The position numbers and the translations under genes were made by a program. Of a DNA stretch of 64,000 nucleotides, positions 1 through 64,000 are shown one piece after another (position 1 is the first letter of the stretch; each line of letters begins with the position of its first letter). The notes under the pieces were generated by a model. The model saw only the letters and a list, made by a program, of their open reading frames with translations, was not told where the DNA came from and did no database searches. This stretch comes from Nanohaloarchaea archaeon B1-Br10_U2g19 (GTDB taxonomy: Archaea; Nanohalarchaeota; Nanosalinia; Nanosalinales; Nanosalinaceae), in the NCBI GenBank assembly GCA_001563905.1, contig LKMO01000001.1, forward strand, positions 1 through 64,000. Reading direction: 5' to 3'.

Positions 1-1
1 A

Positions 2-97
2 AGCCCCCGGAGGGATTTGAACCCTCGATCTGCCCCTGTCTTGCCAATATGGAACGGTTACAAGGGGGCCGCTTTAGCCAGACTAAGCCACGGAGGC
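2..97 (-). tRNA. tRNA-Thr(UGU) with intron
   Basis: Read on the minus strand this folds as a cloverleaf: acceptor GCCTCCG with CGGGGGC, a 4-bp D stem (GCTT/AAGC), anticodon stem GCCCC/GGGGC and T stem GAGGG/CCCTC. The loop reads C-U-UGU-A-A, so the anticodon is UGU (Thr). The discriminator is U73, as in halophilic archaeal tRNA-Thr. A 21-nt intron (38-58 on the plus strand) sits at the canonical 37/38 position. It makes a regular bulge-helix-bulge: helix CUUG/CAAG, bulges UAA and ACA, each cut after the second base. CCA is not encoded. Confidence 0.95.
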
Positions 98-162
98 GGC
101 TGTATATACTTTTAGAATGGTTAACAGTTAAATAAGAGTTGGAAAAATAAGGACTGATTTTT

Positions 163-462
163 TTAGATGTCGTCAGGATCGACTCCGTCAGGCCCTCTCT
201 TCTTTACTTCTTTTTTCGCAGCGTCTTTAATCCTGTTGATGTTGCTGCTTCTTGTACATTCAGGACATTCGATCCACCATGGCCGGCTTCCTAGTTCGTC
301 TGAACCTTCGAACTGGTGGCCGCAGTAAGGGCATTTTAACTGGTAGTGGAATGTCTCGTTGTCGTATGAGAACATTTTGACTCTACCGGTTTTCTCTCCT
401 TCATCGTTTTCGAGTTCACGGTTGGTTACATACTCTGCTTTGTCGTAATCTATGTCCTGCAT
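163..462 (-). CDS. Small zinc-ribbon protein, function unknown
   Basis: A 99-residue acidic protein with one four-cysteine zinc site: CPYCGHQF near residue 45 and CPEC near residue 68. Between them lies an aromatic segment (RPWWIECPEC). The flanks are charged, and the tail is Lys-rich then Asp-rich (GVDPDDI). I recognise no named family. The layout suits a treble-clef or ribbon protein binding nucleic acid or protein, but that is inference. It lies between tRNA-Thr and another minus-strand unknown, with no visible operon partner. The regular charged composition and zinc motif make a real gene very likely. Confidence 0.75.
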   Translation of the reverse strand: MQDIDYDKAEYVTNRELENDEGEKTGRVKMFSYDNETFHYQLKCPYCGHQFEGSDELGSRPWWIECPECTRSSNINRIKDAAKKEVKKRGPDGVDPDDI

Positions 463-499
463 AACTAATTAGTATTCAACAAGTACAACCTTTAAACCT

Positions 500-979
500 T
501 TAGGTAAGCATTTCGCGGTAGACGAGTTCGACGTCTTCTTCGTCTAAGTCTATCTCTATCTGTTGTTTTCCTTTGATGTTTACTGCTTTCTCTATTCCGA
601 GAACTTTTTTCGGCTTGTCGAACTTGAGGTGTTTGATGTCGGGGTTGTATTTTTTGAGCTGGCGTATGTCCCAGTCTCTTCCCGAGTTGAGTATTCTGAG
701 GTCGTATCCTTCTACTGTTGCAAGGAATGCTTTGACTGCGTCCTCTTCATCTTCGATCTTAATGTACGCCTCTTCTTCGACCGGCCGTCCTTTCAAGCCA
801 TGCTTTTGTTCTCCGTCTACGGTGTAGGTGTCTACTCCTGGTGTTCTGCTAAGAAGCTCCGGGTCTTCCAGCTCAACCATTAGGTTACCGTTGTCTGTCT
901 TTTCAATATGTTCGGTATGTCTTTCTAGGTTTTCTTTCAGTCTCTCCAAATTTTCCGTAGGTTTAACCTCTGCTCTCAT
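500..979 (-). CDS. Conserved-looking hypothetical protein, possibly THUMP-like
   Basis: A 159-residue acidic protein on the minus strand, unrecognised with confidence. The middle (RTPGVDTYTVDGEQ) faintly resembles the strand-loop pattern of RNA-binding THUMP domains, followed by an alpha/beta stretch with EDAVKAFLATVEGYDLRIL. No catalytic motif, signal peptide or membrane segment is visible. The plus-strand ORFs over the same bases (563-883 and 573-827) are hydrophobic, low-complexity shadows, whereas this frame has normal acidic halophile composition. The THUMP comparison is a guess. Confidence 0.7.
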   Translation of the reverse strand: MRAEVKPTENLERLKENLERHTEHIEKTDNGNLMVELEDPELLSRTPGVDTYTVDGEQKHGLKGRPVEEEAYIKIEDEEDAVKAFLATVEGYDLRILNSGRDWDIRQLKKYNPDIKHLKFDKPKKVLGIEKAVNIKGKQQIEIDLDEEDVELVYREMLT

Positions 980-1036
980 AACAACTGTTTAAGTTCTCCA
1001 AACCTTTTATTTAGAAGCCTGTACAAATCTTATACG

Positions 1037-1297
1037 ATGGGACTGTTTGATAACAACGATGAAGAAAGACGGAACGAAGTAGTGATTAACACTCCTAAAG
1101 AAGAGACTAACACACGTTTAAGTAAAGAGGTCAGCTCGAAGCTTTCTAAAGAAGAAAGCTCTGAAGATATAACATTAGAGGATGTACACGACCAGAACAA
1201 ACGTATTATACAATTACTTGAAGAACTTAAAGGAGAACCATCAAAAGAACAACCAGAACAAGATGAGATAAGAGGTGGAATGAGTGAACTATTATGA
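1037..1297 (+). CDS. Small acidic protein with C-terminal amphipathic helix
   Basis: Eighty-six residues, highly charged. The N-terminus MGLFDNNDEERR leads into a Ser/Lys/Glu-rich, probably disordered linker (LSKEVSSKLSKEESSED). Then comes a heptad-like helix, DQNKRIIQLLEELKGE. A TATA-like stretch (AATCTTATACG) lies only about 15 nt before the ATG, so the promoter is uncertain. The gene overlaps the next ORF by 14 nt, indicating translational coupling. The helix closely resembles the C-termini of the proteins at 1284-1595 and 50259-50816. I do not know the function. A role as a short oligomerisation tail or adaptor is inference. Confidence 0.7.
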   Translation: MGLFDNNDEERRNEVVINTPKEETNTRLSKEVSSKLSKEESSEDITLEDVHDQNKRIIQLLEELKGEPSKEQPEQDEIRGGMSELL

Positions 1298-1595
1298 CAA
1301 CGTTAAAGATACTGTAAGAAACAGTAAATCAGGATCCGGTGGCGGAGGATTCGACACACTGAAAGAAGCTGCTGCAGAAGAAGATATAGAAGAAGGTGAT
1401 GATACTCCTATAGAGGTGCTTGAAGAAGGAGGTCTGAGAAGAGAAACCTCTAAAAAATCAGCTGAAGAAAGCAGTAAAACTGTTGGAGAAGAAAAAACTG
1501 GTTCAGCAGATCTTTCAAGTATAGAGGATAAACTAGATAAGATAATTGAGCAAAATGATGCTCTGATAGAGATTATGGAAAGTTTTAAGAGTTAA
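1284..1595 (+). CDS. Small acidic protein, related to the product at 50259-50816
   Basis: This 103-residue protein begins with GTG inside the end of the preceding gene (the GTG precedes that gene's TGA by nine bases), so the two are coupled. It starts MNYYDNVKDTVRNSKSGSGG, continues through a Glu/Asp-rich low-complexity middle, and ends with the helix KIIEQNDALIEIMESFKS. Both ends resemble the 185-residue protein at 50259 (MSVFDDLKDSLNGSDRSN at the start, QNEQIIELLKRLNQ near the end). The family is unknown to me. The 3' end overlaps the convergent gene's stop by four bases. Confidence 0.7.
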   Translation: MNYYDNVKDTVRNSKSGSGGGGFDTLKEAAAEEDIEEGDDTPIEVLEEGGLRRETSKKSAEESSKTVGEEKTGSADLSSIEDKLDKIIEQNDALIEIMESFKS

Positions 1596-1867
1596 ACAAC
1601 TTTCACATTAATCTTTCTTCTTCCTTCCTCTGTGCTTTCAAGCTCTTGCTGCAGCTTTATCTCAAGTTCAAGTGTCTTGTAAGTGTTCCCTTCGTAATAC
1701 TCCATTTCCAGTTCGTTCTGTTTGTTAGGCTCGATTTCTACTTCTTCTCTACCCTTGAAACTGAGTCCTACCTCTCCTTCTCTAATTTTTTCAGAGAAGC
1801 TTTTCAGGAAGTTAGCAAGTTCATCGTTTGAGAATTCAAATTCAAGCTCTACTTCTTCGCTTGGCAT
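1592..1867 (-). CDS. Amphi-Trp-like domain protein lacking tryptophan
   Basis: A 91-residue protein matching the layout of the small amphi-Trp domain family common in haloarchaea: N-terminal strand (VELEFEF), helix (SNDELANFLKSFSEKIREGEV), a short strand pair around GLSFKGREEVEIEP, then repeated acidic strands (LEMEYYEG, LELEIKLQQ). The family is named for a conserved amphipathic tryptophan near the last strand, and this copy contains no Trp at all. Family function is not established as far as I know. It is convergent with the two coiled-tail genes at 1037-1595. The assignment rests on pattern resemblance. Confidence 0.65.
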   Translation of the reverse strand: MPSEEVELEFEFSNDELANFLKSFSEKIREGEVGLSFKGREEVEIEPNKQNELEMEYYEGNTYKTLELEIKLQQELESTEEGRRKINVKVV

Positions 1868-1924
1868 AAAACAAAGGTTTAACCTTAACAGTTTTATTTT
1901 TTAATGGTGGTTACGGTTTAAAAT

Positions 1925-2182
1925 CTACTTGTTTTCCATTAATTTTCTTGCCAGAAAGTGGTCTTTTTCCTCTAGCTCCATAACTGCTTCAATGCTGAAG
2001 AGGTAGCCTACAGCAATCATGATAAGCCCGAGAAATGCTGGAGCTACGTTAAAGTACTGAGATAGCGGGTAAAGAGTAGCTAATAGTAGTACTGTACCTA
2101 GTACGAAGAGAGTGAATGATGCTGCTATCTCTTGGTTTGTACTCATCTTCTTTAATCCGAAACGGTCTTTTTCTTCTGTCAT
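1925..2182 (-). CDS. Small two-helix membrane protein, last gene of the arv-like operon
   Basis: Eighty-five residues with two membrane helices (about 20-40, FTLFVLGTVLLLATLYPL, and 48-67, APAFLGLIMIAVGYLF) between a charged N-terminus and a charged tail ending MENK. The ATG overlaps the stop codon of the upstream zinc-ribbon gene by one base (TAATG), so its translation is probably coupled to the GTPase operon. I recognise no family. Position suggests a membrane partner for the GTPase module, which is inference. Confidence 0.75.
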   Translation of the reverse strand: MTEEKDRFGLKKMSTNQEIAASFTLFVLGTVLLLATLYPLSQYFNVAPAFLGLIMIAVGYLFSIEAVMELEEKDHFLARKLMENK

Positions 2183-2562
2183 TATCTATCAAGCTGTGTT
2201 AGGTCTAAATCTGTGTTTTCTGGTTTGAATGCTGAAGGAAGGTTTACGTGGTAGCTTCCTTCGGTTTTTCGTATTATTAGAGGTATCTCTTCTAGTAGAC
2301 GTGAGACGTTTATGGTGTAGACACCTTCCTCCTCTACTACAATTGAGTCTAGATCGAACTCCAATTTAATGTTTTCCTTTTCACTGATTCCGTCTTCCAT
2401 CATCTCTTCGACATCAGACTTCAGCTCTTCGCGTTCCTCTTCGGATACGTCCTCTATATCATTTTCATACATGAACAGTGAGGAGCCGCATTCACAGCCG
2501 TTGATAAGTTCTTCAGAATCATCCTCGTATGTCCGGCTGCAGTTCATACATCTGTGAGGCAT
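2182..2562 (-). CDS. OapC/ArvC-like zinc-ribbon protein
   Basis: The ORF track starts at 2589, but the ATG at 2562 (MPHRCMNCSRTY) is a better start. It follows the upstream stop by four bases, has a GAGGAG Shine-Dalgarno just before it, and puts the zinc site at the N-terminus. The site is CMNCSRTY plus CECGSSLFMY, then an acidic helix and a C-terminal beta-rich part with VYTINVSRLLEEIPLII. Haloarchaeal operons encoding an Era-like GTPase and a DUF2073 protein carry just such a zinc-ribbon protein (COG3364 type). I assign it on neighbours and motif. The molecular role is not clear. Confidence 0.8.
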   Translation of the reverse strand: MPHRCMNCSRTYEDDSEELINGCECGSSLFMYENDIEDVSEEEREELKSDVEEMMEDGISEKENIKLEFDLDSIVVEEEGVYTINVSRLLEEIPLIIRKTEGSYHVNLPSAFKPENTDLDLTQLDR

Positions 2563-2566
2563 AAGT

Positions 2567-2950
2567 TTACTCCTCTTCCATCTTTGCAAGGAATGAGACT
2601 GAGTCTCTCTCCTCTTTTATTTTGTCCATTACGCGTGAGTTTCCGACGATTGTGATTCCTCTACGGTACTCTTCTTTCAGAACTTTGCTGTAAATAATAT
2701 TTTTTGCTTTCTGGAGACGTGAGTTTCCTGAGTCGAGACCCATAAACTCTACTCCTGGGAAGTCCTCATCGATCTCTTCCATTGATTTCTGGATTAACTC
2801 TCTTTTCTCTTCAGGCAGCCATGACTCTTCTAGGACTAGTACGGCATCGTCTTTTACTTTTTCAAGCACTAGGTCGAGTTTATTGCTGAAATCTTCTGTG
2901 TTAAGTTTCTCCTTTGATAGGAACTCTATGGTTACTCCTTCTTCGCCCAT
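2567..2950 (-). CDS. DUF2073 protein (OapB/ArvB-like)
   Basis: This 127-residue protein has alternating strands and helices: EGVTIEFLSKEKL, an early DLVLEKVKDDAVLVLEESW segment, LIQKSMEEI and a C-terminal ITIVGNSRVMDKIKEER. Its ATG overlaps the GTPase stop codon (TAATG). In haloarchaea the DUF2073 gene lies directly between the Era-like GTPase and the zinc-ribbon gene, exactly as here. It is a presumed partner of the GTPase, and no catalytic residues are evident. Identification depends mostly on context plus overall length and pattern. Confidence 0.8.
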   Translation of the reverse strand: MGEEGVTIEFLSKEKLNTEDFSNKLDLVLEKVKDDAVLVLEESWLPEEKRELIQKSMEEIDEDFPGVEFMGLDSGNSRLQKAKNIIYSKVLKEEYRRGITIVGNSRVMDKIKEERDSVSFLAKMEEE

Positions 2951-3576
2951 TAACTTAACCTTTCGACTATTTCCTGATAAAGTTTGTCTATATTTTTGCC
3001 TTCTTTGGCAGAAATTTCTACTACCGGATGTTGTGGGAAGGCATCTCTGACTCTGTCAGGTTCTGCGTCTTCTTTATCGATTTTGTTTGCAAGTACAAGT
3101 ATTGGTATGTCTTTTGCTTCAAGGTTGCCGATTATTGTAACGTTTACTTGTGTGTAAGGATCTTCTGTAGAGTCAAATATTACTAGGCAAGCATCTACAT
3201 CATCTAAATATTTAATTGCTTCTACAATTCCTTTTGTAGCTTCTTTTGCACGTCCTTTAGCGTCATCTTCTTCTAATCCGTGTTCTGTGAAATCTTTGAA
3301 ATCTACGTTGGTCGAGATTCCAGGCATATCAAGAAGGTTGATGTCTAAGGACTGTCCATCAGACTCTATCTCAACTTTCTCCTTTTTCTCTACGGCTCTT
3401 GTCTCGTGAGGTACCTCTGAGACGTTCGCCATCTCTTCACCTGTCAAGTCAATAGAAATCTGGTTAGCTAAAGTAGATTTTCCAGCGTTGGGAGGTCCAT
3501 ATATCCCTATACTAACATCGTCTTTTTCTGAATCACTGAAGAGGCTGTTGAAAAACTCTTTCAAACGCTTTATCAT
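2950..3576 (-). CDS. Era-like small GTPase (OapA/ArvA-like, vesicle-formation family)
   Basis: A P-loop GTPase with G1 GPPNAGKST, G3 as LLDMPGI, G4 NKID and G5-like EISAKEG. The ORF begins at 3606 with GTG, but a TATA-like box at 3609-3620 puts transcription near 3590, so I place the start at the internal ATG (MIKRLKEFFNSLF), giving 208 residues. The amphipathic N-terminal helix could bind membrane. It heads the operon GTPase, DUF2073, Zn-ribbon, 2-TM protein. In Haloferax, as I recall, the homologous GTPase drives extracellular vesicle formation. That function here is inferred by homology. Confidence 0.85.
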   Translation of the reverse strand: MIKRLKEFFNSLFSDSEKDDVSIGIYGPPNAGKSTLANQISIDLTGEEMANVSEVPHETRAVEKKEKVEIESDGQSLDINLLDMPGISTNVDFKDFTEHGLEEDDAKGRAKEATKGIVEAIKYLDDVDACLVIFDSTEDPYTQVNVTIIGNLEAKDIPILVLANKIDKEDAEPDRVRDAFPQHPVVEISAKEGKNIDKLYQEIVERLS

Positions 3577-3608
3577 GTTGACACCGGATAATACTAAAAA
3601 CGACACTT

Positions 3609-3620
3609 AGGTATAAAAAC
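3609..3620 (-). promoter_or_regulatory. TATA-like box of the arv-like operon
   Basis: On the minus strand the sequence reads GTTTTTATACC. Its centre is about 25 nt before position 3590 and about 39 nt before the ATG at 3576. This spacing is why the internal ATG was preferred over the GTG at 3606 as the GTPase start. Confidence 0.55.
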
Positions 3621-3698
3621 TATTTGCATAAACCCCCCTTATTACTGGTATCATATAGGGATTGAAAATAAAACGGTTAGGAAATAACAAAATGAATT

Positions 3699-4139
3699 AT
3701 GAGGACTGAAAAAGGCGTTGTAATAGCGGCATATAAGCAGAACCATAGAAATCCGCGTTACACCGTCTTAAAACGGAAGAAAAACTGGGAAGGGTGGGAA
3801 CTACCAAAAGGCCACTTAGAAGATGAGGACTATGAGAAAACAGTTCTCCAAGAACTAAGAGAAGAGACAGGTATAGAAGAAGATAAGATTAAAGCCATAG
3901 AAGATATGGAAAAACTTGTCGAATGGAGTTACAAAGACGATGGGGAGAAGGTTAAGAGGGAGTACAAAGCCTTCTTAGTTGAACTAGACAAAGATACGTA
4001 TATCGATACCTCCAGCAATCCTCACGACGAACATGAGACAGGGCTTTTCCTACGGTTCAAAGATGTTGAAGACATGCTGACTTATGAACAGCATGTTGAA
4101 GTTCTAAAGAAGGCGCACAACAAGGTTTCCCAAGAGTAA
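3699..4139 (+). CDS. Nudix hydrolase, Ap4A-hydrolase-like
   Basis: A 146-residue Nudix protein. The box GHLEDEDYEKTVLQELREETGI keeps the catalytic glutamates (ELREETG), but the first arm is one residue shorter than the consensus and the usual Arg before the first Glu is Gln. The preceding WEGWELPKGHLE is typical of the diadenosine tetraphosphate hydrolase/ADP-ribose branch. Substrate cannot be read from sequence; cleaning up damaged or signalling nucleotides is the likely job. It is followed at short distance by a glutaredoxin gene on the same strand. Confidence 0.85.
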   Translation: MRTEKGVVIAAYKQNHRNPRYTVLKRKKNWEGWELPKGHLEDEDYEKTVLQELREETGIEEDKIKAIEDMEKLVEWSYKDDGEKVKREYKAFLVELDKDTYIDTSSNPHDEHETGLFLRFKDVEDMLTYEQHVEVLKKAHNKVSQE

Positions 4140-4178
4140 CTAACCTGTTTAAAATAGATAGAAACTAATTCTAAGAAC

Positions 4179-4421
4179 ATGCCAGAACAACTACTAGAGC
4201 TATACCAGTTTGAAGGATGCCCATTCTGTTCAAAAGTAAGACAAAAATTTACTGATTTGGAATTAGATTTTATCGCAAGATCTGTTGATCCTAACGATAG
4301 AACACGAGTCGAAGAAGTCAGCGGACAGACAGGAGTACCCGTACTCAAAGATCCTAATACAGACACAGTCATGCCGGAAAGCGACGACATAGTAGAGTAC
4401 TTAGAAGAGCATTACGGTTGA
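4179..4421 (+). CDS. Glutaredoxin-like protein
   Basis: Eighty residues forming one thioredoxin fold. It has the redox motif CPFC at about residue 15 (YQFEGCPFCSKV), a cis-Pro segment QTGVPVLKD, and a C-terminal helix DDIVEYLEEHYG, as in glutaredoxins and the N-terminal domain of glutathione-S-transferase-like proteins. It probably reduces disulfides in the cytoplasm with a small thiol, since archaea of this type seldom use glutathione. It lies 39 nt downstream of the Nudix gene. The following 250 bp are T-rich with no gene that I can see. Confidence 0.9.
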   Translation: MPEQLLELYQFEGCPFCSKVRQKFTDLELDFIARSVDPNDRTRVEEVSGQTGVPVLKDPNTDTVMPESDDIVEYLEEHYG

Positions 4422-4676
4422 AAAATCTCTATTTTCTCCATTTTCTATTCAAATTTTTTTAGCTGTTAATATTGATATTAAGATGTAAAGATACGGACCC
4501 TTGTTCTCCTAGAGTTTTTCGGTCGAAATTGGTTGGAGATCTAAGTCTAATCCCTTTCACTAGCTCTTAACTCGTTTTTTCCGAACAGAGTAATCAAGCT
4601 GTTTTAATTTTTTATTGGGCTCTTATTTTTCCCAAACGACTGATGTTAAAATAGATCAGGTTTCAGTTGGTAGGTT

Positions 4677-6149
4677 ATGGGCATGAAAGTTGTATGGCAT
4701 AGATATGATCTGAGGCTAAGAGACAACAAGGCCCTATCGGAGGCTGGAAAACAGGCTGTACCCGTCTATATTTTTGATCCAAAATGGCTTGAACATGATC
4801 TGGTTTCTGATTCAAGGATAGAGTTCGTCTTAGAATGTCTAATAGATATCAACCGTCAGTACCGGTCCAAGGGCTCTAGAATTAGTTTATTTTACGGAAA
4901 TCCGATTCAGATACTAGGAAATCTAAAGTATGAAGGATACGAAATTTACTTCAACAAAGATGCCAACCATTTCCGACGAGAAATGGAGGAGAAAGCTCGC
5001 AAGAAGTTCAAAGGTTTCTCAGGAGACGGTGTAGTAAGAAACAAAGAGGGAACTAGAAGAAAATGGAAATCAAGTGCGGAGAAATACATTAACTCAAAAC
5101 CTCCGGAGCTTCCTGATAGTTTTGAAGATAATACTTTAGATAGTCGGATAAAACTAGATGAAATAAGGGAAAGGCATGATTTAAAGCCGGAAAAGAAAAA
5201 ATTTGGTGAAGGAGGAAGCAGAGAAGCTGGAAAACGTTTACAGAAGTTTCTGGACAACATCGAAAAATATCCTTCAAGTATTTCATCCCCACTAAAAGCT
5301 GAGAAAAACACGTCCCACCTCTCACCTTATATTAGATATGGCTGTATTTCTAGAAGACAGGCTTATCGACATGCAAAATGGAGGGCAAGAAACTCCAACC
5401 AGGCAGAGAAGCTTAAAATGTTTACAGACAGGCTTCTTTGGCACCTAAACTTCAGCCAGAAGGTGGAAGACAATCCTGAACTACACAAGCAAAGTGTAAA
5501 CCCGGTATTCAGAGATTTAAATAAAGAGAATATAGACAGAAAGAAGATAGAGGCCTGGAAAAAAGGGAAAACAGGTTATCCGATGGTTGATGCTTCGATG
5601 AGAGCTTTGGTACAGACAGGCTGGATCAACTTCCGTATGAGGGCTATGTGCGCCACATTTTTCTCATACATACTTGAACAGTGGTGGAAAGAAGGCGCAG
5701 ACTTCTTTTACAAGCACCTGATAGATGCAGATGTATCTATCAACTACTACCAGTGGCAGATGCATTCAGGTACAGTTGGAGTACACAAACATAGAATATA
5801 CAACCCGGTCAAACAAATCAGAGACAACGATCCTGAAGGAAAGTTTATCAAGAAATACCTACCAGAGCTGAGAGCTTTATCTGCCAAACAAATAGTTAAG
5901 CCTTGGGAGATGACAGAAGAAGAACAGAAAAGAACAGGGGTCGAAATAGGTAAAAACTATCCTGCGCCTGTTGTAAACCATAAAAATAAAGCAAAAAAAG
6001 CTAGAAAATTCTTTAAGGCAAAGAAAGCAGAGGCTTACGCTGCGTTCAGAGATGATGAAGTCTGGAGGAAAGCTTCTCTAAGTCCTAGGCACGACAGAGA
6101 GAAGATACTAGAAAAAGCTTCCAATCAAAAAAGCCTTAATGACTACTGA
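4677..6149 (+). CDS. phr: Deoxyribodipyrimidine photolyase (class I cryptochrome/photolyase family)
   Basis: A 490-residue light-dependent DNA repair enzyme that reverses cyclobutane pyrimidine dimers. The N-terminal Rossmann antenna domain opens with VVWHRYDLRLRDNKAL. The C-terminal helical FAD domain has the hallmark segments SPYIRYGCISRRQ, LLWHLNFSQ, KGKTGYPMVDASMRAL, INFRMRAMCATFFSYIL and INYYQWQMHSG. Length is normal. The ATG at 4677 is preferred; a second ATG follows two codons later. A TATA-like TTAAAATAG about 30 nt upstream suggests a very short leader. The gene stands alone and suits a sunlit habitat. Confidence 0.95.
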   Translation: MGMKVVWHRYDLRLRDNKALSEAGKQAVPVYIFDPKWLEHDLVSDSRIEFVLECLIDINRQYRSKGSRISLFYGNPIQILGNLKYEGYEIYFNKDANHFRREMEEKARKKFKGFSGDGVVRNKEGTRRKWKSSAEKYINSKPPELPDSFEDNTLDSRIKLDEIRERHDLKPEKKKFGEGGSREAGKRLQKFLDNIEKYPSSISSPLKAEKNTSHLSPYIRYGCISRRQAYRHAKWRARNSNQAEKLKMFTDRLLWHLNFSQKVEDNPELHKQSVNPVFRDLNKENIDRKKIEAWKKGKTGYPMVDASMRALVQTGWINFRMRAMCATFFSYILEQWWKEGADFFYKHLIDADVSINYYQWQMHSGTVGVHKHRIYNPVKQIRDNDPEGKFIKKYLPELRALSAKQIVKPWEMTEEEQKRTGVEIGKNYPAPVVNHKNKAKKARKFFKAKKAEAYAAFRDDEVWRKASLSPRHDREKILEKASNQKSLNDY

Positions 6150-6260
6150 ATCTTTGAAATAAAATAGATTAGTTTTTTGGTTTTAACATTTTGAGGCTTT
6201 ATTTCTTTTAATCAAAGTTTCGCTGGAAGGATCGAGATAACTTTATAGGAATTAGTAACT

Positions 6261-6333
6261 TGGACCGGCCCAGATTTGAACTGGGGATCTCCACCTTATC
6301 AGGGTGGCGCTTTAACCGCTAAGCCACCGGTCC
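6261..6333 (-). tRNA. tRNA-Ile(GAU)
   Basis: The minus strand reads GGACCGGTGGCTTAGCGG and ends in CCGGTCC plus discriminator A. Anticodon stem CCACC/GGTGG encloses CTGATAA, giving anticodon GAU. The T stem is CCCAG/CTGGG. No intron and no encoded CCA. It lies 18 bp downstream of tRNA-Lys and probably shares its transcript. Confidence 0.96.
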
Positions 6334-6351
6334 TGTAGAAAAATTCGGGAA

Positions 6352-6425
6352 TGGGCCCAACGGGATTTGAACCCGCGACGCCCGGCTTAAAAGGCCGGTG
6401 CTCTGCCAGACTGAGCTATGGGCCC
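6352..6425 (-). tRNA. tRNA-Lys(UUU)
   Basis: The minus strand gives GGGCCCATAGCTCAGTCTGG through TGGGCCC plus discriminator A. Anticodon stem CCGGC/GCCGG holds CTTTTAA, so the anticodon is UUU. It has no intron. An 8-bp inverted repeat sits three bases upstream of its 5' end. Confidence 0.96.
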
Positions 6426-6428
6426 GAG

Positions 6429-6450
6429 TAATACTCTTTGAGGAGTATTA
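6429..6450. repeat. 8-bp perfect inverted repeat between a small gene and tRNA-Lys
   Basis: TAATACTC, a six-base spacer TTTGAG, then GAGTATTA. It lies between the stop of the 75-residue gene and the 5' end of tRNA-Lys on the same strand. It could end the LSm-eL37 transcript, mark a tRNA processing site, or bind a regulator; the sequence does not decide. Confidence 0.5.
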
Positions 6451-6467
6451 GTTTCTTAAAGACTATG

Positions 6468-6695
6468 TTAAAGTTCGACGGTTTCGTGTTCGAACTCGCC
6501 GTACTGGATGTTCTCCAGCGATTGGTAAGGCACGAATATTTTTTCGGCCTTAACTCTATGGGCTTCCTCATCTTCGTTGATGATGTATGGTTTTTCAGCC
6601 CTTACTCCGAATTCTTCTCTCTGGATATCTTCCTCGTTTTCCAGTAAGAAGTCTCCTGAACTTGTTAGAAGTATAACGGAGTATTTTTGTTTCAT
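6468..6695 (-). CDS. Hypothetical protein downstream of eL37
   Basis: A 75-residue acidic, beta-rich protein beginning MKQKYSVILLTSSGDFLL, with later strands KPYIINEDEEAHRVKAEKIF and VPYQSLENIQYGEF. No cysteine pairs, membrane span or catalytic motif. It starts only three bases after the eL37 stop codon, so it is very probably the third gene of an LSm-eL37 transcript. I do not recognise it. Location suggests a translation or RNA-related role, which is inference only. The overlapping plus-strand ORFs (6438-6647, 6577-6825) look like shadows. Confidence 0.7.
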   Translation of the reverse strand: MKQKYSVILLTSSGDFLLENEEDIQREEFGVRAEKPYIINEDEEAHRVKAEKIFVPYQSLENIQYGEFEHETVEL

Positions 6696-6698
6696 TCT

Positions 6699-6860
6699 CT
6701 ATTTCTTGCGTTGTTTTGTTTTCTGGAAGTCGTTCCGTTTGCTTGTCTTTCCGAATCCGCAAGCTGCACAGACTTTCTTTCTTAAGTGGTACGCTTTCTC
6801 ACCGCACCGTCTGCATTTTCCGTGAGTTTTCTTATTGTTAATTCCTTTGTTCTTTCCCAT
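6699..6860 (-). CDS. rpl37e: 50S ribosomal protein L37e (eL37)
   Basis: This 53-residue gene is too short for the ORF track. Translating the minus strand from ATG at 6860 gives [20 protein letters not shown] followed by [20 protein letters not shown] and a basic tail ending KQRKK. The four cysteines (CRRC and CAAC) form the eL37 zinc site, and the basic composition contrasts with the acidic neighbours. It follows the LSm gene by ten bases, a pairing also seen in haloarchaea. Confidence 0.93.
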
Positions 6861-6870
6861 TATAGTTCAC

Positions 6871-7104
6871 CTATTCTGGGCTTACGAGGATTACGTTGTC
6901 TCCTCTAATCAGTAGCTTGCCGTAGTCGGTCTGACCTTCTCCGTCTTGTACTGATGCGTCTTCTAACCACATGTTTAGATGTAGGTCGAATGCTTTTAGG
7001 TTTCCTGAAACGGTTTGCCCGCCTTTTAGTTTTGCTATTACTCTGTCTCCTTTTGCAGTATCTAAGACATCTAAAGGTCTTCTACCACTGTCATCGTTTG
7101 CCAT
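6871..7104 (-). CDS. Sm-like archaeal protein (LSm)
   Basis: A 77-residue Sm fold protein: RPLDVLDTAKGDRVIAKLKG supplies the N-terminal helix and first strands, the Sm1 motif continues as QTVSGNLKAFDLHLNMWLEDA, and Sm2 appears as LLIRGDNVILVSPE. Such proteins form heptameric rings that bind U-rich RNA and take part in RNA processing. It is the first gene before eL37 and a 75-residue unknown. A TATA-like box lies about 44 nt upstream at 7143-7154, leaving a leader of some 17 nt. Confidence 0.93.
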   Translation of the reverse strand: MANDDSGRRPLDVLDTAKGDRVIAKLKGGQTVSGNLKAFDLHLNMWLEDASVQDGEGQTDYGKLLIRGDNVILVSPE

Positions 7105-7142
7105 AACTTAAAACACCTGTATGAAACCAAATCCTTAAACAA

Positions 7143-7154
7143 CTTATATAAACC
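7143..7154 (-). promoter_or_regulatory. TATA box of the LSm-eL37 operon
   Basis: The minus strand reads GGTTTATATAAG, a strong archaeal TATA match, about 44 nt before the LSm start codon. It is divergent from the eS8 promoter 60 bp away. Confidence 0.65.
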
Positions 7155-7206
7155 TACCGCGGTTTCGTTTTTGAGAACCTAGTTCTGCCGGTCATTAACA
7201 CTACTA

Positions 7207-7218
7207 TTTTTTATAAAG
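7207..7218 (+). promoter_or_regulatory. TATA box of eS8 (leaderless)
   Basis: TTTTTTATAAAG is centred about 27 nt before the ATG at 7240, the usual TATA-to-start-site distance. The mRNA therefore probably begins at the initiation codon. Confidence 0.65.
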
Positions 7219-7239
7219 TTTTGTAGATATTTTCCCGGT

Positions 7240-7617
7240 ATGGCTGTATGGCAAAAAAGATCGGTACGTAAGAAGACCGGCGGAAGAACAAGACCGAACA
7301 GAAAATCAAAGAAGTACGAGCTAGGATCAGAGTTCACAGCACCTACTCTAGGAGAAGACTCCACAAAGGTAAGAACTACAAGAGGAGGAAATACCAAGAG
7401 AGCTGTGAAGAAAGCTGAAACAGCTAACCTTGCAGTTGACGGCGAAGTTAAGAAAGTCGAGATTAAGTCTGTAGAAGACAATCCTGCTAACCCTAACTAC
7501 GTAAGAAGATCTCTACTAACCAAAGGAACAGTAGTAAACACTTCTAAAGGGAAAGCAAGAATAACTTCTAGACCTGGACAGGACGGCGTAATAAACGCAG
7601 AGCCTGTTGAGGAGTAA
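7240..7617 (+). CDS. rps8e: 30S ribosomal protein S8e (eS8)
   Basis: A 125-residue basic ribosomal protein starting MAVWQKRSVRKKTGGRTRPN, with the family's GGNTKRAVKKAETANLAVDG core, NPANPNYVRRSLLTKGTVV and a C-terminal KARITSRPGQDGVINA. Length is that of the short archaeal form. The TATA box puts transcription at or next to the ATG. The gene is monocistronic, and the downstream T-rich stretch (CTTATTTTTCTATAACTTTTTCC) probably terminates it. Confidence 0.96.
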   Translation: MAVWQKRSVRKKTGGRTRPNRKSKKYELGSEFTAPTLGEDSTKVRTTRGGNTKRAVKKAETANLAVDGEVKKVEIKSVEDNPANPNYVRRSLLTKGTVVNTSKGKARITSRPGQDGVINAEPVEE

Positions 7618-7741
7618 AAACTTATTTTTCTATAACTTTTTCCTTATTATTACTCGGAAATATCGTCTTTCTTTTATAGAAAACTACTTTGTGAGAAAAT
7701 AAAGTTTAGAAAAGAGGGTTTGGTCACTTATCGCGGCCCTT

Positions 7742-7858
7742 TCAATTTTTAGAGCCTGTTAATTTGCCTAGCCATCGGGAAATAAAGCTCCCCTCATCTT
7801 CGAACTCTACCGGGATCTGACTGCCGGTATCGTCCAAGAACTCGGCTCTCATCATCAT
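7742..7858 (-). CDS. Tiny leaderless protein (38 aa), not in the ORF track
   Basis: On the minus strand three consecutive ATG codons open a 38-residue frame: MMMRAEFLDDTGSQIPVEFE followed by DEGSFISRWLGKLTGSKN and TGA. A TATA box (7875-7884) sits 22-28 nt before the three ATGs, so transcription would start at the second or third and the mRNA would be leaderless. Composition is that of a normal acidic coding frame. I do not recognise it. It lies between eS8 and another tiny gene close to orc1/cdc6. Promoter spacing is the main support. Confidence 0.55.
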   Translation of the reverse strand: MMMRAEFLDDTGSQIPVEFEDEGSFISRWLGKLTGSKN

Positions 7859-7874
7859 TCAACACGCCCTCAAT

Positions 7875-7884
7875 CTTTATAAAT
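7875..7884 (-). promoter_or_regulatory. TATA box of the 38-aa gene
   Basis: The minus strand reads ATTTATAAAG. Its centre lies 27 nt before the third ATG of the small frame at 7742-7858, consistent with leaderless transcription. Confidence 0.5.
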
Positions 7885-7912
7885 GCTTCTCATCGAAAAG
7901 GTTTCTAAGCGT

Positions 7913-8089
7913 TCAAAACCGTTCATAAACGTTTCTGCGCTGTTTTTCGGGGTTTTCAGGTTTCCGGTTTATCTGCCGTATAATACTAGGAACAAGGTTT
8001 TCAGGATCCTCGCCTATGTAAAGTGCTTCTTCAGCGGCTTTACGCTCCTTTTTCGGCAGGTAGTCTAGAGACTTGGCGTATTCAACCAT
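7913..8089 (-). CDS. Tiny leaderless protein (58 aa), not in the ORF track
   Basis: A minus-strand frame from ATG 8089 gives MVEYAKSLDYLPKKERKAAE, EALYIGEDPENLVPSIIRQI, then NRKPENPEKQRRNVYERF and TGA. The first half looks helical and charged, the second basic and Pro-rich. A TATA box at 8113-8121 is centred 29 nt upstream, implying almost no leader. The plus-strand ORF 7883-8068 over it is a shadow rich in Phe and Leu. Function unknown. The position just downstream of orc1/cdc6, on the same strand with its own promoter, is the only clue. Confidence 0.6.
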   Translation of the reverse strand: MVEYAKSLDYLPKKERKAAEEALYIGEDPENLVPSIIRQINRKPENPEKQRRNVYERF

Positions 8090-8112
8090 ATTCAGAGTCT
8101 TGACTGAGCTCG

Positions 8113-8121
8113 GTTTATAAA
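8113..8121 (-). promoter_or_regulatory. TATA box of the 58-aa gene
   Basis: The minus strand reads TTTATAAACC, centred 29 nt before the ATG at 8089. It lies between that gene and the two TTCCG repeats downstream of orc1/cdc6. Confidence 0.5.
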
Positions 8122-8135
8122 GAAGCGGAGAAAGT

Positions 8136-8152
8136 TCCGTTAGTTCCGATAA
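8136..8152. repeat. Tandem TTCCGTTAG/TTCCGATAA repeats downstream of orc1/cdc6
   Basis: GTTCCGTTAGTTCCGATAA holds two tandem nonamers just beyond the stop codon of orc1/cdc6. They match the TTCCGGTAG and TTCCGCTAG units in front of the same gene. They could be initiator-binding sites or autoregulatory elements; only similarity and position support this. Confidence 0.45.
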
Positions 8153-8161
8153 AAAATAGTG

Positions 8162-9181
8162 CTATGACTGAAGCATATAGGTTCTCCAACGGCCTTCACC
8201 CTCGGAGTTAATCAGTCTGTAGTGGTCCATCTTACTCAGATACTTTCGGACCGTTCTCTTAACCTTGGGGTCTTCTACCTCATCACTGTACTCTTCGTAA
8301 AGTTCGCCTGGCTTGATCTCTCCATGCTCCTCAATTATTTCATAAAGCACGCTTTGATGTCTATTTAACTGATCTATAGATTTGGACTTGTTCTCCTCTT
8401 CAGCCGCAGGTAACGCATTTTCTATGACTTCTTGAGAGATTTCTTCAGACTCCTCTGCTTCAGCACGTTCTGCAGCAATTCTCAAAGCGTTTATAGCTAT
8501 TCTTGCATCTCCATCAGCTCTATTACCGATACGGTGAAGCATAGATTTCTCTACTGCGTTATCTCTTAAACCCCATTTAACGCGGTCTTCTAGGATATCT
8601 ACGAGCTGTTCTTTGGTGTATTCGGGAAACCGGACATGTTTGGTTCCTTCGAGAGAGGATCTTATACGGTCGTCAAAGTCGTATAAAGCAGTCTCTTTGT
8701 TGGCTATCATTATTAACGCGGTATTGCTTTCTCTGGCGAAGTCGTAAAGTATTCTTTCGTCTTCTATCTGGTCAACCTCGTCCAGTATGACTATGCTAGG
8801 TCTGTTCCCTACTTTTGATTTGAACTTGTCTACTAGTTCGTCTGTAGGTGTTCCTGTACGGTGTATGATATTGGTTCCGAAGTCTTGTAGCAGGTTGTAG
8901 TATACTTTGAACCGTGAGGGGTATCTCCAGCAGTTCACGCTTCCTGAGACAACGTTTGAGCTGTGTTTCTTTAGTTCGTCGACGACGTATTCTGCCATAG
9001 TTGTCTTTCCTGTTCCTGGAGGACCGTACAGAAGCATGTTTCTAGGTGTTCCATCGTCAAGTATAGGCTCTAAATTACGTTTTATCTCTGTTACCTGTGC
9101 GTTACGATGAACCATCCGTTTAGGTAGGAAGTCTGCGGTTAGTACACGTGCATCTTCTATTACGGTGTTTGGACGTCTCAC
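8162..9181 (-). CDS. orc1/cdc6: Orc1/Cdc6 replication initiator
   Basis: A 339-residue AAA+ initiator that marks replication origins and helps load MCM. Walker A GPPGTGKT is at 53-60 and Walker B VILDEVDQIED near 131. Sensor-like IANKE and the RIRSSLEG arginine-finger region follow, then sensor 2 GDARIAINALRIAAE, and a C-terminal winged helix from about 270 (LNRHQSVLYEIIEEHGEI). Slightly short for the family (about 380-410). TTCCGNTAG repeats lie on both sides, so the gene may adjoin an origin, as cdc6 often does in archaea. Confidence 0.95.
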   Translation of the reverse strand: MRRPNTVIEDARVLTADFLPKRMVHRNAQVTEIKRNLEPILDDGTPRNMLLYGPPGTGKTTMAEYVVDELKKHSSNVVSGSVNCWRYPSRFKVYYNLLQDFGTNIIHRTGTPTDELVDKFKSKVGNRPSIVILDEVDQIEDERILYDFARESNTALIMIANKETALYDFDDRIRSSLEGTKHVRFPEYTKEQLVDILEDRVKWGLRDNAVEKSMLHRIGNRADGDARIAINALRIAAERAEAEESEEISQEVIENALPAAEEENKSKSIDQLNRHQSVLYEIIEEHGEIKPGELYEEYSDEVEDPKVKRTVRKYLSKMDHYRLINSEGEGRWRTYMLQS

Positions 9182-9192
9182 GGAAAAACAGT

Positions 9193-9243
9193 ACTTCCGC
9201 TAGTTTAAAAGTGGAGACCTTGTTATTCCGGTAGTTCCGGTAG
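9193..9243. repeat. TTCCGCTAG and two tandem TTCCGGTAG repeats upstream of orc1/cdc6
   Basis: One unit (TTCCGCTAG) begins at 9195, and two head-to-tail units (TTCCGGTAGTTCCGGTAG) lie at 9226-9243. All point the same way and all lie between orc1/cdc6 and the next gene. Two related units lie past the gene's other end. A candidate initiator-binding or autoregulatory array. Confidence 0.5.
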
Positions 9244-9272
9244 ATTATAGAGAAGCTAATATATTAATGAAG

Positions 9273-10181
9273 CTATTGCGCCATCTCATGCTCTCTTAAT
9301 ACTTTATAGAGTTCTTCACCCCATATCAGGTTTCCATACTCGTTGTAATGGTTGTCATATTCGGATATAACTACCTCTTGTCTCTCAGCTCTCCCTTTGT
9401 AGAACTCAGCCCACTCCACATAATCCCAGTCATTATCTTTGCTGTAAGTTTCTAAAACTGAGGAAAATCCGAAGTCGTGAAAATCACCTAGCATAAGGAT
9501 TAAAACACTTGTTTCACTATCTAAATTTTTATCCAGACGTTCTAACCGGCTCAATAGTCTTGTCTGAAGTTTTTCATCAGATTTGGAATGTAGTTCATGA
9601 ACGTACCTCAGCCATGCTGTTTCTCTTAGCTCTACGAGCTTTCTTTCTTCAGTAGCACTCATCTGCTCATAATTGGTATCCGACGGATCTTCAATATCGT
9701 TAAGCTTAGAATCTAGTTCGGAATCTTCTAGTAGCTCTATAAAAATCTCGTCTACTCTACTGTAGTTCGCTATATCATAGGAGGCAATGGCTAAAATAAG
9801 TATTTCTGCCTCCATACTATGTTCGTTCTCTTTATAGCGATCTATATGCTCTTCCAGTCCTGTACCAGGCATACCAAAATTTCTAACCTGAAAGTCATTC
9901 TCGTTAGATTCTAATTCGCTCTCTAAAACAGATGGCCAAGCCTTTTCTCTGTTTTCTAGGTTGTAACCTGCTGTGAACGAATCACCTAGAGCAATAATGG
10001 AGCCATTCTTTTCAGTCGAGCTATTAGACTCCATTAAGTATTCAAGTTCGTAGTTTCTATCGTAGTGTTCTTCGTAGGTTAAAACTTCCTGTCCGCTGTC
10101 TCCTACTAGAAAAAATATTATTATAGATACCTGTAGCAGAACAATTATACTGAAAACTTTTGTTCTCAATCTTACTTCCAT
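9273..10181 (-). CDS. Membrane-anchored SGNH/GDSL-type hydrolase
   Basis: A 302-residue protein with one N-terminal membrane helix (about 10-27, VFSIIVLLQVSIIIFFLVG), so the enzyme domain probably faces outside. SGNH block I is ALGDSFTAGY near residue 65, block II-like NFGMPGTG follows, and block V YDNHYNEYGN near 278 supplies the Asp and His. The family hydrolyses esters such as acetyl groups on polysaccharides or lipids; the substrate is unknown. It resembles AlgJ-like surface acylation enzymes only in a general way. It starts 23 bp from the DRG GTPase stop. Confidence 0.8.
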   Translation of the reverse strand: MEVRLRTKVFSIIVLLQVSIIIFFLVGDSGQEVLTYEEHYDRNYELEYLMESNSSTEKNGSIIALGDSFTAGYNLENREKAWPSVLESELESNENDFQVRNFGMPGTGLEEHIDRYKENEHSMEAEILILAIASYDIANYSRVDEIFIELLEDSELDSKLNDIEDPSDTNYEQMSATEERKLVELRETAWLRYVHELHSKSDEKLQTRLLSRLERLDKNLDSETSVLILMLGDFHDFGFSSVLETYSKDNDWDYVEWAEFYKGRAERQEVVISEYDNHYNEYGNLIWGEELYKVLREHEMAQ

Positions 10182-10204
10182 AAATTTTTTAAGAGTTCTC
10201 GTTT

Positions 10205-11290
10205 CTATATATGTCTAAGGTTTAGTTCTAAGATATCTTCATCCCTTAGTTCATGCTCTTCTCCAACCTTTTGGTTAGGGAACTTTGAGCTTGGACCGGT
10301 CACGGTTGCTTTCTTGAAACGTTCTCTCATGTCTCCTGGAAGGTTGTCAAGAGCATCTTCTACTGTCGAACCTTCTCTAAGGATTAAAGGTTCATCCTTG
10401 TCCGGTTCGTCTCCCTTTTCTTTCATATAAACTCTGATTAGGCCTAGTCCCTCAAACATAAGGTCTTTGAGTTCATCTAGATTGGTTCCGTTTTCTGCAG
10501 AGATCAGTAAACCATATTCTTCCTCATACTCTTCTCTCTTATCTGACTCTATAAGATCTTCTTTGTTAACAACATCTACAGCCGGTATATATCTCCTGTT
10601 ATCCATTAAGCCGTCGATAAATCTGTCAAGATCCATGTTCTCTCTTATAGTGACGTTTGCATTGACGTATCCGTTCTGATGCATGAGATCCTTTAACGTC
10701 TCATCATCGATATCGAGATCGACTGTTGAAGATATCTTTACGCCTCCCCTACCGGTTTTTTCCACCTTCATATCTGGAGGACCGGAGTTCATCCTTATTC
10801 CTACCTCGTATACCTCTTTCTTGATCTCTTCTTCTCTCATCTCTTCAGGATCAAGTAGAATCAGTATTAAATCAACGTTCCTTACAACGCTTAAAACCTG
10901 TTTTCCGCCACCTCTTCCGTCAGCAGCTCCGCCAATAAGTCCGGGAACATCTAGTATCTGTATATTTGCGCCTTTATGCTTCATCATTCCTGGATTAACA
11001 TCAAGGGTGGTGAACTCGTAATGTCCAACATCGCTTTCAGCATTGGTTAGCTTGTTTAGAAGTGATGACTTTCCAACGCTAGGGAATCCTACTAATGCTA
11101 CTGTCGCATCTCCTTTTTTCTCTACTGCATAGCCTGAAGTGTCTCCGGTTCCTTTCTGTTTCTTCTGTTTCTCTTCTTTTAACTGAGCTATCTGAGACTT
11201 TAATCGGCCACGTTCTTTTTCGGTAGCCTTGTTTTTAGGTGTCTTCTGTAGCTTCTCTTCCAGGCTCTGTATACGGTCTTCTATACCCAT
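10205..11290 (-). CDS. DRG/Obg-family GTPase with TGS domain
   Basis: A 361-residue GTPase of the archaeal/eukaryotic DRG branch: N-terminal coiled helix (ERGRLKSQIAQLKEEKQKKQ), G1 GFPSVGKSSLL near 67, the family's long FTTLDVNPGMMKHKG after G1, G3 DVPGLIGGA, G4 VNKED, G5 LISAENG and a C-terminal TGS domain (from about 285, IRVYMKEKGDEPDKDEPLIL). DRG proteins bind ribosomes and are thought to assist translation. Length is normal. Probably co-transcribed with the downstream hydrolase, though a 23-bp gap leaves this open. Confidence 0.95.
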   Translation of the reverse strand: MGIEDRIQSLEEKLQKTPKNKATEKERGRLKSQIAQLKEEKQKKQKGTGDTSGYAVEKKGDATVALVGFPSVGKSSLLNKLTNAESDVGHYEFTTLDVNPGMMKHKGANIQILDVPGLIGGAADGRGGGKQVLSVVRNVDLILILLDPEEMREEEIKKEVYEVGIRMNSGPPDMKVEKTGRGGVKISSTVDLDIDDETLKDLMHQNGYVNANVTIRENMDLDRFIDGLMDNRRYIPAVDVVNKEDLIESDKREEYEEEYGLLISAENGTNLDELKDLMFEGLGLIRVYMKEKGDEPDKDEPLILREGSTVEDALDNLPGDMRERFKKATVTGPSSKFPNQKVGEEHELRDEDILELNLRHI

Positions 11291-11404
11291 GGGAACTTGT
11301 TTGTATGGAAATACTTTTTCCTTAGCTTTTAAACTGGTTTACTTTGTAAAAATAGAGTTAAGAAAAATTAGGTGAGAGAGTGGTTAAAAACTTTGTTAAG
11401 GGAG

Positions 11405-11707
11405 TTACTCCTCTTCTACCATCTCTATATTGCCATCTCTTCCGATGTTGAGCTGTATATCATCAGCCCATTCACGGACGTAAGCTCCGGTGATGTGCAC
11501 CTTTGCTCCTTCTTCGATAGCATCGATCTCTTCCTCCCATAGAGTTAGATCTACTGTTCCTGTATCATCTTCAAACCTTACGGTTGTGATTCGTTTCTGT
11601 CCGTAACGTGTTGATACTGCTCTAGGGTTTGGAAGTTCTGCGATTGTTCCTTCGATTTCAACGTCGTCGGCTTCAGGTGATAGTTCCTCAACAGTCATTT
11701 CAGTCAT
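11405..11707 (-). CDS. Single OB-fold ssDNA-binding protein (SOSS-B/RPA-like)
   Basis: About 100 residues forming one OB fold: VEIEGTIAELPNPRAVST, then QKRITTVRFEDDTGTVDLTLWEEEI and VHITGAYVREWADDIQLNIG. This DDTGTVDLTLW signature is characteristic of archaeal RPA and SOSS-B OB folds. The ORF track starts at a GTG (11719); I prefer the ATG at 11707 because a TATA-like CTTTTAAAG lies about 35 nt before it. It likely coats single-stranded DNA in repair. The C-terminus is acidic and short, without a zinc finger. Confidence 0.88.
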   Translation of the reverse strand: MTEMTVEELSPEADDVEIEGTIAELPNPRAVSTRYGQKRITTVRFEDDTGTVDLTLWEEEIDAIEEGAKVHITGAYVREWADDIQLNIGRDGNIEMVEEE

Positions 11708-11802
11708 ATCTTGTCCCACTAAACCGGAAATACTGTTGTGAACTTTAAAAGTTTACTGTTTTACAAGGGTTTAAACCCGTTAAAACATGTAAAATAAATT
11801 GT

Positions 11803-12669
11803 ATGAAGCTACCTTGGAACAATAAAGAAGAGTTAGAGGATTTAGAGACAAAGATCAAAAGTCTTGAAGAGGAAAAAGAAAAACTTCAGAAAAGGTTTGA
11901 TGCAGAGCAAGAGAGACGTAAAAAGCTGTCGCGACAGAAACAAGAAGCTGAAAAAGAGTTAAACAAGTTAAAAGACAAGCTCAGGTCTCTCAAACAAGTT
12001 AATGAAGAAGAAGAGGTAGAAGAAGGTTCAGAGTTCAAACAACTAGGTTTTGACAAGACTCTCCGTACCGTAACCAAGTTAGGATCTATGAAGTCGGAGG
12101 AGAAAGATATGGTAACAGTTTACTCTCCTAGTAAAATCCAGGAGCTTGAAGACCTGAAATCTCTTAAAAACTCTGTGAACCGAGAACAGTACAATAAAAT
12201 CGAGGAAGAAAAATCATTTATCGCATTCCTCGACAAAGATACAGTAAACACGGTTATCAAAACAGTTCCTTTCTTCAGACAAGATCTAAACACTGGTTCA
12301 AAGTTCCGGACCAGCAGGTTAAACCAGTTTATACAAGAAGAGAAGTACTGGGCTCTAGTTTCTGCAGGAGAGACACATATCTATAAAGAGAGAAATGGAG
12401 AGGTAGAAGAGGTTGAAACCATTAAATCAAGAGTTGATAGAAAACATTCGAGCGGAGGATTCTCACAGGGACGTTTTGAAAGAAAGAGAGAAGAACAGAT
12501 AGATAAGCATGTTGAACAGGTAGAAAACGAGATAAACAGCTTAGATCCCGTATACCTTCTAGGAGAAAAAGAGTTATGCCAAGAACTACCAGGCAGCTAC
12601 TTAGGAGGTTTTGATCCAAACCGTAAGAGACCGGAACAGTTCTACCAGTTCCAGAAACTCAGCTTCTAA
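11803..12669 (+). CDS. Vms1/Ankzf1-type peptidyl-tRNA hydrolase
   Basis: A 288-residue protein. Residues 5-75 are a long charged coiled coil. The rest is an eRF1-domain-2-like fold (VLRF1) with the catalytic segment RKHSSGGFSQGRFERKREEQ, close to the HSKGGFSQARFER pattern of haloarchaeal Vms1-type proteins. In eukaryotes Vms1 frees nascent chains from split 60S subunits during ribosome quality control, using a glutamine that is present here (GGFSQ). Function in archaea is inferred. It diverges from the OB-fold gene across a region with the palindrome GGGTTTAAACCC and lies 38 bp before nth. Confidence 0.82.
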   Translation: MKLPWNNKEELEDLETKIKSLEEEKEKLQKRFDAEQERRKKLSRQKQEAEKELNKLKDKLRSLKQVNEEEEVEEGSEFKQLGFDKTLRTVTKLGSMKSEEKDMVTVYSPSKIQELEDLKSLKNSVNREQYNKIEEEKSFIAFLDKDTVNTVIKTVPFFRQDLNTGSKFRTSRLNQFIQEEKYWALVSAGETHIYKERNGEVEEVETIKSRVDRKHSSGGFSQGRFERKREEQIDKHVEQVENEINSLDPVYLLGEKELCQELPGSYLGGFDPNRKRPEQFYQFQKLSF

Positions 12670-12707
12670 AAAAACTATATTAAAGTCTGGAACCTATCGG
12701 TGAAAAC

Positions 12708-13352
12708 ATGGATAATTCAGAAAAACGGATAAGACAGCTTAACCAGAGACTTCTAGAAAAGTATGGTGAGCCTGAACAGCCAAGAAAGATGTCAGGAATC
12801 GACTATGTTATCGAAACTATTCTCTCCCAGAACACTAACGATATCTCCAGAGACAAAGCCTTCAAGCGGTTGAAAGACAAGTATGGAGACGACTACAAAG
12901 CCATGGAGAACGCTGAGATAGACGAAGTTATAGAACCTATACGTGTCTGTGGACTAGGACCTACGAAAGCAGAGAGGATACAGAAAACACTTGAAATAAT
13001 ACGTGAAGATCAAGGAGGTTACTCTATAGAGTTTCTGAAAGATATGAGTGTTGAAGATGCTAAAGACTGGCTTACTGAAATCCCGGGTATAGGGCCTAAA
13101 ACCGCTTCAGTAATCCTAGGATTCCATTTTAAGATGCCTACTTTCCCGGTTGATACACATGTACATCGGCTTGCAACAACGTGTATGAACTTAGTTCCTG
13201 AAGATGCTTCCCGGACCAAGACACATAATATCTTGGAGGAGAAGGTTCCTGACGATATCAAGTACCAGTTCCATATACTTTTGATTACTCATGGTAGAGA
13301 GGAATGTACTGCTAGAAATCCGGGCTGTGAGTTCTGTAGTTCAGATAAGTAA
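12708..13352 (+). CDS. nth: Endonuclease III, cluster ligand incomplete
   Basis: A 214-residue DNA glycosylase/AP lyase for oxidised pyrimidines. The helix-hairpin-helix EIPGIGPKTASVILGF carries catalytic Lys131, and PVDTHVHRLA carries Asp149. The C-terminal iron-sulfur motif normally reads C-x6-C-x2-C-x5-C. Here C200, C207 and C210 are present (CTARNPGCEFC), but the protein ends four residues later (SSDK), before the fourth Cys. The cluster may be incomplete, ligated otherwise, or absent. TATA-like CTATATTAAAG lies about 30 nt upstream. Confidence 0.95.
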   Translation: MDNSEKRIRQLNQRLLEKYGEPEQPRKMSGIDYVIETILSQNTNDISRDKAFKRLKDKYGDDYKAMENAEIDEVIEPIRVCGLGPTKAERIQKTLEIIREDQGGYSIEFLKDMSVEDAKDWLTEIPGIGPKTASVILGFHFKMPTFPVDTHVHRLATTCMNLVPEDASRTKTHNILEEKVPDDIKYQFHILLITHGREECTARNPGCEFCSSDK

Positions 13353-13390
13353 GAAGTATTTTTTTAGAATATGAAAAGGAGGAATAAAAT

Positions 13391-13633
13391 TTATTCCTCG
13401 TTGTCTTCTAGTTCGTCTTGAAGTTCGTCTTGGACGTCGCCCATTGCAGCTTCTTGCTGTTCTTGCATCTCTTCAACAATCTCTTGTGCTTTCTCGTTGA
13501 TTGTATCTTGGTCAACGATTCCTTCTTCCTGTAGTACGGATAGAAGTGCGTGAGTTGTTAGTTCTAGGTTTCCTAGTTTCTGCTGCATCATTTGCATCAT
13601 TTGCTGTGCGTCCATCTGTGGTTGTTCTGTCAT
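13391..13633 (-). CDS. Gln/Met-rich acidic helical protein, unknown
   Basis: Eighty residues, almost entirely predicted helix. It opens with a Met/Gln-rich stretch (MDAQQMMQMMQQKLGNLELT), contains LTTHALLSVLQEEGIVDQDTI, and ends in an acidic run (DELQDELEDNEE). The pattern would suit a coiled-coil chaperone-like or adaptor protein, but I do not recognise the family. An AGGTG Shine-Dalgarno precedes the ATG. It lies about 100 bp downstream of aIF2-beta on the same strand, with a 5-bp inverted repeat (ACAGG/CCTGT) in its leader, and so has its own promoter or leader. Confidence 0.75.
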   Translation of the reverse strand: MTEQPQMDAQQMMQMMQQKLGNLELTTHALLSVLQEEGIVDQDTINEKAQEIVEEMQEQQEAAMGDVQDELQDELEDNEE

Positions 13634-13731
13634 TAGTTATTTCACCTGAAAAGAAGATAACAGGATATCAACCTGTCACCCCTACACCTAATACATCCGA
13701 TAACCCTCAACTTTTATAAATAAGGGCAGTT

Positions 13732-14127
13732 TTATAGCGGTGTTCGAGCACCACACGCCTGGCATTTCATGATCTCGACACCTTTCTCTTTAGTCAGTTT
13801 AGTATCAGGTCTTGAACATTCGCCGCAGAAAACGTAGTCGTCAGCATAACTCTCAACTTTTCTCTGAACGTTTCCACGTCTAAACTCTCCGTTTAGAACA
13901 AGCTCTTTGCCTTCAACGTGTCCGGCGGTACCTAGATCATTCTGGATATACTTAGAGAAATGTTTCTCATCTCTTCCAAACTTAGAAGCGATATCTGAAA
14001 AGTTTACAATTATCGTTTTTGAACCATCCTTACGTGTATCAACTTCAGGCATCTGGAAACGGTCTCCGCTACCAAGGTCTTCTGCCTGCTCAATACCTTT
14101 ATCTAAAAGTTCTTCGTAATCAGTCAT
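13732..14127 (-). CDS. eif2b: Translation initiation factor aIF2 subunit beta
   Basis: A 131-residue subunit of the aIF2 complex that brings initiator tRNA to the ribosome. The N-terminal helix (YEELLDKGIEQAED) contacts the gamma subunit, the central alpha/beta domain holds TIIVNFSDIASKFGRDEKHFSKYI and GTAGHVEGKELVLNG, and the C-terminal zinc ribbon has FCGECSRPDT and MKCQACGART. Length and domains match archaeal aIF2-beta. It belongs to a minus-strand run with the 111-residue unknown, the RPA-like protein and MCM. Confidence 0.95.
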   Translation of the reverse strand: MTDYEELLDKGIEQAEDLGSGDRFQMPEVDTRKDGSKTIIVNFSDIASKFGRDEKHFSKYIQNDLGTAGHVEGKELVLNGEFRRGNVQRKVESYADDYVFCGECSRPDTKLTKEKGVEIMKCQACGARTPL

Positions 14128-14166
14128 AACTCAAGATTAAAGGTGAAGATTCTTAACTTGGTGTGA

Positions 14167-14502
14167 TTACTTCCAGTCTTTTCCTTCAAGAAGCTCACTG
14201 AAATGTTCGAAATGATCTATATCCATCTTTCCAGATAGACTTACTGTGGGTAGAGGACCTACTTGTCCTCTCAGTCTAACCTTGGCTTCTTCGCCGTAGC
14301 TTACTGCTAAATTTATATGGGTGAAAGGCTCGTAATCGAAGAACTCTCTGAGCTCGCTTTCATCAAATGTTTCTAAGCTTCTAGGATGTAGAAGGCCGGC
14401 CGTAGACCCTGTTACTTTGTAGTTATAGGTTTCAGGTATCTTCTCAAGCTCTTCTTCAAGCTCGTTGATACTGTAAACCTTTTTTCTTGCAGTGTAAGTC
14501 AT
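14167..14502 (-). CDS. Hypothetical protein between aIF2-beta and the RPA-like gene
   Basis: A 111-residue alpha/beta protein starting MTYTARKKVYSINELEEELE. It includes YNYKVTGSTAGLLHPRSLET, a strand-rich middle FTHINLAVSYGEEAKVRLRG, and VSLSGKMDIDHFEHFSELLE near the end. No cysteine motif or membrane span. It starts three bases after the RPA-like gene's stop, so the two are surely on one transcript. I do not recognise the family. A link to replication or to translation initiation through its neighbours is inference. Confidence 0.75.
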   Translation of the reverse strand: MTYTARKKVYSINELEEELEKIPETYNYKVTGSTAGLLHPRSLETFDESELREFFDYEPFTHINLAVSYGEEAKVRLRGQVGPLPTVSLSGKMDIDHFEHFSELLEGKDWK

Positions 14503-14505
14503 TAT

Positions 14506-15249
14506 TTACAGCTTCTTAATTTTTCCTGGCTGTGGTTCGTAGAAGGTTCCTTCGCTTAGCAGTGAGTTGATTGTTTCTTCCATCTCTTCTTCGCTTCCTT
14601 CGATTTCTTCTGCGATGTCGCTGTAGTCTGCTCCGTCTCCTTCATCTAGTTTTTCTACTGCGTCGATGATCTCGATTTCTAGATTGCTGTTTGCTTCAGG
14701 GTTTCCGGTATCGAACTGTTCTCCGAAAGACTGTAGTAGTGAGTCGACTTCATCTTCGTCAAGTTTTCCAGCCATCTCTTTCTCGATTTCTTCTTGGTCT
14801 TTACCGCTTTCTTTTAGCTGTTTTACTGTGTCTCGGACCTGTGTCCATTCTTCCAGTGTTTTTACGTGTTTTAGTTCGTGCAGTAGCTCCTTTTTGATAT
14901 TCCGTTTTTCAAGGATTTCTGCGTTCATGTAGATCTGTCCTTGGTACTCCCGGACTTTTCCAATCGCTTCAACTATATCGCCTACTTCGAACTCTTTGAG
15001 CATATCCATCTCGTTGAAGAACTTGAGCTGTGTGGTATCGGTTCCGTCGTCGACGGTTATGGATCCGTAGGTTTCGTCTTCGTTCATGAAGGTGTCGACT
15101 ACTGTCCCTACGATTCTTGCTCTTGAGAATCTTCTTCCTTCCGGTGTCAGAAGGTAGTTGGGTGTGAATCCTTCTTTTTGGAAGTATTTTCCTGAGTTGA
15201 GTTCTTTTGCGTTAGCTAGTTTAGCGGTTTGTCTTTTCTGTTGTGCCAT
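14506..15249 (-). CDS. RPA-like OB-fold protein with C-terminal winged helix
   Basis: A 247-residue protein with an OB fold at about 40-115 (RFSRARIVGTVVDTFMNEDE, then GSITVDDGTDTTQLKFFNEM and YQGQIYMNAEILEKR), as in RPA32-like and haloarchaeal RPA-associated proteins. A helical linker follows. The last 60 residues look like a winged helix (YSDIAEEIEGSEEEMEETIN) ending FYEPQPGKIKKL, which resembles the end of the adjacent MCM (LFEPEQGHIQRI). It probably binds ssDNA at the fork. It lies 37 bp downstream of mcm, and its operon position supports a replisome role. Confidence 0.85.
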   Translation of the reverse strand: MAQQKRQTAKLANAKELNSGKYFQKEGFTPNYLLTPEGRRFSRARIVGTVVDTFMNEDETYGSITVDDGTDTTQLKFFNEMDMLKEFEVGDIVEAIGKVREYQGQIYMNAEILEKRNIKKELLHELKHVKTLEEWTQVRDTVKQLKESGKDQEEIEKEMAGKLDEDEVDSLLQSFGEQFDTGNPEANSNLEIEIIDAVEKLDEGDGADYSDIAEEIEGSEEEMEETINSLLSEGTFYEPQPGKIKKL

Positions 15250-15286
15250 AGTATTTTGTCTCGTGGTTTATTCTTTTGAATATTTT

Positions 15287-17275
15287 TTAGATTCTTTGTA
15301 TATGTCCTTGTTCAGGTTCGAATAGCTCTCCATCCCTTTTCAGTCGACTTATGACTTCTTCTGCCTGGTCTTCTGGTATCCCTTGTTCTTCAGCTATCTC
15401 AAGTACTTTCTCAATCTCTACTGATCCGTCTCCAGCCTCTGACTCAATTATCTGCTTGACAGACTGTAACCGGTTTCTTTGGCTGCTGGATACTCCGGAC
15501 TCGACCATGTCGATATCGAACTCTCCTGTTTCCGGGTCAACTCCTACCTGTTCCAGACAGTATGTTAGGATGTCGATTGCTCTTTCTGCGTCTTTTACTC
15601 TTACTTTGTCCTGTAGTTCTGCTCTTGCTGAGGCTTCTGCTACACGTACAAGTGCTTCAAGCTGTCTTGCTGTTATCGGTACACTTTCTCCTGCTTCATC
15701 ACTTCCTCTTGTACGCATACTTACGTAGAATTCCTGTATTTTATCTGCTGCTTCTTGCGTTAAGTCCGGTCGGAAGTTTTTGGAGTAAGCAACATACTTT
15801 CTTAGTTTTTCTTGAGGTATCTCTGCATCAGTCTCCTCAGGGTTAATATGGTTCTTCAGGACCTGTGAAGATAGTTCTGTATCTTTGTCTTTGTCCGGTT
15901 CGTCTTTTACAGGGAATATGAAGTCGAAACGTGACAGTAATGTATCTCCAATACTTATCTGTTGTGGTATTGGTTCGTAGGGATCGAAACGTCCGTATTT
16001 AGGGTTTCCTGCTGCTAGTATAGATGTTTGAGCATTCAGTGTTGCCTGGATATTTGCTTTGGATACAGAGATCTGTTGCTGTTCCATTGCTTCGTGGAGG
16101 CTGGAACGGTCTTCTTCTCCCATCTTATCGATTTCGTCGATTACAGCCATACCTTTGTGTGCAAGTACTACTGCTCCTGCCTCTAGTTCGAACTCTCCGG
16201 TTGACTCGTTTCTTATAACGGATGCTGTAAGTCCTGCACCCGTACTGCTTTTTCCTACTACGTAACGTCCTTTTGGTGCTAGCTCTCCTGTAAACTTGAG
16301 CATCTGAGATTTACCGGTTCCTGGCTCTCCGATTAAAAGCATGTGTATGTCTCCACGGCTTTTCACCCCGTCTTCACGTGTCTTTTTTACTCCTCCGAAG
16401 ATCTGGAGCGCTATCGCTTCTTTGATCTTTCTGTGGCCGAAGATACTTGGTGCTATAGAATCTGTTATCCTTTCAAATATATCGTCGTCTTCCGCCATTT
16501 GTTCTATCTCTTCTTTCTCTTCATCAGTTAGTACCAGTTCTTCGAACTCCATCTGAGTTGGTTCGAGATAGTTGGCTTCCATATAGATATCGTACTTTTT
16601 AGAGTTCTTCTTTAATGGTCTCTCTTTTAGAACACCGGTTATTTCTGCTACGTTTCCGGGGATAACCTTTTTCTGGAACTCTGGGTCGACTAGATCGCCT
16701 TCAAGTCTTACTTGGAGCGATGAAGGCTGTTCGGATCCGTCACGTGACTCCGGGTTTTCTTCTACAGTGATTAGCTGTGTGTCAGTCATCTTCTTTTCAA
16801 TTACTTCGAACTTTCTGGAGCCGCAGTCACATTTGTAAGGACTTTTTAGCTGTGAGGAGTCCTGTTCTTTTTCGTACCTGTCTCCGCACTGTGAACATTC
16901 GAATATTGCGGAAACTACTTCTGGTTTAACCTGTGATGCTCGTTTAATCATTCCTTCTATAGGTGTAAACTGGTTGAGATGTTCTGAACGCAGGTTTTTC
17001 AAGAGGACAAAGTCTTCTTCGGGCATATGGGTGAAACGGATCTTAAACTCTTCGTCCGGAACGATATCTACGCCTAGTACTCCTTCTTCTGCGGCATCTA
17101 AAGCGGATTCCGGATTGTCTTTCAGGTATTCTGCGAGTTCGACGTTGAACAAGTCTAGCTCTTGGAAGTCTACTACTATTGATTTCTCTCCTTTCTGTAC
17201 TGCGTCAGCTACTTGTTCGTAACATTTCTCAGAGAAAAACTCTTCGAACTCATTTACTGCTCCCCCATACTCCAT
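15287..17275 (-). CDS. mcm: Replicative helicase MCM
   Basis: A 662-residue MCM, the hexameric replicative helicase. The N-terminal domain has a zinc site at 127-151 (CSQCGDRYEKEQ and CDCG) and an OB region. The AAA+ core has Walker A GEPGTGKSQ at 316-324, Walker B IDEIDKM at 379-385 and the arginine-finger motif LLSRFDFIF at 447-455. The C-terminal winged helix ends VISRLKRDGELFEPEQGHIQ. No intein. Length is typical for archaea. It heads an operon with the RPA-like protein, a 111-residue unknown and aIF2-beta. Confidence 0.97.
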   Translation of the reverse strand: MEYGGAVNEFEEFFSEKCYEQVADAVQKGEKSIVVDFQELDLFNVELAEYLKDNPESALDAAEEGVLGVDIVPDEEFKIRFTHMPEEDFVLLKNLRSEHLNQFTPIEGMIKRASQVKPEVVSAIFECSQCGDRYEKEQDSSQLKSPYKCDCGSRKFEVIEKKMTDTQLITVEENPESRDGSEQPSSLQVRLEGDLVDPEFQKKVIPGNVAEITGVLKERPLKKNSKKYDIYMEANYLEPTQMEFEELVLTDEEKEEIEQMAEDDDIFERITDSIAPSIFGHRKIKEAIALQIFGGVKKTREDGVKSRGDIHMLLIGEPGTGKSQMLKFTGELAPKGRYVVGKSSTGAGLTASVIRNESTGEFELEAGAVVLAHKGMAVIDEIDKMGEEDRSSLHEAMEQQQISVSKANIQATLNAQTSILAAGNPKYGRFDPYEPIPQQISIGDTLLSRFDFIFPVKDEPDKDKDTELSSQVLKNHINPEETDAEIPQEKLRKYVAYSKNFRPDLTQEAADKIQEFYVSMRTRGSDEAGESVPITARQLEALVRVAEASARAELQDKVRVKDAERAIDILTYCLEQVGVDPETGEFDIDMVESGVSSSQRNRLQSVKQIIESEAGDGSVEIEKVLEIAEEQGIPEDQAEEVISRLKRDGELFEPEQGHIQRI

Positions 17276-17371
17276 AGTCTATACTTGATTGGTAAAGCTG
17301 AAAAAGTTATTATATTTTCATACAATAAAAATCAGGATTCAGTACTTATCTCAAGTAACTTTGTGAAACTG

Positions 17372-17380
17372 ATATAATAT
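17372..17380 (+). promoter_or_regulatory. TATA box of the PCD gene
   Basis: ATATAATAT is centred about 26 nt before 17402 and about 35 nt before the ATG at 17411. It argues against the TTG start at 17393 given by the ORF track. Confidence 0.55.
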
Positions 17381-17410
17381 CTAAAAACCTTCTTGAGTAA
17401 AACAGTTGGT

Positions 17411-17713
17411 ATGTCTGAAGAACTATTATCTGATGAAAAGGTTAGAGAAAAACTGGAAAATCTTACAATATGGGGTTTCGAGAACGATAAACTTGTTACA
17501 AGAGTAGAGTTTGAAAACTATAAGGAGTCTGTTTTCTTTGCAAACACTGTTTTTGCCGTTGCTGAAGCAGAGTTCCACCATCCTAAAGTAGTTGTGGAGT
17601 ACGGTGCTGTAGAAGTTGATTTATGGAGCCATGATGTTGGAGGCGTGACTGAAAGAGATATCAAACTGGCTCAAAGAATCGAGGAGAAACTTTCGGAGAT
17701 AAAATGGAGCTGA
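17411..17713 (+). CDS. Pterin-4a-carbinolamine dehydratase
   Basis: About 100 residues from ATG 17411 (MSEELLSDEKVREKL), chosen over the TTG six codons upstream because of the TATA spacing. The signature FHHPKVVVEYGAVEVDLWSH followed by GGVTERDIKLAQRIE carries the active-site histidines of the PCD family. The enzyme dehydrates 4a-hydroxytetrahydropterin; archaeal homologues are often of uncertain role because pterin hydroxylases are absent. The stop codon overlaps an ATG (17704) that appears to be the original start of the next gene. Confidence 0.9.
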   Translation: MSEELLSDEKVREKLENLTIWGFENDKLVTRVEFENYKESVFFANTVFAVAEAEFHHPKVVVEYGAVEVDLWSHDVGGVTERDIKLAQRIEEKLSEIKWS

Positions 17714-18175
17714 TAACGTATCAGAGTTCCTGAAGACGCCGACAGAGACTTCACAGCCGGAGCATTTATTGTTAAAGATGAGAAAGTGCTGTTGTTGAAG
17801 CATAGAAAGCTTGGTTTCTGGGTTCAGCCAGGAGGACATGTAGAAGGTAGAGAAACTCCTGATGAGGCTGCTGTAAGAGAGGCTAGAGAAGAAACAGGTT
17901 TAGAAGTCGAGATAGTGCAAAGTTACTTACCCAAAACTGATTTTGAAAGAGCAGAGGATCTGCCGCAACCCTTTAATGTAAATCTTCACCCTATAACTGA
18001 GGATCACTATCACTGTGACTTCCAGTATCTATGCCGAGTAACAGAAAAGACGGAGGAAGATCCTGAGTATGAGAGCGAGGATGTAGACTGGTTCTCTGCA
18101 GAAGAACTAGACGGTGTTGAAATGCCTGAAAATGCTAGGATAACTGCTTTGAGAGCTTTGGAAGCTGCGGATTAA
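17704..18175 (+). CDS. Nudix hydrolase with an apparent single-base frameshift at its N-terminus
   Basis: The ORF track starts at GTG 17786, which cuts off the first strand of the Nudix fold. In frame upstream, with no start codon, lies RIRVPEDADRDFTAGAFIVK. ATG 17704 reads MELI in another frame; removing one A at 17715-17716 joins the two as MELIRIRVPEDADRDFTAGA, a natural N-terminus. The Nudix box GHVEGRETPDEAAVREAREETGL matches the consensus exactly. So either the assembly has one extra base, the gene is damaged, or translation starts at a rare codon. Substrate unknown. Confidence 0.8.
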
Positions 18176-18612
18176 CGAGTGTCAATTAAGCGGTCTTCGG
18201 AAATTGTTTTCTTATCTTCAGCGTCTTTCAGCATCTTGTGTCTATTCTTTTTTCTCAAATCGAGTTTTTTAGCAGCATCTATTTTGTAGAATTTTGTGTC
18301 TATAATTTCGTTTTCGGTGTCAGGATTACTTTCTCCTTCACCTACTATCTCTGAAAGGTATGTGAATACTATTACGTCTTCTCCTGTTCTTGCGCTTTCC
18401 TCGAAGTATATGGCTTTGAGTTCTTTGGGCTCTATTATGTGGCCTGTTTCTTCTAGAACTTCTCTCTTAACTCCTTCTTTAGGTTTTTCGCCTTCTTCTA
18501 GTTTGCCTCCAGGAAAGTCCCATAATCCTTTAACGTGTTCTTTGCCTTCCTGTACTAGAAGTATTTCCTCTTCTTGGTTTCTTACTATTGCGGCGGCTGC
18601 TAGAATTGTCAT
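18172..18612 (-). CDS. Nudix hydrolase (MutT-like)
   Basis: A 146-residue MutT-type protein beginning with the strand TILAAAAIVRNQEEEILLVQ. The Nudix box GKLEEGEKPKEGVKREVLEETG matches the consensus, after the LWDFPGG that precedes it in MutT and related enzymes. It likely hydrolyses oxidised or surplus nucleoside phosphates, but substrate is not readable. It is convergent with the preceding Nudix gene, overlapping by four bases at the stops, and lies 36 bp past TBP on the same strand, so it could be read from the TBP promoter. Confidence 0.9.
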   Translation of the reverse strand: MTILAAAAIVRNQEEEILLVQEGKEHVKGLWDFPGGKLEEGEKPKEGVKREVLEETGHIIEPKELKAIYFEESARTGEDVIVFTYLSEIVGEGESNPDTENEIIDTKFYKIDAAKKLDLRKKNRHKMLKDAEDKKTISEDRLIDTR

Positions 18613-18648
18613 TTTTAAAATAAAAATAGGAGAAATGGATATGTTTTT

Positions 18649-19212
18649 CTAGAGAGCTCCGATTTCTCGGAGGTTCTCTTTTAGTGCTTCGATTCCGTTT
18701 CTAACGTCGTCGTAGGTTCTTCCTCCTGTACAGACAATTCTGCCTGATGAGAACAGTAGGAATACTACTTTCGGTTCGTCGATACGGTATACTAGTCCTG
18801 GGAACTGTTCTGGTTCATACTCTGTTCCAACTAGTTCGAATGCTATCCTGTTTAGGTTGAGTGTGTGTTCTAGCTCTGAGGATGCAACCATGTTCTGTAC
18901 TGTGATTTCTGGCTTGTTTGGGATATCGATTTCTGCTTCTCTTAGTTCATCGATAATCTTGTGTACTGCTTCCTTTGCCATGTCTGGGCTCTGGGTTCCT
19001 GTACATACTACTTTTCCTGATCCGAAGAGTAGTGCTGCAGCCTTCGGTTCTTCTAGTCTGTATACTAGTCCTGGGAACTGTTCTGGTTCATACTCTGTGT
19101 TCTCTAAATAGATTGCTATCCTGTCTAGAGGCATTCTTCTGTCTAGGGTTGTTGATGCTACTACGTTCTCAATTTTTATACCGTCATCGTCGTCGAAACC
19201 TTCTTCGCTCAT
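18649..19212 (-). CDS. tbp: TATA-box-binding protein (TBP)
   Basis: TBP made of two direct repeats of about 90 residues. Each contains the pattern EPEQFPGLVYR followed by FGSGKVVCTG or FSSGRIVCTG, and each starts with IENVVASTTLD or VQNMVASSELE. The ATG at 19212 (MSEEGFDDDDG) is chosen over the GTG at 19224. It gives 187 residues, a normal archaeal length with an acidic N-terminus. It bends promoter DNA for TFB and RNA polymerase. A TATA-like TTTTAAATA and a perfect inverted repeat lie just upstream. Confidence 0.97.
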   Translation of the reverse strand: MSEEGFDDDDGIKIENVVASTTLDRRMPLDRIAIYLENTEYEPEQFPGLVYRLEEPKAAALLFGSGKVVCTGTQSPDMAKEAVHKIIDELREAEIDIPNKPEITVQNMVASSELEHTLNLNRIAFELVGTEYEPEQFPGLVYRIDEPKVVFLLFSSGRIVCTGGRTYDDVRNGIEALKENLREIGAL

Positions 19213-19238
19213 TTTTAATACCACCTTAGTGTGAGGCT

Positions 19239-19256
19239 GACTCTGAAAAGAGAGTC
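19239..19256. repeat. Perfect 6-bp inverted repeat in the TBP promoter
   Basis: GACTCT, spacer GAAAAG, AGAGTC. It lies directly between the TBP TATA-like element (minus strand GGCTATTTAAAAGG, about 19256-19269) and the start codon. It overlaps the expected transcription start, a position suited to a repressor site or a leader hairpin. Confidence 0.45.
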
Positions 19257-19389
19257 CTTTTAAATAGCCTATATAGGTCCATTTAAAAATGAACTCTTTT
19301 AAAAGGTGTGATTACAGCAGCTCAAGGATTAACCTACATAGCTTTCAATAATTGTATAAAAACAGGACGTCTGTATTTTTCTTAAGAAG

Positions 19390-19590
19390 ATGGACAAGAC
19401 TACTAGACAGACAGTTCTTTTCATATCATTCATGTCTATGCTGGTAGCGACCTTCTTGTTCCTGTTTGTCTACTCTCCAGAACCTCTAGATATCTACAGA
19501 CCTAGTGCGGAAGACATTATAGAAGGCTCACTGAACTTCTTGGAATGGGTAGGAGACACAATAATAGCTATCTTCAGAAGTATATTCTAA
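19390..19590 (+). CDS. Small single-span membrane protein
   Basis: Sixty-six residues: a short basic N-terminus (MDKTTRQT), one membrane helix (about 9-29, VLFISFMSMLVATFLFLFVY), a polar stretch (SPEPLDIYRPSAEDI) and a hydrophobic amphipathic tail (LEWVGDTIIAIFRSIF). No family recognised. It is alone between TBP and eL15, both on the other strand. Hydrophobic content and a clean ATG support a real gene, but expression is unproven. Confidence 0.6.
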   Translation: MDKTTRQTVLFISFMSMLVATFLFLFVYSPEPLDIYRPSAEDIIEGSLNFLEWVGDTIIAIFRSIF

Positions 19591-19623
19591 AAATTTAAGA
19601 GAAAAAATATGTTGAAACGGTTT

Positions 19624-20199
19624 TTACTTACCGCGGTTGTCGTTAGCTCTTTGAGAAGGTCTTACCTTTTCAGCTCCCTTACCTTTGTTTCTAAGTCCTC
19701 GGGACTCTTTAGCTGAAGGTGTCAAACCTCTTTCAACTCTGTCACGTTTCTCTGTTATCCAGTTGAGATCATCATCGTTCTGGATTTCAGATGCTTCAGG
19801 GTCAACCATGATTACTTCGAACCATTTGTAGTTACCGTCTTCGATAACCCAGTAAGAGTCTAGTACTTCTAGGTTCTTGTACTTCTTAGAAGCTCTCTCT
19901 TCTGCAATAACTTGCTTAGACTTTTTGGAAGAGTAACGGTTCTGTCCTGCAGTTCTTGGTCTTCTTCCGCCGGAAGGTCTTTCTCTTTTGCTTCCCCCTT
20001 TCTTTACACGAGATCTTATTACTTTAATACCGTTTTTAGCTTTGTATCCTTTACTTCTGGCTTTTGGTATCCGTGTCGGGTTTTCTGATTCAACTAAAGA
20101 TTCTTCTTGTCTCCATTCGACAAGTCTCTGCTGCCATATCTCGTCGAGATTCTCTTTCGGTTGTTCGTACTGTTCCCGAGCATATTTGTAGTAACTCAT
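19624..20199 (-). CDS. rpl15e: 50S ribosomal protein L15e (eL15)
   Basis: The ORF track extends to 20499, but the first 100 residues are a shadow of the opposite gene. The real start is ATG 20199 (MSYYKYAREQYEQPKENLDE), giving 191 residues. It is very basic and shows the family's RQESLVE-like beginning, ARSKGYKAKNGIKVIRSRVK, SGGRRPRTAGQNRYSSKKSK and DSYWVIEDGNYKWFEVIMVD. A TATA-like GTTTATAATATT lies about 45 nt upstream. A normal component of the large ribosomal subunit. Confidence 0.96.
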   Translation of the reverse strand: MSYYKYAREQYEQPKENLDEIWQQRLVEWRQEESLVESENPTRIPKARSKGYKAKNGIKVIRSRVKKGGSKRERPSGGRRPRTAGQNRYSSKKSKQVIAEERASKKYKNLEVLDSYWVIEDGNYKWFEVIMVDPEASEIQNDDDLNWITEKRDRVERGLTPSAKESRGLRNKGKGAEKVRPSQRANDNRGK

Positions 20200-20332
20200 T
20201 TTTTGTAGCCTCTTACAACCTAAAAATGACAGGAAAATATTATAAACTCTATTCAGGTTTACCGTGACTTTTTTGCTGTTACGACTCCGAAACACATAAA
20301 ACATAGATGTGTTATTATTCCGATGTGATACT

Positions 20333-20707
20333 ATGCATCCAGCTATAAAAATTGCTTTTGGAGCCTTGATGGTAATCATCGGCGTATTCAGTTCAGTAAC
20401 CTTCTGGGAAGAGCTACTAACATTAGTCCAGGCAAGTATCGGGCCACTACTGGTGCTTGTAGGTGCCTTTATAGTCTGGCTTGAAAGCGACGAACTCAAG
20501 ATGAGAAGAGAACAGAAAAAACAACAGAGAAAAGGTTTTGAGAAGTTCGCAAATGAGTCAGATCAAAAGAAGGAAAAGAAAGAGAAGAAGGAGAAGAAGG
20601 CTGCTGAAGAACCTGAAGAGCAAGAAGGACATACCTGTTCTGACTGTGGAAAAACTTTCGACACTCAGAGAGGTCTAAGCATCCATCGGGCACAGAAACA
20701 CAAATAA
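20333..20707 (+). CDS. Membrane protein with cytoplasmic C2H2 zinc finger
   Basis: From ATG 20333 (MHPAIKIAFGALMV) this gives 124 residues; the GTG at 20309 is less likely. Two membrane helices (about 5-22 and 34-52) are followed by a long Lys/Glu-rich coil (DQKKEKKEKKEKKAAEEP). The last 25 residues are a classical C2H2 finger, HTCSDCGKTFDTQRGLSIHR with AQKHK. Single C2H2 fingers occur in haloarchaeal proteins, but tethering one to the membrane is uncommon. Binding partner unknown: DNA, RNA or protein are all possible. Confidence 0.8.
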   Translation: MHPAIKIAFGALMVIIGVFSSVTFWEELLTLVQASIGPLLVLVGAFIVWLESDELKMRREQKKQQRKGFEKFANESDQKKEKKEKKEKKAAEEPEEQEGHTCSDCGKTFDTQRGLSIHRAQKHK

Positions 20708-20746
20708 CGCAGCATAAAAGCTGCAAAGATTTATTTCTTTATTTTC

Positions 20747-22414
20747 TTATTGGCTATCGTATAGACTCCTTACTTTCTCGACATTATCAGCCTCGTTCTT
20801 ATCTTCTCGAAACTGTTTAAGTCTAGGGAAACGTAGAGCATATCCTGAAGAGTAGTTTGGAGATTTCTGTATCTCTTCGTACTCTGCTTCCACAATAACG
20901 TCAGGCCTGATTTTTATTTCCCGGCCTTCTTCTCTAACTATTAAGGGTTCTAAACGTTCGGTGAGCTCTTCTAGCTGCTCGTCTGTCAGCCCGGTAGCCA
21001 TCTTACCGACTTCTAGGTACTCGTCTTTCTCAGGACTGTAACAGCCAAGCCTTAGACTTCCTATCCAGCCTTTTCTTCGGCCTTCTCCCCATTCTCCGCC
21101 TATGATCGCGAGATCAAGAGTCTCCATAACAGGTTTCAGTTTAACCATGTAGCCTACTCGTGACCCGGGCTTGTACTTTGCGTCCTGTTTCTTCATCATT
21201 ATTCCTTCGTGTCCTTCACTCAGGGCTTTTTGCTGCATAGATGTAACTTTCTCTTCTTTGTCGGTCACTGTCCTGTCCACTAGTCTCAGCTCTCCTTCGA
21301 CTTCTTCCACTATTTCTTCTAGCTTTGACCATCTCTCAGTATACTTTTTGTCAAGAAGAGACTCTTCGGAGTAGATGATATCAAAAGGTCTGAGTTCTAC
21401 AGGTATCTGTTTTTCCAGTTTCTGGATATCATACTTTCTCTTTATCCTCTTCGATAGTTTCTGGAACGGAATACTTGAACCGTCTTCAGGATCGTAAGCA
21501 ACTACTTCGGTATCGATAATACAGTTGCAGGCTTCCAGATTGTTTTTAGCAGCTCTAACTATATCCGGGAACTGTTTGGTAACATCTTCCAATCTGCGGG
21601 TGAAAACCTTTACCTCCCCATCTTTTACGTGTATTTGAGCTCTCATTCCATCATACTTGTAATCGATAACAGCAGGTTTTCCAACGGTTTCAAAGCCTTC
21701 ATCTATAGTATCTACTTTTTTTGCTAGCATAGATTTTATTGGACGGAAAACCTGTATTTCTATTCTTCTGACCTCTTCAATACCTTCGGTACAGGCCTTT
21801 GCCACCTTTGAGAAATCGGTAGAAAGATCGTAGGCTCTTTGAATATCATCTGCATATTCTCCGTCAAAGAATGCTTCAGAAAGTGCGTCTCGTACTATGC
21901 CTTCTCCTACGCCCAGTCTCAGATTCTGTAGGACTGTTCTTGTTATATAACGTGCTTCTTCAGGACTTGCTGAAGATATCAAGTCGGCAACATGCTTCTT
22001 TTTTGTATCCATGTCGACGGAGTCAAGACTTTTTTCGCTCATTTTCGCTACTTTTTCAAGTCTTTGAAGCACTTTCTCTACGGTAAGGTCTTGGGACATT
22101 AGTCTTTGCTGGGTCTTGGTTTCGACCATTTCCTCTGCTACTATTCCAAGATCTCCTTTGTCTCTCCAAGCATCTTCTACGTCTCCTTTGCTTTTACCGG
22201 TTGCCTGGCTTATGATCTCTACCATTGTCTTACTGGAGATACCGAGATCAAGATCCTTCCATTCTGGGAACGGACGTCCCATTGCAAGCAGAACTATGTC
22301 TTCAATATTTTTTTCTGAGTCTTCGAAAAGTTCGGCTAGTATACTTGTTTTTTCGAGAGTAGACTGGGTTTCTCCGAGTCTGCTGTAGGTTTCAACCAGT
22401 TTTGAGTACTCCAT
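20747..22414 (-). CDS. lig: ATP-dependent DNA ligase
   Basis: A 555-residue type I ligase. The N-terminal DNA-binding helical domain covers about 1-215 (RLGVGEGIVRDALSEAF is typical). The nucleotidyl motif I is DYKYDGMRAQIH with the adenylated Lys253. Later motifs include ILDTEV-type IIDTEVVAY, EGIMMKK (motif IV) and VKLKP (motif V). A C-terminal OB fold ends with RFPRLKQFREDK. It seals nicks at Okazaki junctions and in repair. Length is normal for archaea. Monocistronic and divergent from the nitroreductase. Confidence 0.96.
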   Translation of the reverse strand: MEYSKLVETYSRLGETQSTLEKTSILAELFEDSEKNIEDIVLLAMGRPFPEWKDLDLGISSKTMVEIISQATGKSKGDVEDAWRDKGDLGIVAEEMVETKTQQRLMSQDLTVEKVLQRLEKVAKMSEKSLDSVDMDTKKKHVADLISSASPEEARYITRTVLQNLRLGVGEGIVRDALSEAFFDGEYADDIQRAYDLSTDFSKVAKACTEGIEEVRRIEIQVFRPIKSMLAKKVDTIDEGFETVGKPAVIDYKYDGMRAQIHVKDGEVKVFTRRLEDVTKQFPDIVRAAKNNLEACNCIIDTEVVAYDPEDGSSIPFQKLSKRIKRKYDIQKLEKQIPVELRPFDIIYSEESLLDKKYTERWSKLEEIVEEVEGELRLVDRTVTDKEEKVTSMQQKALSEGHEGIMMKKQDAKYKPGSRVGYMVKLKPVMETLDLAIIGGEWGEGRRKGWIGSLRLGCYSPEKDEYLEVGKMATGLTDEQLEELTERLEPLIVREEGREIKIRPDVIVEAEYEEIQKSPNYSSGYALRFPRLKQFREDKNEADNVEKVRSLYDSQ

Positions 22415-22475
22415 GTTGAATAGTTTCTGAACTGAAATGTTTAAACAGTAGGCTCTACAATAAATACTTAGTTAG

Positions 22476-23120
22476 ATGAGCACTTTCGAATCCGTGATGG
22501 AGTTATCTTCATTTGAGACTTGTAGGAAAGAAGTTATATCTAGAAAAACTATAGGAAGAATTCTGGAGGCAGGTAGACAGGCTCCTTCTCCAGGAAATGT
22601 TCAGTCTTTAGAGTTTATAGTAGTTGAAGATGAGGATAGAAGAGAGATGCTTTCAGAGTCTGTAAATGATGAGAGAGTTGCCGAAGCACCTACATCAGTT
22701 ATATTGGTGGAGGATGTTGATAGGATGACGAGGCATGTAGGCCATGATTTGAGTCAAGAGTTCTGTAATGCTGAAGTCGCGTGTTCTGTTCAGAACATGC
22801 GTTTAACAGCTGCAGATGAAGGTATATCATCTTGTTGGATAAGCGGTTTTGACGAGATGGTTGTTGCTGACCAGTTCAGTGTGCCTGACGGTAAAACGCC
22901 TTTGGCTGTTGTATCTTTCTGTTATACGGATGATCCTGTGAAGAGACCTCAGAAGTTTGGTTTAAACAGTGTTTGTTTCTATGATGAGTATGGTAACCAG
23001 GTAGGAAGCGTTTTTGATGACTTTGAGTTTCCGGGAATAAAGGAGTCGAGTGAAGTCTATGGTAAGAAGGCGAAAGGATTAACCGATAAGTTGAGGAGAA
23101 AAGTAAGGGAGTTTTTATAA
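22476..23120 (+). CDS. Nitroreductase-family flavoprotein
   Basis: A 214-residue FMN-dependent oxidoreductase. The FMN-binding motifs are SRKTIGRILEAGRQAPSPGN near 22 and a late GISSCWISGF helix-strand unit. The region AVVSFCYTDDPVKRPQKF resembles the C-terminal phosphate-binding part of nitroreductases. The C-terminal extension is basic (KGLTDKLRRKVREFL). Substrate unknown. Use of NAD(P)H is inferred from the family. The gene is followed by an inverted repeat and then a TrmB-type regulator gene, which might control it. Confidence 0.88.
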   Translation: MSTFESVMELSSFETCRKEVISRKTIGRILEAGRQAPSPGNVQSLEFIVVEDEDRREMLSESVNDERVAEAPTSVILVEDVDRMTRHVGHDLSQEFCNAEVACSVQNMRLTAADEGISSCWISGFDEMVVADQFSVPDGKTPLAVVSFCYTDDPVKRPQKFGLNSVCFYDEYGNQVGSVFDDFEFPGIKESSEVYGKKAKGLTDKLRRKVREFL

Positions 23121-23139
23121 ATATTAAGAATAAAGTATT

Positions 23140-23160
23140 GTTTACCGGGTAATAGTAAAC
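23140..23160. repeat. Inverted repeat GTTTAC-N9-GTAAAC upstream of the TrmB-type regulator
   Basis: GTTTACCGGGTAATAGTAAAC lies 20 bp after the nitroreductase stop and about 35 bp before the regulator's TATA box (GGTTTATAAC, 23191-23200). It could be an operator, possibly for the adjacent regulator, or a 3' hairpin of the nitroreductase mRNA. Confidence 0.4.
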
Positions 23161-23242
23161 CAAGTTCTGAAAAGTTACAGAACCGCATAAGGTTTATAAC
23201 TACCCGTAGAAAACGATTTGTTAAAGAACGGTGTAAAAAACA

Positions 23243-24064
23243 ATGGTTGCGAGCCAAGAGACGCTAGACAAGCTTGAAGATATCGGATTGAATATGTACG
23301 AAAGGAAAATTTATTCAGCTCTATTAGGAAGAGGTGTATCAACAGCTGGTGAACTGTCAGAGATGACAAACGTACCTCGATCAAGAGCGTATGACGTACT
23401 TGAGTCTCTTGCAGAGAAAGGCTTCTCTGTAATCAAATCTTCGCAGCCAATGGAGTATGTAGCAATCCCTCCACAACAAGCAATCGAAAACATAAAGAAA
23501 CAGCACCAGAAAGAACTAGAAGAAAAACTAAACAGACTAGACAACTTCAAAGGCTCAGAAGCCGTAGATGAACTAGAAAACTTATACGACCAAGGATTAG
23601 AACTTGTTGAACCTGAAGAAATGTCCGGATCACTGAAAGGAAGACATCAGATCCAACAACATATGGGAACAATGTTCCAAGAAGCTGATGAAAGTATCAA
23701 AATGGTTACTTCTGAGAAAGGACTCAAAGACCTACATGACAATCATGCAGACTTCCTTGCAGAAGCTAAAGATAAAGGAGTAAACGTGAGAATTCTAGCT
23801 CCAGTATCAGATAATAACAAAGCAGAGTTTGAAGAACTAAGCCAAGTAGCTGAAGTAAGACACATGGAGCATAAAGAAGAGTTCAATGTTCCAGAAGGAA
23901 GCTTCGCAGTAATCGACAACGACGCACTAACAATGTCAATGACTCATGAAGACGTCCACCAGACACAGGACACAGCATTCTGGACAAAAAGCGGTCACAT
24001 GGCCGACAACATGATGGAGCCAGTATTTGACATGCTCTGGCACCACTCCCAAGATCCTAAGTAA
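23243..24064 (+). CDS. TrmB-family transcriptional regulator
   Basis: A 273-residue regulator. The N-terminal winged helix (about 1-80) contains LEDIGLNMYERKIYSALLGR, VSTAGELSEMTNVPRSRAYD and VLESLAEKGF, the standard TrmB pattern. A helical linker follows, then a phospholipase D-like effector domain (about 130-270; VRILAPVSDNNKAEFEEL, AVIDNDALTMSM). Family members sense sugars or other metabolites. TATA (23191-23200) plus a GGTG Shine-Dalgarno give a leader of some 20 nt. Codons rich in A at third positions suggest good expression. Confidence 0.92.
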   Translation: MVASQETLDKLEDIGLNMYERKIYSALLGRGVSTAGELSEMTNVPRSRAYDVLESLAEKGFSVIKSSQPMEYVAIPPQQAIENIKKQHQKELEEKLNRLDNFKGSEAVDELENLYDQGLELVEPEEMSGSLKGRHQIQQHMGTMFQEADESIKMVTSEKGLKDLHDNHADFLAEAKDKGVNVRILAPVSDNNKAEFEELSQVAEVRHMEHKEEFNVPEGSFAVIDNDALTMSMTHEDVHQTQDTAFWTKSGHMADNMMEPVFDMLWHHSQDPK

Positions 24065-24173
24065 GTCCTAATACTTTTTTCCACATATCCTTTTCTATTT
24101 AATTTAGCTTTCTAAGAACCCTACTATACTTTGATAGAAGAAATAAAATAAGAAAAGTAATTCTCGGGTTTAT

Positions 24174-25043
24174 TTACCCAAGTCTTGAGCTTAGATGGTA
24201 TTCTTGGAACAGGTTAAGACCTGAATCAACAAACAGAAGATCTAAGAAGTTAAACGGTTGCTCAGTTTCAACTTTGAAAGTACTAAGCTCTTTCTCTGTC
24301 ATGTTCTCTGCTTCTGCAACAGCTTCGTTCTGCCGTCCAAGAGTATCAACCATGTTGAGCTCTTCTGCTTCAGATCCTAGGATAACTCGGCCTGTTTCAA
24401 TCTCTTCAAGATCTTCTTCAGTTATGTTACGTTCCTGTTCTACAGTTAGTAGAAACTCTTCATGTACTTGGTCTATCAGGTTTTCAAGTACTTCTAATTC
24501 TTCATCAGTAGCGTTTTGGAACGGAGATCCGACCTCTTTGTACTCTCCTCCTGTCACATTCACATAGTTTATACCGTAGTTGTCAAGCAGTTCTGAGAAC
24601 TCTAAGTAAGATCCTGTTACGCCTATGCTTCCTGTTAAACTTGCGGAGTCTGAAACTATTTTGTCACATCCTAGGGATGCTAGATAGGCTCCTGATGCCG
24701 AAACGTCTCTGAAACGGCATACTGTAGGTACTTCTACAGAGTCTATTGAGTCCATAACTTCTTTGGAGGCTACAACTGCTCCTCCTCCGGAGTTCCACTC
24801 GTATATTATCGCGTCCGCACCTTGTTCTACTGCTTGGTCGTTCAGTTCATCTACTCTTTCAGGAGTAATAGCTTCTGATCCGAAGCCTCCGCTTGAAGGC
24901 ATTATCTGGCCGTCCATTGAGATTACTCCGGCCTGTCCTTGGGCAGCGTCCCAGTTGTCCCAGCTGCTCCAGTCCCAGTTTAGAAATGCGGTACTTAATC
25001 CTGTTAACATCAGTAAAATCAGTATTATAGCGTACTTTCTCAT
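24174..25043 (-). CDS. sppA: Signal peptide peptidase SppA (S49 family)
   Basis: A 289-residue membrane-anchored serine protease. An N-terminal signal anchor (YAIILILLMLTGLSTAF) precedes the S49 domain. The Ser-Lys dyad is Ser117 in DVSASGAYLASLGC and Lys169 in GGEYKEVGSPF; WNSGGGAVVASKEV is the upstream oxyanion region, and SLTGSIGVTG is typical. It degrades cleaved signal peptides in the membrane or periplasm-like space. A run of Trp residues after the anchor (NWDWSSWDNWD) is unusual. Divergent from elp3 by 55 bp. Confidence 0.93.
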   Translation of the reverse strand: MRKYAIILILLMLTGLSTAFLNWDWSSWDNWDAAQGQAGVISMDGQIMPSSGGFGSEAITPERVDELNDQAVEQGADAIIYEWNSGGGAVVASKEVMDSIDSVEVPTVCRFRDVSASGAYLASLGCDKIVSDSASLTGSIGVTGSYLEFSELLDNYGINYVNVTGGEYKEVGSPFQNATDEELEVLENLIDQVHEEFLLTVEQERNITEEDLEEIETGRVILGSEAEELNMVDTLGRQNEAVAEAENMTEKELSTFKVETEQPFNFLDLLFVDSGLNLFQEYHLSSRLG

Positions 25044-25098
25044 ACAAAATGTTTAGTGGTTGTGTCTCTTTTTAACTCTTGATGCATATCTCAACCAT

Positions 25099-26673
25099 AT
25101 GACTAGTTTAAAACAGATCTCCAGGAAGATAATTGAAGATATAGAAAGCTCAGATATAGAGTCCAAAGACGATATTGAACAGAAAAAGAAGCAGTTGTGT
25201 CGGGAAACCTCTTTTGACGGTATGCCTAAGAACAGTGATATACTCAGGTTTGTTGAAGATGATGAGAAAAAAGCTAAGCATCTCTTGAAGACAAAGCCTA
25301 TGCGTACAATATCTGGTATCGCAAACATCGCAATAATGGCACGTCCCGCTCCCTGTGGCGGAGGATGTATCTACTGTCCTAAAGGAAAGGATGCTCCTCA
25401 AAGCTATACTGGTAAGGAGCCAGCGACAAGAAGAGCTATCAGAAACAACTACGATCCTTTCAACCAGGTACATGATAGACTGAACCAGTACGAAAAAAAC
25501 GGTCACTCGATCGACAAGTCCAAGCTTATCGTTATGGGAGGAACCTTCCCGTTCCAAGATCCGGACTACCAGAAAGAGTTTTTGAAGAGAGCTTTTGACG
25601 GCTTCAACACTTATAGAGAGGGTGAAGAGTCTGAAACACTTGAAGAAGCACAGAAACAGAACGAAACCGCAGAGATAAGGAACGTTGGAGTAACCTTCGA
25701 AACAAGACCAGACATCTGTGAGACAGAACATATAGACAGGATACTTGAGATGGGGGGAACCCGTGTAGAGATGGGTGTACAGACCATCTTCGATGAGACA
25801 CACGAGCTTACAAACAGAGGTCACGGAATGGACAAAGTGGTTGAGGCTACTAGAAAACTGAAGAACGCAGGCTTCAAAGTATGTTACCACTTAATGCTGG
25901 GTCTTCCTGGAGAAGATTATGAAGACGATATCAGGAAGTTTGAAGAAGTATTCTCTGATGAAAGGTATCAGCCTGATGAGATCAAGATATATCCTTGTGA
26001 GGTAATCCAGGGTACAGAGCTTTACAGACGTTATGAGGAAGGAGATTTCGATCCTATAAATGATGAAGAAGCTAAAGAACGACTGAAAGAGGTTCAGAAA
26101 AATATTTTACCGCCTCATGTACGCGTAAAACGAGTTATGCGTGACATACCTTCAACAGAGGTTGATGCAGGACCACAGCTAACGAATATGCGGCAAATGG
26201 CGCTACAAGAGCTTCATAAAGAAGGAGAAAGATGTAGGTGTATCCGCTGTAGAGAAGTAGGCCACGTAAAAAGAACACATGATCTTGAACCAGAGAACGC
26301 TGAGCTTGTGGAAAGAGTCTATGATGCTTCAGGTGGAAAAGAGTTCTTCTTAAGCTATGAAGATACTGAAAAAGATATAATCATAGGATTCCTGCGTTTA
26401 AGAGCTCCTGAACAGAGTTTCCGTCCGGAAATAGATGAGAACTCGCTTATAGTAAGACAGCTGAAAGTTATGGGGAGCTCAACAGCAATAGGTAAAGAAG
26501 GAGAAGTACAGCACCAAGGATACGGAACCAAACTGATGAAACACGCTGAAGAAAAAGCCAGAGAGCTAGGAAAGGACAAGGTTGTTGTAATCTCTGCTGT
26601 AGGTACCCGTGAGTACTACAGAAAGTTTGGATATGAGAAAGAAGGACCTTACATGGTTAAAGATATAGAGTAG
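25099..26673 (+). CDS. elp3: Elp3-type tRNA uridine-34 carboxymethyltransferase
   Basis: From ATG 25099 (MTSLKQISRKIIED), 524 residues. This start is preferred because TTTTTAACT lies about 28 nt upstream. The radical-SAM part has the iron-sulfur cysteines PCGGGCIYCPKG, then TRRAIRNNYDPFNQVHDRL and ETRPDICETEHIDRILEMG. The C-terminal GNAT acetyltransferase domain has HQGYGTKLMKHAEEKARELG and YYRKFGYEKEGPYM. It makes cm5U34 in tRNA from acetyl-CoA and SAM. The zinc site CRCIRCREVGH is present. Full length for the family. Confidence 0.96.
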   Translation: MTSLKQISRKIIEDIESSDIESKDDIEQKKKQLCRETSFDGMPKNSDILRFVEDDEKKAKHLLKTKPMRTISGIANIAIMARPAPCGGGCIYCPKGKDAPQSYTGKEPATRRAIRNNYDPFNQVHDRLNQYEKNGHSIDKSKLIVMGGTFPFQDPDYQKEFLKRAFDGFNTYREGEESETLEEAQKQNETAEIRNVGVTFETRPDICETEHIDRILEMGGTRVEMGVQTIFDETHELTNRGHGMDKVVEATRKLKNAGFKVCYHLMLGLPGEDYEDDIRKFEEVFSDERYQPDEIKIYPCEVIQGTELYRRYEEGDFDPINDEEAKERLKEVQKNILPPHVRVKRVMRDIPSTEVDAGPQLTNMRQMALQELHKEGERCRCIRCREVGHVKRTHDLEPENAELVERVYDASGGKEFFLSYEDTEKDIIIGFLRLRAPEQSFRPEIDENSLIVRQLKVMGSSTAIGKEGEVQHQGYGTKLMKHAEEKARELGKDKVVVISAVGTREYYRKFGYEKEGPYMVKDIE

Positions 26674-26757
26674 TTAGAAATAGTTCGCCTATAGTTTCTC
26701 AGATTGATGGTCTTGATAGGGCATAAAGTCTGTATATTTGACTAGGTTAAGGTAGAG

Positions 26758-26807
26758 TGTTAGAAAAAGAAAAAGTGTTGGTCTCCCCTCCCGTTGAGGA
26801 GACTAAC
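26758..26807 (-). terminator. Hairpin followed by T-rich tract (terminator-like)
   Basis: Ten-base-pair stem GTTAGTCTCC/GGAGACCAAC on the minus strand (one G-U pair), 11-nt loop, then ACTTTTTCTTTTTCTAAC. It lies directly downstream of the 93-residue minus-strand gene. This resembles a rho-independent terminator more than most archaeal 3' ends in the window. Confidence 0.6.
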
Positions 26808-26817
26808 CGATGAAGTT

Positions 26818-27099
26818 CTAGTTGGAATGGTTTGTCTTCAAGCTCTGCCACTTTTCTGAAAACTCGTCTTTCATGTGTTGGAGTACTACTTTTTCCTCGT
26901 CGCTGAGTTCATTTGATTCAACTATATTTCTGTAAATCTTGTATGGATGGGTTGGCACATCTCTATTCATGTTATCCTTGAAGTCCTCTTCGAATTTGTG
27001 CCTATGCTGTTTTACCATCTCTTGAAATTCGCCATTGTCTTTCCATTCATCGGCGAGCTTCTCCTCAGTACTTTTACCGATGTCCCACAGGCTCGCCAT
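26818..27099 (-). CDS. Hypothetical charged helical protein
   Basis: Ninety-three residues, charged and mostly helical: MASLWDIGKSTEEKLADEWK, then MVKQHRHKFEEDFKDNMNRD, a Pro-containing turn VPTHPYKIYRNIV, and a final helix DEEKVVLQHMKDEFSEKWQS. No recognised domain, no cysteines. It is closed off by a hairpin-T tract on its own strand. The 154-bp region upstream holds AT-rich sequence without another gene. Function unknown. Confidence 0.65.
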   Translation of the reverse strand: MASLWDIGKSTEEKLADEWKDNGEFQEMVKQHRHKFEEDFKDNMNRDVPTHPYKIYRNIVESNELSDEEKVVLQHMKDEFSEKWQSLKTNHSN

Positions 27100-27253
27100 A
27101 TACTAGAGTGATGTAAAGTAACTCTTTTTAACATTTTGATTATAGAAAGTTTAAAGACGCGAATAAACAACTCTATGTTGTTTTTAACACGTAATAACAG
27201 TATAAGGGTTGTAAAAATTATTTTATATTCATAGCAGTACTTTAAGGAAATTA

Positions 27254-27943
27254 ATGTCCGGACTCTATAAGATCTTGAGAGACAGCTTAACTCTTCTAAA
27301 AGAGAAGCCGGTAATCTTTCTACCGAAGCTTTTCTCTGCTCTCGTAGGTTCTCTATGGTTTATAGGACTGGTGAGCGGCAGGATAAGCTTGCTTAATCTT
27401 CTACTCTTGTTCGGCCCTATTTCTATTATCGGTGTTCTAGCTTCTCTAATGGTTGCTTCAATGGTTAAACAAGGAGATATAAGTCTGAAAACATCTTTCT
27501 ATATAGCTTTATCCAAATGGAGGCAGTCGTTACTCCTTATTATAGCTTTCTCTATGATGGGTTTCCTGATTTCATTACCTCTTTCTATAGGGATTTACTG
27601 GTATCTAATCACAGGCAGTAGTATAATTCTTACTTCCGCAGCTATCATAACTATCTCGCTTATGTTTGCATTTGTTTTTGCATCCTACTTTATACCTATA
27701 ACAATTTTAGAAGAAAAAAACTTTAGATCAAGTATTAAAGAATCTTTGAAGGTGTCTAAGTCCAGACCTAAAGAAGTAACTCTTCTAACACTGTTTTCAT
27801 TTCTTCTTTTAGGATTAACAACGGCTTCAAACGAGTACTTAGAAGCTTTAGGTTATATAGGATTTTTGCTAGGAAGATTAACTTCTTCTATAGCTACAAC
27901 CTATATCTTTGTTGTCTCACCTAAATACTATCTCGAAGTTTAG
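27254..27943 (+). CDS. Polytopic membrane protein, unknown function
   Basis: A 229-residue integral membrane protein with about five or six helices: around 20-40 (FLPKLFSALVGSLWFIG), 45-68, 88-115, 123-150 and two near the C-terminus (TLLTLFSFLLLGLTT, LGYIGFLLGRLTSSIATTYI). Between them is a cytoplasmic loop ILEEKNFRSSIKESLKVSKS, which resembles the loop in membrane proteins of the glycerophosphodiester phosphodiesterase membrane-domain or DUF6159-like group. No catalytic motif. The 3' end overlaps the convergent adkA stop by four bases. Function not assigned. Confidence 0.75.
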   Translation: MSGLYKILRDSLTLLKEKPVIFLPKLFSALVGSLWFIGLVSGRISLLNLLLLFGPISIIGVLASLMVASMVKQGDISLKTSFYIALSKWRQSLLLIIAFSMMGFLISLPLSIGIYWYLITGSSIILTSAAIITISLMFAFVFASYFIPITILEEKNFRSSIKESLKVSKSRPKEVTLLTLFSFLLLGLTTASNEYLEALGYIGFLLGRLTSSIATTYIFVVSPKYYLEV

Positions 27944-28509
27944 CTTCTAAGTGTTTCTACAAGCTTTTCAGCAGCTCTTTCCGCTCTACCATCACTGTTC
28001 TTTATTATCTGTAGGTAGGCTCCGGTCAGTACTGATCCTGCTGCAGCCATTTCCCGGGCTACTTTCCGGTACTCATCTATCTCTTCTACAGAGTCATGTT
28101 CTCTGCTCCGGCCTTCATCGCTTGTACTTCGGGAGTAGATCTCTTCTGCTGAAGCATCTAGAATTATTATTTTTGAAGGCTTCAGGTTCGCGACTGTCCA
28201 TTTGGGAAGTCCTGGGATATATCCGAAAGGCGATTTTATCGCTGCGTGAGTATCGACTAAGACGTCTTGGTCTTCAGAGTCTTCAACTATTGATTCTGCG
28301 GCAGTCCGTTGTATTCTCTTGTAAGTATCGGTATCCAGTTTTTTCATGTCGTCTCTGTGTTCAACTAGGCCTTCTTCTTTCGCTACTTCGATCATTCTAT
28401 CTCCATAGTTGATCACTTCATAGTCTTCGTCAGAAAGAAGCATTGCTTCTTCTATAACTGTTGATTTTCCTACTCCTGATAACCCTACCACAATATTTAC
28501 TTCGCTCAA
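27940..28509 (-). CDS. adkA: Archaeal adenylate kinase
   Basis: A 189-residue archaeal-type adenylate kinase, unrelated in detail to bacterial Adk. The P-loop is VVGLSGVGKSTV at about 7-18; INYGDRMIEVAKEEG, HRDDMKKLDTDTYKRIQRTA and VDTHAAIKSPFGYIPGLPKW are the family's conserved segments. It interconverts ATP, ADP and AMP. It sits seven bases downstream of the CCA-adding enzyme gene on the same strand, so the two are co-transcribed. Confidence 0.95.
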   Translation of the reverse strand: MSEVNIVVGLSGVGKSTVIEEAMLLSDEDYEVINYGDRMIEVAKEEGLVEHRDDMKKLDTDTYKRIQRTAAESIVEDSEDQDVLVDTHAAIKSPFGYIPGLPKWTVANLKPSKIIILDASAEEIYSRSTSDEGRSREHDSVEEIDEYRKVAREMAAAGSVLTGAYLQIIKNSDGRAERAAEKLVETLRS

Positions 28510-28516
28510 AGTTTGT

Positions 28517-29872
28517 TCACCTTTCCTTCTGTATGTTAAGTTTGTCTCCTAAGTAATTTAACCATTTTTCATCTCTCACAACTGTTTCTGAGAAACTGTA
28601 GTCCTCAATCTTCTCCGCCACGTAATGAGGTATACCTTTCTCTTCAAGATCTTCCGAGAGATAATGTTTCAGAAACTTTTTCGCATCCGTAAACTCTCTA
28701 TCTGTCTTGGCGTAAAGCCGGGTATCTTTGATATACGTATTGCTGTACTTTGAAGTAAACTGGCTTATATGGTTCTCTCCATGGAAAACACTAGGTCCTT
28801 TGACCTCTTCAGTCTTAGGAAGCTCTCTATCTATCTCAAAAAATATACGGGTCTTGTCTCCTACATGAAAACCGGATTCGAATACTCTAAACTGTTTCTT
28901 TTTCAGCTCTGACTCCAGTCTTCCAAGGGTTTTACGCATCTGAGGATATACAACATCTTCAACTGCTTCAGGATTCTCAAACTCTATCAAAATAAAATCT
29001 TTTCTTTTGTCTACTTCTTGTTGGACCTCGAACTCTGTATAACTGATTTCTACCTTTTCAAAGAACCTTATGCCCGGATTGTTTCTGAACTTCCAGCATA
29101 AGTATATGAAACGAGCGTAGTTTTCCTCTGTTAATACCGAAGCCACGTTTCTTTCTTCATCAACAGGATCAAGCACGACAAAAGGCTCGTCACTAAACTT
29201 TTTTTCGAGTTCTTCAGGAAGCTCTTCGTAATGTTCTTCGGTATCTATAACCTTCTTCTCCTCCCATTGTACAGCAGATTCTACAAGCTCTTTTAGACTT
29301 CCGTACTCTCCTATAAGGACTTCACAGAGATAACCTGAGAAGCCTTGAACTTTTAGTGATGAGCCGTAGACTCCTTCTGTATCCAGTAGTTTTTTGAGAA
29401 GTACGACGTCCTCTCTCTGTTCTTTATCAAGGTTTTCTTCAACCCATTTGGAATGATGAGGTGTTCTATCGACACTGCTTTTTATGTTGTCAGGAGAGGT
29501 CTTGTAACAGGGAACAATCTCGACTTCGAAATCGTTTATGGTTCCTTTTGTGTAAGGATGTTCGGCGTAGTCTACTTCGTACTCTCCATCAAAGAACTGG
29601 AAAACCTGTTTACCAACTTTTAGTCCTTTGTTTTCTAGCTCCTTCTTCTTCAGAGACTCCGGGAATAAAACAAATATGTCTAAGTCATTATCTCCTTTCA
29701 TACCGGTTCCACGGGATGCAGAACCTGCAAAATGTGTTTCTAAATCAAACTCTTTCTCTATATGCTCTGAAATTCTTTTATACTGTTTTTGAGTCGCTTC
29801 CATCTCTTTCTCTGAAGGATATACTTTCCCCAGAACTTTTTCTCGGAGTCGTTCCCAGTTCATATATTTCAC
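28517..29872 (-). CDS. cca: Class I CCA-adding enzyme
   Basis: A 451-residue archaeal tRNA nucleotidyltransferase that builds the 3' CCA on tRNAs without template. This fits the three tRNA genes here, none of which encodes CCA. The catalytic head has FAGSASRGTGMKGDNDLDIFV with the two Asp ligands, and VDYAEHPYTKGTINDFEVEIVPCY with the third. Body and tail segments TPHHSKWVEENL and GYLCEVLIGEYGS are typical. Length matches the family (about 440-460). First gene of a pair with adkA. Confidence 0.95.
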   Translation of the reverse strand: MKYMNWERLREKVLGKVYPSEKEMEATQKQYKRISEHIEKEFDLETHFAGSASRGTGMKGDNDLDIFVLFPESLKKKELENKGLKVGKQVFQFFDGEYEVDYAEHPYTKGTINDFEVEIVPCYKTSPDNIKSSVDRTPHHSKWVEENLDKEQREDVVLLKKLLDTEGVYGSSLKVQGFSGYLCEVLIGEYGSLKELVESAVQWEEKKVIDTEEHYEELPEELEKKFSDEPFVVLDPVDEERNVASVLTEENYARFIYLCWKFRNNPGIRFFEKVEISYTEFEVQQEVDKRKDFILIEFENPEAVEDVVYPQMRKTLGRLESELKKKQFRVFESGFHVGDKTRIFFEIDRELPKTEEVKGPSVFHGENHISQFTSKYSNTYIKDTRLYAKTDREFTDAKKFLKHYLSEDLEEKGIPHYVAEKIEDYSFSETVVRDEKWLNYLGDKLNIQKER

Positions 29873-29954
29873 GATACGGTTCCAGAACTATTAATGCTTC
29901 GACAGATAAGTTCTTAGAGAAGGTTTTTATGTAAGCTAAATATATTTTGTTAGT

Positions 29955-30365
29955 ATGAAACGTAAAGGTCTATCCCCGCTTATTGCCGCAGTACTTCTTA
30001 TCGCCTTTGTAATGGCCATAGGCGCAATGTTTAGTGAATGGTCTCAAGAACTTGTACAGGACCGTACAGAAGCTACTGGTGAACACCAGGGAGAGCTTCT
30101 TGACTGCAGCGGCAATACAATAGAGTTTGTGGAGGTAGAGGAAAATCTTGAGGATGAGGAAGTTGAGGTAATACTTCAGGCTAGAGGAGGGCAGCTAGGA
30201 GAAATTATACTAACAGCACGTCCTTCAAACCAGCAAGGTGAAACAGTTTTAGAAGGTGACAATGATCTTGCAACAGCAGTTATTGAAGATATAACTGAAG
30301 AACAGGATCAGATTGAGGCTTCATCAGTTCCTTGTGATGTAAGAAGCACATATGACCTGAATTAG
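29955..30365 (+). CDS. Type IV pilin-like protein
   Basis: A 136-residue protein with a class III signal: MKRKG then LSPLIAAVLLIAFVMAIGAM, cut after the Gly by a PibD/FlaK-type peptidase to leave the hydrophobic helix that packs in the pilus core. The remainder is an acidic beta-rich domain with two cysteines (LLDCSGN, SSVPCDV) that could form a disulfide. It matches the archaeal type IV pilin N-terminal family. No ATPase or pilin peptidase gene is nearby, so it must use machinery encoded elsewhere. A role in host contact is possible but inferred. Confidence 0.85.
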   Translation: MKRKGLSPLIAAVLLIAFVMAIGAMFSEWSQELVQDRTEATGEHQGELLDCSGNTIEFVEVEENLEDEEVEVILQARGGQLGEIILTARPSNQQGETVLEGDNDLATAVIEDITEEQDQIEASSVPCDVRSTYDLN

Positions 30366-30403
30366 ATAGAACTGTATAAAATAAGAAATAAGGTATAAGG
30401 AGT

Positions 30404-30784
30404 TTATTTCACTCCTTTCACAAGCTTTCTGTCATCAATTTCCCAGAACTTTATCTCTTCTCCTTCAGAAACATCTAAGTCTTCAGGAAGCTGCATTTCT
30501 TCTGTCTCGTAAGTATCCATATCCATTACTTGTGCTATATCTCCTTCTTTGGAAACGATTTGTCCTACTTTCTTACTGATGTCGGGACTCATCATCATAG
30601 CGTCTCCTGGCTTTGTTATATGTCTATCTTTTTCGTCAAAGATTCCGCGCGCCTTTATCTTAGCTTTTGCGGATCCGTGTTTTCCTGGACTGGACTTAGA
30701 TACTCCTCTGACTTCACAGGGTTCGTCATCGATTATTATGTAGCTTCCTTTTCTGACGCTGGAAGCTTCTACTTGTTTAGGCAT
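30404..30784 (-). CDS. eif5a: Translation factor aIF5A
   Basis: A 126-residue aIF5A with N-terminal SH3-like and C-terminal OB domains. The hypusination loop SSPGKHGSAKAK carries the target Lys35. Other conserved stretches are VRKGSYIIIDDEPCEV and MDMDTYETEEMQLPEDL. The hypusinated or deoxyhypusinated protein rescues ribosomes stalled on poly-Pro and related sequences. It starts seven bases after the histone stop codon, so the two share a transcript. Confidence 0.97.
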   Translation of the reverse strand: MPKQVEASSVRKGSYIIIDDEPCEVRGVSKSSPGKHGSAKAKIKARGIFDEKDRHITKPGDAMMMSPDISKKVGQIVSKEGDIAQVMDMDTYETEEMQLPEDLDVSEGEEIKFWEIDDRKLVKGVK

Positions 30785-30791
30785 TAATAGA

Positions 30792-30989
30792 TCACTGTGT
30801 TGCCATTTCGATGTCAGATCGCTTAACAGTTTTTCTTTCTGCGTGGTCAGCGACTCTTACTGCGTCTCGAGCAATATCTTCGCCTGCTTCTTCTACAGCA
30901 GCTTTAAGTTCTTCTACTGCGTCTTTTGAAACTCTTTCTGCTCCTGCTTTCCTTATAATTCTTTCAATTGGTGCGTTAGGTAGACTCAT
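30792..30989 (-). CDS. Archaeal histone
   Basis: Sixty-five residues forming one complete histone fold: [20 protein letters not shown], central helix [20 protein letters not shown] and terminal [15 protein letters not shown]. The K/R-T paired loops that contact DNA are present. More acidic than methanogen histones, as in halophiles. A TATA-like CATATTAAAA (minus strand, about 31018-31030) lies some 36 nt upstream. It is first in a two-gene unit with aIF5A. Confidence 0.96.
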
Positions 30990-31101
30990 TGTTAATCACG
31001 TTCAACAATACTCGAGACAGTTTTTAATATGAATTGGTTCTACACAGGGTTTCTTAGGTTGACAGCGGAAGAGTTATCAGGGTTGCCACCTATTCTAGGA
31101 C

Positions 31102-31566
31102 ATGGAGAAAGTTGTGGACGCAAACGTGTTCATACACGGAAAAGGAAGCTATCCTTTCACTAAAGCATTAGTTATTCCTGAGGTTTTAGAAGAGATTCAG
31201 AGCCAGAACGCAAGAAATCTTCTGATTAATACAGATTACCAGGTCAAAACTCCGTCAGAGAAGAATGTCGACAAAGTCAAGGAGAAGGCTAGCGAGATCA
31301 ACTCTCCAACATCTGAGGCGGACGAAAAGCTTTTGGCCTTGGCTTTAGAGACGGATAAAAATATTTTAACAGATGATAAAGCTCTTCAGAATCTTGCCTT
31401 ACATCTAGAGACAGGTTTTGAAGGCTTTTTAGACAAGGCTACAGACCAGAAGTTTGTCTGGGAGAAGTACTGTGGAAACTGTGGTAGAAAGGTGTCAGGT
31501 TCTAAATGTGGTTCATGCGGATCTACTCATCTTTCGAAGAAACAAGTTCGCTGTAGTTCAGAATAA
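31102..31566 (+). CDS. nob1: Nob1-like endoribonuclease (PIN domain plus zinc ribbon)
   Basis: A 154-residue PIN nuclease followed by a zinc ribbon, as in Nob1, which cuts the 3' end of pre-16S rRNA. The PIN acidic residues appear in VVDANVFIHG (Asp6), SPTSEADEKLLALALE and ILTDDKALQNLA. The ribbon is YCGNCGRKV plus SKCGSCGSTH. The last 44 bases overlap the 3' end of the convergent permease gene. Length is at the short end for archaeal Nob1. Confidence 0.93.
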   Translation: MEKVVDANVFIHGKGSYPFTKALVIPEVLEEIQSQNARNLLINTDYQVKTPSEKNVDKVKEKASEINSPTSEADEKLLALALETDKNILTDDKALQNLALHLETGFEGFLDKATDQKFVWEKYCGNCGRKVSGSKCGSCGSTHLSKKQVRCSSE

Positions 31567-32560
31567 ACTCTTTACTTAGTATGAGCATGATAGGTCCAAG
31601 AATTATGCCTTTAAGTCCTAATGTTAAGGGTCCTGCCAAGAAACCTACAAATATGAGTAGAGGATGTTCGTCTAGCTGTTTGGCGCCGATGTAAGGTCTT
31701 AAGAATACTTCTGGAAGAATGTTAACTACTAGTGTTCCGAACATTAGTATTAGTGTTCCTTTGATTGGCTCTCCGAAAGCTAGATAGTATAATCCCATTG
31801 GTGCGTAGACCATGAATCCTGCGACTACAGGTAGTAGTGCTGCTACAGCTATTATCAGCGACCAGAATAATGTGAACTGTATTGGAGTGGTAAGCCAGCC
31901 TATTGTGTAGAATCCTATAGAGGTCATAATTCCGATTATCATAGCTACCATGAACTGTGTTAGGAAGACTCCTCTGAAGATTGAGTCGATAGAGTTTACA
32001 AGTGTTTTAGAGATTTTCTGTTCTTCTTCTGGTAGACTCTGGATTACGGAGAAAAGTTTTCTTTTGATTCTGCCGCCGTCTTTGTATAGGTAGATGGTTG
32101 TGAATAGGTAGATACCGATATCTATCATGACTCGGGGTATGGATGCTAGTGTACCTCTCAGATAGTTTTCAAGACTGACGGAGAGGGTGCTGATAAATCC
32201 TACTACTTGTGCTCTAAAGTTTTCTGGTAGGTAGAGTGCTTCTATTATGTTGTTGACGTTTTGTTGTAGATCTTGTGCGAAAAGATTCAGTGAGTAGATT
32301 ATGTCGTAGAAGTTGTTTATGAAGAGGAATACTGCTAGACTGATTGTTCCTACTACTGAAGTTATGATTATCAGTGAGGATATTAAGTCGTTTCTTATTC
32401 TTCTGTTTAGTTTTTGGTGTGCGAACCTTAGGAGGTATGCGGAGGCAGCACCTAGTATCAAGGCGTCAAGGAAGGGGTATACGATTAGTAGGCTTCCTAG
32501 CATTAGTAGTAGAGCTACACCGAGTATCTCTCTTTTGAAACGGAGTTCTTGCTCTACCAT
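31523..32560 (-). CDS. AI-2E family transporter/permease
   Basis: A 345-residue membrane protein of the former UPF0118 family. It has paired N-terminal helices (about 14-45), a central cytosolic or amphipathic segment with DGGRIKRKLFSVIQSLPEEE near 180, and a C-terminal bundle including IPVVAGF-like AALLPVVAGFMVYAPMGLYY and ending GLKGIILGPIMLIL. Family members include putative AI-2 exporters and Na+/H+ antiporters; what this one moves cannot be told. Its 3' end lies antisense to the end of nob1. Confidence 0.9.
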   Translation of the reverse strand: MVEQELRFKREILGVALLLMLGSLLIVYPFLDALILGAASAYLLRFAHQKLNRRIRNDLISSLIIITSVVGTISLAVFLFINNFYDIIYSLNLFAQDLQQNVNNIIEALYLPENFRAQVVGFISTLSVSLENYLRGTLASIPRVMIDIGIYLFTTIYLYKDGGRIKRKLFSVIQSLPEEEQKISKTLVNSIDSIFRGVFLTQFMVAMIIGIMTSIGFYTIGWLTTPIQFTLFWSLIIAVAALLPVVAGFMVYAPMGLYYLAFGEPIKGTLILMFGTLVVNILPEVFLRPYIGAKQLDEHPLLIFVGFLAGPLTLGLKGIILGPIMLILSKEFILNYSELVSSKDE

Positions 32561-32639
32561 ATACTATTGTGGTTAGGTGTATCCATAAATTAACTTCGAT
32601 TAATCCTGTTGTTACTTTTCTGTGAAAAAACCAGGAAAA

Positions 32640-32735
32640 GATATATAAAAGTTGTGGGTTCTTACTTTATATTACGACGTTTGAAGAAACCGAACAAACT
32701 TACTATAAATTACAATTCATTAGAGGAGGTATAAA
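32640..32735 (+). promoter_or_regulatory. TFB promoter and leader with strong Shine-Dalgarno
   Basis: GATATATAAAAG (32640-32651) with a purine-rich BRE-like AGGAAAA before it predicts transcription near 32671, leaving about 70 nt of leader. GAGGAGGT at 32725-32732 is the best Shine-Dalgarno in the window, about 9 nt before the TFB start. Most other genes here look leaderless or nearly so. Confidence 0.6.
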
Positions 32736-32741
32736 AATACT

Positions 32742-33854
32742 ATGACTGACCAAGCGCATAACATCCCACGCAGAGAATTTGACGACTACCAGATTCCAGA
32801 GGAATGGAAAAAGGAAGAAGAGGAAGAAGAACAAAAAACAGAAAAAGAAGAGGAACAAGCAGAACAAGAAGCTGAAACCGGATCCGAAAAAGTATCAGCA
32901 GAATCAGGCTACGAAGTAAGAAGAGAAGAAGCCAAAGAAGGAGACACAGTCCTAACATGTCCAGAATGTGGGGCACAAAGATTCGAACAGAACTCCGCAC
33001 AAGGAGAACTAGTATGTGTAGACTGTGGACTTGTAATCGACGAAAACCGTATCGACGAATCCGCAGAATGGAGAGCATTCAACGAAGAAGAAAGAGAGAA
33101 AAAAGCAAGAGCAGGACAACCACTAACATACACAAAACACGACATGGGAGTCTCAACAGAGATAGGAAAAGGCTCAGGAGAACTATACAAAGTCTCAGGA
33201 AACAAAAGAGCCCAGTACTACAGACTAAGAAAATGGCATAAAAGACTAACAAAGTCCAAAGACAGAAACCTAGGATTCGCACTAAGCGAACTAAACTCGA
33301 TGGTTTCAAACCTAAACCTGCCGGAAAGCGTACACGAAGAAGTCGCAAGACTATACGAGAAAGCAGTTGACCAAGGACTAGTTAGAGGACGATCCATGGA
33401 GTCAATCATCTCAGCACTACTCTACATTGTAGCAAGAAAACAAGGAACACCAAGAACGCTTGACGAAATCAGTGAAGCATCAGGAATCGAAAAAAGAGAG
33501 ATCGGAAGAGCCTACAGATACGTAGCAAGAGAACTAGGACTAAGAATCCTGCCGGCAAAACCGCAGGACTACGTACCAAGATTTGCAGGAAAGCTACAGC
33601 TATCAGGAGAAGTCCAAGCTAGAGCTAGACAAATCCTCAAAGAAGCAAGAGAGAAAGATCTTCTTTCAGGAAAGGGACCAACAGGTCTAGCAGCTGCGGC
33701 ACTGTATATTGCAGCAGTACTTGAAGGAGAGAAAAGAACACAGAGAGAAGTAGCAGATGTAGTAGGAGTAACAGAAGTAACAATCAGGAACCGTTACAAA
33801 GAACTAGCTGAGAAACTAGAGCTTGAAGAGGAACTTGAAGAAAAGAGCAATTAA
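32742..33854 (+). CDS. tfb: Transcription initiation factor TFB
   Basis: A 370-residue TFB. Residues 1-65 are a Glu/Lys-rich extension (EEWKKEEEEEEQKTEKEEEQ). The zinc ribbon follows with C73, C76, C92 and C95 (LTCPECGAQR, LVCVDCGLVI). B-reader/linker residues come next, then two cyclin folds (about 170-265 and 270-360, GPTGLAAAALYIAAVLEGEK in the second). It recruits RNA polymerase to TBP-bound promoters. The core is standard, while the N-terminal extension is longer than the usual dozen or so residues. Codons are strongly biased to A/C-ending, like the ATPase genes. Confidence 0.97.
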   Translation: MTDQAHNIPRREFDDYQIPEEWKKEEEEEEQKTEKEEEQAEQEAETGSEKVSAESGYEVRREEAKEGDTVLTCPECGAQRFEQNSAQGELVCVDCGLVIDENRIDESAEWRAFNEEEREKKARAGQPLTYTKHDMGVSTEIGKGSGELYKVSGNKRAQYYRLRKWHKRLTKSKDRNLGFALSELNSMVSNLNLPESVHEEVARLYEKAVDQGLVRGRSMESIISALLYIVARKQGTPRTLDEISEASGIEKREIGRAYRYVARELGLRILPAKPQDYVPRFAGKLQLSGEVQARARQILKEAREKDLLSGKGPTGLAAAALYIAAVLEGEKRTQREVADVVGVTEVTIRNRYKELAEKLELEEELEEKSN

Positions 33855-33873
33855 ACGCTCTTATCTTTTCCTC

Positions 33874-34353
33874 TTATTTATCTTCTAAAGTGTCTATAAT
33901 ATTTTTCCAAGAACTCCAACTCTGACTTTCTACAGTCTCACACTGTCGTTCATTGGTGGAAAGTAAGTTGTCTAAGCCGCTATAAGACTCTGAGATATGT
34001 CTATAAAGCTTTGATAAACGTGAGTCGTTGGGTAGGTAAGTTCTCTCTACTTCTACTGTTATAAAGCCGTTTGTGTCTTCGTGAGAAGGATGATCTGTCC
34101 AGGTAACAGTTAATTCTGGTTCTTTAACGTCGTATCCTTTCATGGAAATTTCAAGAGGTCCTCCAAGATATTTTTCTATATTCTCAAAATCTTTTTCTGG
34201 CCTTAGAGTATATTCTCTGCTTATCGTGTTGTTCGTTGCTCCAGAAGTGATATAGGGATTGTCTCTATCTTCTTTCGTGTTAGGAATGGTTTCAGATGTT
34301 TTAGAGCGTGCTTCAGAGGTTTCGGAGCCGGATGTTCTACCTATGGAGGACAT
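33874..34353 (-). CDS. Hypothetical protein with Ser/Thr-rich N-terminus
   Basis: A 159-residue protein: about 45 residues of Ser/Thr/Glu-rich, probably disordered N-terminus (SGSETSEARSKTSETIPNTK), then a compact alpha/beta part with FENIEKYLGGPLEISMKGYD and ELTVTWTDHPSHEDTNGFIT followed by a helical tail. No signal peptide, no cysteine motif (a single Cys). I do not recognise it. It is convergent with tfb and has a TATA-like CTATATAAG about 40 nt upstream. The next 178 bp are AT-rich and appear non-coding, with two direct GGTTAATAA copies. Confidence 0.65.
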   Translation of the reverse strand: MSSIGRTSGSETSEARSKTSETIPNTKEDRDNPYITSGATNNTISREYTLRPEKDFENIEKYLGGPLEISMKGYDVKEPELTVTWTDHPSHEDTNGFITVEVERTYLPNDSRLSKLYRHISESYSGLDNLLSTNERQCETVESQSWSSWKNIIDTLEDK

Positions 34354-34532
34354 TAGATGCGACCTATAATATGTAATTGGTATTCTGGCTTATATAGGAT
34401 TTATTACTTTATTGTAAATGTTATTTTAGCGCTTTAATAATCTAAATATGAAAATCCGACGGTATTTTAAATTAAAACATGGTTAATAAGCACCGGTTAA
34501 TAATAAAATTTCTAACAAACTCTAAAAACTGG

Positions 34533-35630
34533 TTAAACAGGTATATTCTTTATTATATCTTTGATATCTTCTATAGGTGCATCAGTTCTAAAGCCGGTTG
34601 GTGATAGATGCGTACGGGATACAGGATAGCCTTTCTTCTCAAGAGCTTCCAAGACTTTTTCTCTTTTCGGTACAGAGATCTTCATATTAGAAGCAAGCTC
34701 ATGTATATCGTAGAACGGTGTTAACAGTTCTCCTTCGCTGTGAAGCATATCTAGCAGATCCGAGCTCTCTTCCCAGTCTTCAGGGATTTTTTCCTTCATC
34801 TTCTCAGTAAAACGGATATCAACGATTTTACCTGTCCATAAAGGACCGGCAATCTTTGTAGACGATCCGCAGTTCTCACATTTCTCTAGTCTTTCAAGCT
34901 TCCTCCATCTACACTGAGGACAGTAAGAGAGGAATCCGATATTGTCAAGATTCTGGTTGGCCCTCTTCTTTGACTCGGTTACACGCCCCATTATCCTGCT
35001 ATAATGTTTCTCATGGAAACATAGGCGAGGTTCGAACGCTTTATCGAAACGAGCAAAGTTTTCGAACACCTCCTTAATATATATTCTGAGAGCGGTTTCG
35101 TGCATAAAACTGTTTTTCACAGGTTCTGAACTGTAACGTCTCCGACATGTTTTAGGGTAGCTGCCTGTAGGTGCGGCGTTATCTGTCGCGGTAAGACCTA
35201 TGAAACTTTGATGGTTTGCTGCTCTACATGTAGAGTCAAGATAAGTAGTGAAAGGTCCGAAAGGATCCACGTCTATTAAGTGGAAGAAGTTCCTGTGCTG
35301 GCTTAAAAGTACGTTAGCATCTTTATTAGATACTTCTGCCTCGATATCGTTGGCTTCTTTGGCTTTTTCAATACTTTTTACGGCTTCAGGGTTGGCATCG
35401 TTCAAGAAAATTTCTGTTGCGACGTTAGAGTATCTCAAACCTCTTATCCCTGAACCTGAGAGAGGATCACATACTCGAAACTCTTCGTTTTTTATCTGTT
35501 CTTTGAATACTTCTCCGGCTACTTCTGAAAGATCCCGGTTAACCAGCATTTCTTTGTTGTAGAATACTTCGGAGTCTTTACCGGGCTCCTCTTCTTCAGG
35601 TACGAAAAGTTTGTAGCCTCTCTCTTCCAT
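34533..35630 (-). CDS. trm1: tRNA (guanine26-N2)-dimethyltransferase
   Basis: A 365-residue SAM-dependent enzyme making m2,2-G26 in tRNA. The Rossmann domain shows CDPLSGSGIRGLRYSN (SAM binding), FLNDANPEAV, and the catalytic LIDVDPFGPFTTYLDSTCRA with TATDNAAPTGSYPKTCRRRY. The C-terminal domain carries a zinc site (SYCPQCRWRKLERLEKCENC). Length is typical for archaea. Monocistronic, and divergent from the ATP synthase operon across 140 bp. Confidence 0.96.
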   Translation of the reverse strand: MEERGYKLFVPEEEEPGKDSEVFYNKEMLVNRDLSEVAGEVFKEQIKNEEFRVCDPLSGSGIRGLRYSNVATEIFLNDANPEAVKSIEKAKEANDIEAEVSNKDANVLLSQHRNFFHLIDVDPFGPFTTYLDSTCRAANHQSFIGLTATDNAAPTGSYPKTCRRRYSSEPVKNSFMHETALRIYIKEVFENFARFDKAFEPRLCFHEKHYSRIMGRVTESKKRANQNLDNIGFLSYCPQCRWRKLERLEKCENCGSSTKIAGPLWTGKIVDIRFTEKMKEKIPEDWEESSDLLDMLHSEGELLTPFYDIHELASNMKISVPKREKVLEALEKKGYPVSRTHLSPTGFRTDAPIEDIKDIIKNIPV

Positions 35631-35722
35631 AGATTAAAACCGTTAACCAAACTTTTTTAAGCCGGTAGACAGCTGGTTTCAGAAAACATTTATTTATTTT
35701 ATGCTCAAACTCGCTGCGGACA

Positions 35723-35734
35723 GGGTTTATAAGT
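35723..35734 (+). promoter_or_regulatory. TATA box of the ATP synthase operon
   Basis: GGGTTTATAAGT is centred about 26 nt before 35755 and about 42 nt before the GTG start of atpH. GCGGTG (from 35755) would be the ribosome-binding site. The operon runs about 8.1 kb downstream. Confidence 0.6.
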
Positions 35735-35770
35735 TTCCCCGTTTTAGAGCTTAATGCGGTGTATTAAAAA

Positions 35771-36088
35771 GTGGTTAACGTAGTTAAGGAAGTCAAGAAA
35801 GCCGAAGAACAAGCAGACTCAATGCTGGAAAAGGCTAGAACTGAAAAGGAAGAAATTATACAGAATGCTGAGACTAAAGCTGAAGAAATAGTTGAAGAGG
35901 CAGAGAATAAAGCTGAAAAGGAAAGCTTAAAGGAAATGGACAACTTCAAAGACGAAGTAAACGAAGAGAAAGAGGATATAATTGAAGAAGGACGTAAAGA
36001 AGCAAATAAAATAAGAGAAACAGCTTCCGATAATCTTGAAGAAGTAGAGAACTTTCTTTGGGAAAAATTCAGTTCAGACTTCTTATAG
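35771..36088 (+). CDS. atpH: A-type ATP synthase subunit H
   Basis: A 105-residue coiled-coil protein from a GTG start (VNVVKEVKKAEEQADSMLEK). It is a continuous charged helix (AETKAEEIVEEAENKAEKES) and pairs with subunit E to form a peripheral stalk. The C-terminus FLWEKFSSDFL is a short cap. First gene of the nine-gene operon, 27 bp before atpI. The gene order H-I-K-E-C-F-A-B-D equals that of haloarchaea. Assigned from coiled-coil type and position. Confidence 0.9.
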   Translation: MVNVVKEVKKAEEQADSMLEKARTEKEEIIQNAETKAEEIVEEAENKAEKESLKEMDNFKDEVNEEKEDIIEEGRKEANKIRETASDNLEEVENFLWEKFSSDFL

Positions 36089-36115
36089 AGGTGGACAGAA
36101 ATCAAACCAGCACAA

Positions 36116-37894
36116 ATGAACAAAATATCAGTTACAGGATCAAGTAAAGACTTAGAAACAGTAATAGACAAGCTACACGAACTTGAGGTACTGGATATAG
36201 AGTACTATGAAGGAGAGCTAGAAACAGGATCTCCGCTAGAAAATTCTGAAGACTTATCCGAACTGCTGGTTGATATAAGGTCCCTACAGTCAAAACTGCC
36301 AGAAGCTGAAGACTCTGAGGACCGAAATTTTTCTATAGACAATTTAAAAGAAAAAATACCTGAAATAAATGCTAAAATAGAGGAAATAGAGAAAGAAAAA
36401 GGAGAAATACAAAGAAATATCTCCTCAATAAGTGAAGAAGCCAAATATTTCAGAAAACTAAAAGGAGTAGAAGTAAACTACAGCGACCTTGAAGAGACAG
36501 AAAACCTAGACATATTCATAGGAAAACTAGACCTAGAAAAGTTCGAGAAAAACGCGCCTGAAGGAAGATATCATATCTACCAAGGTAAAAACGCGCATAT
36601 ACTAGTATACGAAAAAAACGTCGACAAAATAAACAACGCGTTAAAACGGACAATAGAAGAGACTTACGGCAAAATAGATACTGAGCTTAAAGGAACGCCA
36701 GAACAGATTCTAAAGAAATTAGAGGACAGAAAACACAAGCTGAAAGAAGAGAGAAAACAGAAAAAAAGAGAACTAAAAGAGCTCTCAAAAAAATGGTCAG
36801 GAACACTTCAAAGTAAAGAAGAGTTTTTAACTGAAAAAGTTGAGAAAGCAGAGGCACCAATAAACTTTGCAACAACAAAAAACGCGTTCATAGCTCAAGG
36901 ATGGGTTCCTACAGAAAGATATAGAGAAATAAAAGAAGAACTAGCAGAGGTAACCCAAGGCAAAGTATACGTACAAAAAGAGGAGACTGATGAAGAACCT
37001 CCTGTAAAACACCAGAACAATAAGCTGGTAAAGCCGTTTGAAGGTATGACAGACCTTATCGCGGTACCAAGATATAATGAAATCGATCCTTCATTCATGC
37101 TTTTACTTACATTCCCATTATTCTTTGGACTGATGATCGGAGATATGGGATACGGTCTCTCAAGCGCGTTAGTATTTATAGCAGGAGCGAGACTTGTACC
37201 AGAAGCTGCAGACATGTTCAAAGCACTTCTCTGGACGTCCGCAGCAACAATACTTTTCGGAGCAATCTACGGAGAAATGTTCGGATTCCAGATATACGAG
37301 TCACCTTTCTACAGGGCAGACTACTGGACAGAGATATTTTACTTAGCACTAGGTATAGGTGTCGCACATATTAATCTAGGACTGCTCTTCGGAGCATACA
37401 ACGAATATGTCAACCACGGCCTACTTGAAGCAGTATACGCTAAGCTATCCTGGATATTATTACAGGTTGCCGCAGTAGGAGGATACCTAGCATTCGGAGC
37501 ATTTGGAGACACAGCAGGAACAGCAATCGCAATGGGGCTAGGAATCCCTGCAATCGCAATGATCTACAAAGGAGAAGGAGTAGAAGGCGTAGTAGAGATA
37601 CCAAGTCTAGTCTCAAACATAATATCGTACCTAAGAATATTCGGTGTATGTATGGCAGCTTACACCTTAGCAGGTACGGCAAACGCCATTGCAGCACCAG
37701 GACTAACATCGGGAACTATTGTTGGTGTAGTATCAGGAATATTTATCCTAGTAGCAGCACACACAATGCTTACATTCATTAAAATCTTAGAAGGCGCCAT
37801 TCAAGGCATCCGACTTCACTACGTGGAGATGTTCGGATGGTTCTATGAAGGCGGCGGTAAAAAATACGCTCCATTCGGAGCAAAATCTAGTTAA
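36116..37894 (+). CDS. atpI: A-type ATP synthase subunit I (a subunit)
   Basis: A 592-residue membrane stator subunit carrying the ion half-channels. The first 320 residues are soluble and coiled (KISVTGSSKDLETVIDKLHE at the start; a long coil near 200-250). From about 325 there are membrane helices with the family segments FPLFFGLMIGDMGYGLSSA, FGAIYGEMFGF and VSNIISYLRIFGVCMAAYTL, the last carrying the essential Arg. Shorter than many homologues (650-720), mainly in the soluble part. Follows atpH with GAGGTG before its ATG. Confidence 0.95.
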   Translation: MNKISVTGSSKDLETVIDKLHELEVLDIEYYEGELETGSPLENSEDLSELLVDIRSLQSKLPEAEDSEDRNFSIDNLKEKIPEINAKIEEIEKEKGEIQRNISSISEEAKYFRKLKGVEVNYSDLEETENLDIFIGKLDLEKFEKNAPEGRYHIYQGKNAHILVYEKNVDKINNALKRTIEETYGKIDTELKGTPEQILKKLEDRKHKLKEERKQKKRELKELSKKWSGTLQSKEEFLTEKVEKAEAPINFATTKNAFIAQGWVPTERYREIKEELAEVTQGKVYVQKEETDEEPPVKHQNNKLVKPFEGMTDLIAVPRYNEIDPSFMLLLTFPLFFGLMIGDMGYGLSSALVFIAGARLVPEAADMFKALLWTSAATILFGAIYGEMFGFQIYESPFYRADYWTEIFYLALGIGVAHINLGLLFGAYNEYVNHGLLEAVYAKLSWILLQVAAVGGYLAFGAFGDTAGTAIAMGLGIPAIAMIYKGEGVEGVVEIPSLVSNIISYLRIFGVCMAAYTLAGTANAIAAPGLTSGTIVGVVSGIFILVAAHTMLTFIKILEGAIQGIRLHYVEMFGWFYEGGGKKYAPFGAKSS

Positions 37895-37925
37895 AAACAA
37901 TATTTCGAGGTGAAAACCTAACAAA

Positions 37926-38144
37926 ATGGCAGTAGACGGACTAGTAGCAATCGGTGCAGCGCTTGCAATCAGCGTTACAGCACTTGCAACAGCATGGGCA
38001 CAAGCGAAGATTGGAAGCGCAGGAATCGGAGCACTAGCAGAAGATGACAGCTTATTCGGAAACGTATTCCTATTAGCTGTAATACCTGAAACTATGGTTA
38101 TCTTCGGGCTAGTTGTTGCACTGGTTGTAACAGGATTCATTTAA
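37926..38144 (+). CDS. atpK: A-type ATP synthase rotor proteolipid, subunit K (c)
   Basis: A 72-residue two-helix hairpin: helix 1 LVAIGAALAISVTALATAWA, loop KIGSAGIGALAEDDSLFGN, helix 2 LLAVIPETMVIFGLVVALVV. The ion-binding Glu lies in PETMVIFG. A Gln in helix 1 (AWAQAKIG) together with the Glu-Thr pair resembles Na+-binding c subunits, but coupling ion cannot be settled by eye. It is needed in about ten copies per enzyme. A hairpin follows the stop codon. Codon use is strongly biased, as in highly expressed genes. Confidence 0.96.
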   Translation: MAVDGLVAIGAALAISVTALATAWAQAKIGSAGIGALAEDDSLFGNVFLLAVIPETMVIFGLVVALVVTGFI

Positions 38145-38155
38145 AAAATTCAAAG

Positions 38156-38175
38156 GAGGGGCCTCAAGGCCCTTC
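38156..38175 (+). promoter_or_regulatory. Intercistronic hairpin after atpK
   Basis: An 8-bp stem GAGGGGCC/GGCCCTTC (one G-U pair) closed by a TCAA loop, in the 76-bp gap between atpK and atpE. All other gaps in the operon are 30 bp or less. It could stabilise the 3' end of a short atpHIK message or cause partial termination, raising the amount of subunit K. Confidence 0.55.
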
Positions 38176-38232
38176 AAACTATTATTTATTAACAAAAAAA
38201 AGACGAGACCAAAAGAGGACGTGAAAAATACT

Positions 38233-38769
38233 ATGGGACTTGAAGAAGTTAAATCAGATATATTGGATGAAGCTGAGGCAAAAGCAGATCAGATAATCCA
38301 AGAAGCAGAAAAAGAAAAACAAAAGATTATAACAGAAGCAAAAGAAAAAGCTGAAAAGATAAAACAAGAGCACCAAGAAAAGTTGGACGAAGAAAAAGAA
38401 GTCTATAGACGTAAAGCCATCTCAAGTGCACGGATGAAGGCAAAGGAAGAGAAGCTGCACGCAAGAGAGGAAAGCTTATCTAAAGTGTTTAAAGGATTTA
38501 GAGAAAGTCTAGGAGAGATGAGCGAGGAAGAAAAAGAAAGTTATGTTGAAGAATGCCTGCAGAAGCCTGAGTTTGATATTGGGAAAGTAGTTGGTTCGGA
38601 AGAGTTTGAACAGTTTGTGGATGAAGATTTTGAAGTAGATAACAGTGTGAACGGCGTTATAGTAATTTCTGAAGATGAAGCAAGAAGACAGAACTTCAGC
38701 TTCGATAAAATCGTTGAGCAGTACAAAAGCAGTTATAGAAAACAGGTAGCTGAGAAGCTTTTTGAGTGA
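38233..38769 (+). CDS. atpE: A-type ATP synthase subunit E
   Basis: The ORF opens at GTG 38221, but ATG 38233 (MGLEEVKSDILDEAEAKADQ) has GAGGACGTG upstream and gives 178 residues. The N-terminal half is a long coiled helix, which pairs with subunit H as a peripheral stalk (EAKEKAEKIKQEHQEKLDEE). The C-terminal head is alpha/beta (FQSVNGVIVIS-like VNGVIVISEDEARRQNFSFD). It connects the catalytic head to subunit I. Follows the atpK hairpin, and six bases separate it from atpC. Confidence 0.92.
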   Translation: MGLEEVKSDILDEAEAKADQIIQEAEKEKQKIITEAKEKAEKIKQEHQEKLDEEKEVYRRKAISSARMKAKEEKLHAREESLSKVFKGFRESLGEMSEEEKESYVEECLQKPEFDIGKVVGSEEFEQFVDEDFEVDNSVNGVIVISEDEARRQNFSFDKIVEQYKSSYRKQVAEKLFE

Positions 38770-38775
38770 TAAAAG

Positions 38776-39777
38776 ATGTTTAGCCGAGACTATCCTTACA
38801 TGTATGCACGTGTAAGTGCTAAGAAAGCCAAGCTCTTAGATGAGAGAGATTATGACAATCTTTGGAAAATGCAGCCTAACGGTATAGCAAGAAATCTGGG
38901 AGAAAGAGATTACAAGAAGGATATAGATAGTCTTGGCTCAGCATATGAAGGAGTGACCTTAGTCGAGCTTGCTTTAATGAGAAATATCTCACGGACTATG
39001 AGCCACCTAGTTGAAATATCTCCAGACAGATTAAAACCGGTTATAAGCGGATATCTAAGACGTTATGATATTCTAAGTATTAAGAGGCTTCTAAGATGGA
39101 AACAAGGGGGAGAACAAGGAGACATAAGTAGTTTCTTGATTCCTGTAGGGAGCTATACTTTAGAAGAACTTGAAGAACTCTCCGAAAAATCATTTGAAGA
39201 GATAGTAGATTCTATAGAGTTCTCCGAGTCAGACATCAACTACAAAGAAGAGTTAACAGATCAAACAGATATAAGAAAAATTGAAAGAGACCTAGATCGT
39301 GCTTATTACAAAGATTTGCAAAGTATTAAAGGAAAAGTAAGTAGCATCTGGTTCGATAAATTTATAGACCGGGAGATAGAGTATGAAAATCTAAAAATTG
39401 CTTTGAGACTCAAAAAGCATGGTTTAGGTGAAGAAGAGATTAATGAATGGCTGGTTAGTGAAGAGAAATCTTCTCTAGTTAACGATGTTATAGGTTCAGA
39501 CAGCTTCAATGAGGCTTTAGAAGTAGTTAAAACTTCTATTGGACGCGAAAAGTTTGATAACGGAAGCTCTCTAGAAGAAGTAGAAAAAGCTATTGAGACT
39601 GAAAGACTTGAAAGAGCTATGAGAACAGTACACGTTGAACCATTAAGCGCAACATCGATTCTAGGATATATTGTTGCAAAAGTTACAGAGGTAAATAACC
39701 TTAGAATGCTTATAAGAGCTAAAGAAACCGATATCAAGAATGAAGAAACAATCAAAAAGAACTTGGTGGTAGCATGA
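38776..39777 (+). CDS. atpC: A-type ATP synthase subunit C
   Basis: A 333-residue helical funnel protein that joins the central rotor to the proteolipid ring (V-ATPase subunit d homologue). Typical features: YARVSAKKAKLLDERDYDNL near the start, the middle LLRWKQGG, and the late EPLSATSILGYIVAKVTEVN with LRMLIRAKE. Size is normal. Its stop overlaps atpF by four bases (ATGA), so translation is coupled. Codon usage is less biased than in atpA or atpB. Confidence 0.93.
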   Translation: MFSRDYPYMYARVSAKKAKLLDERDYDNLWKMQPNGIARNLGERDYKKDIDSLGSAYEGVTLVELALMRNISRTMSHLVEISPDRLKPVISGYLRRYDILSIKRLLRWKQGGEQGDISSFLIPVGSYTLEELEELSEKSFEEIVDSIEFSESDINYKEELTDQTDIRKIERDLDRAYYKDLQSIKGKVSSIWFDKFIDREIEYENLKIALRLKKHGLGEEEINEWLVSEEKSSLVNDVIGSDSFNEALEVVKTSIGREKFDNGSSLEEVEKAIETERLERAMRTVHVEPLSATSILGYIVAKVTEVNNLRMLIRAKETDIKNEETIKKNLVVA

Positions 39778-40079
39778 AACAAGAAAAAAAGAGTATTGCA
39801 GTAATAGGTAGAGAAGACTTTACTCTAGGCTTCAAACTAGCTGGGATACAGAAAATATTCGATACAGAAAATTACGAGAAGAAAATTCAAGACCTAGTCA
39901 AGAGAGATGATATAGGTATAGTTGTCGCAGAACAGAGAGATTTAGACCAGCTACCATCACATGTAGAACAAAGAGTAACAGGATCAGTTGATCCAGTAGT
40001 TGTACCATTATCCGAAGAAGCAGAAGCAATGGGGCTACAAGACAAAATCCAGAAAGTAATTGGAATCGACTTATCTTAA
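39774..40079 (+). CDS. atpF: A-type ATP synthase subunit F
   Basis: A 101-residue small alpha/beta subunit of the central stalk. It begins KKSIAVIGREDFTLGFKLAG, the family signature (IAVIG-D-F--GF-LAG), then DIGIVVAEQRDL and DPVVVPLSEEAEAMGLQDKI. It binds subunit D and regulates rotation. Its ATG overlaps the atpC stop codon, and AAGGTG stands before the following atpA. Confidence 0.94.
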   Translation: MKQEKKSIAVIGREDFTLGFKLAGIQKIFDTENYEKKIQDLVKRDDIGIVVAEQRDLDQLPSHVEQRVTGSVDPVVVPLSEEAEAMGLQDKIQKVIGIDLS

Positions 40080-40110
40080 AAACAAATACTATAAGGTGAA
40101 TTAATCAAAA

Positions 40111-41841
40111 ATGACAGAAGGCGAAATCTACAAAGTTGCAGGACCTGTAGTCATCGCAACAGGAATGGAACCACAGATGTACGACGTGGTTCATGTTGGT
40201 GACGAAGGACTGATGGGAGAAGTTATCCAAATCGAAGACGAAAAAGCATACATCCAAGTATACGAAGATACAACAGGTGTAAAACCAGGAGAACCAGTCG
40301 AAAACACTGGACAACCACTATCCGTACAGCTTGGACCAGGACTACTAACATCAATCTACGACGGTCTACAAAGACCTCTAGTAACATTACAAGAAAAGAC
40401 AGGAGACTTCATTGAAAGAGGAGAAGCAGCAGATGGAATCGACCACGATGAAGAGTACGACTTCCAGCCTGAAGTAGAAGAAGGCGATGAAGTAGCACAA
40501 GGAGATGTTATAGGAACTGTAGAAGTTGCATACGGAGAACACAAAGTACTACTACCTCCAAACACAGAAGGAGAAGTAGAAGAGATCAAAGAAGGCAGCC
40601 ATACAGTAGACGAAACAGTCGCTGTAGTAGATGGTGAAGAAGTCTCAATGAAACAGGAATGGCCGATCAGAGATGCCAGACCTGTAGAAGAAAATCTAAA
40701 ACCTGAAATACCGCTTATAACAGGACAAAGAGTACTAGATGGACTGTTCCCGCTAGCGAAAGGAGGGACAGCCGCAATTCCGGGACCATTCGGATCTGGA
40801 AAAACAGTTACGCAACAGTCTCTAGCAAAATACTCTGACGCAGACATCATTGTCTACATCGGATGTGGAGAAAGAGGAAACGAGATGACAGAAGTACTGG
40901 AAGAATTCCCAGAGCTGGAGGACCCTCAGACAGGAGACAAGATCATAAACCGTACCGTACTTATTGCAAACACATCGAACATGCCTGTAGCAGCAAGAGA
41001 AGCATCAATCTACACCGGAGTAACCATCGCGGAGTACTTTAGAGACCAAGGATTAGACGTCGCACTGATGGCAGACTCAACTTCCCGATGGGCAGAAGCA
41101 ATGCGTGAAGTATCCGCAAGACTAGAAGAGATGCCTGGAGAAAGAGGATACCCGGCATACCTAGCTTCAAGACTGGCAGAGTTCTACGAAAGAGCAGGAA
41201 GAGTAACACCTCTAGGAGTAGACGAATCAGGATCAGTCTCAATAATCGGAGCAGTAAGCCCTCCAGGAGGAGACTTCTCCGAACCAGTTACACAGAACAC
41301 ATTAAGAGTTGTCAAAAACTTCTGGGCACTAGACGCAGATCTAGCAGAAAGAAGACACTTCCCAGCAATTAACTGGGACGACTCATACTCCGGATACAAC
41401 AAGACACTTTCAAACTACTTTGAATCAAACGTAGATCTTGACTGGAGTGAAAACATTCAAAGAATGAGAGACATATTACAGAAAGACTCCGAACTACAGG
41501 AAACAGTACAACTAGTAGGTAAGGACGCACTACCAGACAGAGAAAGACTCACACTGGAGATTGCAGACATGATTAAGAAGTTCTACCTACAACAGAACGC
41601 ATTCCATCCTGTAGACGAGTACTCAGACCCAGAAAAAACCTTCGATATCCTAGAGCTAGTACTGGAATGGGGCGACCAAGCCTACGAAGCACTTGAAGAA
41701 GGTGCATTAGTAGAGAACATAGTTACCCTAGACTCCAAGAACAGGGTATCAGAACTCAAATTCAATGAAAACTACAAAGAAATCAGAGACGAACTCCAAG
41801 AACAGATGGAAGAAGAGTTCGAACAGGTTGTAGAGGAATAA
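40111..41841 (+). CDS. atpA: A-type ATP synthase catalytic subunit A
   Basis: A 576-residue catalytic subunit. Beta-barrel domain from [13 protein letters not shown]; non-homologous insert about 110-190 ([20 protein letters not shown]); P-loop GPFGSGKT at 225-232; catalytic [17 protein letters not shown]; and [20 protein letters not shown] for the arginine/adenine site. Slightly shorter than average, with no intein, although archaeal atpA is a frequent intein site. Third-position A/C bias is very strong, pointing to high expression. It hydrolyses or makes ATP with subunit B. Confidence 0.97.
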
Positions 41842-41859
41842 AAACGAGGTAGAAGAAAA

Positions 41860-43251
41860 ATGCAACAAGAATACAAGACAATCAGTCAAGTAAAAGGACC
41901 ACTCGTATTTGTGGAAAAAACCGATGACATCGCCTACGGAGACATCGTAGAAGTAGAGACGCCGAACGGCGAAGTCAAAAAAGGAGAAGTACTCGAAACC
42001 AGCAAAGACGTAGTAATCGTACAGGTATACGAAGAAACACAAGGAATAGGACAAGACGCAAGAGTAAGATTCCTAGACCAGAACGTAAAGATGCCTGTAA
42101 CAGAAGACCTACTAGGAAGAGTACTAGATGGTACAGGAAACCCTATCGACGGAGGACCAGAAGTAGTACCGGAAAGCGAAGAAGATATTGTAGGACAAGC
42201 AATCAACCCTTCCTCAAGAGAGCTACCTGAAGACTTCATTCAGACAGGAGTCTCGACAATCGACGTCATGAACACACTGGTTCGTGGACAGAAACTACCA
42301 ATCTTCTCAGGATCAGGTCTTCCACACAACGAACTAGCTATGCAGATCGCAAGACAGGCAGACGTACAAGGAGAAGACGAAGAGTTCGCAGTAGTATTCG
42401 CAGGAATGGGTATCACAGAAGAAGAATCCCAAGACTTTATCGAAGAGTTCAGAGAGACAGGAGCACTAGAACGTTCCGTAGTATTCCTGAACAAAGCTTC
42501 AGACCCTGCACCGGAAAGAATCATCACGCCAAGAATGGCACTAACAACAGCAGAGTACCTAGCATACGAAAAAGGAATGGAGGTACTCGTGATTCTAACC
42601 GACATGACAAACTACTGTAACGCACTAAGAGAAGTATCAGCAGCAAGAGAAGAAGTCCCAGGAAGAAGAGGATACCCGGGATACATGTATACCGATCTTG
42701 CAAACATCTATGAAAGAGCAGGAATTATCGATGGAAGAGAAGGAAGCGTTACACAGATCCCGATCTTAACCATGGTTGGAGACGACATCACACACCCAAT
42801 CCCTGACCTAACAGGATACATTACAGAAGGACAGATCGTAGTCGGCAGAGACCTAGACAACCAAGGTTATGAACCGCCGATAGATGTACTTCCAAGCCTA
42901 TCCCGACTGATGGACAACGGAATAGGAGAAGGATATACAAGAGAAGATCACGGAGATGTAAAAGACCAGCTCTACGCAATGTACGCAGAAGGACAGAGCC
43001 TAAGAGATCTCGTGGCAATTGTCGGAGAAGATGCATTAAGCGAGAAAGACGAGAAAATCCTTGACTTCACAAAGAAATACGAAAAATACTTTGTAAGCCA
43101 AGGAACCCGTGAAAACAGAGATATAGAAGAATCACTAGAACTAGCATGGGATTTACTCTCCGTAATACCTTCATCAGAACTCACAAGAATCGACGCAGAA
43201 ACCAGGGAAGAATACCTAGAAAACCGTGAACCAAACTTCGAGGAAGAGTAA
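41860..43251 (+). CDS. atpB: A-type ATP synthase regulatory subunit B
   Basis: A 463-residue non-catalytic partner of subunit A. It begins [20 protein letters not shown] and contains [40 protein letters not shown] in place of a working P-loop, and [26 protein letters not shown] contact residues are those of the B family. Preceded by GAGGTAG 18 nt after atpA. Length is normal, and codon bias equals that of atpA. Confidence 0.97.
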
Positions 43252-43273
43252 AATCTTCCTCAGGTGAATTTCA

Positions 43274-43906
43274 ATGTCACTAGACGTAAAACCAACCCGA
43301 AGCGAAGAACTAAGGCTTAAAGACCGTATAGAACTAGCAGAAAACGGCCACAGCATCTTAGAAAAAAAACGTGACGGACTAATCCACGAGTTCATGGAGA
43401 TAGCAGGAGACGCAAAAGAAGTAAACCAAGAACTAGCAGACACTTACTCCCAAGCTAAGCTCAAACTGCTTCTCGCAAAAGTATACGACGGAGAAGACAC
43501 AATAAGAGCTAACGCATTCCCGATCACTAAAGAGCCAAAAGTCTACTCAGAAACCAGTAACATTATGGGGGTTGTAGTGCCAGAAATCGAGTCCGAAGAT
43601 ATAAGGAAGGGAATACTCGACAAAGAGTACGGCCTAACCTCGGCAACTTCTCGTATAGACTCTACAGCCGACAAGTACGAAGAACTGCTTGAAAATATTG
43701 TAGAGGCTGCAGAGACACAGACCAAGATACTCAAGCTCTTGGAAGAGATAGAGAAGACTAAGAGACGAGTGAACGCATTAGAACATAAAGTGATTCCTGA
43801 ACAGAAAGCAGCTCTTTCCAAAGTATCTCAGATGTTAGAAGAGACAGAAAGGGAAGAGACATTCCGTATGAAGAAGATTAAGGAAATGCAAGAAGAGGAA
43901 GCTTAA
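43274..43906 (+). CDS. atpD: A-type ATP synthase subunit D (rotor shaft)
   Basis: A 210-residue coiled-coil central shaft. It begins with the conserved KPTRSEELRLKDRIELAENG and HSILEKKRDGLIHEFMEIAG. The C-terminal helix is KTKRRVNALEHKVIPEQKAA, a diagnostic motif of subunit D, followed by an acidic tail. Last gene of the operon. AGGTG precedes the ATG, and a T-rich run (TACTTCTTATTTTTAAT) past its end may terminate the transcript. Confidence 0.96.
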   Translation: MSLDVKPTRSEELRLKDRIELAENGHSILEKKRDGLIHEFMEIAGDAKEVNQELADTYSQAKLKLLLAKVYDGEDTIRANAFPITKEPKVYSETSNIMGVVVPEIESEDIRKGILDKEYGLTSATSRIDSTADKYEELLENIVEAAETQTKILKLLEEIEKTKRRVNALEHKVIPEQKAALSKVSQMLEETEREETFRMKKIKEMQEEEA

Positions 43907-43965
43907 AACATATACTCTTACTTCTTATTTTTAATAAAAAAAATAGAGTTAGAAGATAGAGTGAT

Positions 43966-45204
43966 TTACTTCTCTTCTTCCTCTTCTACTTCTTTCTCAG
44001 CTTTCTCTTCGAGATTAGGTACTATCTCTTCTGTATCTGCTGCTTTAGCGATTGAGGAAGTGTCCATGTTTGGCGCCATTTCTTCTGTCTTCTCTTCTCT
44101 CATCTTTTTGAGATCTCTGCCTACTTCAGATACAAACTCTTTTGTCTCTGTTTTAAGTTCGTAGATCTCTTTCTCGTTGACGTCTTCCATGTCTTTGTTC
44201 TTTATTTTCTCTATAACGTCTTCCCATCTGTCAAACATTTCTACGTGTGCTTCGCCTTTGTCGAGCTCTTCTGCAACTACTTCTGGTAGTTCGTCTCTTT
44301 CTTCAGGTGGTTCTATATCCCTTGCTTTGAGTGCGGCAACGTTTGCCTTCAGGAACTGTTTGTAATCTTCTACAATGTTTCTTACTTTTTTCTGTGCTCC
44401 TAACTGGCTTACTAGCTGATGCATTCTTCTTACGAAGTCGTCTGCTTTCTCTAAATGTTCTTCTACTGCTTCTCCTGTAACTTTTTCTGGTTCTTTTTCT
44501 CCTAGGTCTCCGAAGTCGTATAGTTCTCGAGCTACTTCGATATATTCTTCTTCTAAGAGTTCGTGTTCAACGAACATTTCTTCTAGTACGTCTGGTACTT
44601 TTTCTTTTGGTGGTGGTGTCTTTCCTTCAAGCATTATTGGTGCTTGTCCTGCGTTTGCCATTACTTGTTCGAGTTTGTGCGGGATCGAGGATTTGAAGTT
44701 TTTCTCTGCTTTTTTGTAGCCTGCTGCGGCTAGTTTTAACCGTTTTTTCACGGATTCTCTTGTTGCCTCGATTTTTCCTCTTTGTAATAGTCTTTTTGCA
44801 GGCATGAAGATCCCTGTGTCGTATACTGCGTGTCCGTTTCTTACTGCTTCGATTGCTAGTGGTTCTCCTTTTCTTAGGCTGTCCCAGAACTCTGTTAGGA
44901 ACGGGAAGTACTGTATTGTTATTCTGTCATCGGTTTCTTTGGCTGCTTCGGTTACTTTCTGTTGTATCTTTTTTCTTGCGTCGTCAGGTACATCGTCTCT
45001 TAGTTTGGTGTCGTCTAGTATTACAAGTGTGTCGATGTCGCTGTCGTAGCCGTGTTCTCCTTTCGGTACGCTTCCCCAGACGGCTACTACCATTAGTTTG
45101 TCTCCTAGTTTTTCTTGAAGTTTCTCTGAGAATTCTTCTGCGGCTTTTATCCTACGTTCTTGGGATTTCTTTCGCATCTCTTTCATCTTGTCTTTTGAAC
45201 TCAT
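43966..45204 (-). CDS. Nucleotidyltransferase-fold protein with long helical C-terminus
   Basis: A 412-residue protein. Residues 1-110 hold a minimal pol-beta nucleotidyltransferase: VVAVWGSVPKGEHGYDSDID gives the GS motif and the DxD pair, and ITIQYFPF fits the third strand. Residues 140-260 form a helical, HEPN-like region (LKLAAAGYKKAEKNFKSSIP). The rest is charged coil ending in a Glu run. The domain order recalls MNT-HEPN proteins, but the full length is unusual. It could modify RNA or protein with nucleotides. No partner toxin gene adjoins it. Function not assigned. Confidence 0.8.
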   Translation of the reverse strand: MSSKDKMKEMRKKSQERRIKAAEEFSEKLQEKLGDKLMVVAVWGSVPKGEHGYDSDIDTLVILDDTKLRDDVPDDARKKIQQKVTEAAKETDDRITIQYFPFLTEFWDSLRKGEPLAIEAVRNGHAVYDTGIFMPAKRLLQRGKIEATRESVKKRLKLAAAGYKKAEKNFKSSIPHKLEQVMANAGQAPIMLEGKTPPPKEKVPDVLEEMFVEHELLEEEYIEVARELYDFGDLGEKEPEKVTGEAVEEHLEKADDFVRRMHQLVSQLGAQKKVRNIVEDYKQFLKANVAALKARDIEPPEERDELPEVVAEELDKGEAHVEMFDRWEDVIEKIKNKDMEDVNEKEIYELKTETKEFVSEVGRDLKKMREEKTEEMAPNMDTSSIAKAADTEEIVPNLEEKAEKEVEEEEEK

Positions 45205-45263
45205 AGAACCACGTTTAATCCTCGTCTCACAAGCTTAAAAGCTTTGTTAATCATTGTTACTAC

Positions 45264-45848
45264 ATGGTAGATAAAAAACATATAGTGGAGTACCTTACTT
45301 TTGCAGATGTCCACGAAACTCTCAACGATGAAGACTCAGAAGAGTTTTACGATACGTTCTTCAACACTAAAGAAGACGGTACAGACTTCAGCCAGCCAGA
45401 CTACATACTACTACACGGAGGACCCGACACAAAAGAAGAATACCAACGTTTCTCGGCATTCGAAGACTTAATGCAGGTTACTGAGAACGACAAACTACCG
45501 TACCTAATTACAACACCTTCATACAAAAATAAGATAGATAACTCCTCTAAAGTAACAGAAAACGACTTCATATACGTCAAAATGGAGCCTGAAAGCACAC
45601 ATGAAGAACTTGAAAAGCTCTCAGAAAGAATAAAACCCGGGGAAACAGCTATATCAATAACCAACGACTACCACGTACCCCGAACAGAGTCATTGATGAA
45701 CAGTATGATAGAAGAAGATAACGAATACTTAGTAATAGGCGCGGAATACGATTTCAGAGAGACAGAATACGGAGACAAATGGAGATCAGAACTTGTAAGA
45801 ACAGTAATACCTCAAAATATTAAAGATCTAGGTAAAAAACTGCTTTAA
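45264..45848 (+). CDS. YdcF/DUF218-like protein
   Basis: A 194-residue alpha/beta protein. DYILLHGGPDTKEEYQRFSA resembles the glycine-rich first strand of YdcF (DUF218) proteins, and AISITNDYHVPRTESLMNSM matches the family's late T-x-YH-x-R motif. It lacks the membrane helix found in SanA-like members. Family members bind nucleotide-like cofactors such as SAM, with unknown function. It lies convergent with the 890-residue gene, three bases between the stops. Confidence 0.65.
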   Translation: MVDKKHIVEYLTFADVHETLNDEDSEEFYDTFFNTKEDGTDFSQPDYILLHGGPDTKEEYQRFSAFEDLMQVTENDKLPYLITTPSYKNKIDNSSKVTENDFIYVKMEPESTHEELEKLSERIKPGETAISITNDYHVPRTESLMNSMIEEDNEYLVIGAEYDFRETEYGDKWRSELVRTVIPQNIKDLGKKLL

Positions 45849-45851
45849 ACT

Positions 45852-48524
45852 TTATTTGTACTCTTCTCCCATCCAGTCACGAGGCTGATTACCTTCCTCA
45901 ATTGCAGCACTACTTGTATGGGTATGACCGAACTCTTCAGCGGAAAGAAGACCCTGAAGAGGATCAAAAGCATGTTCCTCAATCTTAGCCCACTCACGAT
46001 CATAAGTAGGACGATCCATACCAAAGAAGCGCGCCATCAACGCCTCTTTCTCATCTCTATACTCTTTGCCAGGATCAACCTTAGAAGGATCTAGCTCATC
46101 AGGTGTAACACCTAACTCTATAAGGTTCATAGCTACTCTAGCAATATACACCGTTCCTCTGTCGTCTCCGCCAACCTCGTACATGATATATGCTTTCTCG
46201 TCTTCGTTTCTTGCAAAACCCGCGTAAATCATCTTGTAAAGCTGTTCATAAAGCTGTGTGTCTCCAGGATCCCAAGGACCGTGAAGTGTCTCAGACTGAG
46301 AGGTCTCTAAACCGGCTCTCATCAGGTGCCACATACGTAGAATCTTGGCCAGAGGCTTGCTCTTATCGATTTTAATATCGTATTTCTCTGCTAAACTGCT
46401 TTCAGCAAGACTGGCTTCTTGTTCAATAAGCTCCTCCATAGTGTCCCAAGGATCATCTCCAAAGGTAGCGGTGTGTTCCAAGTCAATCGTAAATTTAGCA
46501 GGCATCTCATCAAGTTCGGGATGCATACTGTCTAATTCTTTTCTAGCAGTAATATTTATCGCTCTAGCTGCTGCAGCAATATCCTTTGGCCTCCAGATCT
46601 TATACATCTGCTGAGGACTACCGGGCATAGCTTCCAAGTTGACGCCTATACCGAACTTGTTCATCCATTCAATCCAAGTCATCTCAACTTCATTATGTTC
46701 TACTTCTTCACCACTGAAAGCAGTCTTTAGAATACGGTCGTTTAGCTTAAACCGTGCTTTGTTCTGCGTGAAATGGCTCCATACATATGCACCTGCTGAA
46801 GCCGCAGCAACATCTCTTTGAAACTCTTCATTCTCTTCTAACAAGTCAAGAAAACCTTTTTCATCTTCTTTTCCTCTAGGATGGAGGAGATCTATAGTCT
46901 CTCCTCTTTCTTCCTCCCATTTTTGTTTTACCAGCAGCTCCCAGAGGAATTTAGGTGCTTCCCAGCCTGTATGTCCTTTTTCGTTTTCCTCCTTTTCTGA
47001 GTCATAATCTGCTACATCCAGCCATGCAGGGATAATCTGGTATAAACTGTTAGACTCCATCCACATTTGTCGTTCAAAATTACGTATAAAGACTCTTAGG
47101 AAACGTTCGTATTGTTTTTCAGGATTTATTTCTTCATTTTTATCGTGTTTGAATGATTCTGGATCTCCTGCAAACATATTCGCTACTTCCTGTCTTAGAT
47201 CGGATTTATTGTCTCGGAATGCTTCTTCAGCTACTTTACCTTGAGGGATTTCCAGCTGTTGGGTTAAACCACTAACTTTCGCTTGAACAGGGATCAAAGA
47301 AACTTTTCTTTCATCTTCGGTGTCTTCTTCTCGCCAAAGTTTATCTAAAGCTTTTTCTATAGATTTTTTGGCTTGTTCCCACAATTTTTCTTGGAAGCCG
47401 TCCTCAGGTATCTTGAGATCAACTTCACCTCCATATCTTCTAGATCTGACCCGATCAAGCTCTTGAGACTCCATGAAATACAGCAGATTGGAAAGAGTTC
47501 TTAATTCTGAGAGCCTATATCTTTGGCTCAATGCGGCTCTAATAAAGTCGTCAAGATCTTTCAAATTACTTATAGATGTTAACTCGGCCTCACTCTCTAC
47601 AAGGCCAGCCAAAGCTGTGTTAGGAGGTATGGTTACAGGATTTTGAAACTCAAACTCTTCTTTAGGTAGCAAGGTCAGCCATTCTTTCTGTATTGCAGGA
47701 TCTGCAGCTGATACTGCAGAAATCACATCTGCTTTATCTTCTAAAGGATCTTTTCCATTTCCTCCCGTCATAGTGTTATAATATCTCTCAGCTACATCGT
47801 TCTGAGCTTTCCGCCATTCCTTGTCAAATTTAGGTGAGAAAGAAGAAAGGTTTTGGTAGTACTGATATTCGTTGTCTCCAAACTCTTCGGCTATAAACAC
47901 TCTGTAAAGTCGTCTAAGAAACTTAGGATTTTTGTAGATGTTTTTACCTTGTTCGGTTTTTTCTTCCATCACGTCTTCTTTCAGATCGGTCAAACTGTAT
48001 CCGAACGGGTCTAGTCCTGTTCCCCCAGCTCTCTCCTCTTCTAATGCAGGTAAAGGATCTGTGGAGATGTGAGGGTTTATACGGGTAATATTGAATCCTT
48101 CGAAGTTGTTGTCGTCTTTTTCTGATCTTTTTTCTACATCTCTTTTGAATGATGCGAACTGTTCTAAGTACTTAGTAAAGTAGTTGTGCGTAGGATCATA
48201 ACTCGCTCTGTATGTTGAAGTGTAGCCGACGCTTGGATCGCTGTGGATAGATATATCGATTTCAAGTCCGTTGATAACATTCAGCATTTTTTCTCGATCG
48301 ATTTGGAAGGTGGAAGGATTGTTGATTATTACTTCCATTACGCTTCCTCCTCGCTGTGCTAGGCTTCCTATACGCTCATCCATTGCTGAAGGCACGCCAG
48401 GCGCAATATCTAGTCCTGAGGTGTTACCTACTTCATAATTCAGGTCGGGAAAGCCTTGGTTCTCATACTTGTCTTCGGCTTCGAACTTCTCTTTCACCGC
48501 GTCTAGAATAAATTTGAAGCTCAT
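45852..48524 (-). CDS. Giant endonuclease IV/xylose-isomerase-like TIM barrel with large insertion
   Basis: An 890-residue acidic protein, not known to me by name. Its ends look like a divided TIM barrel of the AP endonuclease 2 superfamily. Presumed metal-site residues are all present: His94 (ISIHSDPSVG), His152 (INPHISTDP), Glu631 (VNLEAMPG), Asp681/His684 (TIDLEHTATFGDD), His733 (MWHLMRAG), His748 (LHGPWDPGD) and Glu783 (YEVGG). The same order appears in the 251-residue TIM barrel at 58621. Residues about 165-620 are an insertion, helical and charged. Its ATG overlaps the stop of the upstream 545-residue gene. Substrate unknown; a phosphodiester or sugar is possible. Confidence 0.75.
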   Translation of the reverse strand: MSFKFILDAVKEKFEAEDKYENQGFPDLNYEVGNTSGLDIAPGVPSAMDERIGSLAQRGGSVMEVIINNPSTFQIDREKMLNVINGLEIDISIHSDPSVGYTSTYRASYDPTHNYFTKYLEQFASFKRDVEKRSEKDDNNFEGFNITRINPHISTDPLPALEEERAGGTGLDPFGYSLTDLKEDVMEEKTEQGKNIYKNPKFLRRLYRVFIAEEFGDNEYQYYQNLSSFSPKFDKEWRKAQNDVAERYYNTMTGGNGKDPLEDKADVISAVSAADPAIQKEWLTLLPKEEFEFQNPVTIPPNTALAGLVESEAELTSISNLKDLDDFIRAALSQRYRLSELRTLSNLLYFMESQELDRVRSRRYGGEVDLKIPEDGFQEKLWEQAKKSIEKALDKLWREEDTEDERKVSLIPVQAKVSGLTQQLEIPQGKVAEEAFRDNKSDLRQEVANMFAGDPESFKHDKNEEINPEKQYERFLRVFIRNFERQMWMESNSLYQIIPAWLDVADYDSEKEENEKGHTGWEAPKFLWELLVKQKWEEERGETIDLLHPRGKEDEKGFLDLLEENEEFQRDVAAASAGAYVWSHFTQNKARFKLNDRILKTAFSGEEVEHNEVEMTWIEWMNKFGIGVNLEAMPGSPQQMYKIWRPKDIAAAARAINITARKELDSMHPELDEMPAKFTIDLEHTATFGDDPWDTMEELIEQEASLAESSLAEKYDIKIDKSKPLAKILRMWHLMRAGLETSQSETLHGPWDPGDTQLYEQLYKMIYAGFARNEDEKAYIMYEVGGDDRGTVYIARVAMNLIELGVTPDELDPSKVDPGKEYRDEKEALMARFFGMDRPTYDREWAKIEEHAFDPLQGLLSAEEFGHTHTSSAAIEEGNQPRDWMGEEYK

Positions 48525-50161
48525 TATTTCATCGTATGGAGACCCATTCCAAGTTTCAGGTCGTAGTAGTAGCTGAATTTTAACTCGGTTTTCAGATCGC
48601 TTAAAGGACTTAGATCTCCTAAGTAGTATTCGTCGTAGTTACCCGTGAACTTTCTTACAGCCTTTTTGAAATCTTCCTCTTTGGACCCGCCCCCGTTTTC
48701 ACTGTCTCCATCTCCTTTTGAGTAAGAGGTATCAAGTATATTATCTAAAGCCTCTAGATATCCGTCGCCGTATTTTTCAGCTATAAGTTTTGGAGAGTCA
48801 AAACCGTCTTCAACTCTTCTAATTGTTGAAGAAAGTTCTAAAGGCGGTTTTTCTTCTACTTCTTCACCTATTTTTTCCCGGAGCGCTCTTACACTGATTT
48901 CTTTCTTGTTGCGAGCGTCTTTAAGATCTTTACCTTCTCCTTTATCGAAATCTCCGGTGTAATCATCCATTAACTGTTCGAAAAGCTCTTTACTCCGGTT
49001 TATCTTTTTTTCAATAATATTCTCGAAAACGTGTTTACAGACGATCGCAGGTCTCCAGAAGACTACTGCAACAGTAGGACCTTCTACAGGACTGTTAGGG
49101 TTTTCTCCGCCCGAAATATTTACATGGACGGCGTGTATATGCACAACTTTGTAATGAGTGATTTCTTTTTCGTTATCTGATTCTACTAATGCACCTTCCT
49201 CTTTTACTAAGCCTTGGTGAGCTATAAACTCGAGCTCTTTGTACATGGTTGCGTAGCCAACGAAGCTTCCGTACTCGTTTATATCGTTGCCTATCTCGTC
49301 TCGCGTCTTCTGGTTTATCATAACCATGTCTCGGGCGTAAGGTTCAAGCCATTCTTTGGTTTCTTCTATCGCTCTTTCGATACGTCTAAGCTCTTTTTTC
49401 AGGTCGTTAAGCTTTCTCTGTATTTCGCTGCCGTACATGTCCTTCCATTTTTCGAACATGGTGTACTTCTTTTTCAGTATTGCTTTTTCGTTTGCAGGCA
49501 GGTTTGATAGTTTTCCGCCTTCCTCAAGATCTTCTAGAGACTCCATCTCATTGAAATCGGATACGATTGTAGGGTAGATATTGTTGTCTCTGAGGAATCT
49601 CAGGGCCTGTTCGTCAGCTCCTTGACCTCCGGCACCAGCACCGTCCACCAACTGTACAAAGTCTCCTTTGATTACGACATCGTCTCCTGTCTGAAGATCT
49701 TCTACACGTGAACGCAGCTTTCTAATATCGTGTTGCAGTAAGTGTTTTGATTTTCTGAGCTGTTCCAAACCTTGCATACTGGTCTTGATATTCTGTTCTG
49801 CCTGTTGTCTTCTCTGGTTCATTTCTTGGTGCATTGTGTTCTGAGGGCTGACAAAGATCTTCTCATCAGTTTTCACAATATCCCAGTCTAGATCTGTGTC
49901 AAACTTGTCTGCCGCTACCAAAATAAACGTGTAAGGCATTCCTTGGCTTCCAGAAACAACTTTAACGTTTTTATAAGGATCTCCCATAACCCCTATGAAA
50001 GAATAAGGGTCATCTGCATCTTCTTGAGCCTTACTAAGATCTTCTAAACTACTTATTTCACCGCTCTCTATATCTTCTGCAAACGGCGAGCTCCCGTTAA
50101 CTTCGAAAACATGTCCAAAGTCGCATGTATCGTCTTCGTCCCCAGAGTGTCCAGAGCTCAT
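48524..50161 (-). CDS. Large coiled-coil protein coupled to the TIM-barrel gene
   Basis: A 545-residue protein unrecognised by me. Residues 1-105 are acidic then beta-rich (SFIGVMGDPYKNVKVVSGSQ). Residues 108-157 and 225-275 are strong coiled coils that could fold back on each other around a strand domain (VVIKGDFVQLVDGAGAGGQG). About 325-385 is a beta region with HYKVVHIHAVHVNISGGENP and GPTVAVVFWRPAIV. The C-terminal third is helical with a Gly/Ser/Asp linker. The stop codon TAA overlaps the next ATG (TAATG). No Walker or nuclease motif seen. Probably a structural partner of the 890-residue protein. Confidence 0.75.
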   Translation of the reverse strand: MSSGHSGDEDDTCDFGHVFEVNGSSPFAEDIESGEISSLEDLSKAQEDADDPYSFIGVMGDPYKNVKVVSGSQGMPYTFILVAADKFDTDLDWDIVKTDEKIFVSPQNTMHQEMNQRRQQAEQNIKTSMQGLEQLRKSKHLLQHDIRKLRSRVEDLQTGDDVVIKGDFVQLVDGAGAGGQGADEQALRFLRDNNIYPTIVSDFNEMESLEDLEEGGKLSNLPANEKAILKKKYTMFEKWKDMYGSEIQRKLNDLKKELRRIERAIEETKEWLEPYARDMVMINQKTRDEIGNDINEYGSFVGYATMYKELEFIAHQGLVKEEGALVESDNEKEITHYKVVHIHAVHVNISGGENPNSPVEGPTVAVVFWRPAIVCKHVFENIIEKKINRSKELFEQLMDDYTGDFDKGEGKDLKDARNKKEISVRALREKIGEEVEEKPPLELSSTIRRVEDGFDSPKLIAEKYGDGYLEALDNILDTSYSKGDGDSENGGGSKEEDFKKAVRKFTGNYDEYYLGDLSPLSDLKTELKFSYYYDLKLGMGLHTMK

Positions 50162-50258
50162 ATATTACTCTATTACTCTAGTTTTTACTTAAAGTATTCT
50201 TGGAAGAAACTATGTGAATACCTAAACCTTATCAACAACTCTCCTAAATAGTTGTGTA

Positions 50259-50816
50259 ATGAGTGTCTTTGACGACTTAAAAGATTCTTTAAACGGATCG
50301 GACCGTTCTAACAATAGTTCCGGGAATAACTCTTTTGATTCAGACTTCAGCTCGGATCTCGACTCCGATCTAGATATGGATTCAGGACCAAGTACAGAGA
50401 GAAATAATTCTCCTCCTAGACAGGAGCCGCAGGACAGTCCAAGAAATCCTCAGTCAAGAACCTCAGAGCCTAATAACCAGATGCAAGGAGGACCCAGACA
50501 GACCCGTAATAGAGGCCAAAAACGTTCACAGAACCCGGGTCAGAACTCTCAAAGACAGAACAGTGTAGATACACCTAATGCTCAAGCAGGAAGACCTCAG
50601 AAAGGTTCTCCAAAACCTCAGTTAAGCGGTCAGACACAGAGGAAAATGGAGAACGCAGGACTGGAACAGAATACAAGATCCGGTGGTCAAGGACAGACAG
50701 AGCCCGTATCTAACCAGAGATCAGATTTTGAAGAGCTAAAGGCACAGAACGAACAGATAATTGAGTTGTTGAAAAGACTGAATCAAAGCCTTAATAATGG
50801 TAGACACCAACGTTAG
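50259..50816 (+). CDS. Low-complexity Asn/Ser/Gln-rich protein with C-terminal helix
   Basis: A 185-residue protein. The first 12 residues are MSVFDDLKDSLN; then comes a Ser/Asp-rich run (SDFSSDLDSDLDMDSG) and a long Gln/Asn/Pro/Arg stretch (QNPGQNSQRQNSVDTPNAQA), clearly disordered and net basic. It ends in a heptad-like helix ELKAQNEQIIELLKRLNQSL. Both termini resemble the 103-residue protein at 1284-1595, so the two look like paralogues with different linkers. It is divergent from the 545-residue gene by about 100 bp and eight bases upstream of a 53-residue gene. Phase separation or scaffolding is speculation. Confidence 0.7.
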   Translation: MSVFDDLKDSLNGSDRSNNSSGNNSFDSDFSSDLDSDLDMDSGPSTERNNSPPRQEPQDSPRNPQSRTSEPNNQMQGGPRQTRNRGQKRSQNPGQNSQRQNSVDTPNAQAGRPQKGSPKPQLSGQTQRKMENAGLEQNTRSGGQGQTEPVSNQRSDFEELKAQNEQIIELLKRLNQSLNNGRHQR

Positions 50817-50824
50817 ATACTGTT

Positions 50825-50986
50825 ATGGATATAGAGTCGGAGCTACCAGAAGATTTTGAAGATTTTTCTACAGATAGAAAGATTCAGGAGTTAGAGAAGC
50901 TGGATTCAAATCTTGATTCTTCAACTGATTCCGGAGCCATAAAGAAGAGAATGGTTCAGGAACTTATCAGACATTACCAAGAGTAG
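50825..50986 (+). CDS. Small acidic protein (53 aa), not in the ORF track
   Basis: ATG 50825 opens 53 residues: MDIESELPEDFEDFSTDRKI, then QELEKLDSNLDSSTDSGAIK and KRMVQELIRHYQE before TAG. Acidic first half and a basic amphipathic last helix. It follows the low-complexity gene by eight bases, so the two probably share a message. No family recognised. Regular acidic codon content and operon spacing support it, though it could be a chance frame. Confidence 0.55.
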   Translation: MDIESELPEDFEDFSTDRKIQELEKLDSNLDSSTDSGAIKKRMVQELIRHYQE

Positions 50987-50988
50987 TT

Positions 50989-51312
50989 CTACATAGACAT
51001 AAAGCTTGAGAAAGTCCATAAACCTTTCAAGAACAGTAGTCCTGCGATAATATTCTTGTAATCTGCCATGACGGGAGGTGTGCCTGTAAGAAGTATTGCT
51101 GCTGAAAGTATATCTGCGGCACCACCGAGTAAGTAGATAGGTAGCAGGATTGAAGGCGGATTAGCTCCAAAATCAATAAAACCGATAAATCCTTTCAAAA
51201 ACAGGAATACGGAGTGAGCATGGGCTACCGGCTCAGGTATGGGAGAAACTGTGAAATAAAGCAGTATCGCTGCAGTTATATCTATCCAGCCCAGCAAATT
51301 GAAATTGAACAT
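50989..51312 (-). CDS. Small polytopic membrane protein
   Basis: A 107-residue hydrophobic protein with about four helices: LLGWIDITAAILLYFTV, AHSVFLFLKGFIGFIDF, SILLPIYLLGGAADILSAAI and KNIIAGLLFLKGLWTFSSF. Two copies of a FLKG motif after hydrophobic stretches suggest an internal repeat. No catalytic residues. It follows the NYN gene by ten bases and is probably the last gene of the dcd-tatD-NYN run. Function unknown; similar small proteins occur beside NYN genes only as far as this window shows. Confidence 0.7.
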   Translation of the reverse strand: MFNFNLLGWIDITAAILLYFTVSPIPEPVAHAHSVFLFLKGFIGFIDFGANPPSILLPIYLLGGAADILSAAILLTGTPPVMADYKNIIAGLLFLKGLWTFSSFMSM

Positions 51313-51322
51313 TGTTACAGTG

Positions 51323-51787
51323 TTATTCTATTTCTATAACATTGTCGGCAGCATTTTGTAATGCTGTTGAAAATCCTGGAGCCATCCCGATAACTACAGT
51401 CTCTTTACCATGTTCTTTCGCCTTTTGTATGACAGGCAGGAAGTCTGCGTCACGTGTTACAACTACTATAACATCTATTGCATCGTTATGGACTGCTTCC
51501 ATTGCATTTACAGCCATATATACGTCTACATCGCTTTCTTTATCTTTTTCTCCGCCTAGTCCTAGTGAGGCTTCAAATCCTTGTGAAACGATAGCTTCAA
51601 TCAGTTTTTCTGATGCGTACTGGTTTAGAAAGACTTTACCTATTTTTATGGTTCCGAACTCTTCGACTCTTTCTCTTAGTAAGTCTAAGTCAAGATCGAA
51701 CTCTTTTCTTATCACGTTAGGTCCGTCAATAAAAATAGCTACTCCTGGCTCCGAACCAACTTTATCTTTGAATCTTTCAAGTACCAT
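51323..51787 (-). CDS. NYN-domain nuclease (LabA/DUF88 type)
   Basis: A 154-residue PIN-like NYN protein of the archaeal TIGR00288 type. The acidic catalytic residues appear in VAIFIDGPNVIRKEFDLDLD, ESDVDVYMAVNAMEAVHNDA and VVVTRDADFLPVIQKAKEHG, in the classic NYN order. It likely cleaves RNA. Length fits a single domain without extra regions. It lies 47 bp downstream of tatD on the same strand, as part of a nucleic-acid turnover cluster. Confidence 0.9.
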   Translation of the reverse strand: MVLERFKDKVGSEPGVAIFIDGPNVIRKEFDLDLDLLRERVEEFGTIKIGKVFLNQYASEKLIEAIVSQGFEASLGLGGEKDKESDVDVYMAVNAMEAVHNDAIDVIVVVTRDADFLPVIQKAKEHGKETVVIGMAPGFSTALQNAADNVIEIE

Positions 51788-51834
51788 AAACTAAATTTTA
51801 AAGATAAAGTATATAGTAATAATCTTTCCCCTTT

Positions 51835-52575
51835 TTATTGACCAAATATTCTTTTAGCAGTAGACGTTGTCTTTTCAACTACTTTCTCTTTTTCAACAGA
51901 TTTCAGTTTTGAAATCTTCTCCGCTGATTCCTCGACGTTCACAGGTTCGTTACGTTCTCCTCGGTAGAGGAATGGAGAATCTGTCTCTAAGACAATGTCG
52001 TTGAGACTCAGTGTTTCTACTATCTTCTGAACTCTGTTTGAGTAAAGTACTTGGGTTGTAACACCTATAGTCATTCCTTTTTGAGCAGCTTCTTCTGCAA
52101 GCGCCGGACTACCATTAAAGCAGTGTAGAAAGATTTCTGGCAAGTCATAGTTTTCTAGGATTTCCACTGCTTTGTGTTCAGCGTCTCTTGAATGGATGAC
52201 AACCGGTTTCTGGAGTTCTTCTGCTAAAGATAGAAGTTCTCTGAAAACTTGTTCTTGTTTATTTCGTAAATCTTGGTCTTTGACATGGTGATGGTCTAAA
52301 CCTATTTCACCTACTGCAACAGGATCTTCGGCTCTTATCTGCTGTTTTACTTCTTCTAACTCGCTGAAATTATCTGTGTAGACAGGGTGTAACCCTAGAT
52401 TAGATTTTATTATATCATATTTTTCTTGGAGTTCTAAAGCAGATTTATTGTTTTCTAAAGTGCTTCCTGCACTTACAACGAACTCCAGATTCTCTCTACA
52501 TCTTTCGACTACTTTAGCTCTATCTTCGTCGAACTGTTCGAAGTCTAGATGGCAGTGACAGTCTACAGGCTTCAT
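51835..52575 (-). CDS. tatD: TatD-family metal-dependent hydrolase
   Basis: A 246-residue TIM-barrel metallohydrolase. The metal ligands are in order: DCHCHLDFEQF (HxH), EIGLDHHHV (Glu), VIHSRDA (His), FLHCFNGS (His) and LETDSPFL (Asp). TatD enzymes act as 3' to 5' deoxyribonucleases or D-aminoacyl-tRNA deacylases, and DNA repair or editing is the likely role here. Starts eight bases after dcd, so the two are co-transcribed. Confidence 0.94.
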   Translation of the reverse strand: MKPVDCHCHLDFEQFDEDRAKVVERCRENLEFVVSAGSTLENNKSALELQEKYDIIKSNLGLHPVYTDNFSELEEVKQQIRAEDPVAVGEIGLDHHHVKDQDLRNKQEQVFRELLSLAEELQKPVVIHSRDAEHKAVEILENYDLPEIFLHCFNGSPALAEEAAQKGMTIGVTTQVLYSNRVQKIVETLSLNDIVLETDSPFLYRGERNEPVNVEESAEKISKLKSVEKEKVVEKTTSTAKRIFGQ

Positions 52576-52583
52576 AAGAAGTT

Positions 52584-53162
52584 CTACCGTTTCTCTTTTC
52601 CTAGTCTTGAACCGGTGGCGCCGGTCTGTCCCATGTATTTTGTGTCTTTTTTGCTTCCGTAAGGCTTCTCTGCTTCAGAGGTCATGGTTTCGAACACGAT
52701 CTGGCAGACACGGTCTTCAGGGTAGAGTTTGACGGGTGCGTTACCAAGGTTCTGTATTTCAAGAGTTATATCTCCTGAGAAACCTGGATCGATATATCCT
52801 GCGGTTGCGTGTACTATGATTCCTAGTCGGCCGTAGCTGCTTCTTCCTTCTACACGTGCAACTAAGTCGTTTGGAACGTTGACTGTTTCAAGTGTTGATC
52901 CGAGTATGAACTCTCCTGGATGTATGACTACGCCTTCTTCTGCAGAGTGTGTCTCTTTTTTGATATAGTTGTTGTATTTCTGCATGTTTTTTGTGTCGAC
53001 TATATCGACTTTACGTGTGTTTAAGACACCGAAATCATAGCCTAGCCGTAAATCAAGTGAGGAAGGCCCTAACTGTAAGTCTAGATCTAGGTCTTTTTCG
53101 CTTTCAACCGCTTTTTGTTCTTTCACTATTTTCTTGATTTCTTTATCGGAGAGTATAGCCAT
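52584..53162 (-). CDS. dcd: dCTP deaminase
   Basis: A 192-residue trimeric dCTP deaminase. The signature VEGRSSYGRLGIIVHATAGY leads into IDPGFSGDITLEIQNLG with the catalytic Glu; the N-terminal QLGPSSLDLRLG and the GEFILGSTLETV segment are also typical. It converts dCTP to dUTP for thymidylate synthesis, or directly to dUMP in bifunctional archaeal forms; the sequence alone does not tell which. First gene of the dcd-tatD-NYN-membrane protein run. Confidence 0.95.
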   Translation of the reverse strand: MAILSDKEIKKIVKEQKAVESEKDLDLDLQLGPSSLDLRLGYDFGVLNTRKVDIVDTKNMQKYNNYIKKETHSAEEGVVIHPGEFILGSTLETVNVPNDLVARVEGRSSYGRLGIIVHATAGYIDPGFSGDITLEIQNLGNAPVKLYPEDRVCQIVFETMTSEAEKPYGSKKDTKYMGQTGATGSRLGKEKR

Positions 53163-53215
53163 ACAGTTACTATTTGTATGGAAAGATTCTTTTATTCATA
53201 ATCCAAACTACGTGT

Positions 53216-54667
53216 ATGAAGAAAGCCTTTGTTTTTCTAGCTGTAATACTTTTTACGGCTGTAGCTGTTGCAGAAGTCCAGTATGAGGTAGAGTTTGATG
53301 AAAAAGAGGTTTATACTAATGTTTCAATAGTCTCTGACTGTGATCAGGTCTGTCCGGGTCTTTCATGGAGGTTGATGGAGGGTTCTAAGGTTTTAGATGT
53401 TGATGATGGTTCAGGAGAGTTAGAGTATAGTCGTGAAGATGATGTTTTGAATATTGAAGGAGAACGTACCCGGGAAGAGAACCGTACGGTTAAGATACAG
53501 TCTGTAGTCAACTCTTCTGCAGAACATGTTCATGAAGGTCTTTACGAGCGACAGATCTCGCTTCCATCGTTCCAAGATAAGAAGACTACAGGAGTACTGA
53601 AAAATCCTGATATAATCTCCGGGAGAGCTGACAGAAGCTTTGAATCTTCTTTTGGAGAGGACAGGATAGAGTTCAAGGGTGAAGGACCTACCAATATAAT
53701 AGTTAACTTCGGACAAGGATACAGTACAGAGTATTTCGAGTTTTTCGGAGATGTACATGAAGATCCTGATGATGCATTCCGTCTTGCTGTAGGAACGCTT
53801 GAAGTCGGTCCACAGTTCGAACGTTTTGCCGTATCTGTAATGAACGAGGAGGAGTACATGGCAGAACATGAGTCTTGGAGTGCTGGACAGTACCGTTCAG
53901 GAAGTATAAAGCTGAGAAATGATCTAGACGACAACTTTCTAAGGGTTTTAGCTCATGAAACAGCTCATGGATTAAATGATAGAAAGCTTTCATGGGATGA
54001 GACATCTTCAAGCTACTTTGATGAAGGTACCTCAGAATACGTAGAGTTTCTAATGCAGAAAAAACGTTACAGAGAGGAAAAGACAGATATAGGCCCTCAA
54101 GAACTGTTCGGTGAGGAAACACAGTACACTGATACAGATAACCCTAACCGGTACTACCAAGTTCCGCCACAAGGCGATAAAGAACAGTTATGGAACTACT
54201 ACCGTCAGGAAGAAGATTTTATGAAGTACTGGTCTCCTGCTGAAAGCGCCGAGCATAGAAACTTTGGTTACGCTTACTCTCAGCTTGTTATCCGTAACTA
54301 TATCAAAGAGAACGGCACGCTCAATGAAGTATATGAGGAGATGGACTCCCTAGAAACTACGGAAAGCTACGATACTAAATGGAGCTTCTTCTCAAACCAT
54401 ATGGATATGAAGCCATGTAACTACGAGTCTAGAGAAAGATTTGAACAGTGCTTAGACGATATAAACAGTTTTGATTACGAGATAAACATGGCGGACCACG
54501 ACTATAAACAAGGAGAGCTTGAAATAGACCGTATAAACTTACCGAACAGAACAAGAGAAAGTTCTGGTGAATTGGGAGGCGAAGAAGTAGAAAGATTCTT
54601 ATTCAATCTGTCGCAGCTAGTAGATCGTCTTATTCAAAGCTTTCAAGATCTAATAAATACTTTTTAA
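53216..54667 (+). CDS. Secreted gluzincin-type metalloprotease
   Basis: The ORF opens at 53174, but ATG 53216 starts a clear signal peptide (MKKAFVFLAVILFTAVAVAE), giving 483 residues. An N-terminal beta-rich domain (about 20-200) precedes the zinc motif LAHETAHGLND (HExxH near 247-251), with the third ligand Glu in YFDEGTSEYVEF about 20 residues later. That is the gluzincin arrangement (M1-like or peptidase MA). No C-terminal anchor is obvious, only an amphipathic tail. It acts outside the cell; target unknown. It overlaps the 3' end of ogt by 38 bases. Confidence 0.85.
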   Translation: MKKAFVFLAVILFTAVAVAEVQYEVEFDEKEVYTNVSIVSDCDQVCPGLSWRLMEGSKVLDVDDGSGELEYSREDDVLNIEGERTREENRTVKIQSVVNSSAEHVHEGLYERQISLPSFQDKKTTGVLKNPDIISGRADRSFESSFGEDRIEFKGEGPTNIIVNFGQGYSTEYFEFFGDVHEDPDDAFRLAVGTLEVGPQFERFAVSVMNEEEYMAEHESWSAGQYRSGSIKLRNDLDDNFLRVLAHETAHGLNDRKLSWDETSSSYFDEGTSEYVEFLMQKKRYREEKTDIGPQELFGEETQYTDTDNPNRYYQVPPQGDKEQLWNYYRQEEDFMKYWSPAESAEHRNFGYAYSQLVIRNYIKENGTLNEVYEEMDSLETTESYDTKWSFFSNHMDMKPCNYESRERFEQCLDDINSFDYEINMADHDYKQGELEIDRINLPNRTRESSGELGGEEVERFLFNLSQLVDRLIQSFQDLINTF

Positions 54668-55010
54668 GCTTGGAGCTGTACTTGTAACCTCCTAAACCGT
54701 TAGCACTGATCACGCGGTGGCAGGGAATAATTACGGGAACAGGGTTCCTTCCACACGCCTGTCCTACAGCTATAGCCGAAGAATCAATATTGTCTGCAAT
54801 CTCTCCATAAGTCTTTGTACTGCCGTAAGGTATAGCCTGAATCTCTCTTAGTACTTGGTCCGTGAAGTCTTTTGAAAGCTCTACCTCAAAGTTGAACCAG
54901 GTTCTCTCCTTATCTAAATACTGTCTTACCTGTTTCCTAATTTCCTCGGAGGACTTATCTAGAAGGCTTTCTCTGATATCTACAGCCTCTTTGTTGATCC
55001 TGATCTCCAT
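54630..55010 (-). CDS. ogt: Methylated-DNA--protein-cysteine methyltransferase
   Basis: A 126-residue suicide enzyme removing O6-alkyl groups from guanine. The C-terminal domain has the helix-turn-helix PYGSTKTYGEIADNI, the arginine-finger region VGQACGRNPVPVIIPCHRVI with the acceptor Cys, and GLGGYKYSSKLKKYLL. The N-terminal domain is short (about 45 residues), so the protein is close to minimal. It is convergent with the protease gene and overlaps its end. Confidence 0.94.
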   Translation of the reverse strand: MEIRINKEAVDIRESLLDKSSEEIRKQVRQYLDKERTWFNFEVELSKDFTDQVLREIQAIPYGSTKTYGEIADNIDSSAIAVGQACGRNPVPVIIPCHRVISANGLGGYKYSSKLKKYLLDLESFE

Positions 55011-55084
55011 AAGTTAAACTGGTTCAAAGACTTATCTAAAACTAATAGTTACTTTAATAGAATCGGACTGAATACGTTTTATCA

Positions 55085-56035
55085 ATGGGTTCCAACAGTC
55101 TTAGAGAATGGATAACAGTATATCTTAAAGGCTTAGCTATGGGAGCTGCAGGAGCCGTACCAGGGGTTTCAGGAGGCACTATCGCCTTAATCACAGGTAT
55201 ATATCAGAGGCTTATAACCTCGTTAACCTCGGTAAACAAGAAGAATGCCTGGAAGTTTTTACAAAGTTTCCAAGTATTAGATCTGTCTTCTCTTAAAAAA
55301 CAGTTTTTAGAAATGGATTTACTTTTTTTGACTGTATTAGGACTAGGCATCGTTACCGCAGTAATAACTGTATCAAACTTAGTTGCTTACCTGCTAACAT
55401 ACTATCCTATACCTACTTTCGGATTCTTTTTCGGACTTATACTGGTTTCCGCAGTCATACTATCTAAAAATGTTGATATATCCTCTGGAAAAACCAGGTT
55501 TGCAGCTTTATCAGGATTCTTAACTGCTTTCTTGGTCTCAGGTTATGCTACAACCGCTTTAGGTAGTAGTTTGCCAGTAGTATTTTTTGCAGGCATGTTC
55601 GCTATAAGTGCTCAAATCCTTCCCGGTATCTCAGGCTCACTGGTTCTGATGATTCTAGGACAGTACGATTACATGGCTGAAGCCTTGTCCAAATTTACAG
55701 ATTCAGTTTTATCGTTCTTCATTAACGGCAGTTCAAAAGGTTTATTGGAGACAGCGCCGCCTGTTGTAACCTTTGTTTCAGGAGCAGTTATAGGATTGTT
55801 TACGGTAGCGCATGCTGTACGTTGGTCTTTAGAGAATCACAGACAGGTTACAGTAGCTTTCCTAGTCAGCCTGATCTTCGGGGCTTTAAGAGCGCCGGTT
55901 GAAGAGACACGGCAGATAGTACTTGATCAAGGTCTTACATGGTTACAGGTTTTACCGGAGTTCACTGTGTTAGCTTTAGTTGGAGGACTGTCTATTTTTG
56001 TACTCGACTACTATACAGGTATGATTGAGTACTGA
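55085..56035 (+). CDS. DUF368 membrane protein (polyprenyl-phosphate carrier family)
   Basis: A 316-residue protein with about eight to ten membrane helices. The N-terminal signature YLKGLAMGAAGAVPGVSGGT and its echo MFAISAQILPGISGSLVLMI are the paired re-entrant motifs of DUF368. Bacterial members (PopT) recycle undecaprenyl phosphate across the membrane, as I recall from 2022-2023 work. An archaeal one may return dolichyl-type lipid carriers used in glycosylation. This transfer of function is inference. Ends seven bases from a convergent MBL-fold gene. Confidence 0.92.
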   Translation: MGSNSLREWITVYLKGLAMGAAGAVPGVSGGTIALITGIYQRLITSLTSVNKKNAWKFLQSFQVLDLSSLKKQFLEMDLLFLTVLGLGIVTAVITVSNLVAYLLTYYPIPTFGFFFGLILVSAVILSKNVDISSGKTRFAALSGFLTAFLVSGYATTALGSSLPVVFFAGMFAISAQILPGISGSLVLMILGQYDYMAEALSKFTDSVLSFFINGSSKGLLETAPPVVTFVSGAVIGLFTVAHAVRWSLENHRQVTVAFLVSLIFGALRAPVEETRQIVLDQGLTWLQVLPEFTVLALVGGLSIFVLDYYTGMIEY

Positions 56036-56041
56036 AGACTT

Positions 56042-56644
56042 TCAGTATTTAGATTCTCTTCTCTCTGCTTGTTCTAAAGAGCTTTGTATCTGTTCGTTAG
56101 CATTTTGGCCGACCATATCTTCATGACCGGGATAAAACGTGTCGACATCTAGAGTTGTTATTTTCTTGATTGAGTTGATTAAAAGCTCTCTGTCTCCTTC
56201 TTCTAGATCTGTTCTTCCGAAACCGCCTTCAGGAAAGATTAAGTCTCCGGTAAACAATATTTTTTCTTCCTCAGAGTATAGACATACTGAGTCATCTTTA
56301 TGTCCGGGTGTATGGATTATCTGAAACTCTGTATCTGAAAGTGTTAGTCTATCATTTTCGGAGATTTTAACGGCGTCTACATCTAAGTTCTCAGGTTTGT
56401 AAGCATAGATTTCTGGAGAGTACTTTTCCTTAACTTTGGTTAGATTGTCTACGTGGTCGTAATGAGAATGGGTTATAACAACTTTATCAACTTCTTCAAG
56501 CTCTCTGATACTTTTCCAGGAGTCGCCTGTACCTACATCTACAAGTATTTTTTCAGAACCGTCTATATACCAGATGTTTCCTGTAAAGTCTTCAGCTTGT
56601 TCAGCAAGATTGGATATATTCATAGGAATTAGTTTATGAACCAA
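56042..56644 (-). CDS. MBL-fold metallohydrolase (glyoxalase II-like)
   Basis: A 200-residue metallo-beta-lactamase fold protein. Zinc ligands: HSHYDHVDN (HxHxDH), HTPGHKDDS, FTGDLIFPEGG and the late YPGHED. The size and GDLIFPEGGFGRTDL stretch match small glyoxalase II-like hydrolases acting on thioesters; the true substrate is unknown. It follows aRF1 by eight bases on the same strand, so they are likely co-transcribed, without an obvious functional link. Confidence 0.9.
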   Translation of the reverse strand: MVHKLIPMNISNLAEQAEDFTGNIWYIDGSEKILVDVGTGDSWKSIRELEEVDKVVITHSHYDHVDNLTKVKEKYSPEIYAYKPENLDVDAVKISENDRLTLSDTEFQIIHTPGHKDDSVCLYSEEEKILFTGDLIFPEGGFGRTDLEEGDRELLINSIKKITTLDVDTFYPGHEDMVGQNANEQIQSSLEQAERRESKY

Positions 56645-56652
56645 TGTTTAAT

Positions 56653-57900
56653 TTATCTTATCCGGTAACGCATTATTGCTGCTATACCGCTCATGTTCAT
56701 CAGTCTCTGACCTTCTTCATGGTCAGTAGATATTATTTCAATATCTGAGCTCATCTCTTCAGCTTTCTCAGCTAATACATCTACGATGTCCTGCATCTCT
56801 TCCAGATCCATGTCTTCATTACATTCGTCACATTCTACGGAGTCGCTTATATGTGGCTCTTGTTCATATACGTGTTTTTCGTGGCCGTTAGGACATTCGT
56901 AGGTTGCTTCAAACATTTCTATATCTTCTGATATAAGCACTGTTTCTACAGCACCCATTTCTAGAGCTTTCATAACCTGTTCCCGGCCGTATTCAGACTT
57001 ACCGTTCTCTTGTTTAAGGTTCTGGAAAAACTCGTTAACCAGCTTCTTCTCTATGACAACTTCGGAGTCTTCTATAGAGTCTTCTGCCTTCTCTACAAGC
57101 TCTTCAAGCGCTTCCTCTCCAGAGTAGTTGAGAGATTCCTGTGCTATAACTCTTTCTTCTAGTTCGTTATGGAGATATCCATCATTCATTATCTTGTCTT
57201 TAGTGAATCCAGGACCTCCTACAATTATTCCTAACAGTTTTCCTTCGCGAGCCTTATCCATGAAAGCGTTCTTTGCCTTTTCAGCGATATCAGACATAAA
57301 CGTTTCATACATGGATTTACGTAGTCGTTCGAAACGTTGTGCGGACTGTCCTCCTGCACGAGTCTTACCAGGAACGTTAGACTCCATCGAGTAAACAGTT
57401 TTAACACGTGAGCCTTGTAGGTAGCCGATTGCAGCCTCACTTTTATCTGCTACAATCAAACCGTAGACGCGGTCGTCTACAACCATGTTTTTCAAAGGAT
57501 CTAAGACAAACTCTTTGTCACAACGGTAGCGCCGGGATTCTACAGGCTGTGGAGGTATTACTTGCCATAGCTGGATATCCGGTCTTCCTTCCTGTTCGGA
57601 AACATTTCCTGAGAAGAATACGACCCCGTTCTCTGGTGTTACAGGTTCTTCTTTCACTTTTCTTCCAATTTTATCGAGTGCAGCCTGAACATTTTTTCTA
57701 GTGTTCTTAGATTTAATGTTCTTAGCTTCCGAAGCCTCAGAAGTCACAAAATCAGATATTTTTGCCATATCGTAGCCAGCTGGTATGTAAAGACTGACTA
57801 ACTCGGTATTTCTACCTCTAATATCTTCAAGCTTCTTTATCAACCGTTTAAGCTCGTACTTTGACATTTCTCGGTGCTTTTTATCTTGGCTCATAAACAT
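56653..57900 (-). CDS. prf1: Peptide chain release factor aRF1
   Basis: A 415-residue class I release factor. Stop-codon recognition motif NIKS (EAKNIKSKNTRKNVQ) near 63 and YxCxxxF-like VESRRYRCDKEFVLDPL in domain 1, then the catalytic GGQ (KTRAGGQSAQRFERLR) in domain 2. Domain 3 has ECPNGHEKHVYEQEPH and CDECNEDM zinc-like cysteines. An alternative start is the ATG two codons in (57894, MSQDKKHREM); a TATA-like TTAATAAAAG about 25 nt upstream does not separate them. It ends translation at all three stop codons. Confidence 0.96.
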   Translation of the reverse strand: MFMSQDKKHREMSKYELKRLIKKLEDIRGRNTELVSLYIPAGYDMAKISDFVTSEASEAKNIKSKNTRKNVQAALDKIGRKVKEEPVTPENGVVFFSGNVSEQEGRPDIQLWQVIPPQPVESRRYRCDKEFVLDPLKNMVVDDRVYGLIVADKSEAAIGYLQGSRVKTVYSMESNVPGKTRAGGQSAQRFERLRKSMYETFMSDIAEKAKNAFMDKAREGKLLGIIVGGPGFTKDKIMNDGYLHNELEERVIAQESLNYSGEEALEELVEKAEDSIEDSEVVIEKKLVNEFFQNLKQENGKSEYGREQVMKALEMGAVETVLISEDIEMFEATYECPNGHEKHVYEQEPHISDSVECDECNEDMDLEEMQDIVDVLAEKAEEMSSDIEIISTDHEEGQRLMNMSGIAAIMRYRIR

Positions 57901-58017
57901 ACTTGATGTAGAAATTCTTTTATTAACCCAGAATCTATATAGAATTTCCTAGAGTATGGTGCTATACGAATCCGGAAATCAGATCCTAATATAACTTTTT
58001 ACATGCTGTCTAATATT

Positions 58018-58604
58018 ATGGCCTTAGATAGAATAACGTTTAGTAGAGGAGATTCTAAAGCAGAAAGATTCGGTTATCTAGAATATGCAGATATAACTTG
58101 TCCCTTAGGTTTTTTGATGAGGTAGATAACGGTAAGAGAATATTCCAGGGGTCAGTTCATTCTTATCTTCACGGACTTCCAAACGCATCTCAGCCTACGG
58201 CAGTTAGATGTCTTGAAATAGCTATCAAAGAAAAGTATAGAAGAGAAGAAAATGAGGAACCTTCTGATAATCTCAAAAATTTAATTGATTGGTCTGGAGA
58301 TCACTTGGGAGCCTACACAGAAATACAGCAAGGTCTTAGGCTGATGAGAAATTATATACATGAAAATAAATTGGTAAAAGAGGTAGATGCGCTGGAATCT
58401 ATTAGACATACTGCAGAATTTCTGAATAAACTTTTTCCTCCTCCACAAGAAGAAGTAGAGTATGAACATAACTGTCTTTATTGTGAGAGCTCTTTCATGG
58501 GGACTAGAAAACCTAAAGAACTTATCTTAGGTTATGAAATGGAGAAAAAATGTACTAACTGCAATAAGATAAACGGATATAGGTTCTTAGGAAGCAGCTG
58601 GTGA
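58018..58604 (+). CDS. HEPN-like protein with zinc ribbon, apparently frameshifted
   Basis: The track lists 58098-58604 from a TTG. ATG 58018, about 25 nt after TATA-like AATATAAC, reads MALDRITFSRGDSKAERFGY through ADITCPLGF, then hits TAG. One missing T in the run at 58110-58115 would join the two as CPLGFFDEVDNGKRIFQGSV. So a single-base deletion, real or from the assembly, is likely. The body is helical with RLMRNYIHEN (R-x6-H, HEPN/DUF4145-like) and ends in a zinc ribbon (CLYCESS, KKCTNCNK). HEPN proteins are often RNases in defence or stress. Function otherwise unknown. Confidence 0.6.
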
Positions 58605-58620
58605 AGTTACTTCTTTATAG

Positions 58621-59376
58621 CTATGCCTCATTAAACCAGCCTTCCAACTTCTGTTTTGACAGTAGCTGGTAGTCGTTGTCTTCCGTAAAGATCTCCATAC
58701 ACCAGGTTCCTTCGAAGTCTTCTAATCTATCGATTAGAGGCTGGAACTCAATCTCTGAGCTTCCAAGCGGTAGATGCATATCTCGTCCTTCACGTGTATC
58801 GGTCAAATGAAGGTGTGAAATCAGGTGGGAGTATTCTTCAAGAAATTCTTCTGTTTCTTCCTGTCCGGCTTCTGAGAAAGCATGTCCTGTATCGAAACAC
58901 ATGGAAACATTTAGTTCTTCAAGTAAAGGTCCTAGCTCAAACAGTTCTAATCCTCTCCACTGTCCAAGATTTTCGAAACAGACTTCGACTCCGTGTTTCT
59001 CTCCTAGTTTATCCAGTTTTTCGATTTGTTCAGGAAGTTTTTCTATCTCATCCTCAGCATCATCATATCGCATATCGGCGTGTGCCACAACTTTTTCTGC
59101 TCCAAGCTGTTTAGCGAACTTCATCATACGTTCATGGTAGTTCAGAAGTCCTTCATTGATCTCAGGTACTGAGGTGGATAAAGGCTGTTTGAAAGGTAAG
59201 TGAACTGTTATTTCAAAATCTTTGTCTTCTAAAGCCTTTCTAACCTTTTCAGATTCTATCTCTTCTACAGGTCGTTCATGTTCTCCTATCCCGAACTCTA
59301 TGAAGTCAAATTCTTCTGAAATAGAGTTTATATGTTCTATTAGATCTCCTTCTGGACCTAGACTGATTCCTATCAT
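58621..59376 (-). CDS. TIM-barrel sugar isomerase/AP endonuclease 2 family protein
   Basis: A 251-residue xylose-isomerase-like TIM barrel. Metal-site residues occur in family order: GIGEHE, VHLPF, AHADMRY, CFENLGQWRG, CFDTGHAF, HLHLTDTREGRDMHLPLG and MEIFTED. Members are sugar isomerases, epimerases or endonuclease IV; the absence of extra DNA-binding loops favours a small substrate. Its ATG overlaps the valS stop codon by four bases. It is useful as a compact model for the 890-residue protein at 45852. Confidence 0.87.
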   Translation of the reverse strand: MIGISLGPEGDLIEHINSISEEFDFIEFGIGEHERPVEEIESEKVRKALEDKDFEITVHLPFKQPLSTSVPEINEGLLNYHERMMKFAKQLGAEKVVAHADMRYDDAEDEIEKLPEQIEKLDKLGEKHGVEVCFENLGQWRGLELFELGPLLEELNVSMCFDTGHAFSEAGQEETEEFLEEYSHLISHLHLTDTREGRDMHLPLGSSEIEFQPLIDRLEDFEGTWCMEIFTEDNDYQLLSKQKLEGWFNEA

Positions 59377-61937
59377 TTGACTACTACCGTTATGTTTTCT
59401 GTTTCAATCATTTTTCCTTCTCCTTGGAATGTTCTTTCTTCTCTAACGTTAAACATCTCTGGTTTGAGCTGTTCATCTGCTACTCTAAGTCTTCCGTCCA
59501 TGAGGTTCCATTCATTGTTTTCAAGTGCTTCTTCGATTTCTGATACTTTGTCGCCGTATTTAGGACCTGCTTTCGAGTAGTCAAGCTTTATCTCCACGAT
59601 TTCGTTCTCTGTTTCTGGCCGGTTTTCTTTGTCTAGTTCGAGTTTCTTTACGTGCATTACTTCTTTCACTGCTTCTTCAAAGCCTTCTATATCTCCGTAG
59701 ACTGTTACTTCTTCTAGTTCTGCGGTTGGAGACATCTGGTTGTCTGACTTGTATTTTCTGAGTGCAGAGATTACTTCTATAGCTGTCTCTCCTTTCTGGA
59801 GGTCTGCTTCTAAGCCAAGTGTTTCAGGCCATTTGGAGTTGTGTATGCTTTTCTTTGAGTACATGTCGTTCCAGATTTCTTCGGTTACGTGTGATAGGAA
59901 CGGTGCGAAAAGCTTTAGGAATGTTTCATGGCACCGGGAAAGCGTGTATTCTGCGGAAGGATCTCTTTCTTCGTCTAGTCTCTGTTTTGCGATTTCTAGG
60001 TAGTTGTCGCAGAAGGTGTTCCAGAAGACGTGTCTTATATGGTCTCTTGCTTTTGAGAATTCGTAGTTCTCCATTTTTTCTGTTGTAAACTCTACGAGTT
60101 GGTCGAGTTCTGCGAGCATCCAGCGGTCTAGTTCTTCTAGGTCTTCTTCATCTATCTCTCCGCTTTCTGGTACGAGCATCTCTACTAGTTTTGAAGCGTT
60201 CCAGAGTTTACGGATAACTTTCTCTCCAGAGACCAGGTCTTTTTCTTTGAATGCTAGGTCGTCTCCTACCTGTGTTCCTGCACTCCAGTAACGTGCTGCA
60301 TCAACAGGATACTCTTCAATAACGTTCTGTGGTAGCACTACGTTTCCACGGCTTTTACTCATTTTCTCCCGGTTTTCGTCTAGTACGTGGCCATGGTTCA
60401 TTACCTGTTTGAAAGGTACTTCGCCGGTATGTTCAATACATTTTACAACTGTGTGGAAAAGCCAGAAGCTGATGATGTCGTGGCCCTGGTAACGTAGATC
60501 GAACTGGTAGAGCTCCGGCCTCTGAAGTTCTTCTCCGTCCCACTTGGCGTTGATTAGAGGGGTTAAACTTGATGTCGCCCATGTGTCTAGTACGTCGGTC
60601 TCCGGCTTATACTCTTCCGGGTTGTCGACAGGCGGTTCATCCTGTAAAGGGTCTACCGGTAGCTGCTCTTTCTCAGCTACAACAGGTTCTCCGGTTTCTT
60701 TATGGTACCATACAGGGATCGGTATTCCGCTGTCTCTCTGACGGCTGATACACCAGTCCCACTGTAGTCCTTCAATCCAGTTTTTGTAACGTGTAAACAT
60801 TTTCTCTGGATACCATTCCATCTGTTCTCCGGCTTCTAAGTATTTTTCTTTATTTTCTAAAACCTTGATGTACCACTGAGGTTTTACAAGGAACTCAATA
60901 GGTGTATCACATCTTTCATGTGCTTGAACGGTGTGAGTTATCTTTCTTTTGTCGAGCAAGAACTTTTCTTCGTCTAGGTCTTTCACTATTTCCTTCCTAG
61001 CTTCTTCGGTAGTTAATCCTTCATACTCGTTAGCTTCCTCTGTCATTACTCCGGATTCATCTATTGCGACTCTTAGGTCGAGTCCATGCGCCTGGTACCA
61101 TTCAATATCGTTCTGATCTCCGAAGGTACAGCACATAACGATTCCTGAACCTGTCTCCATATCGACTCTTTCATCTTCAATAATCGGTACTTTCTGGTAG
61201 AATAAAGGTACTTTCGCCTCTTCACCGACTAGATGCTGGTTTTCCTCGTCGTCAGGATGTACAAATACTGCTACGCAAGCCGGTAAAAGTTCTGGTCTGG
61301 TTGTTGAGATAGTGAAGGAGTCGCCATCAACAACATCGAACTCTATATCATGGAAATGAGCTTTCTTCTCTAAGTCTTCTGTTTCAACCTGGCTTATAGC
61401 GGTCTCACACTCTGGACACCAGATTGCCGGAGCTTTTTCACGGTACTGAAGATTTTTTTCATGTAAATCAAGGAAAGATAGCTGACTGATTTTCTGTACA
61501 CGTGGCTCTATAGTCTTGTAGGTATTGTTCCAGTCCATTGAGAATCCGAAGTCTCTCATAAGATCTTCGAACTCTTCTTCATAGTCTTCACAGACTTTAC
61601 GTACTTTTTTCTGGAACTCTCTACGTGTAAAGTCTTGATGCCTTATATCTAGTTCTCTTTCAGTAAGTCTTTCAGAAGCGATACCGTTGTTGTCATAGCC
61701 GAAAGGATAGTAAACGCTTTTACCCTGCATTCGTTCAAAACGTGCTTTGAAATCAGCTAAAGTATTTCCGTACGTATGCCCGAAGTGTAGATTGCCTGAT
61801 ACTGTTGGGGGAGGTGTGTCTATAGAGAACACTTCTTCACTGTCGCCAGGTTTTTCATACTTGTAGGTTTCTTCTTCAATCCATTTTTTACGCCACTTCG
61901 GCTCGATAACATCTGGTTTATATTCTCCTTCAGGCAT
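59373..61937 (-). CDS. valS: Valyl-tRNA synthetase
   Basis: An 854-residue class Ia synthetase charging tRNA-Val. The HIGH-type motif is PPPTVSGNLHFGHTYGN near 43-59, and KMSKS appears in ENREKMSKSRGNVV. The CP1 editing domain (about 170-340) has FTISTTRPELLPACVAVFVH. The anticodon-binding helical domain follows, and the short C-terminal end lacks the long coiled coil of many bacterial enzymes. Size is typical for archaea. Overlaps the TIM-barrel gene downstream by four bases. Confidence 0.97.
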   Translation of the reverse strand: MPEGEYKPDVIEPKWRKKWIEEETYKYEKPGDSEEVFSIDTPPPTVSGNLHFGHTYGNTLADFKARFERMQGKSVYYPFGYDNNGIASERLTERELDIRHQDFTRREFQKKVRKVCEDYEEEFEDLMRDFGFSMDWNNTYKTIEPRVQKISQLSFLDLHEKNLQYREKAPAIWCPECETAISQVETEDLEKKAHFHDIEFDVVDGDSFTISTTRPELLPACVAVFVHPDDEENQHLVGEEAKVPLFYQKVPIIEDERVDMETGSGIVMCCTFGDQNDIEWYQAHGLDLRVAIDESGVMTEEANEYEGLTTEEARKEIVKDLDEEKFLLDKRKITHTVQAHERCDTPIEFLVKPQWYIKVLENKEKYLEAGEQMEWYPEKMFTRYKNWIEGLQWDWCISRQRDSGIPIPVWYHKETGEPVVAEKEQLPVDPLQDEPPVDNPEEYKPETDVLDTWATSSLTPLINAKWDGEELQRPELYQFDLRYQGHDIISFWLFHTVVKCIEHTGEVPFKQVMNHGHVLDENREKMSKSRGNVVLPQNVIEEYPVDAARYWSAGTQVGDDLAFKEKDLVSGEKVIRKLWNASKLVEMLVPESGEIDEEDLEELDRWMLAELDQLVEFTTEKMENYEFSKARDHIRHVFWNTFCDNYLEIAKQRLDEERDPSAEYTLSRCHETFLKLFAPFLSHVTEEIWNDMYSKKSIHNSKWPETLGLEADLQKGETAIEVISALRKYKSDNQMSPTAELEEVTVYGDIEGFEEAVKEVMHVKKLELDKENRPETENEIVEIKLDYSKAGPKYGDKVSEIEEALENNEWNLMDGRLRVADEQLKPEMFNVREERTFQGEGKMIETENITVVVK

Positions 61938-62033
61938 TTTGGTATCAGCTCTTGAAAAAACACTGTTTAGAGAATCTTAAAAGGTTTTTACTTAGGGAAT
62001 CAGAGCTGCCAGTTTAGAGGAAAAACATGAGAT

Positions 62034-62044
62034 GGTTTATATTG
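62034..62044 (+). promoter_or_regulatory. TATA box of the metallophosphoesterase gene
   Basis: GGTTTATATTG is centred about 28 nt before the ATG at 62068, which predicts a leader of only a few bases. Confidence 0.5.
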
Positions 62045-62067
62045 TTTCAGCAGTATAGTAAAGGTAG

Positions 62068-63573
62068 ATGAGTCAGGAAGCTGAAGACCCTGAAGAGAAA
62101 TCAGAGGATTACTCTCTGGAAGAGTTCGATAGTACTTTACAGCTTGGAGATACAGAGCTGAACGGCGTCCCTTATGATGAGATAATCGATAATTATGGTT
62201 CAGATGATGTTGATCAGATTGTATTCCACGGTGACGCTTCCAAAAAAGAGGGTAAAGACGTTGGCACGGTTTCTCCCGATGTATATTTTAATCAGTTGAA
62301 AGAGACGTACCAAGATTTGGATAAACTAGGCGAGGAGCTGGATGCAGATGTTCTGGTTCTTCCAGGAAACCATTCTCCAATAGAAGGTTCGCATGGTTAT
62401 GAAGAAGGTAAGGATAAACAACATGTTGAGTATGTTGAGAAAATGCTCGAAGAGGAATATGAAGAGTTCTCAGAGTATGAAGGGAACGCATATGAATTCT
62501 TTATAGATTTACATGAAAATCTTACAGATTTAACAGAAACTGAGTATGAGACAGAAGAAGGTAACACGATAATAGGTATGTCGGACCATTTCAGTCCTGA
62601 GATAGATACTCAGAATTATGAACTTCTCAAAGTAGGTGAGGATATAGAGAAGCTGGGTTATGATAGAGAAGAGGTCGCTGATAAATTATATGAGTTACAA
62701 GATAAAGATGGAGCGGATAACTCTAAAAGAAAGATCAAAAGTTTTTTCGATAAACCGAAAGTAAAGTGGTGGATTCAACCAGTTGGTTCTGGCCCGGTAG
62801 ACGCGGCGAAAGAAGAGAATAAGGAGGTAGGGGACATCGATCCTGAAAATATAACTAGAGAGACTATAGAAAATCTGCCTGAAGATGTTAAAGAAGAAAT
62901 TATGACTTCAGAGCACCAGCAGTATCTACAGATGGTTGATGAACATATGGAGTTAAGTGATGAAGAACAGAAAGCGTTTAGGGAAGAAGTTGCTCGTCTG
63001 GGAGGCAGAATAGAAAATGCGGACGGGAAGGTGCATGTAGTCCACCATTCAACACCATACCATAGTGACCGAAATCAGTATGGTTCCGTAGTGCTCGCAG
63101 ATGCTATAGAGAAACACGGAGATAAAATTGAGGTTGTCAGCGGAGGACATACTCATGGAGGTAAAGGCGAGTATAAATTAGGAGGTGTACATGTCCTAAA
63201 CGCCGCTGAAACATACTCCGAAATTGGCTTAGGAGAAAAGTTACATACGGAGATAAATAAGATGGATGTTGAAGAGCCTGCGAGAAAACACCACGAACCT
63301 ACTCCTGAAGAGGAGGAATCTCAATACCGAAAAGTGTTCGAAGAAATAGAGAGTTTGGGAAGTCTTGAAGAATTCTTTTCTAGACAGGAAGATAGACATC
63401 GACAGATGCTTGATAGTGCGGCAGAAAGAGGTCTAGTGCCTGAAGAGGAAAAGGATCAGGAGTGGGAGAAGATGAAAAAGGCTCTCGAACCGCAAAGAGA
63501 AGAAATTAGGGAAATGTGGGAATCTGGCGAGTATGAACAGTATTTAGAAGAAGATGAAGAAAGCGAAGAGTAA
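62068..63573 (+). CDS. Metallophosphoesterase-like protein with inserted helical region
   Basis: A 501-residue, strongly acidic protein. Calcineurin-type motifs: IVFHGDASKK near 50, VLVLPGNHSPIEG near 93, HVVHHSTPYHSD near 328 and VVSGGHTHGG near 355, a complete but widely spaced metallophosphatase set. Between the GNH and later His motifs lie over 200 residues, far more than usual, including a long Glu-rich helix and FFDKPKVKWWIQPVG. The C-terminal 90 residues are charged helix ending in a Glu/Asp tail. Substrate unknown: nucleotides, phospholipids or proteins are all possible. Confidence 0.75.
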   Translation: MSQEAEDPEEKSEDYSLEEFDSTLQLGDTELNGVPYDEIIDNYGSDDVDQIVFHGDASKKEGKDVGTVSPDVYFNQLKETYQDLDKLGEELDADVLVLPGNHSPIEGSHGYEEGKDKQHVEYVEKMLEEEYEEFSEYEGNAYEFFIDLHENLTDLTETEYETEEGNTIIGMSDHFSPEIDTQNYELLKVGEDIEKLGYDREEVADKLYELQDKDGADNSKRKIKSFFDKPKVKWWIQPVGSGPVDAAKEENKEVGDIDPENITRETIENLPEDVKEEIMTSEHQQYLQMVDEHMELSDEEQKAFREEVARLGGRIENADGKVHVVHHSTPYHSDRNQYGSVVLADAIEKHGDKIEVVSGGHTHGGKGEYKLGGVHVLNAAETYSEIGLGEKLHTEINKMDVEEPARKHHEPTPEEEESQYRKVFEEIESLGSLEEFFSRQEDRHRQMLDSAAERGLVPEEEKDQEWEKMKKALEPQREEIREMWESGEYEQYLEEDEESEE

Positions 63574-63577
63574 TGTT

Positions 63578-64000
63578 TCAGAAGCTATCTAGACTCATAT
63601 TACCAGGATAGGTCATATTGTCTTCTGCAAAAACTACTTTACAGTCAACTTCTTTTTTCAGCCAGTTTTCTTGTTTTTCCAGGTCTGATTCTAGAAACTT
63701 GTAGCCGAAATGTGTTAGGATAATAGTTTGAGGATCCGTCTTCTCTACTATCTTAGGTATGTCGTTTAGGTGAGTGTGTGACGGGATTTTACTATCTTTT
63801 GGTCTTGCACAGTAAACTACTAGTGTGTCGCAGTCTTCATAGAACTTGGTTAGTTCTTCTGAGTATTCTGTGTCTGTCCAGAACCCTATTGTTTTGTTTT
63901 TGTTTGATATTTTAAGGCCTTGAGTCTTTGGGTCTGAGTGGAACATTATTTGGCTTTCAATTTTTATGTCTTTGAACTGGTGTTCGGAGTTTTCTTCTAG
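63578..64000 (-). CDS. MBL-fold metallohydrolase, C-terminal part (gene continues past the window)
   Basis: The track starts at an internal ATG (63946), but the frame stays open to the last base of the window, reading LEENSEHQFKDIKIESQIMF upstream of it. The real start is therefore outside. The visible 140 residues look like the C-terminal half of a metallo-beta-lactamase: YCARPKDSKIPSHTHLNDIP with conserved His residues, IILTHFGYKF (final His ligand) and VVFAEDNMTYPG. Related enzymes include RNase Z-like and cyclic phosphodiesterase-like hydrolases. The stop codon is five bases from the convergent metallophosphoesterase gene. Confidence 0.8.
   Translation of the reverse strand, partial: LEENSEHQFKDIKIESQIMFHSDPKTQGLKISNKNKTIGFWTDTEYSEELTKFYEDCDTLVVYCARPKDSKIPSHTHLNDIPKIVEKTDPQTIILTHFGYKFLESDLEKQENWLKKEVDCKVVFAEDNMTYPGNMSLDSF

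Follow-up and report, generated by a model that had tools for sequence, protein, structure and literature searches.

The window analysed here, 64,000 nucleotides from one end of contig LKMO01000001.1 of Nanohaloarchaea archaeon B1-Br10_U2g19, carries an orc1/cdc6 gene with a small gene downstream in the same direction, and the short flanks of orc1/cdc6 hold the five same-direction nonamers that an earlier note had pointed out. All five are present on the + strand, two tandem pairs with a 9-bp period among them (Table 1). The range given for the array, 8136-9243, is correct at its end and off by one at its start, the true first base being 8135. In the gene-ward reading each box is a copy of CTANCGGAA or a variant of it, and all but one of the five stand back to back in two pairs.

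Table 1. Features at the orc1/cdc6 locus, in coordinates of the window
Feature	Position	Strand	Sequence or basis
Box	8135-8143	+	TTCCGTTAG
Box	8144-8152	+	TTCCGATAA
Box	9195-9203	+	TTCCGCTAG
Boxes	9226-9234, 9235-9243	+	TTCCGGTAG
orc1/cdc6 paralog, 339 aa, GTG start, arORC2-like	8162..9181	-	AAA+ ATPase, Cdc6 lid
Tandem operator pair (predicted) CTACCGGAACTACCGGAA, upstream of cdc6	9226..9243	-	sequence; kept in orthologs
TTTTAAA, TATA box of cdc6	9204..9210	-	sequence, conserved
Single box CTAGCGGAA, directly 3' of TATA	9195..9203	-	cdc6 promoter only
Tandem operator pair (predicted) TTATCGGAACTAACGGAA, between cdc6 and next gene	8135..8152	-	sequence
TTTATAAA, TATA box of the 58-aa gene	8114..8121	-	13 bp from operator
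Small gene, 58 aa, MVEYAKSLDYLPKKERK...	7913..8089	-	under second predicted operator

Frequency of the boxes

On its own, TTCCGNTAG is not rare in the window, since four copies are observed against 1.9 expected. All four exact copies lie inside 1.1 kb on one strand, and a same-strand cluster of this size never exceeded two copies in 300 Markov simulations of the window; back-to-back tandem pairs number two, against about 0.00015 expected. The cluster and its tandem pairs are far beyond chance.

The earlier note held that even scatter of the motif across the genome would speak against its reading, and here the outcome depends on the unit that is counted. The single motif occurs 28 times genome-wide, compared with 15 for the reversed control, and is therefore scattered, whereas the pair followed by a TATA box is not: this pattern is found at five distinct sites, of which four are promoters, and the reversed control gives none. 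Tandem pairs with up to two mismatches occur at only five places in the genome, four of them in promoters. Several matches were set aside: the tandem match at C2:8404 lies inside a coding region and is ascribed to chance, those at C6:12598 and C19:28842 are probably due to chance as well, and the sole match in relative G027 falls within a long open reading frame.

Two successive promoters

The cdc6 promoter consists of CTACCGGAACTACCGGAA, 15 bp, TTTTAAA, CTAGCGGAA and the GTG, with CGGAA starting at -58 and -49 relative to the start codon; the TATA box is just 22 bp from the GTG, so the transcript is probably leaderless. Past the cdc6 stop codon come TTATCGGAACTAACGGAA, 13 bp, TTTATAAA, 24 bp and the ATG of the 58-aa gene, the match to the pair-plus-TATA pattern spanning 8115-8148. 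With a pair ahead of a TATA box on both sides of cdc6, the boxes are therefore read as belonging to two successive promoters that face the same way. The 58-aa protein gave no family match; counterparts of its gene are present in G001, G004, G007, G008, G013 and G014, directly downstream of cdc6 in close relatives.

This layout is kept in orthologous loci whose Cdc6 is 73-84% identical and whose surrounding sequence differs. Comparison of the flanks in relatives, which the earlier note had proposed, thus found that the boxes keep their spacing to the TATA box both at cdc6 and at its neighbour. They occur on both flanks of cdc6 in G001, G007, G008, G013 and G004, one partner being degenerate in some; the downstream pair is kept as CTACCGGAACTAACGGAA in G001, and upstream of cdc6 in G014 the TATA-proximal box alone is retained. 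At the place of the single box, directly 3' of TATA in the cdc6 promoter, loci L020-L025 also have CTANCGGAA or a near variant. Its placement suggests that this single box may be an autorepression site.

Further probable targets in nanohaloarchaea

The autoregulatory array that had been proposed as one reading of the repeats is thus well supported by boxes held in TATA register, and it can be widened into a regulon of several genes. The register CGGAA-N4-CGGAA-N13..15-TATA is found at both window sites and on contigs C27 and C25, giving four promoters in the 663 kb of this 80%-complete genome: those of cdc6 and the 58-aa gene in the window, that of a Zn-ribbon gene of 67 aa on C27, and that of an operon of three genes on C25. 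The latter encodes a RadA-like protein, a 90-aa protein starting with MGRT and a 697-aa B-family polymerase, and fits the published iRadA-PPB2-PolB2 translesion mutasome (PMC11791011). It is unlinked to cdc6, which lies on C14.

A strict pair is present at the iRadA promoter in 10 of 14 nanohaloarchaea, against a background of 3%, and three more have it at one mismatch; the G020 promoter has a poor match only. A CTACCGGAA box precedes the Zn-ribbon gene in all eight genomes that have it, and none was found at the promoters of the Zn-ribbon paralogs L127, L128 and L130. In relatives, the operator form also stands before PolB2 itself (G003), before a PD-(D/E)XK nuclease (G013) and before small proteins without known function. 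In G003, iRadA and PolB2 have separate operators (C1:671191 and C1:672926), as if the operon had been split into two controlled promoters. LAGLIDADG-type, homing-endonuclease-like proteins lie under the operator at G014:C52:2417, G004:C1:856086 and G004:C1:156862.

The window-type cdc6 is found in all 14 genomes with iRadA (partial in G005) and in all eight with the Zn-ribbon gene; it adjoins iRadA-PPB2-PolB2 in G005, G016 and G017 and is near it in G018. Several relatives, such as G001 and G008, have cdc6 and the operator and no iRadA, and the 58-aa and Zn-ribbon genes are limited to a few genera. At G005:C3:677430-677897, next to iRadA, the C-terminal part of cdc6 alone is readable, through either a frame break in the assembly or decay of the gene.

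A general promoter element, BRE-like or part of a strong-promoter sequence, would also keep a constant spacing ahead of TATA boxes, as these boxes always do. The counts disfavour it, with the pair at only four, functionally related promoters in 663 kb, and the box-less Zn-ribbon paralogs argue in the same direction; we give this explanation almost no weight.

The same boxes on haloarchaeal plasmids

The boxes recur throughout the order at promoters of cdc6 and iRadA, and haloarchaeal megaplasmids share them. The closest plasmid-borne relatives of the window protein are haloarchaeal proteins of the 'Cdc6/Cdc18 family', about 45% identical over the full length. In all 15 haloarchaeal plasmid orthologs of cdc6, CGGAA is found at -49 to -59 from the start, and in 13 of the 15 it stands 14-16 bp before a TATA-like box, compared with a background of about 0.4%; the loci are related and their counts are not independent, L111, L116, L182, L185, L186 and L187 being well diverged. 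Because the sequences are related and were treated as independent, nominal p-values are too small. The Haladaptatus gene has its pair at -58/-49, identical to the position in the window.

Seven of these plasmid loci (L111, L116, L182 and L184-L187) have cdc6 within or adjoining an iRadA-PPB2-PolB2 cassette. The haloarchaeal gene further adjoins SRAP, an SOS-response-associated peptidase, in five loci and a PD-(D/E)XK nuclease in one. No CGGAA box was found at SRAP promoters in haloarchaea, and SRAP is therefore linked to cdc6 but probably not a target.

The window Cdc6 and a separate, initiator-type Cdc6

The window protein scores above the TIGR02928 cut-off, has intact Walker motifs (GPPGTGKT and LDEVDQ) and ends in a divergent winged helix, into which its alignment with 2v1u reaches; R331 and R333, which form an R-x-R wing, are invariant in eight relatives. 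An AlphaFold model built on four sequences is weak (mean pLDDT of 61), its C-terminal part (pLDDT of about 59-86) having the order of elements of a winged helix, and a PDB fold search recovered Orc1/Cdc6 structures with poor superposition. A scan of genome contigs returned three relatives only, and a scan of viral contigs returned none.

Another cdc6 of this genome lies on contig C32, and the NF001625 equivalog for ORC1-type initiators (cut-off of 501) separates the two, at 527 bits for the C32 protein versus 166 for that of the window. On sequence grounds the window protein resembles the non-initiator, arORC2 type, a subfamily name that we take over from PMC4104785, and a separate initiator-type cdc6 with origin-recognition boxes (ORBs) exists. 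These ORBs, TTTCCACAGGAAATCAGGGGG and relatives, lie upstream of the C32 gene at 2659, 2767 and 3008, around an AT-rich spacer. In G004, a relative with a complete genome, three ORBs are likewise located beside the other cdc6 (129325-129690). With its three ORBs and AT-rich DNA, and with the like arrangement in G004, the stretch at 2659-3030 of C32 (L004) is a probable chromosomal origin.

Archaeal initiator genes often adjoin origins, and the earlier note had offered as its other reading that the repeats are initiator-binding sites of an origin beside the window cdc6. We reject this reading, for an active as for a dormant origin, as highly improbable, since the ORBs are elsewhere. ORB repeats (TTTCCAN..GAAAN..GGGG) are absent from the window, as is an AT-rich unwinding region between the repeats, where spacers of just 91 and 72 bp are filled by promoter elements. 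The boxes are directional relative to TATA and recur at promoters far from any cdc6, on contigs without one, and cdc6 genes of Haloarcula hispanica that lack ORBs gave no ARS activity (PMC3528665). GC skew in G004, taken from 20 sampled stretches and too noisy to carry weight by itself, has no minimum at 764 kb, the place of the cdc6 ortholog, and a noisy low at 336-432 kb.

In favour of an origin, one clade of haloarchaeal plasmids has a second CGGAA pair at -151/-141 upstream of cdc6 (L113, L114, L190 and L191; L188 has a single CGGAA at -141), and an orc-adjacent origin was predicted on pNG600 (Wu et al. 2012, PMC3528665). The Cdc6 protein may therefore serve as the initiator of some plasmids in this clade.

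Which protein may bind the boxes

From sequence, the Cdc6-like protein whose gene lies between the boxes is the most likely regulator to act at them. The recognition region KRTVRKYLxKM[DE]HY and the R-x-R wing are common to the nanohaloarchaeal proteins and to several from haloarchaea that have CGGAA operators. In the single clade whose operator is CGGACA, KM[DE]HY...GRWR has changed to KMEAY, KMVDY or the like, with loss of the GRWR wing. This joint change is one event on the tree and is therefore consistent support, not repeated evidence; the correspondence is also loose, as G002 and the Halorussus-type clade combine CGGAA with another helix. Two members of the CGGACA clade have a second CGGACA pair before a possible Zn-ribbon-like small gene (G009:C1:498594 and G015:C1:341804; L154 and L160). 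Downstream of cdc6 in G006, G009 and G015 lies a conserved promoter with no clear gene behind it, which could make a small RNA.

Many archaeal regulators act at repeats near TATA boxes, and the boxes could be operators of a regulon bound by another winged-helix regulator, with Cdc6 as one of its targets and a role further downstream in repair or replication restart. The 58-aa gene and other small proteins, which are predicted targets too, could be that regulator. We consider a regulator other than Cdc6 unlikely. Throughout, from nanohaloarchaea to haloarchaeal plasmids, cdc6 is the only target that is always found, the 58-aa and Zn-ribbon genes having too narrow a distribution; the change of operator and that of the winged helix fall on one branch; and G010, which is 99% complete and has no window-type cdc6, has no promoter-type match. 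Moreover, an Orc1 paralog is already used in this way in Sulfolobales.

Discussion

We consider it probable that an arORC2-type, non-initiator Cdc6 controls its own gene together with a regulon for DNA damage and mutagenesis, similarly to Orc1-2 of Saccharolobus and through a different operator. In salt-loving archaea such control would be a counterpart, built on ORC, of the SOS response of bacteria. The winged helix of the paralog would bind CGGAA (predicted target CTANCGGAACTANCGGAA), and neighbouring AAA+ monomers would line up head to tail along the direct repeat of 9 bp. The position of the boxes suggests how they divide between activation and repression: bound about 14 bp upstream of TATA, Cdc6 would recruit or stabilize TBP/TFB and activate transcription, and the additional, unpaired box near the start of cdc6 would cap the synthesis of Cdc6 itself. 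To judge by the identity of the targets only, the trigger may be DNA damage or a stall in replication, which the AAA+ domain would sense by its ATP state in the way proposed for the Saccharolobus protein. Damage tolerance and mutagenesis would be the output of the regulon, and the other cdc6, beside the ORBs, would serve for initiation at the chromosome.

A broader proposal, for which we see the case as evenly balanced, is that salt-loving archaea have a master regulator of SOS type derived from ORC, in which one conserved CGGAA operator, often a 9-bp tandem and about 14 bp ahead of TATA, links arORC2 with the gene that encodes it and with the PolB2 mutasome, in nanohaloarchaea as in haloarchaea, and that damage control based on ORC is old and widespread beyond Sulfolobales. 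The regulon would also make transcription regulators of many 'extra' orc1/cdc6 genes, for which annotation usually gives a role as replication initiators. We know of no protein that regulates the DNA damage response in archaea other than Sulfolobales, and our literature search found none; in the open-licence literature we came across neither the CGGAA operator nor the regulon, and nothing on its occurrence in nanohaloarchaea. A concrete operator, a candidate regulator and a list of targets are now given, and they can be tested directly in haloarchaea that are amenable to genetics, whose cdc6 and iRadA-PPB2-PolB2 genes have the same boxes in front.

The nearest known system is Orc1-2 of Saccharolobus islandicus, a regulator of the DNA damage response that acts at the DDRE box ANTTTC, with ATP binding and hydrolysis as its switch (PMC9738581). 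The likeness covers a non-initiator Orc1/Cdc6 paralog with AAA+ domain and a winged helix with R-x-R wing, the presence of a box in the promoter of that paralog, and an initiator of its own, with ORBs, beside the regulator. A regulator of this type calls for an operator in its own promoter and in those of repair genes, and sequence conservation places one in both; PolB2 (Dpo2), damage-induced in Saccharolobus, is an operator-bearing gene here. The DDRE hexamer was not found as the operator of this regulon. Compared with what is described there, the conserved operator is CTANCGGAA, a 9-bp tandem 13-16 bp upstream of TATA and not ANTTTC, and the regulon is small, with its four promoters in an 80%-complete genome. 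Since the DDRE differs, we say that the system would work like Orc1-2 and assign no membership.

Bacterial LexA, whose gene adjoins PolB2 (PMC4104785, PMC11791011), offers a parallel from the SOS response, as a regulator that controls itself and a cassette with an error-prone polymerase through short boxes, as Cdc6 would here. LexA is of an unrelated protein family, however, and its boxes lie over the promoter, whereas those described here are upstream of TATA, as for an activator; no protease step is known for the Cdc6 system. Haloarchaeal ORB origins share with it Orc1/Cdc6 proteins that recognize repeated boxes near their own gene by a winged helix, but in this genome the ORBs are absent at the window cdc6 and present at the other.

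Finally, the linkage of arORC2 to PolB2 (arCOG07300) operons was described by Makarova et al. in 2014, who proposed a role in replication (PMC4104785), and the 2025 paper on the PolB2 mutasome found polB2 neighbourhoods enriched in orc1/cdc6 and hinted at regulation (PMC11791011). The same neighbourhood, with SRAP nearby, is seen here in haloarchaea and several nanohaloarchaea. Whereas those studies concern linkage only, the present analysis adds an operator, its register and further targets, also where the genes are unlinked.

Follow-up and report, generated by a model that had tools for sequence, protein, structure and literature searches.

Endonuclease IV, which cuts abasic DNA, is a compact protein of under about 300 residues that holds a trinuclear zinc site through the ligands His69, His109, Glu145, Asp179, His182, His216, Asp229, His231 and Glu261, and many members of the Pfam family PF01261 are isomerases or epimerases that use an E-D-H-E portion of the same ligand set. 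In the sugar isomerases and epimerases these four residues hold a single metal, the histidine ligands of strands 3 and 4 not being required, and a barrel of the same general fold that comes with a dedicated partner gene is found in MbnB/MbnC (DUF692). Here, we describe a pair of genes, A and B, in the window, by which we mean the whole 64,000-nucleotide stretch analysed from the assembly of Nanohaloarchaea archaeon B1-Br10_U2g19 (663 kb in 35 contigs, estimated completeness 80%). Several small-genome archaeal phyla, and not Nanohaloarchaeota alone, have this pair among their core genes. It has apparently not been reported in that capacity, no description of A or of the A-B pair having been found in the searchable part of the open-licence literature. 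At a probability of roughly 45%, we propose that it encodes a DPANN (small-genome archaeal) multi-metal phosphodiesterase or phosphoesterase together with a dedicated coiled-coil partner.

Both genes lie on the minus strand, where B (48524..50161), an open reading frame for a 545-residue protein modelled with a coiled-coil hairpin, comes first, and A (45852..48524), an open reading frame for an 890-residue predicted metalloprotein of the PF01261 type, follows directly downstream. The stop codon of B and the start codon of A have one base in common (TAATG; junction ...ATGAAATAATGAGC...), and we infer that the two are co-transcribed. An earlier sequence-only reading of this DNA had reported this overlap and the lengths and coordinates of both frames, all of which came out the same when re-derived from the sequence; it had also spoken of a ‘two-component system’, a term that holds for a two-gene module and in no sense beyond that. 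Further along, a 412-residue minimal nucleotidyltransferase with a helical C-terminal part (PF01909; 43966..45204, minus strand) is separated from A by a 194-residue gene on the opposite strand (45264..45848, plus strand; weak DUF218), which has a counterpart at the same place in only a few relatives. On the other side, B is adjoined by a divergent gene for 185 residues (50259-50816, plus strand) of Ser/Asn/Gln/Arg-rich low complexity with a C-terminal coiled coil, and a similar gene occupies this position in several Nanohaloarchaeota. The window also holds a further PF01261 gene, of ordinary size (251 residues; 58621-59376, minus strand).

The reading of A as a split xylose-isomerase/endonuclease-IV-like TIM barrel is supported by sequence profiles and by structure prediction. 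A TIM barrel had been proposed from the sequence, and a barrel is what the AlphaFold model returned (19 sequences; pLDDT 80, pTM 0.77), with eight strands, mostly well scored, predicted in (beta/alpha)8 order, and homologues of A match PF01261. The first half of the predicted barrel (residues 25-182; 47979..48452, minus strand, as for all parts of A) would comprise strands 30-35, 62-66, 90-94 and 148-154, and the second half (residues 587-800; 46125..46766) strands 627-632, 676-681, 729-734 and 778-782; in relatives these halves match PF01261 at about 8-89 and 113-248, respectively. The large insertion claimed between the second and third ligands is likewise present, with a gap of 478 residues, and the model and homologue comparison place between strands 4 and 5 a mostly helical insert (residues 183-586; 46767..47978) of about 400 residues, its size among homologues being 144-452. 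A C-terminal extension (residues 801-890; 45855..46124), delimited from the model and an alignment of 54 sequences, is conserved though modelled as disordered (Ala874 in 47/54, Glu887 in 44/54). The best Foldseek matches of the model are xylose-isomerase-like barrels (ribulose and psicose 3-epimerases, YcjR and endonuclease IV), with a probability near 1.0 for many, E-values of 0.02-0.1, low TM-scores and around half of the split barrel aligned.

The window's A protein is placed in the PF01261 superfamily through a chain of homologues, since on its own it belongs to no family in Pfam, NCBIfam or PDB sequence searches; a profile limited to its phylum likewise gives coiled-coil noise only. This Nanohaloarchaeota profile reaches 36 other archaeal genomes (E-values from 1e-26 to 0.05), where nearly all matching frames have 520-896 residues, and lengths in the family run from about 510 to 908. 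When ten relatives were scanned singly against Pfam, PF01261 was found in seven and lay above the cut-off in four, most matches being divided in two by the insert. Homologues of A reach E-values of 8.9e-17, 4.5e-21 and 1.2e-11, and bit scores of 76, 62, 45, 36, 35 and 33 against a cut-off of 31.1, which two more distant members of 621 and 641 residues also exceed. The label ‘unrecognised’ given to both proteins by the sequence-only reading is thus right for B and for the window's own A, but not for the distant homologues of A, which are recognised as PF01261. An insert-free barrel profile built from 11 divergent members matches MJ1311 over the full barrel at 1.6e-9, endonuclease IV of T. maritima at 1.8e-4 and the African swine fever virus AP endonuclease at 0.006, D-tagatose 3-epimerase scoring only 0.35. 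Among single members, one matches the phosphodiesterase CbiR (NF041277) at 4.9e-10 and one matches deoxyribonuclease IV at 0.0056. As to a viral origin, no relative of A was found in IMG/VR.

The ligand residues of A were compared with those of endonuclease IV. By conservation and profile alignment, His94 (48243..48245), His152 (48069..48071), Glu631 (46632..46634), Asp681-x-x-His684 (46473..46484), His733 (46326..46328) and His748 (46281..46283), all on the minus strand, take the positions of His69, His109, Glu145, Asp179/His182, His216 and His231, a register obtained with hhalign against a shallow alignment of same-phylum endonuclease IVs (probability 26%, P = 7e-4). Glu783 (46176..46178, minus strand), at the end of strand 8 in the model, is conserved and takes the place of Glu261 by order, as it lies beyond the profile-aligned stretch. 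Eight of the nine endonuclease IV zinc ligands are therefore present by order and seven also by alignment register, the missing one being Asp229, a ligand of the third zinc, whose position is Thr746 in A and His, Gly, Thr or Pro in relatives, never Asp; for this reason A is not filed as an endonuclease IV. The ligand order of endonuclease IV and xylose isomerase, which had been read from the sequence, extends across the family, with His94, His152, Glu631, Asp681, His733, His748 and Glu783 identical in 54/54 sequences of an alignment that goes down to some 16-20% identity, and with His684 in 51/54 and Glu683 in 52/54. Six of these (His94, Glu631, Asp681, His733, His748 and Glu783) are invariant in the 23 Nanohaloarchaeota sequences, and His152 is absent from that set only at a masked stretch of one assembly. 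In the model, His94, His152, Glu631, Asp681, His733 and Glu783 lie at or just past the ends of strands 3-8, while His684 and His748 are placed in the loops after strands, as in endonuclease IV; strand positions and register together suggest that the ligands would meet in one metal site.

Such a ligand order alone is no proof of hydrolysis, because E-D-H-E is also used by isomerases and epimerases, and A might instead be a sugar or sugar-phosphate isomerase or epimerase of the same superfamily, with B as a scaffold. This is what the top Foldseek matches, L-ribulose and D-psicose 3-epimerases, would favour, and Glu631, Asp681, His733 and Glu783 are, we take it, the four ligands that 3-epimerases use; the structural matches and the loss of Asp229 both count against a hydrolase. 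However, the barrel profile of A prefers endonuclease IV and MJ1311 to D-tagatose 3-epimerase by several orders of magnitude, and His94, His152 and His748, needless for a single-metal epimerase, are kept by every aligned sequence. We consider an isomerase or epimerase unlikely.

The partner protein is less sharply predicted. The model of B is of moderate confidence (pLDDT 73, pTM 0.53) and consists of a small mixed domain, a coiled-coil hairpin (residues 109-281; 49319..49837, minus strand), a beta-rich domain and a helical C-terminus. Its two long helices (109-158 and 223-281) agree with the two long coiled coils noticed earlier, as does the absence of a recognised domain: B belongs to no Pfam or NCBIfam family, resembles no PDB or viral fold convincingly, and gives only weak PHROG matches spread over unrelated families. 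Eleven hairpin residues (His144, Asp145, Arg147, Phe168, Asp173, Pro197, Phe203, Leu229, Lys232, Trp239 and Pro274) are each conserved in 36/36 sequences and, if the predicted helices pack antiparallel, would cluster mostly towards the tip. A test with hhalign gave no support (P 0.1-0.5) for the idea that the coiled coil interrupts a c3-type domain forming the core of B. A role in surface assembly, also suggested from the sequence, finds no support, since a hydropathy scan of the A and B proteins of Nanohaloarchaeota gave no transmembrane segment in any of them; isolated hydrophobic stretches were present in four more distant members.

Relatives bear out the conserved linkage of the two genes, most strictly within the phylum. 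All 18 Nanohaloarchaeota loci that show B have it directly upstream of A on the same strand, and the three A loci lacking it are two contig ends and one second partial copy of A within one assembly. In Nanosalinarum J07AB56 (L094:6203-7875, L095:7980-9152), B is in two open frames and a second, partial A lies elsewhere on the scaffold, which may reflect an assembly error or chimera. Among 33 A loci outside Nanohaloarchaeota, B is directly upstream in 17, close and divergent in two, and absent from the fetched stretch in 14, so the tight coupling is not universal; where the two are adjacent, they overlap or are at most 12 nt apart in 30 of 35 pairs. A nucleotidyltransferase (PF01909) is linked to the pair at 36/54 loci and, outside Nanohaloarchaeota, is often duplicated in tandem; its identity as an MNT protein is clear (2.3e-7 and 3.8e-8), whereas HEPN reaches only 0.023, in one member. 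Its GS...DxD motif is invariant in 43/43 sequences, and the same 43 have Gln98 where a third catalytic acid might be expected. Outside Nanohaloarchaeota, B is often flanked by a divergent tandem pair of proteins of about 175 residues and a four-helix membrane protein; across L102-L134 (e.g. L124:5122-6624, L132:9056-10006) the tandem pair, which has no Pfam family, adjoins B, and the recurrent membrane protein has roughly 110 residues and about four spans.

The distribution of the pair is that of a core gene set. Within Nanohaloarchaeota, A is present in 26/28 genomes and B in 27/28, all 12 good-quality genomes included, and close homologues occur in the named records SG9, M3_22, J07AB43 and J07AB56, among others. 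With wider profiles, A is strong in 65 and B in 69 of 394 archaeal genomes, 62 having both, three A only and seven B only, a co-occurrence with Fisher p-values of 3e-60 overall and 5e-40 outside Nanohaloarchaeota in a test that ignores relatedness. Most of the ten single-gene genomes are less than 90% complete, and the complete ones come from a group with divergent A. In a second phylum (G306), A is found in 101/106 genomes and B in 103/106 (38/39 each among the best), and in a third (G102) A is found in 19/20. A large fourth phylum (G248) has divergent B in at least 82/195 genomes, a lower bound because the E-values are weak, with divergent split barrels near B in both loci inspected. Most of the divergent B relatives at L141-L149 (about 510-570 residues) come from this group, and the two inspected have in their vicinity split PF01261 barrels of 620-640 residues with a common LWS-x-VPLE tail. 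Nearly all positive genomes are of 0.4-1.9 Mb, one of 2.2 Mb having 8% contamination, and from their small size we infer that those outside Nanohaloarchaeota are DPANN.

The pair may have the DNA-processing role that the sequence-only reading had raised, one form of which would make A-B an endonuclease complex acting on AP sites or other damage in DNA repair, the coiled coil of B serving to bridge DNA. The endonuclease-IV register and profile similarity of A speak for this, and one B homologue shows a weak resemblance to SMC-related proteins, for which its coiled coil probably accounts. We find this version doubtful, as Nanohaloarchaeota genomes encode an ordinary endonuclease IV separately, that of the window genome lying on another contig (G000:C23), and the recurrent neighbours of the pair are not repair genes. 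The separate endonuclease IV also led us to reject A as a replacement for that enzyme. By analogy with MbnB/MbnC, A could be an oxidative multi-metal enzyme whose substrate is a peptide that B presents, the fold and the dedicated partner gene being comparable; this is very improbable, the A members scanned having no DUF692 match in Pfam and the pair having no conserved peptide precursor gene beside it among frames of at least 70 residues. We give very little credence to a reading in which A-B is a scaffold of some cell structure and its barrel a structural remnant, much as the helical insert and coiled coil might suggest it: no other residues of A are as well conserved as its metal ligands, even in members under 20% identical.

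As a phosphodiesterase or phosphoesterase, A would act in the cytoplasm, coordinating two or three metal ions in its xylose-isomerase-like barrel with the endonuclease-IV ligand set, and the bond hydrolysed would probably be a phosphodiester or phosphoester. The helical insert would lie on the metal-site face, between strands 4 and 5, where it probably influences how substrate gets in and also binds the partner; the B hairpin with its conserved tip is probably either an obligate partner bound to A or a bringer of substrate. The gene pair would yield an A-B complex in which insert and partner set the substrate, candidates being nucleic acid or a phosphate-linked small molecule. More broadly, we tentatively suggest that A-B, often with the nucleotidyltransferase, is a core, undescribed DPANN enzymatic complex with a reaction of its own, present in nearly all genomes of at least three phylum-level groups, divergent in a fourth and absent from the sampled free-living archaea. 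Many core genes are missing from these streamlined archaea, most of which depend on a host, yet the pair is kept almost without exception, and a lineage-marking gene set with an intact, assayable predicted metal site would offer a handle on needs that free-living archaea do not share.

Set against known systems, A has the strand order and ligand set of PF01261 (AP_endonuc_2), whose curated cut-off its homologues exceed, but its barrel is interrupted by the insert, its C-terminus is extended by a conserved segment and it has a partner gene. With endonuclease IV it has eight of nine zinc-ligand positions and a profile match in common, but it lacks the Asp of the third zinc and is around three times longer. 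The uncharacterised MJ1311 (PDB 3wqo), the best sequence match of the insert-free barrel, is a 293-residue chain that, unlike A, has no insert. CbiR, a cobamide-remodelling phosphodiesterase, is matched by the barrel of one distant A member and not by the window's A, and we know of no insert or B-type partner in it. Two unexplained DPANN-specific families have been listed in a table from which A and the A-B pair are absent, namely cls.004259 (NEQ050, MNT fused to HEPN) and cls.004340 (NEQ484, alpha helical) (PMC6393860). The linked nucleotidyltransferase has the same MNT and helical make-up as the first, so that by description the NEQ050 family is probably part of the A/B locus, a linkage that would supply context for an unexplained gene, and B would fit the ‘alpha helical protein’ of the second, so that the NEQ484 family, again by description, might belong to the locus as well.
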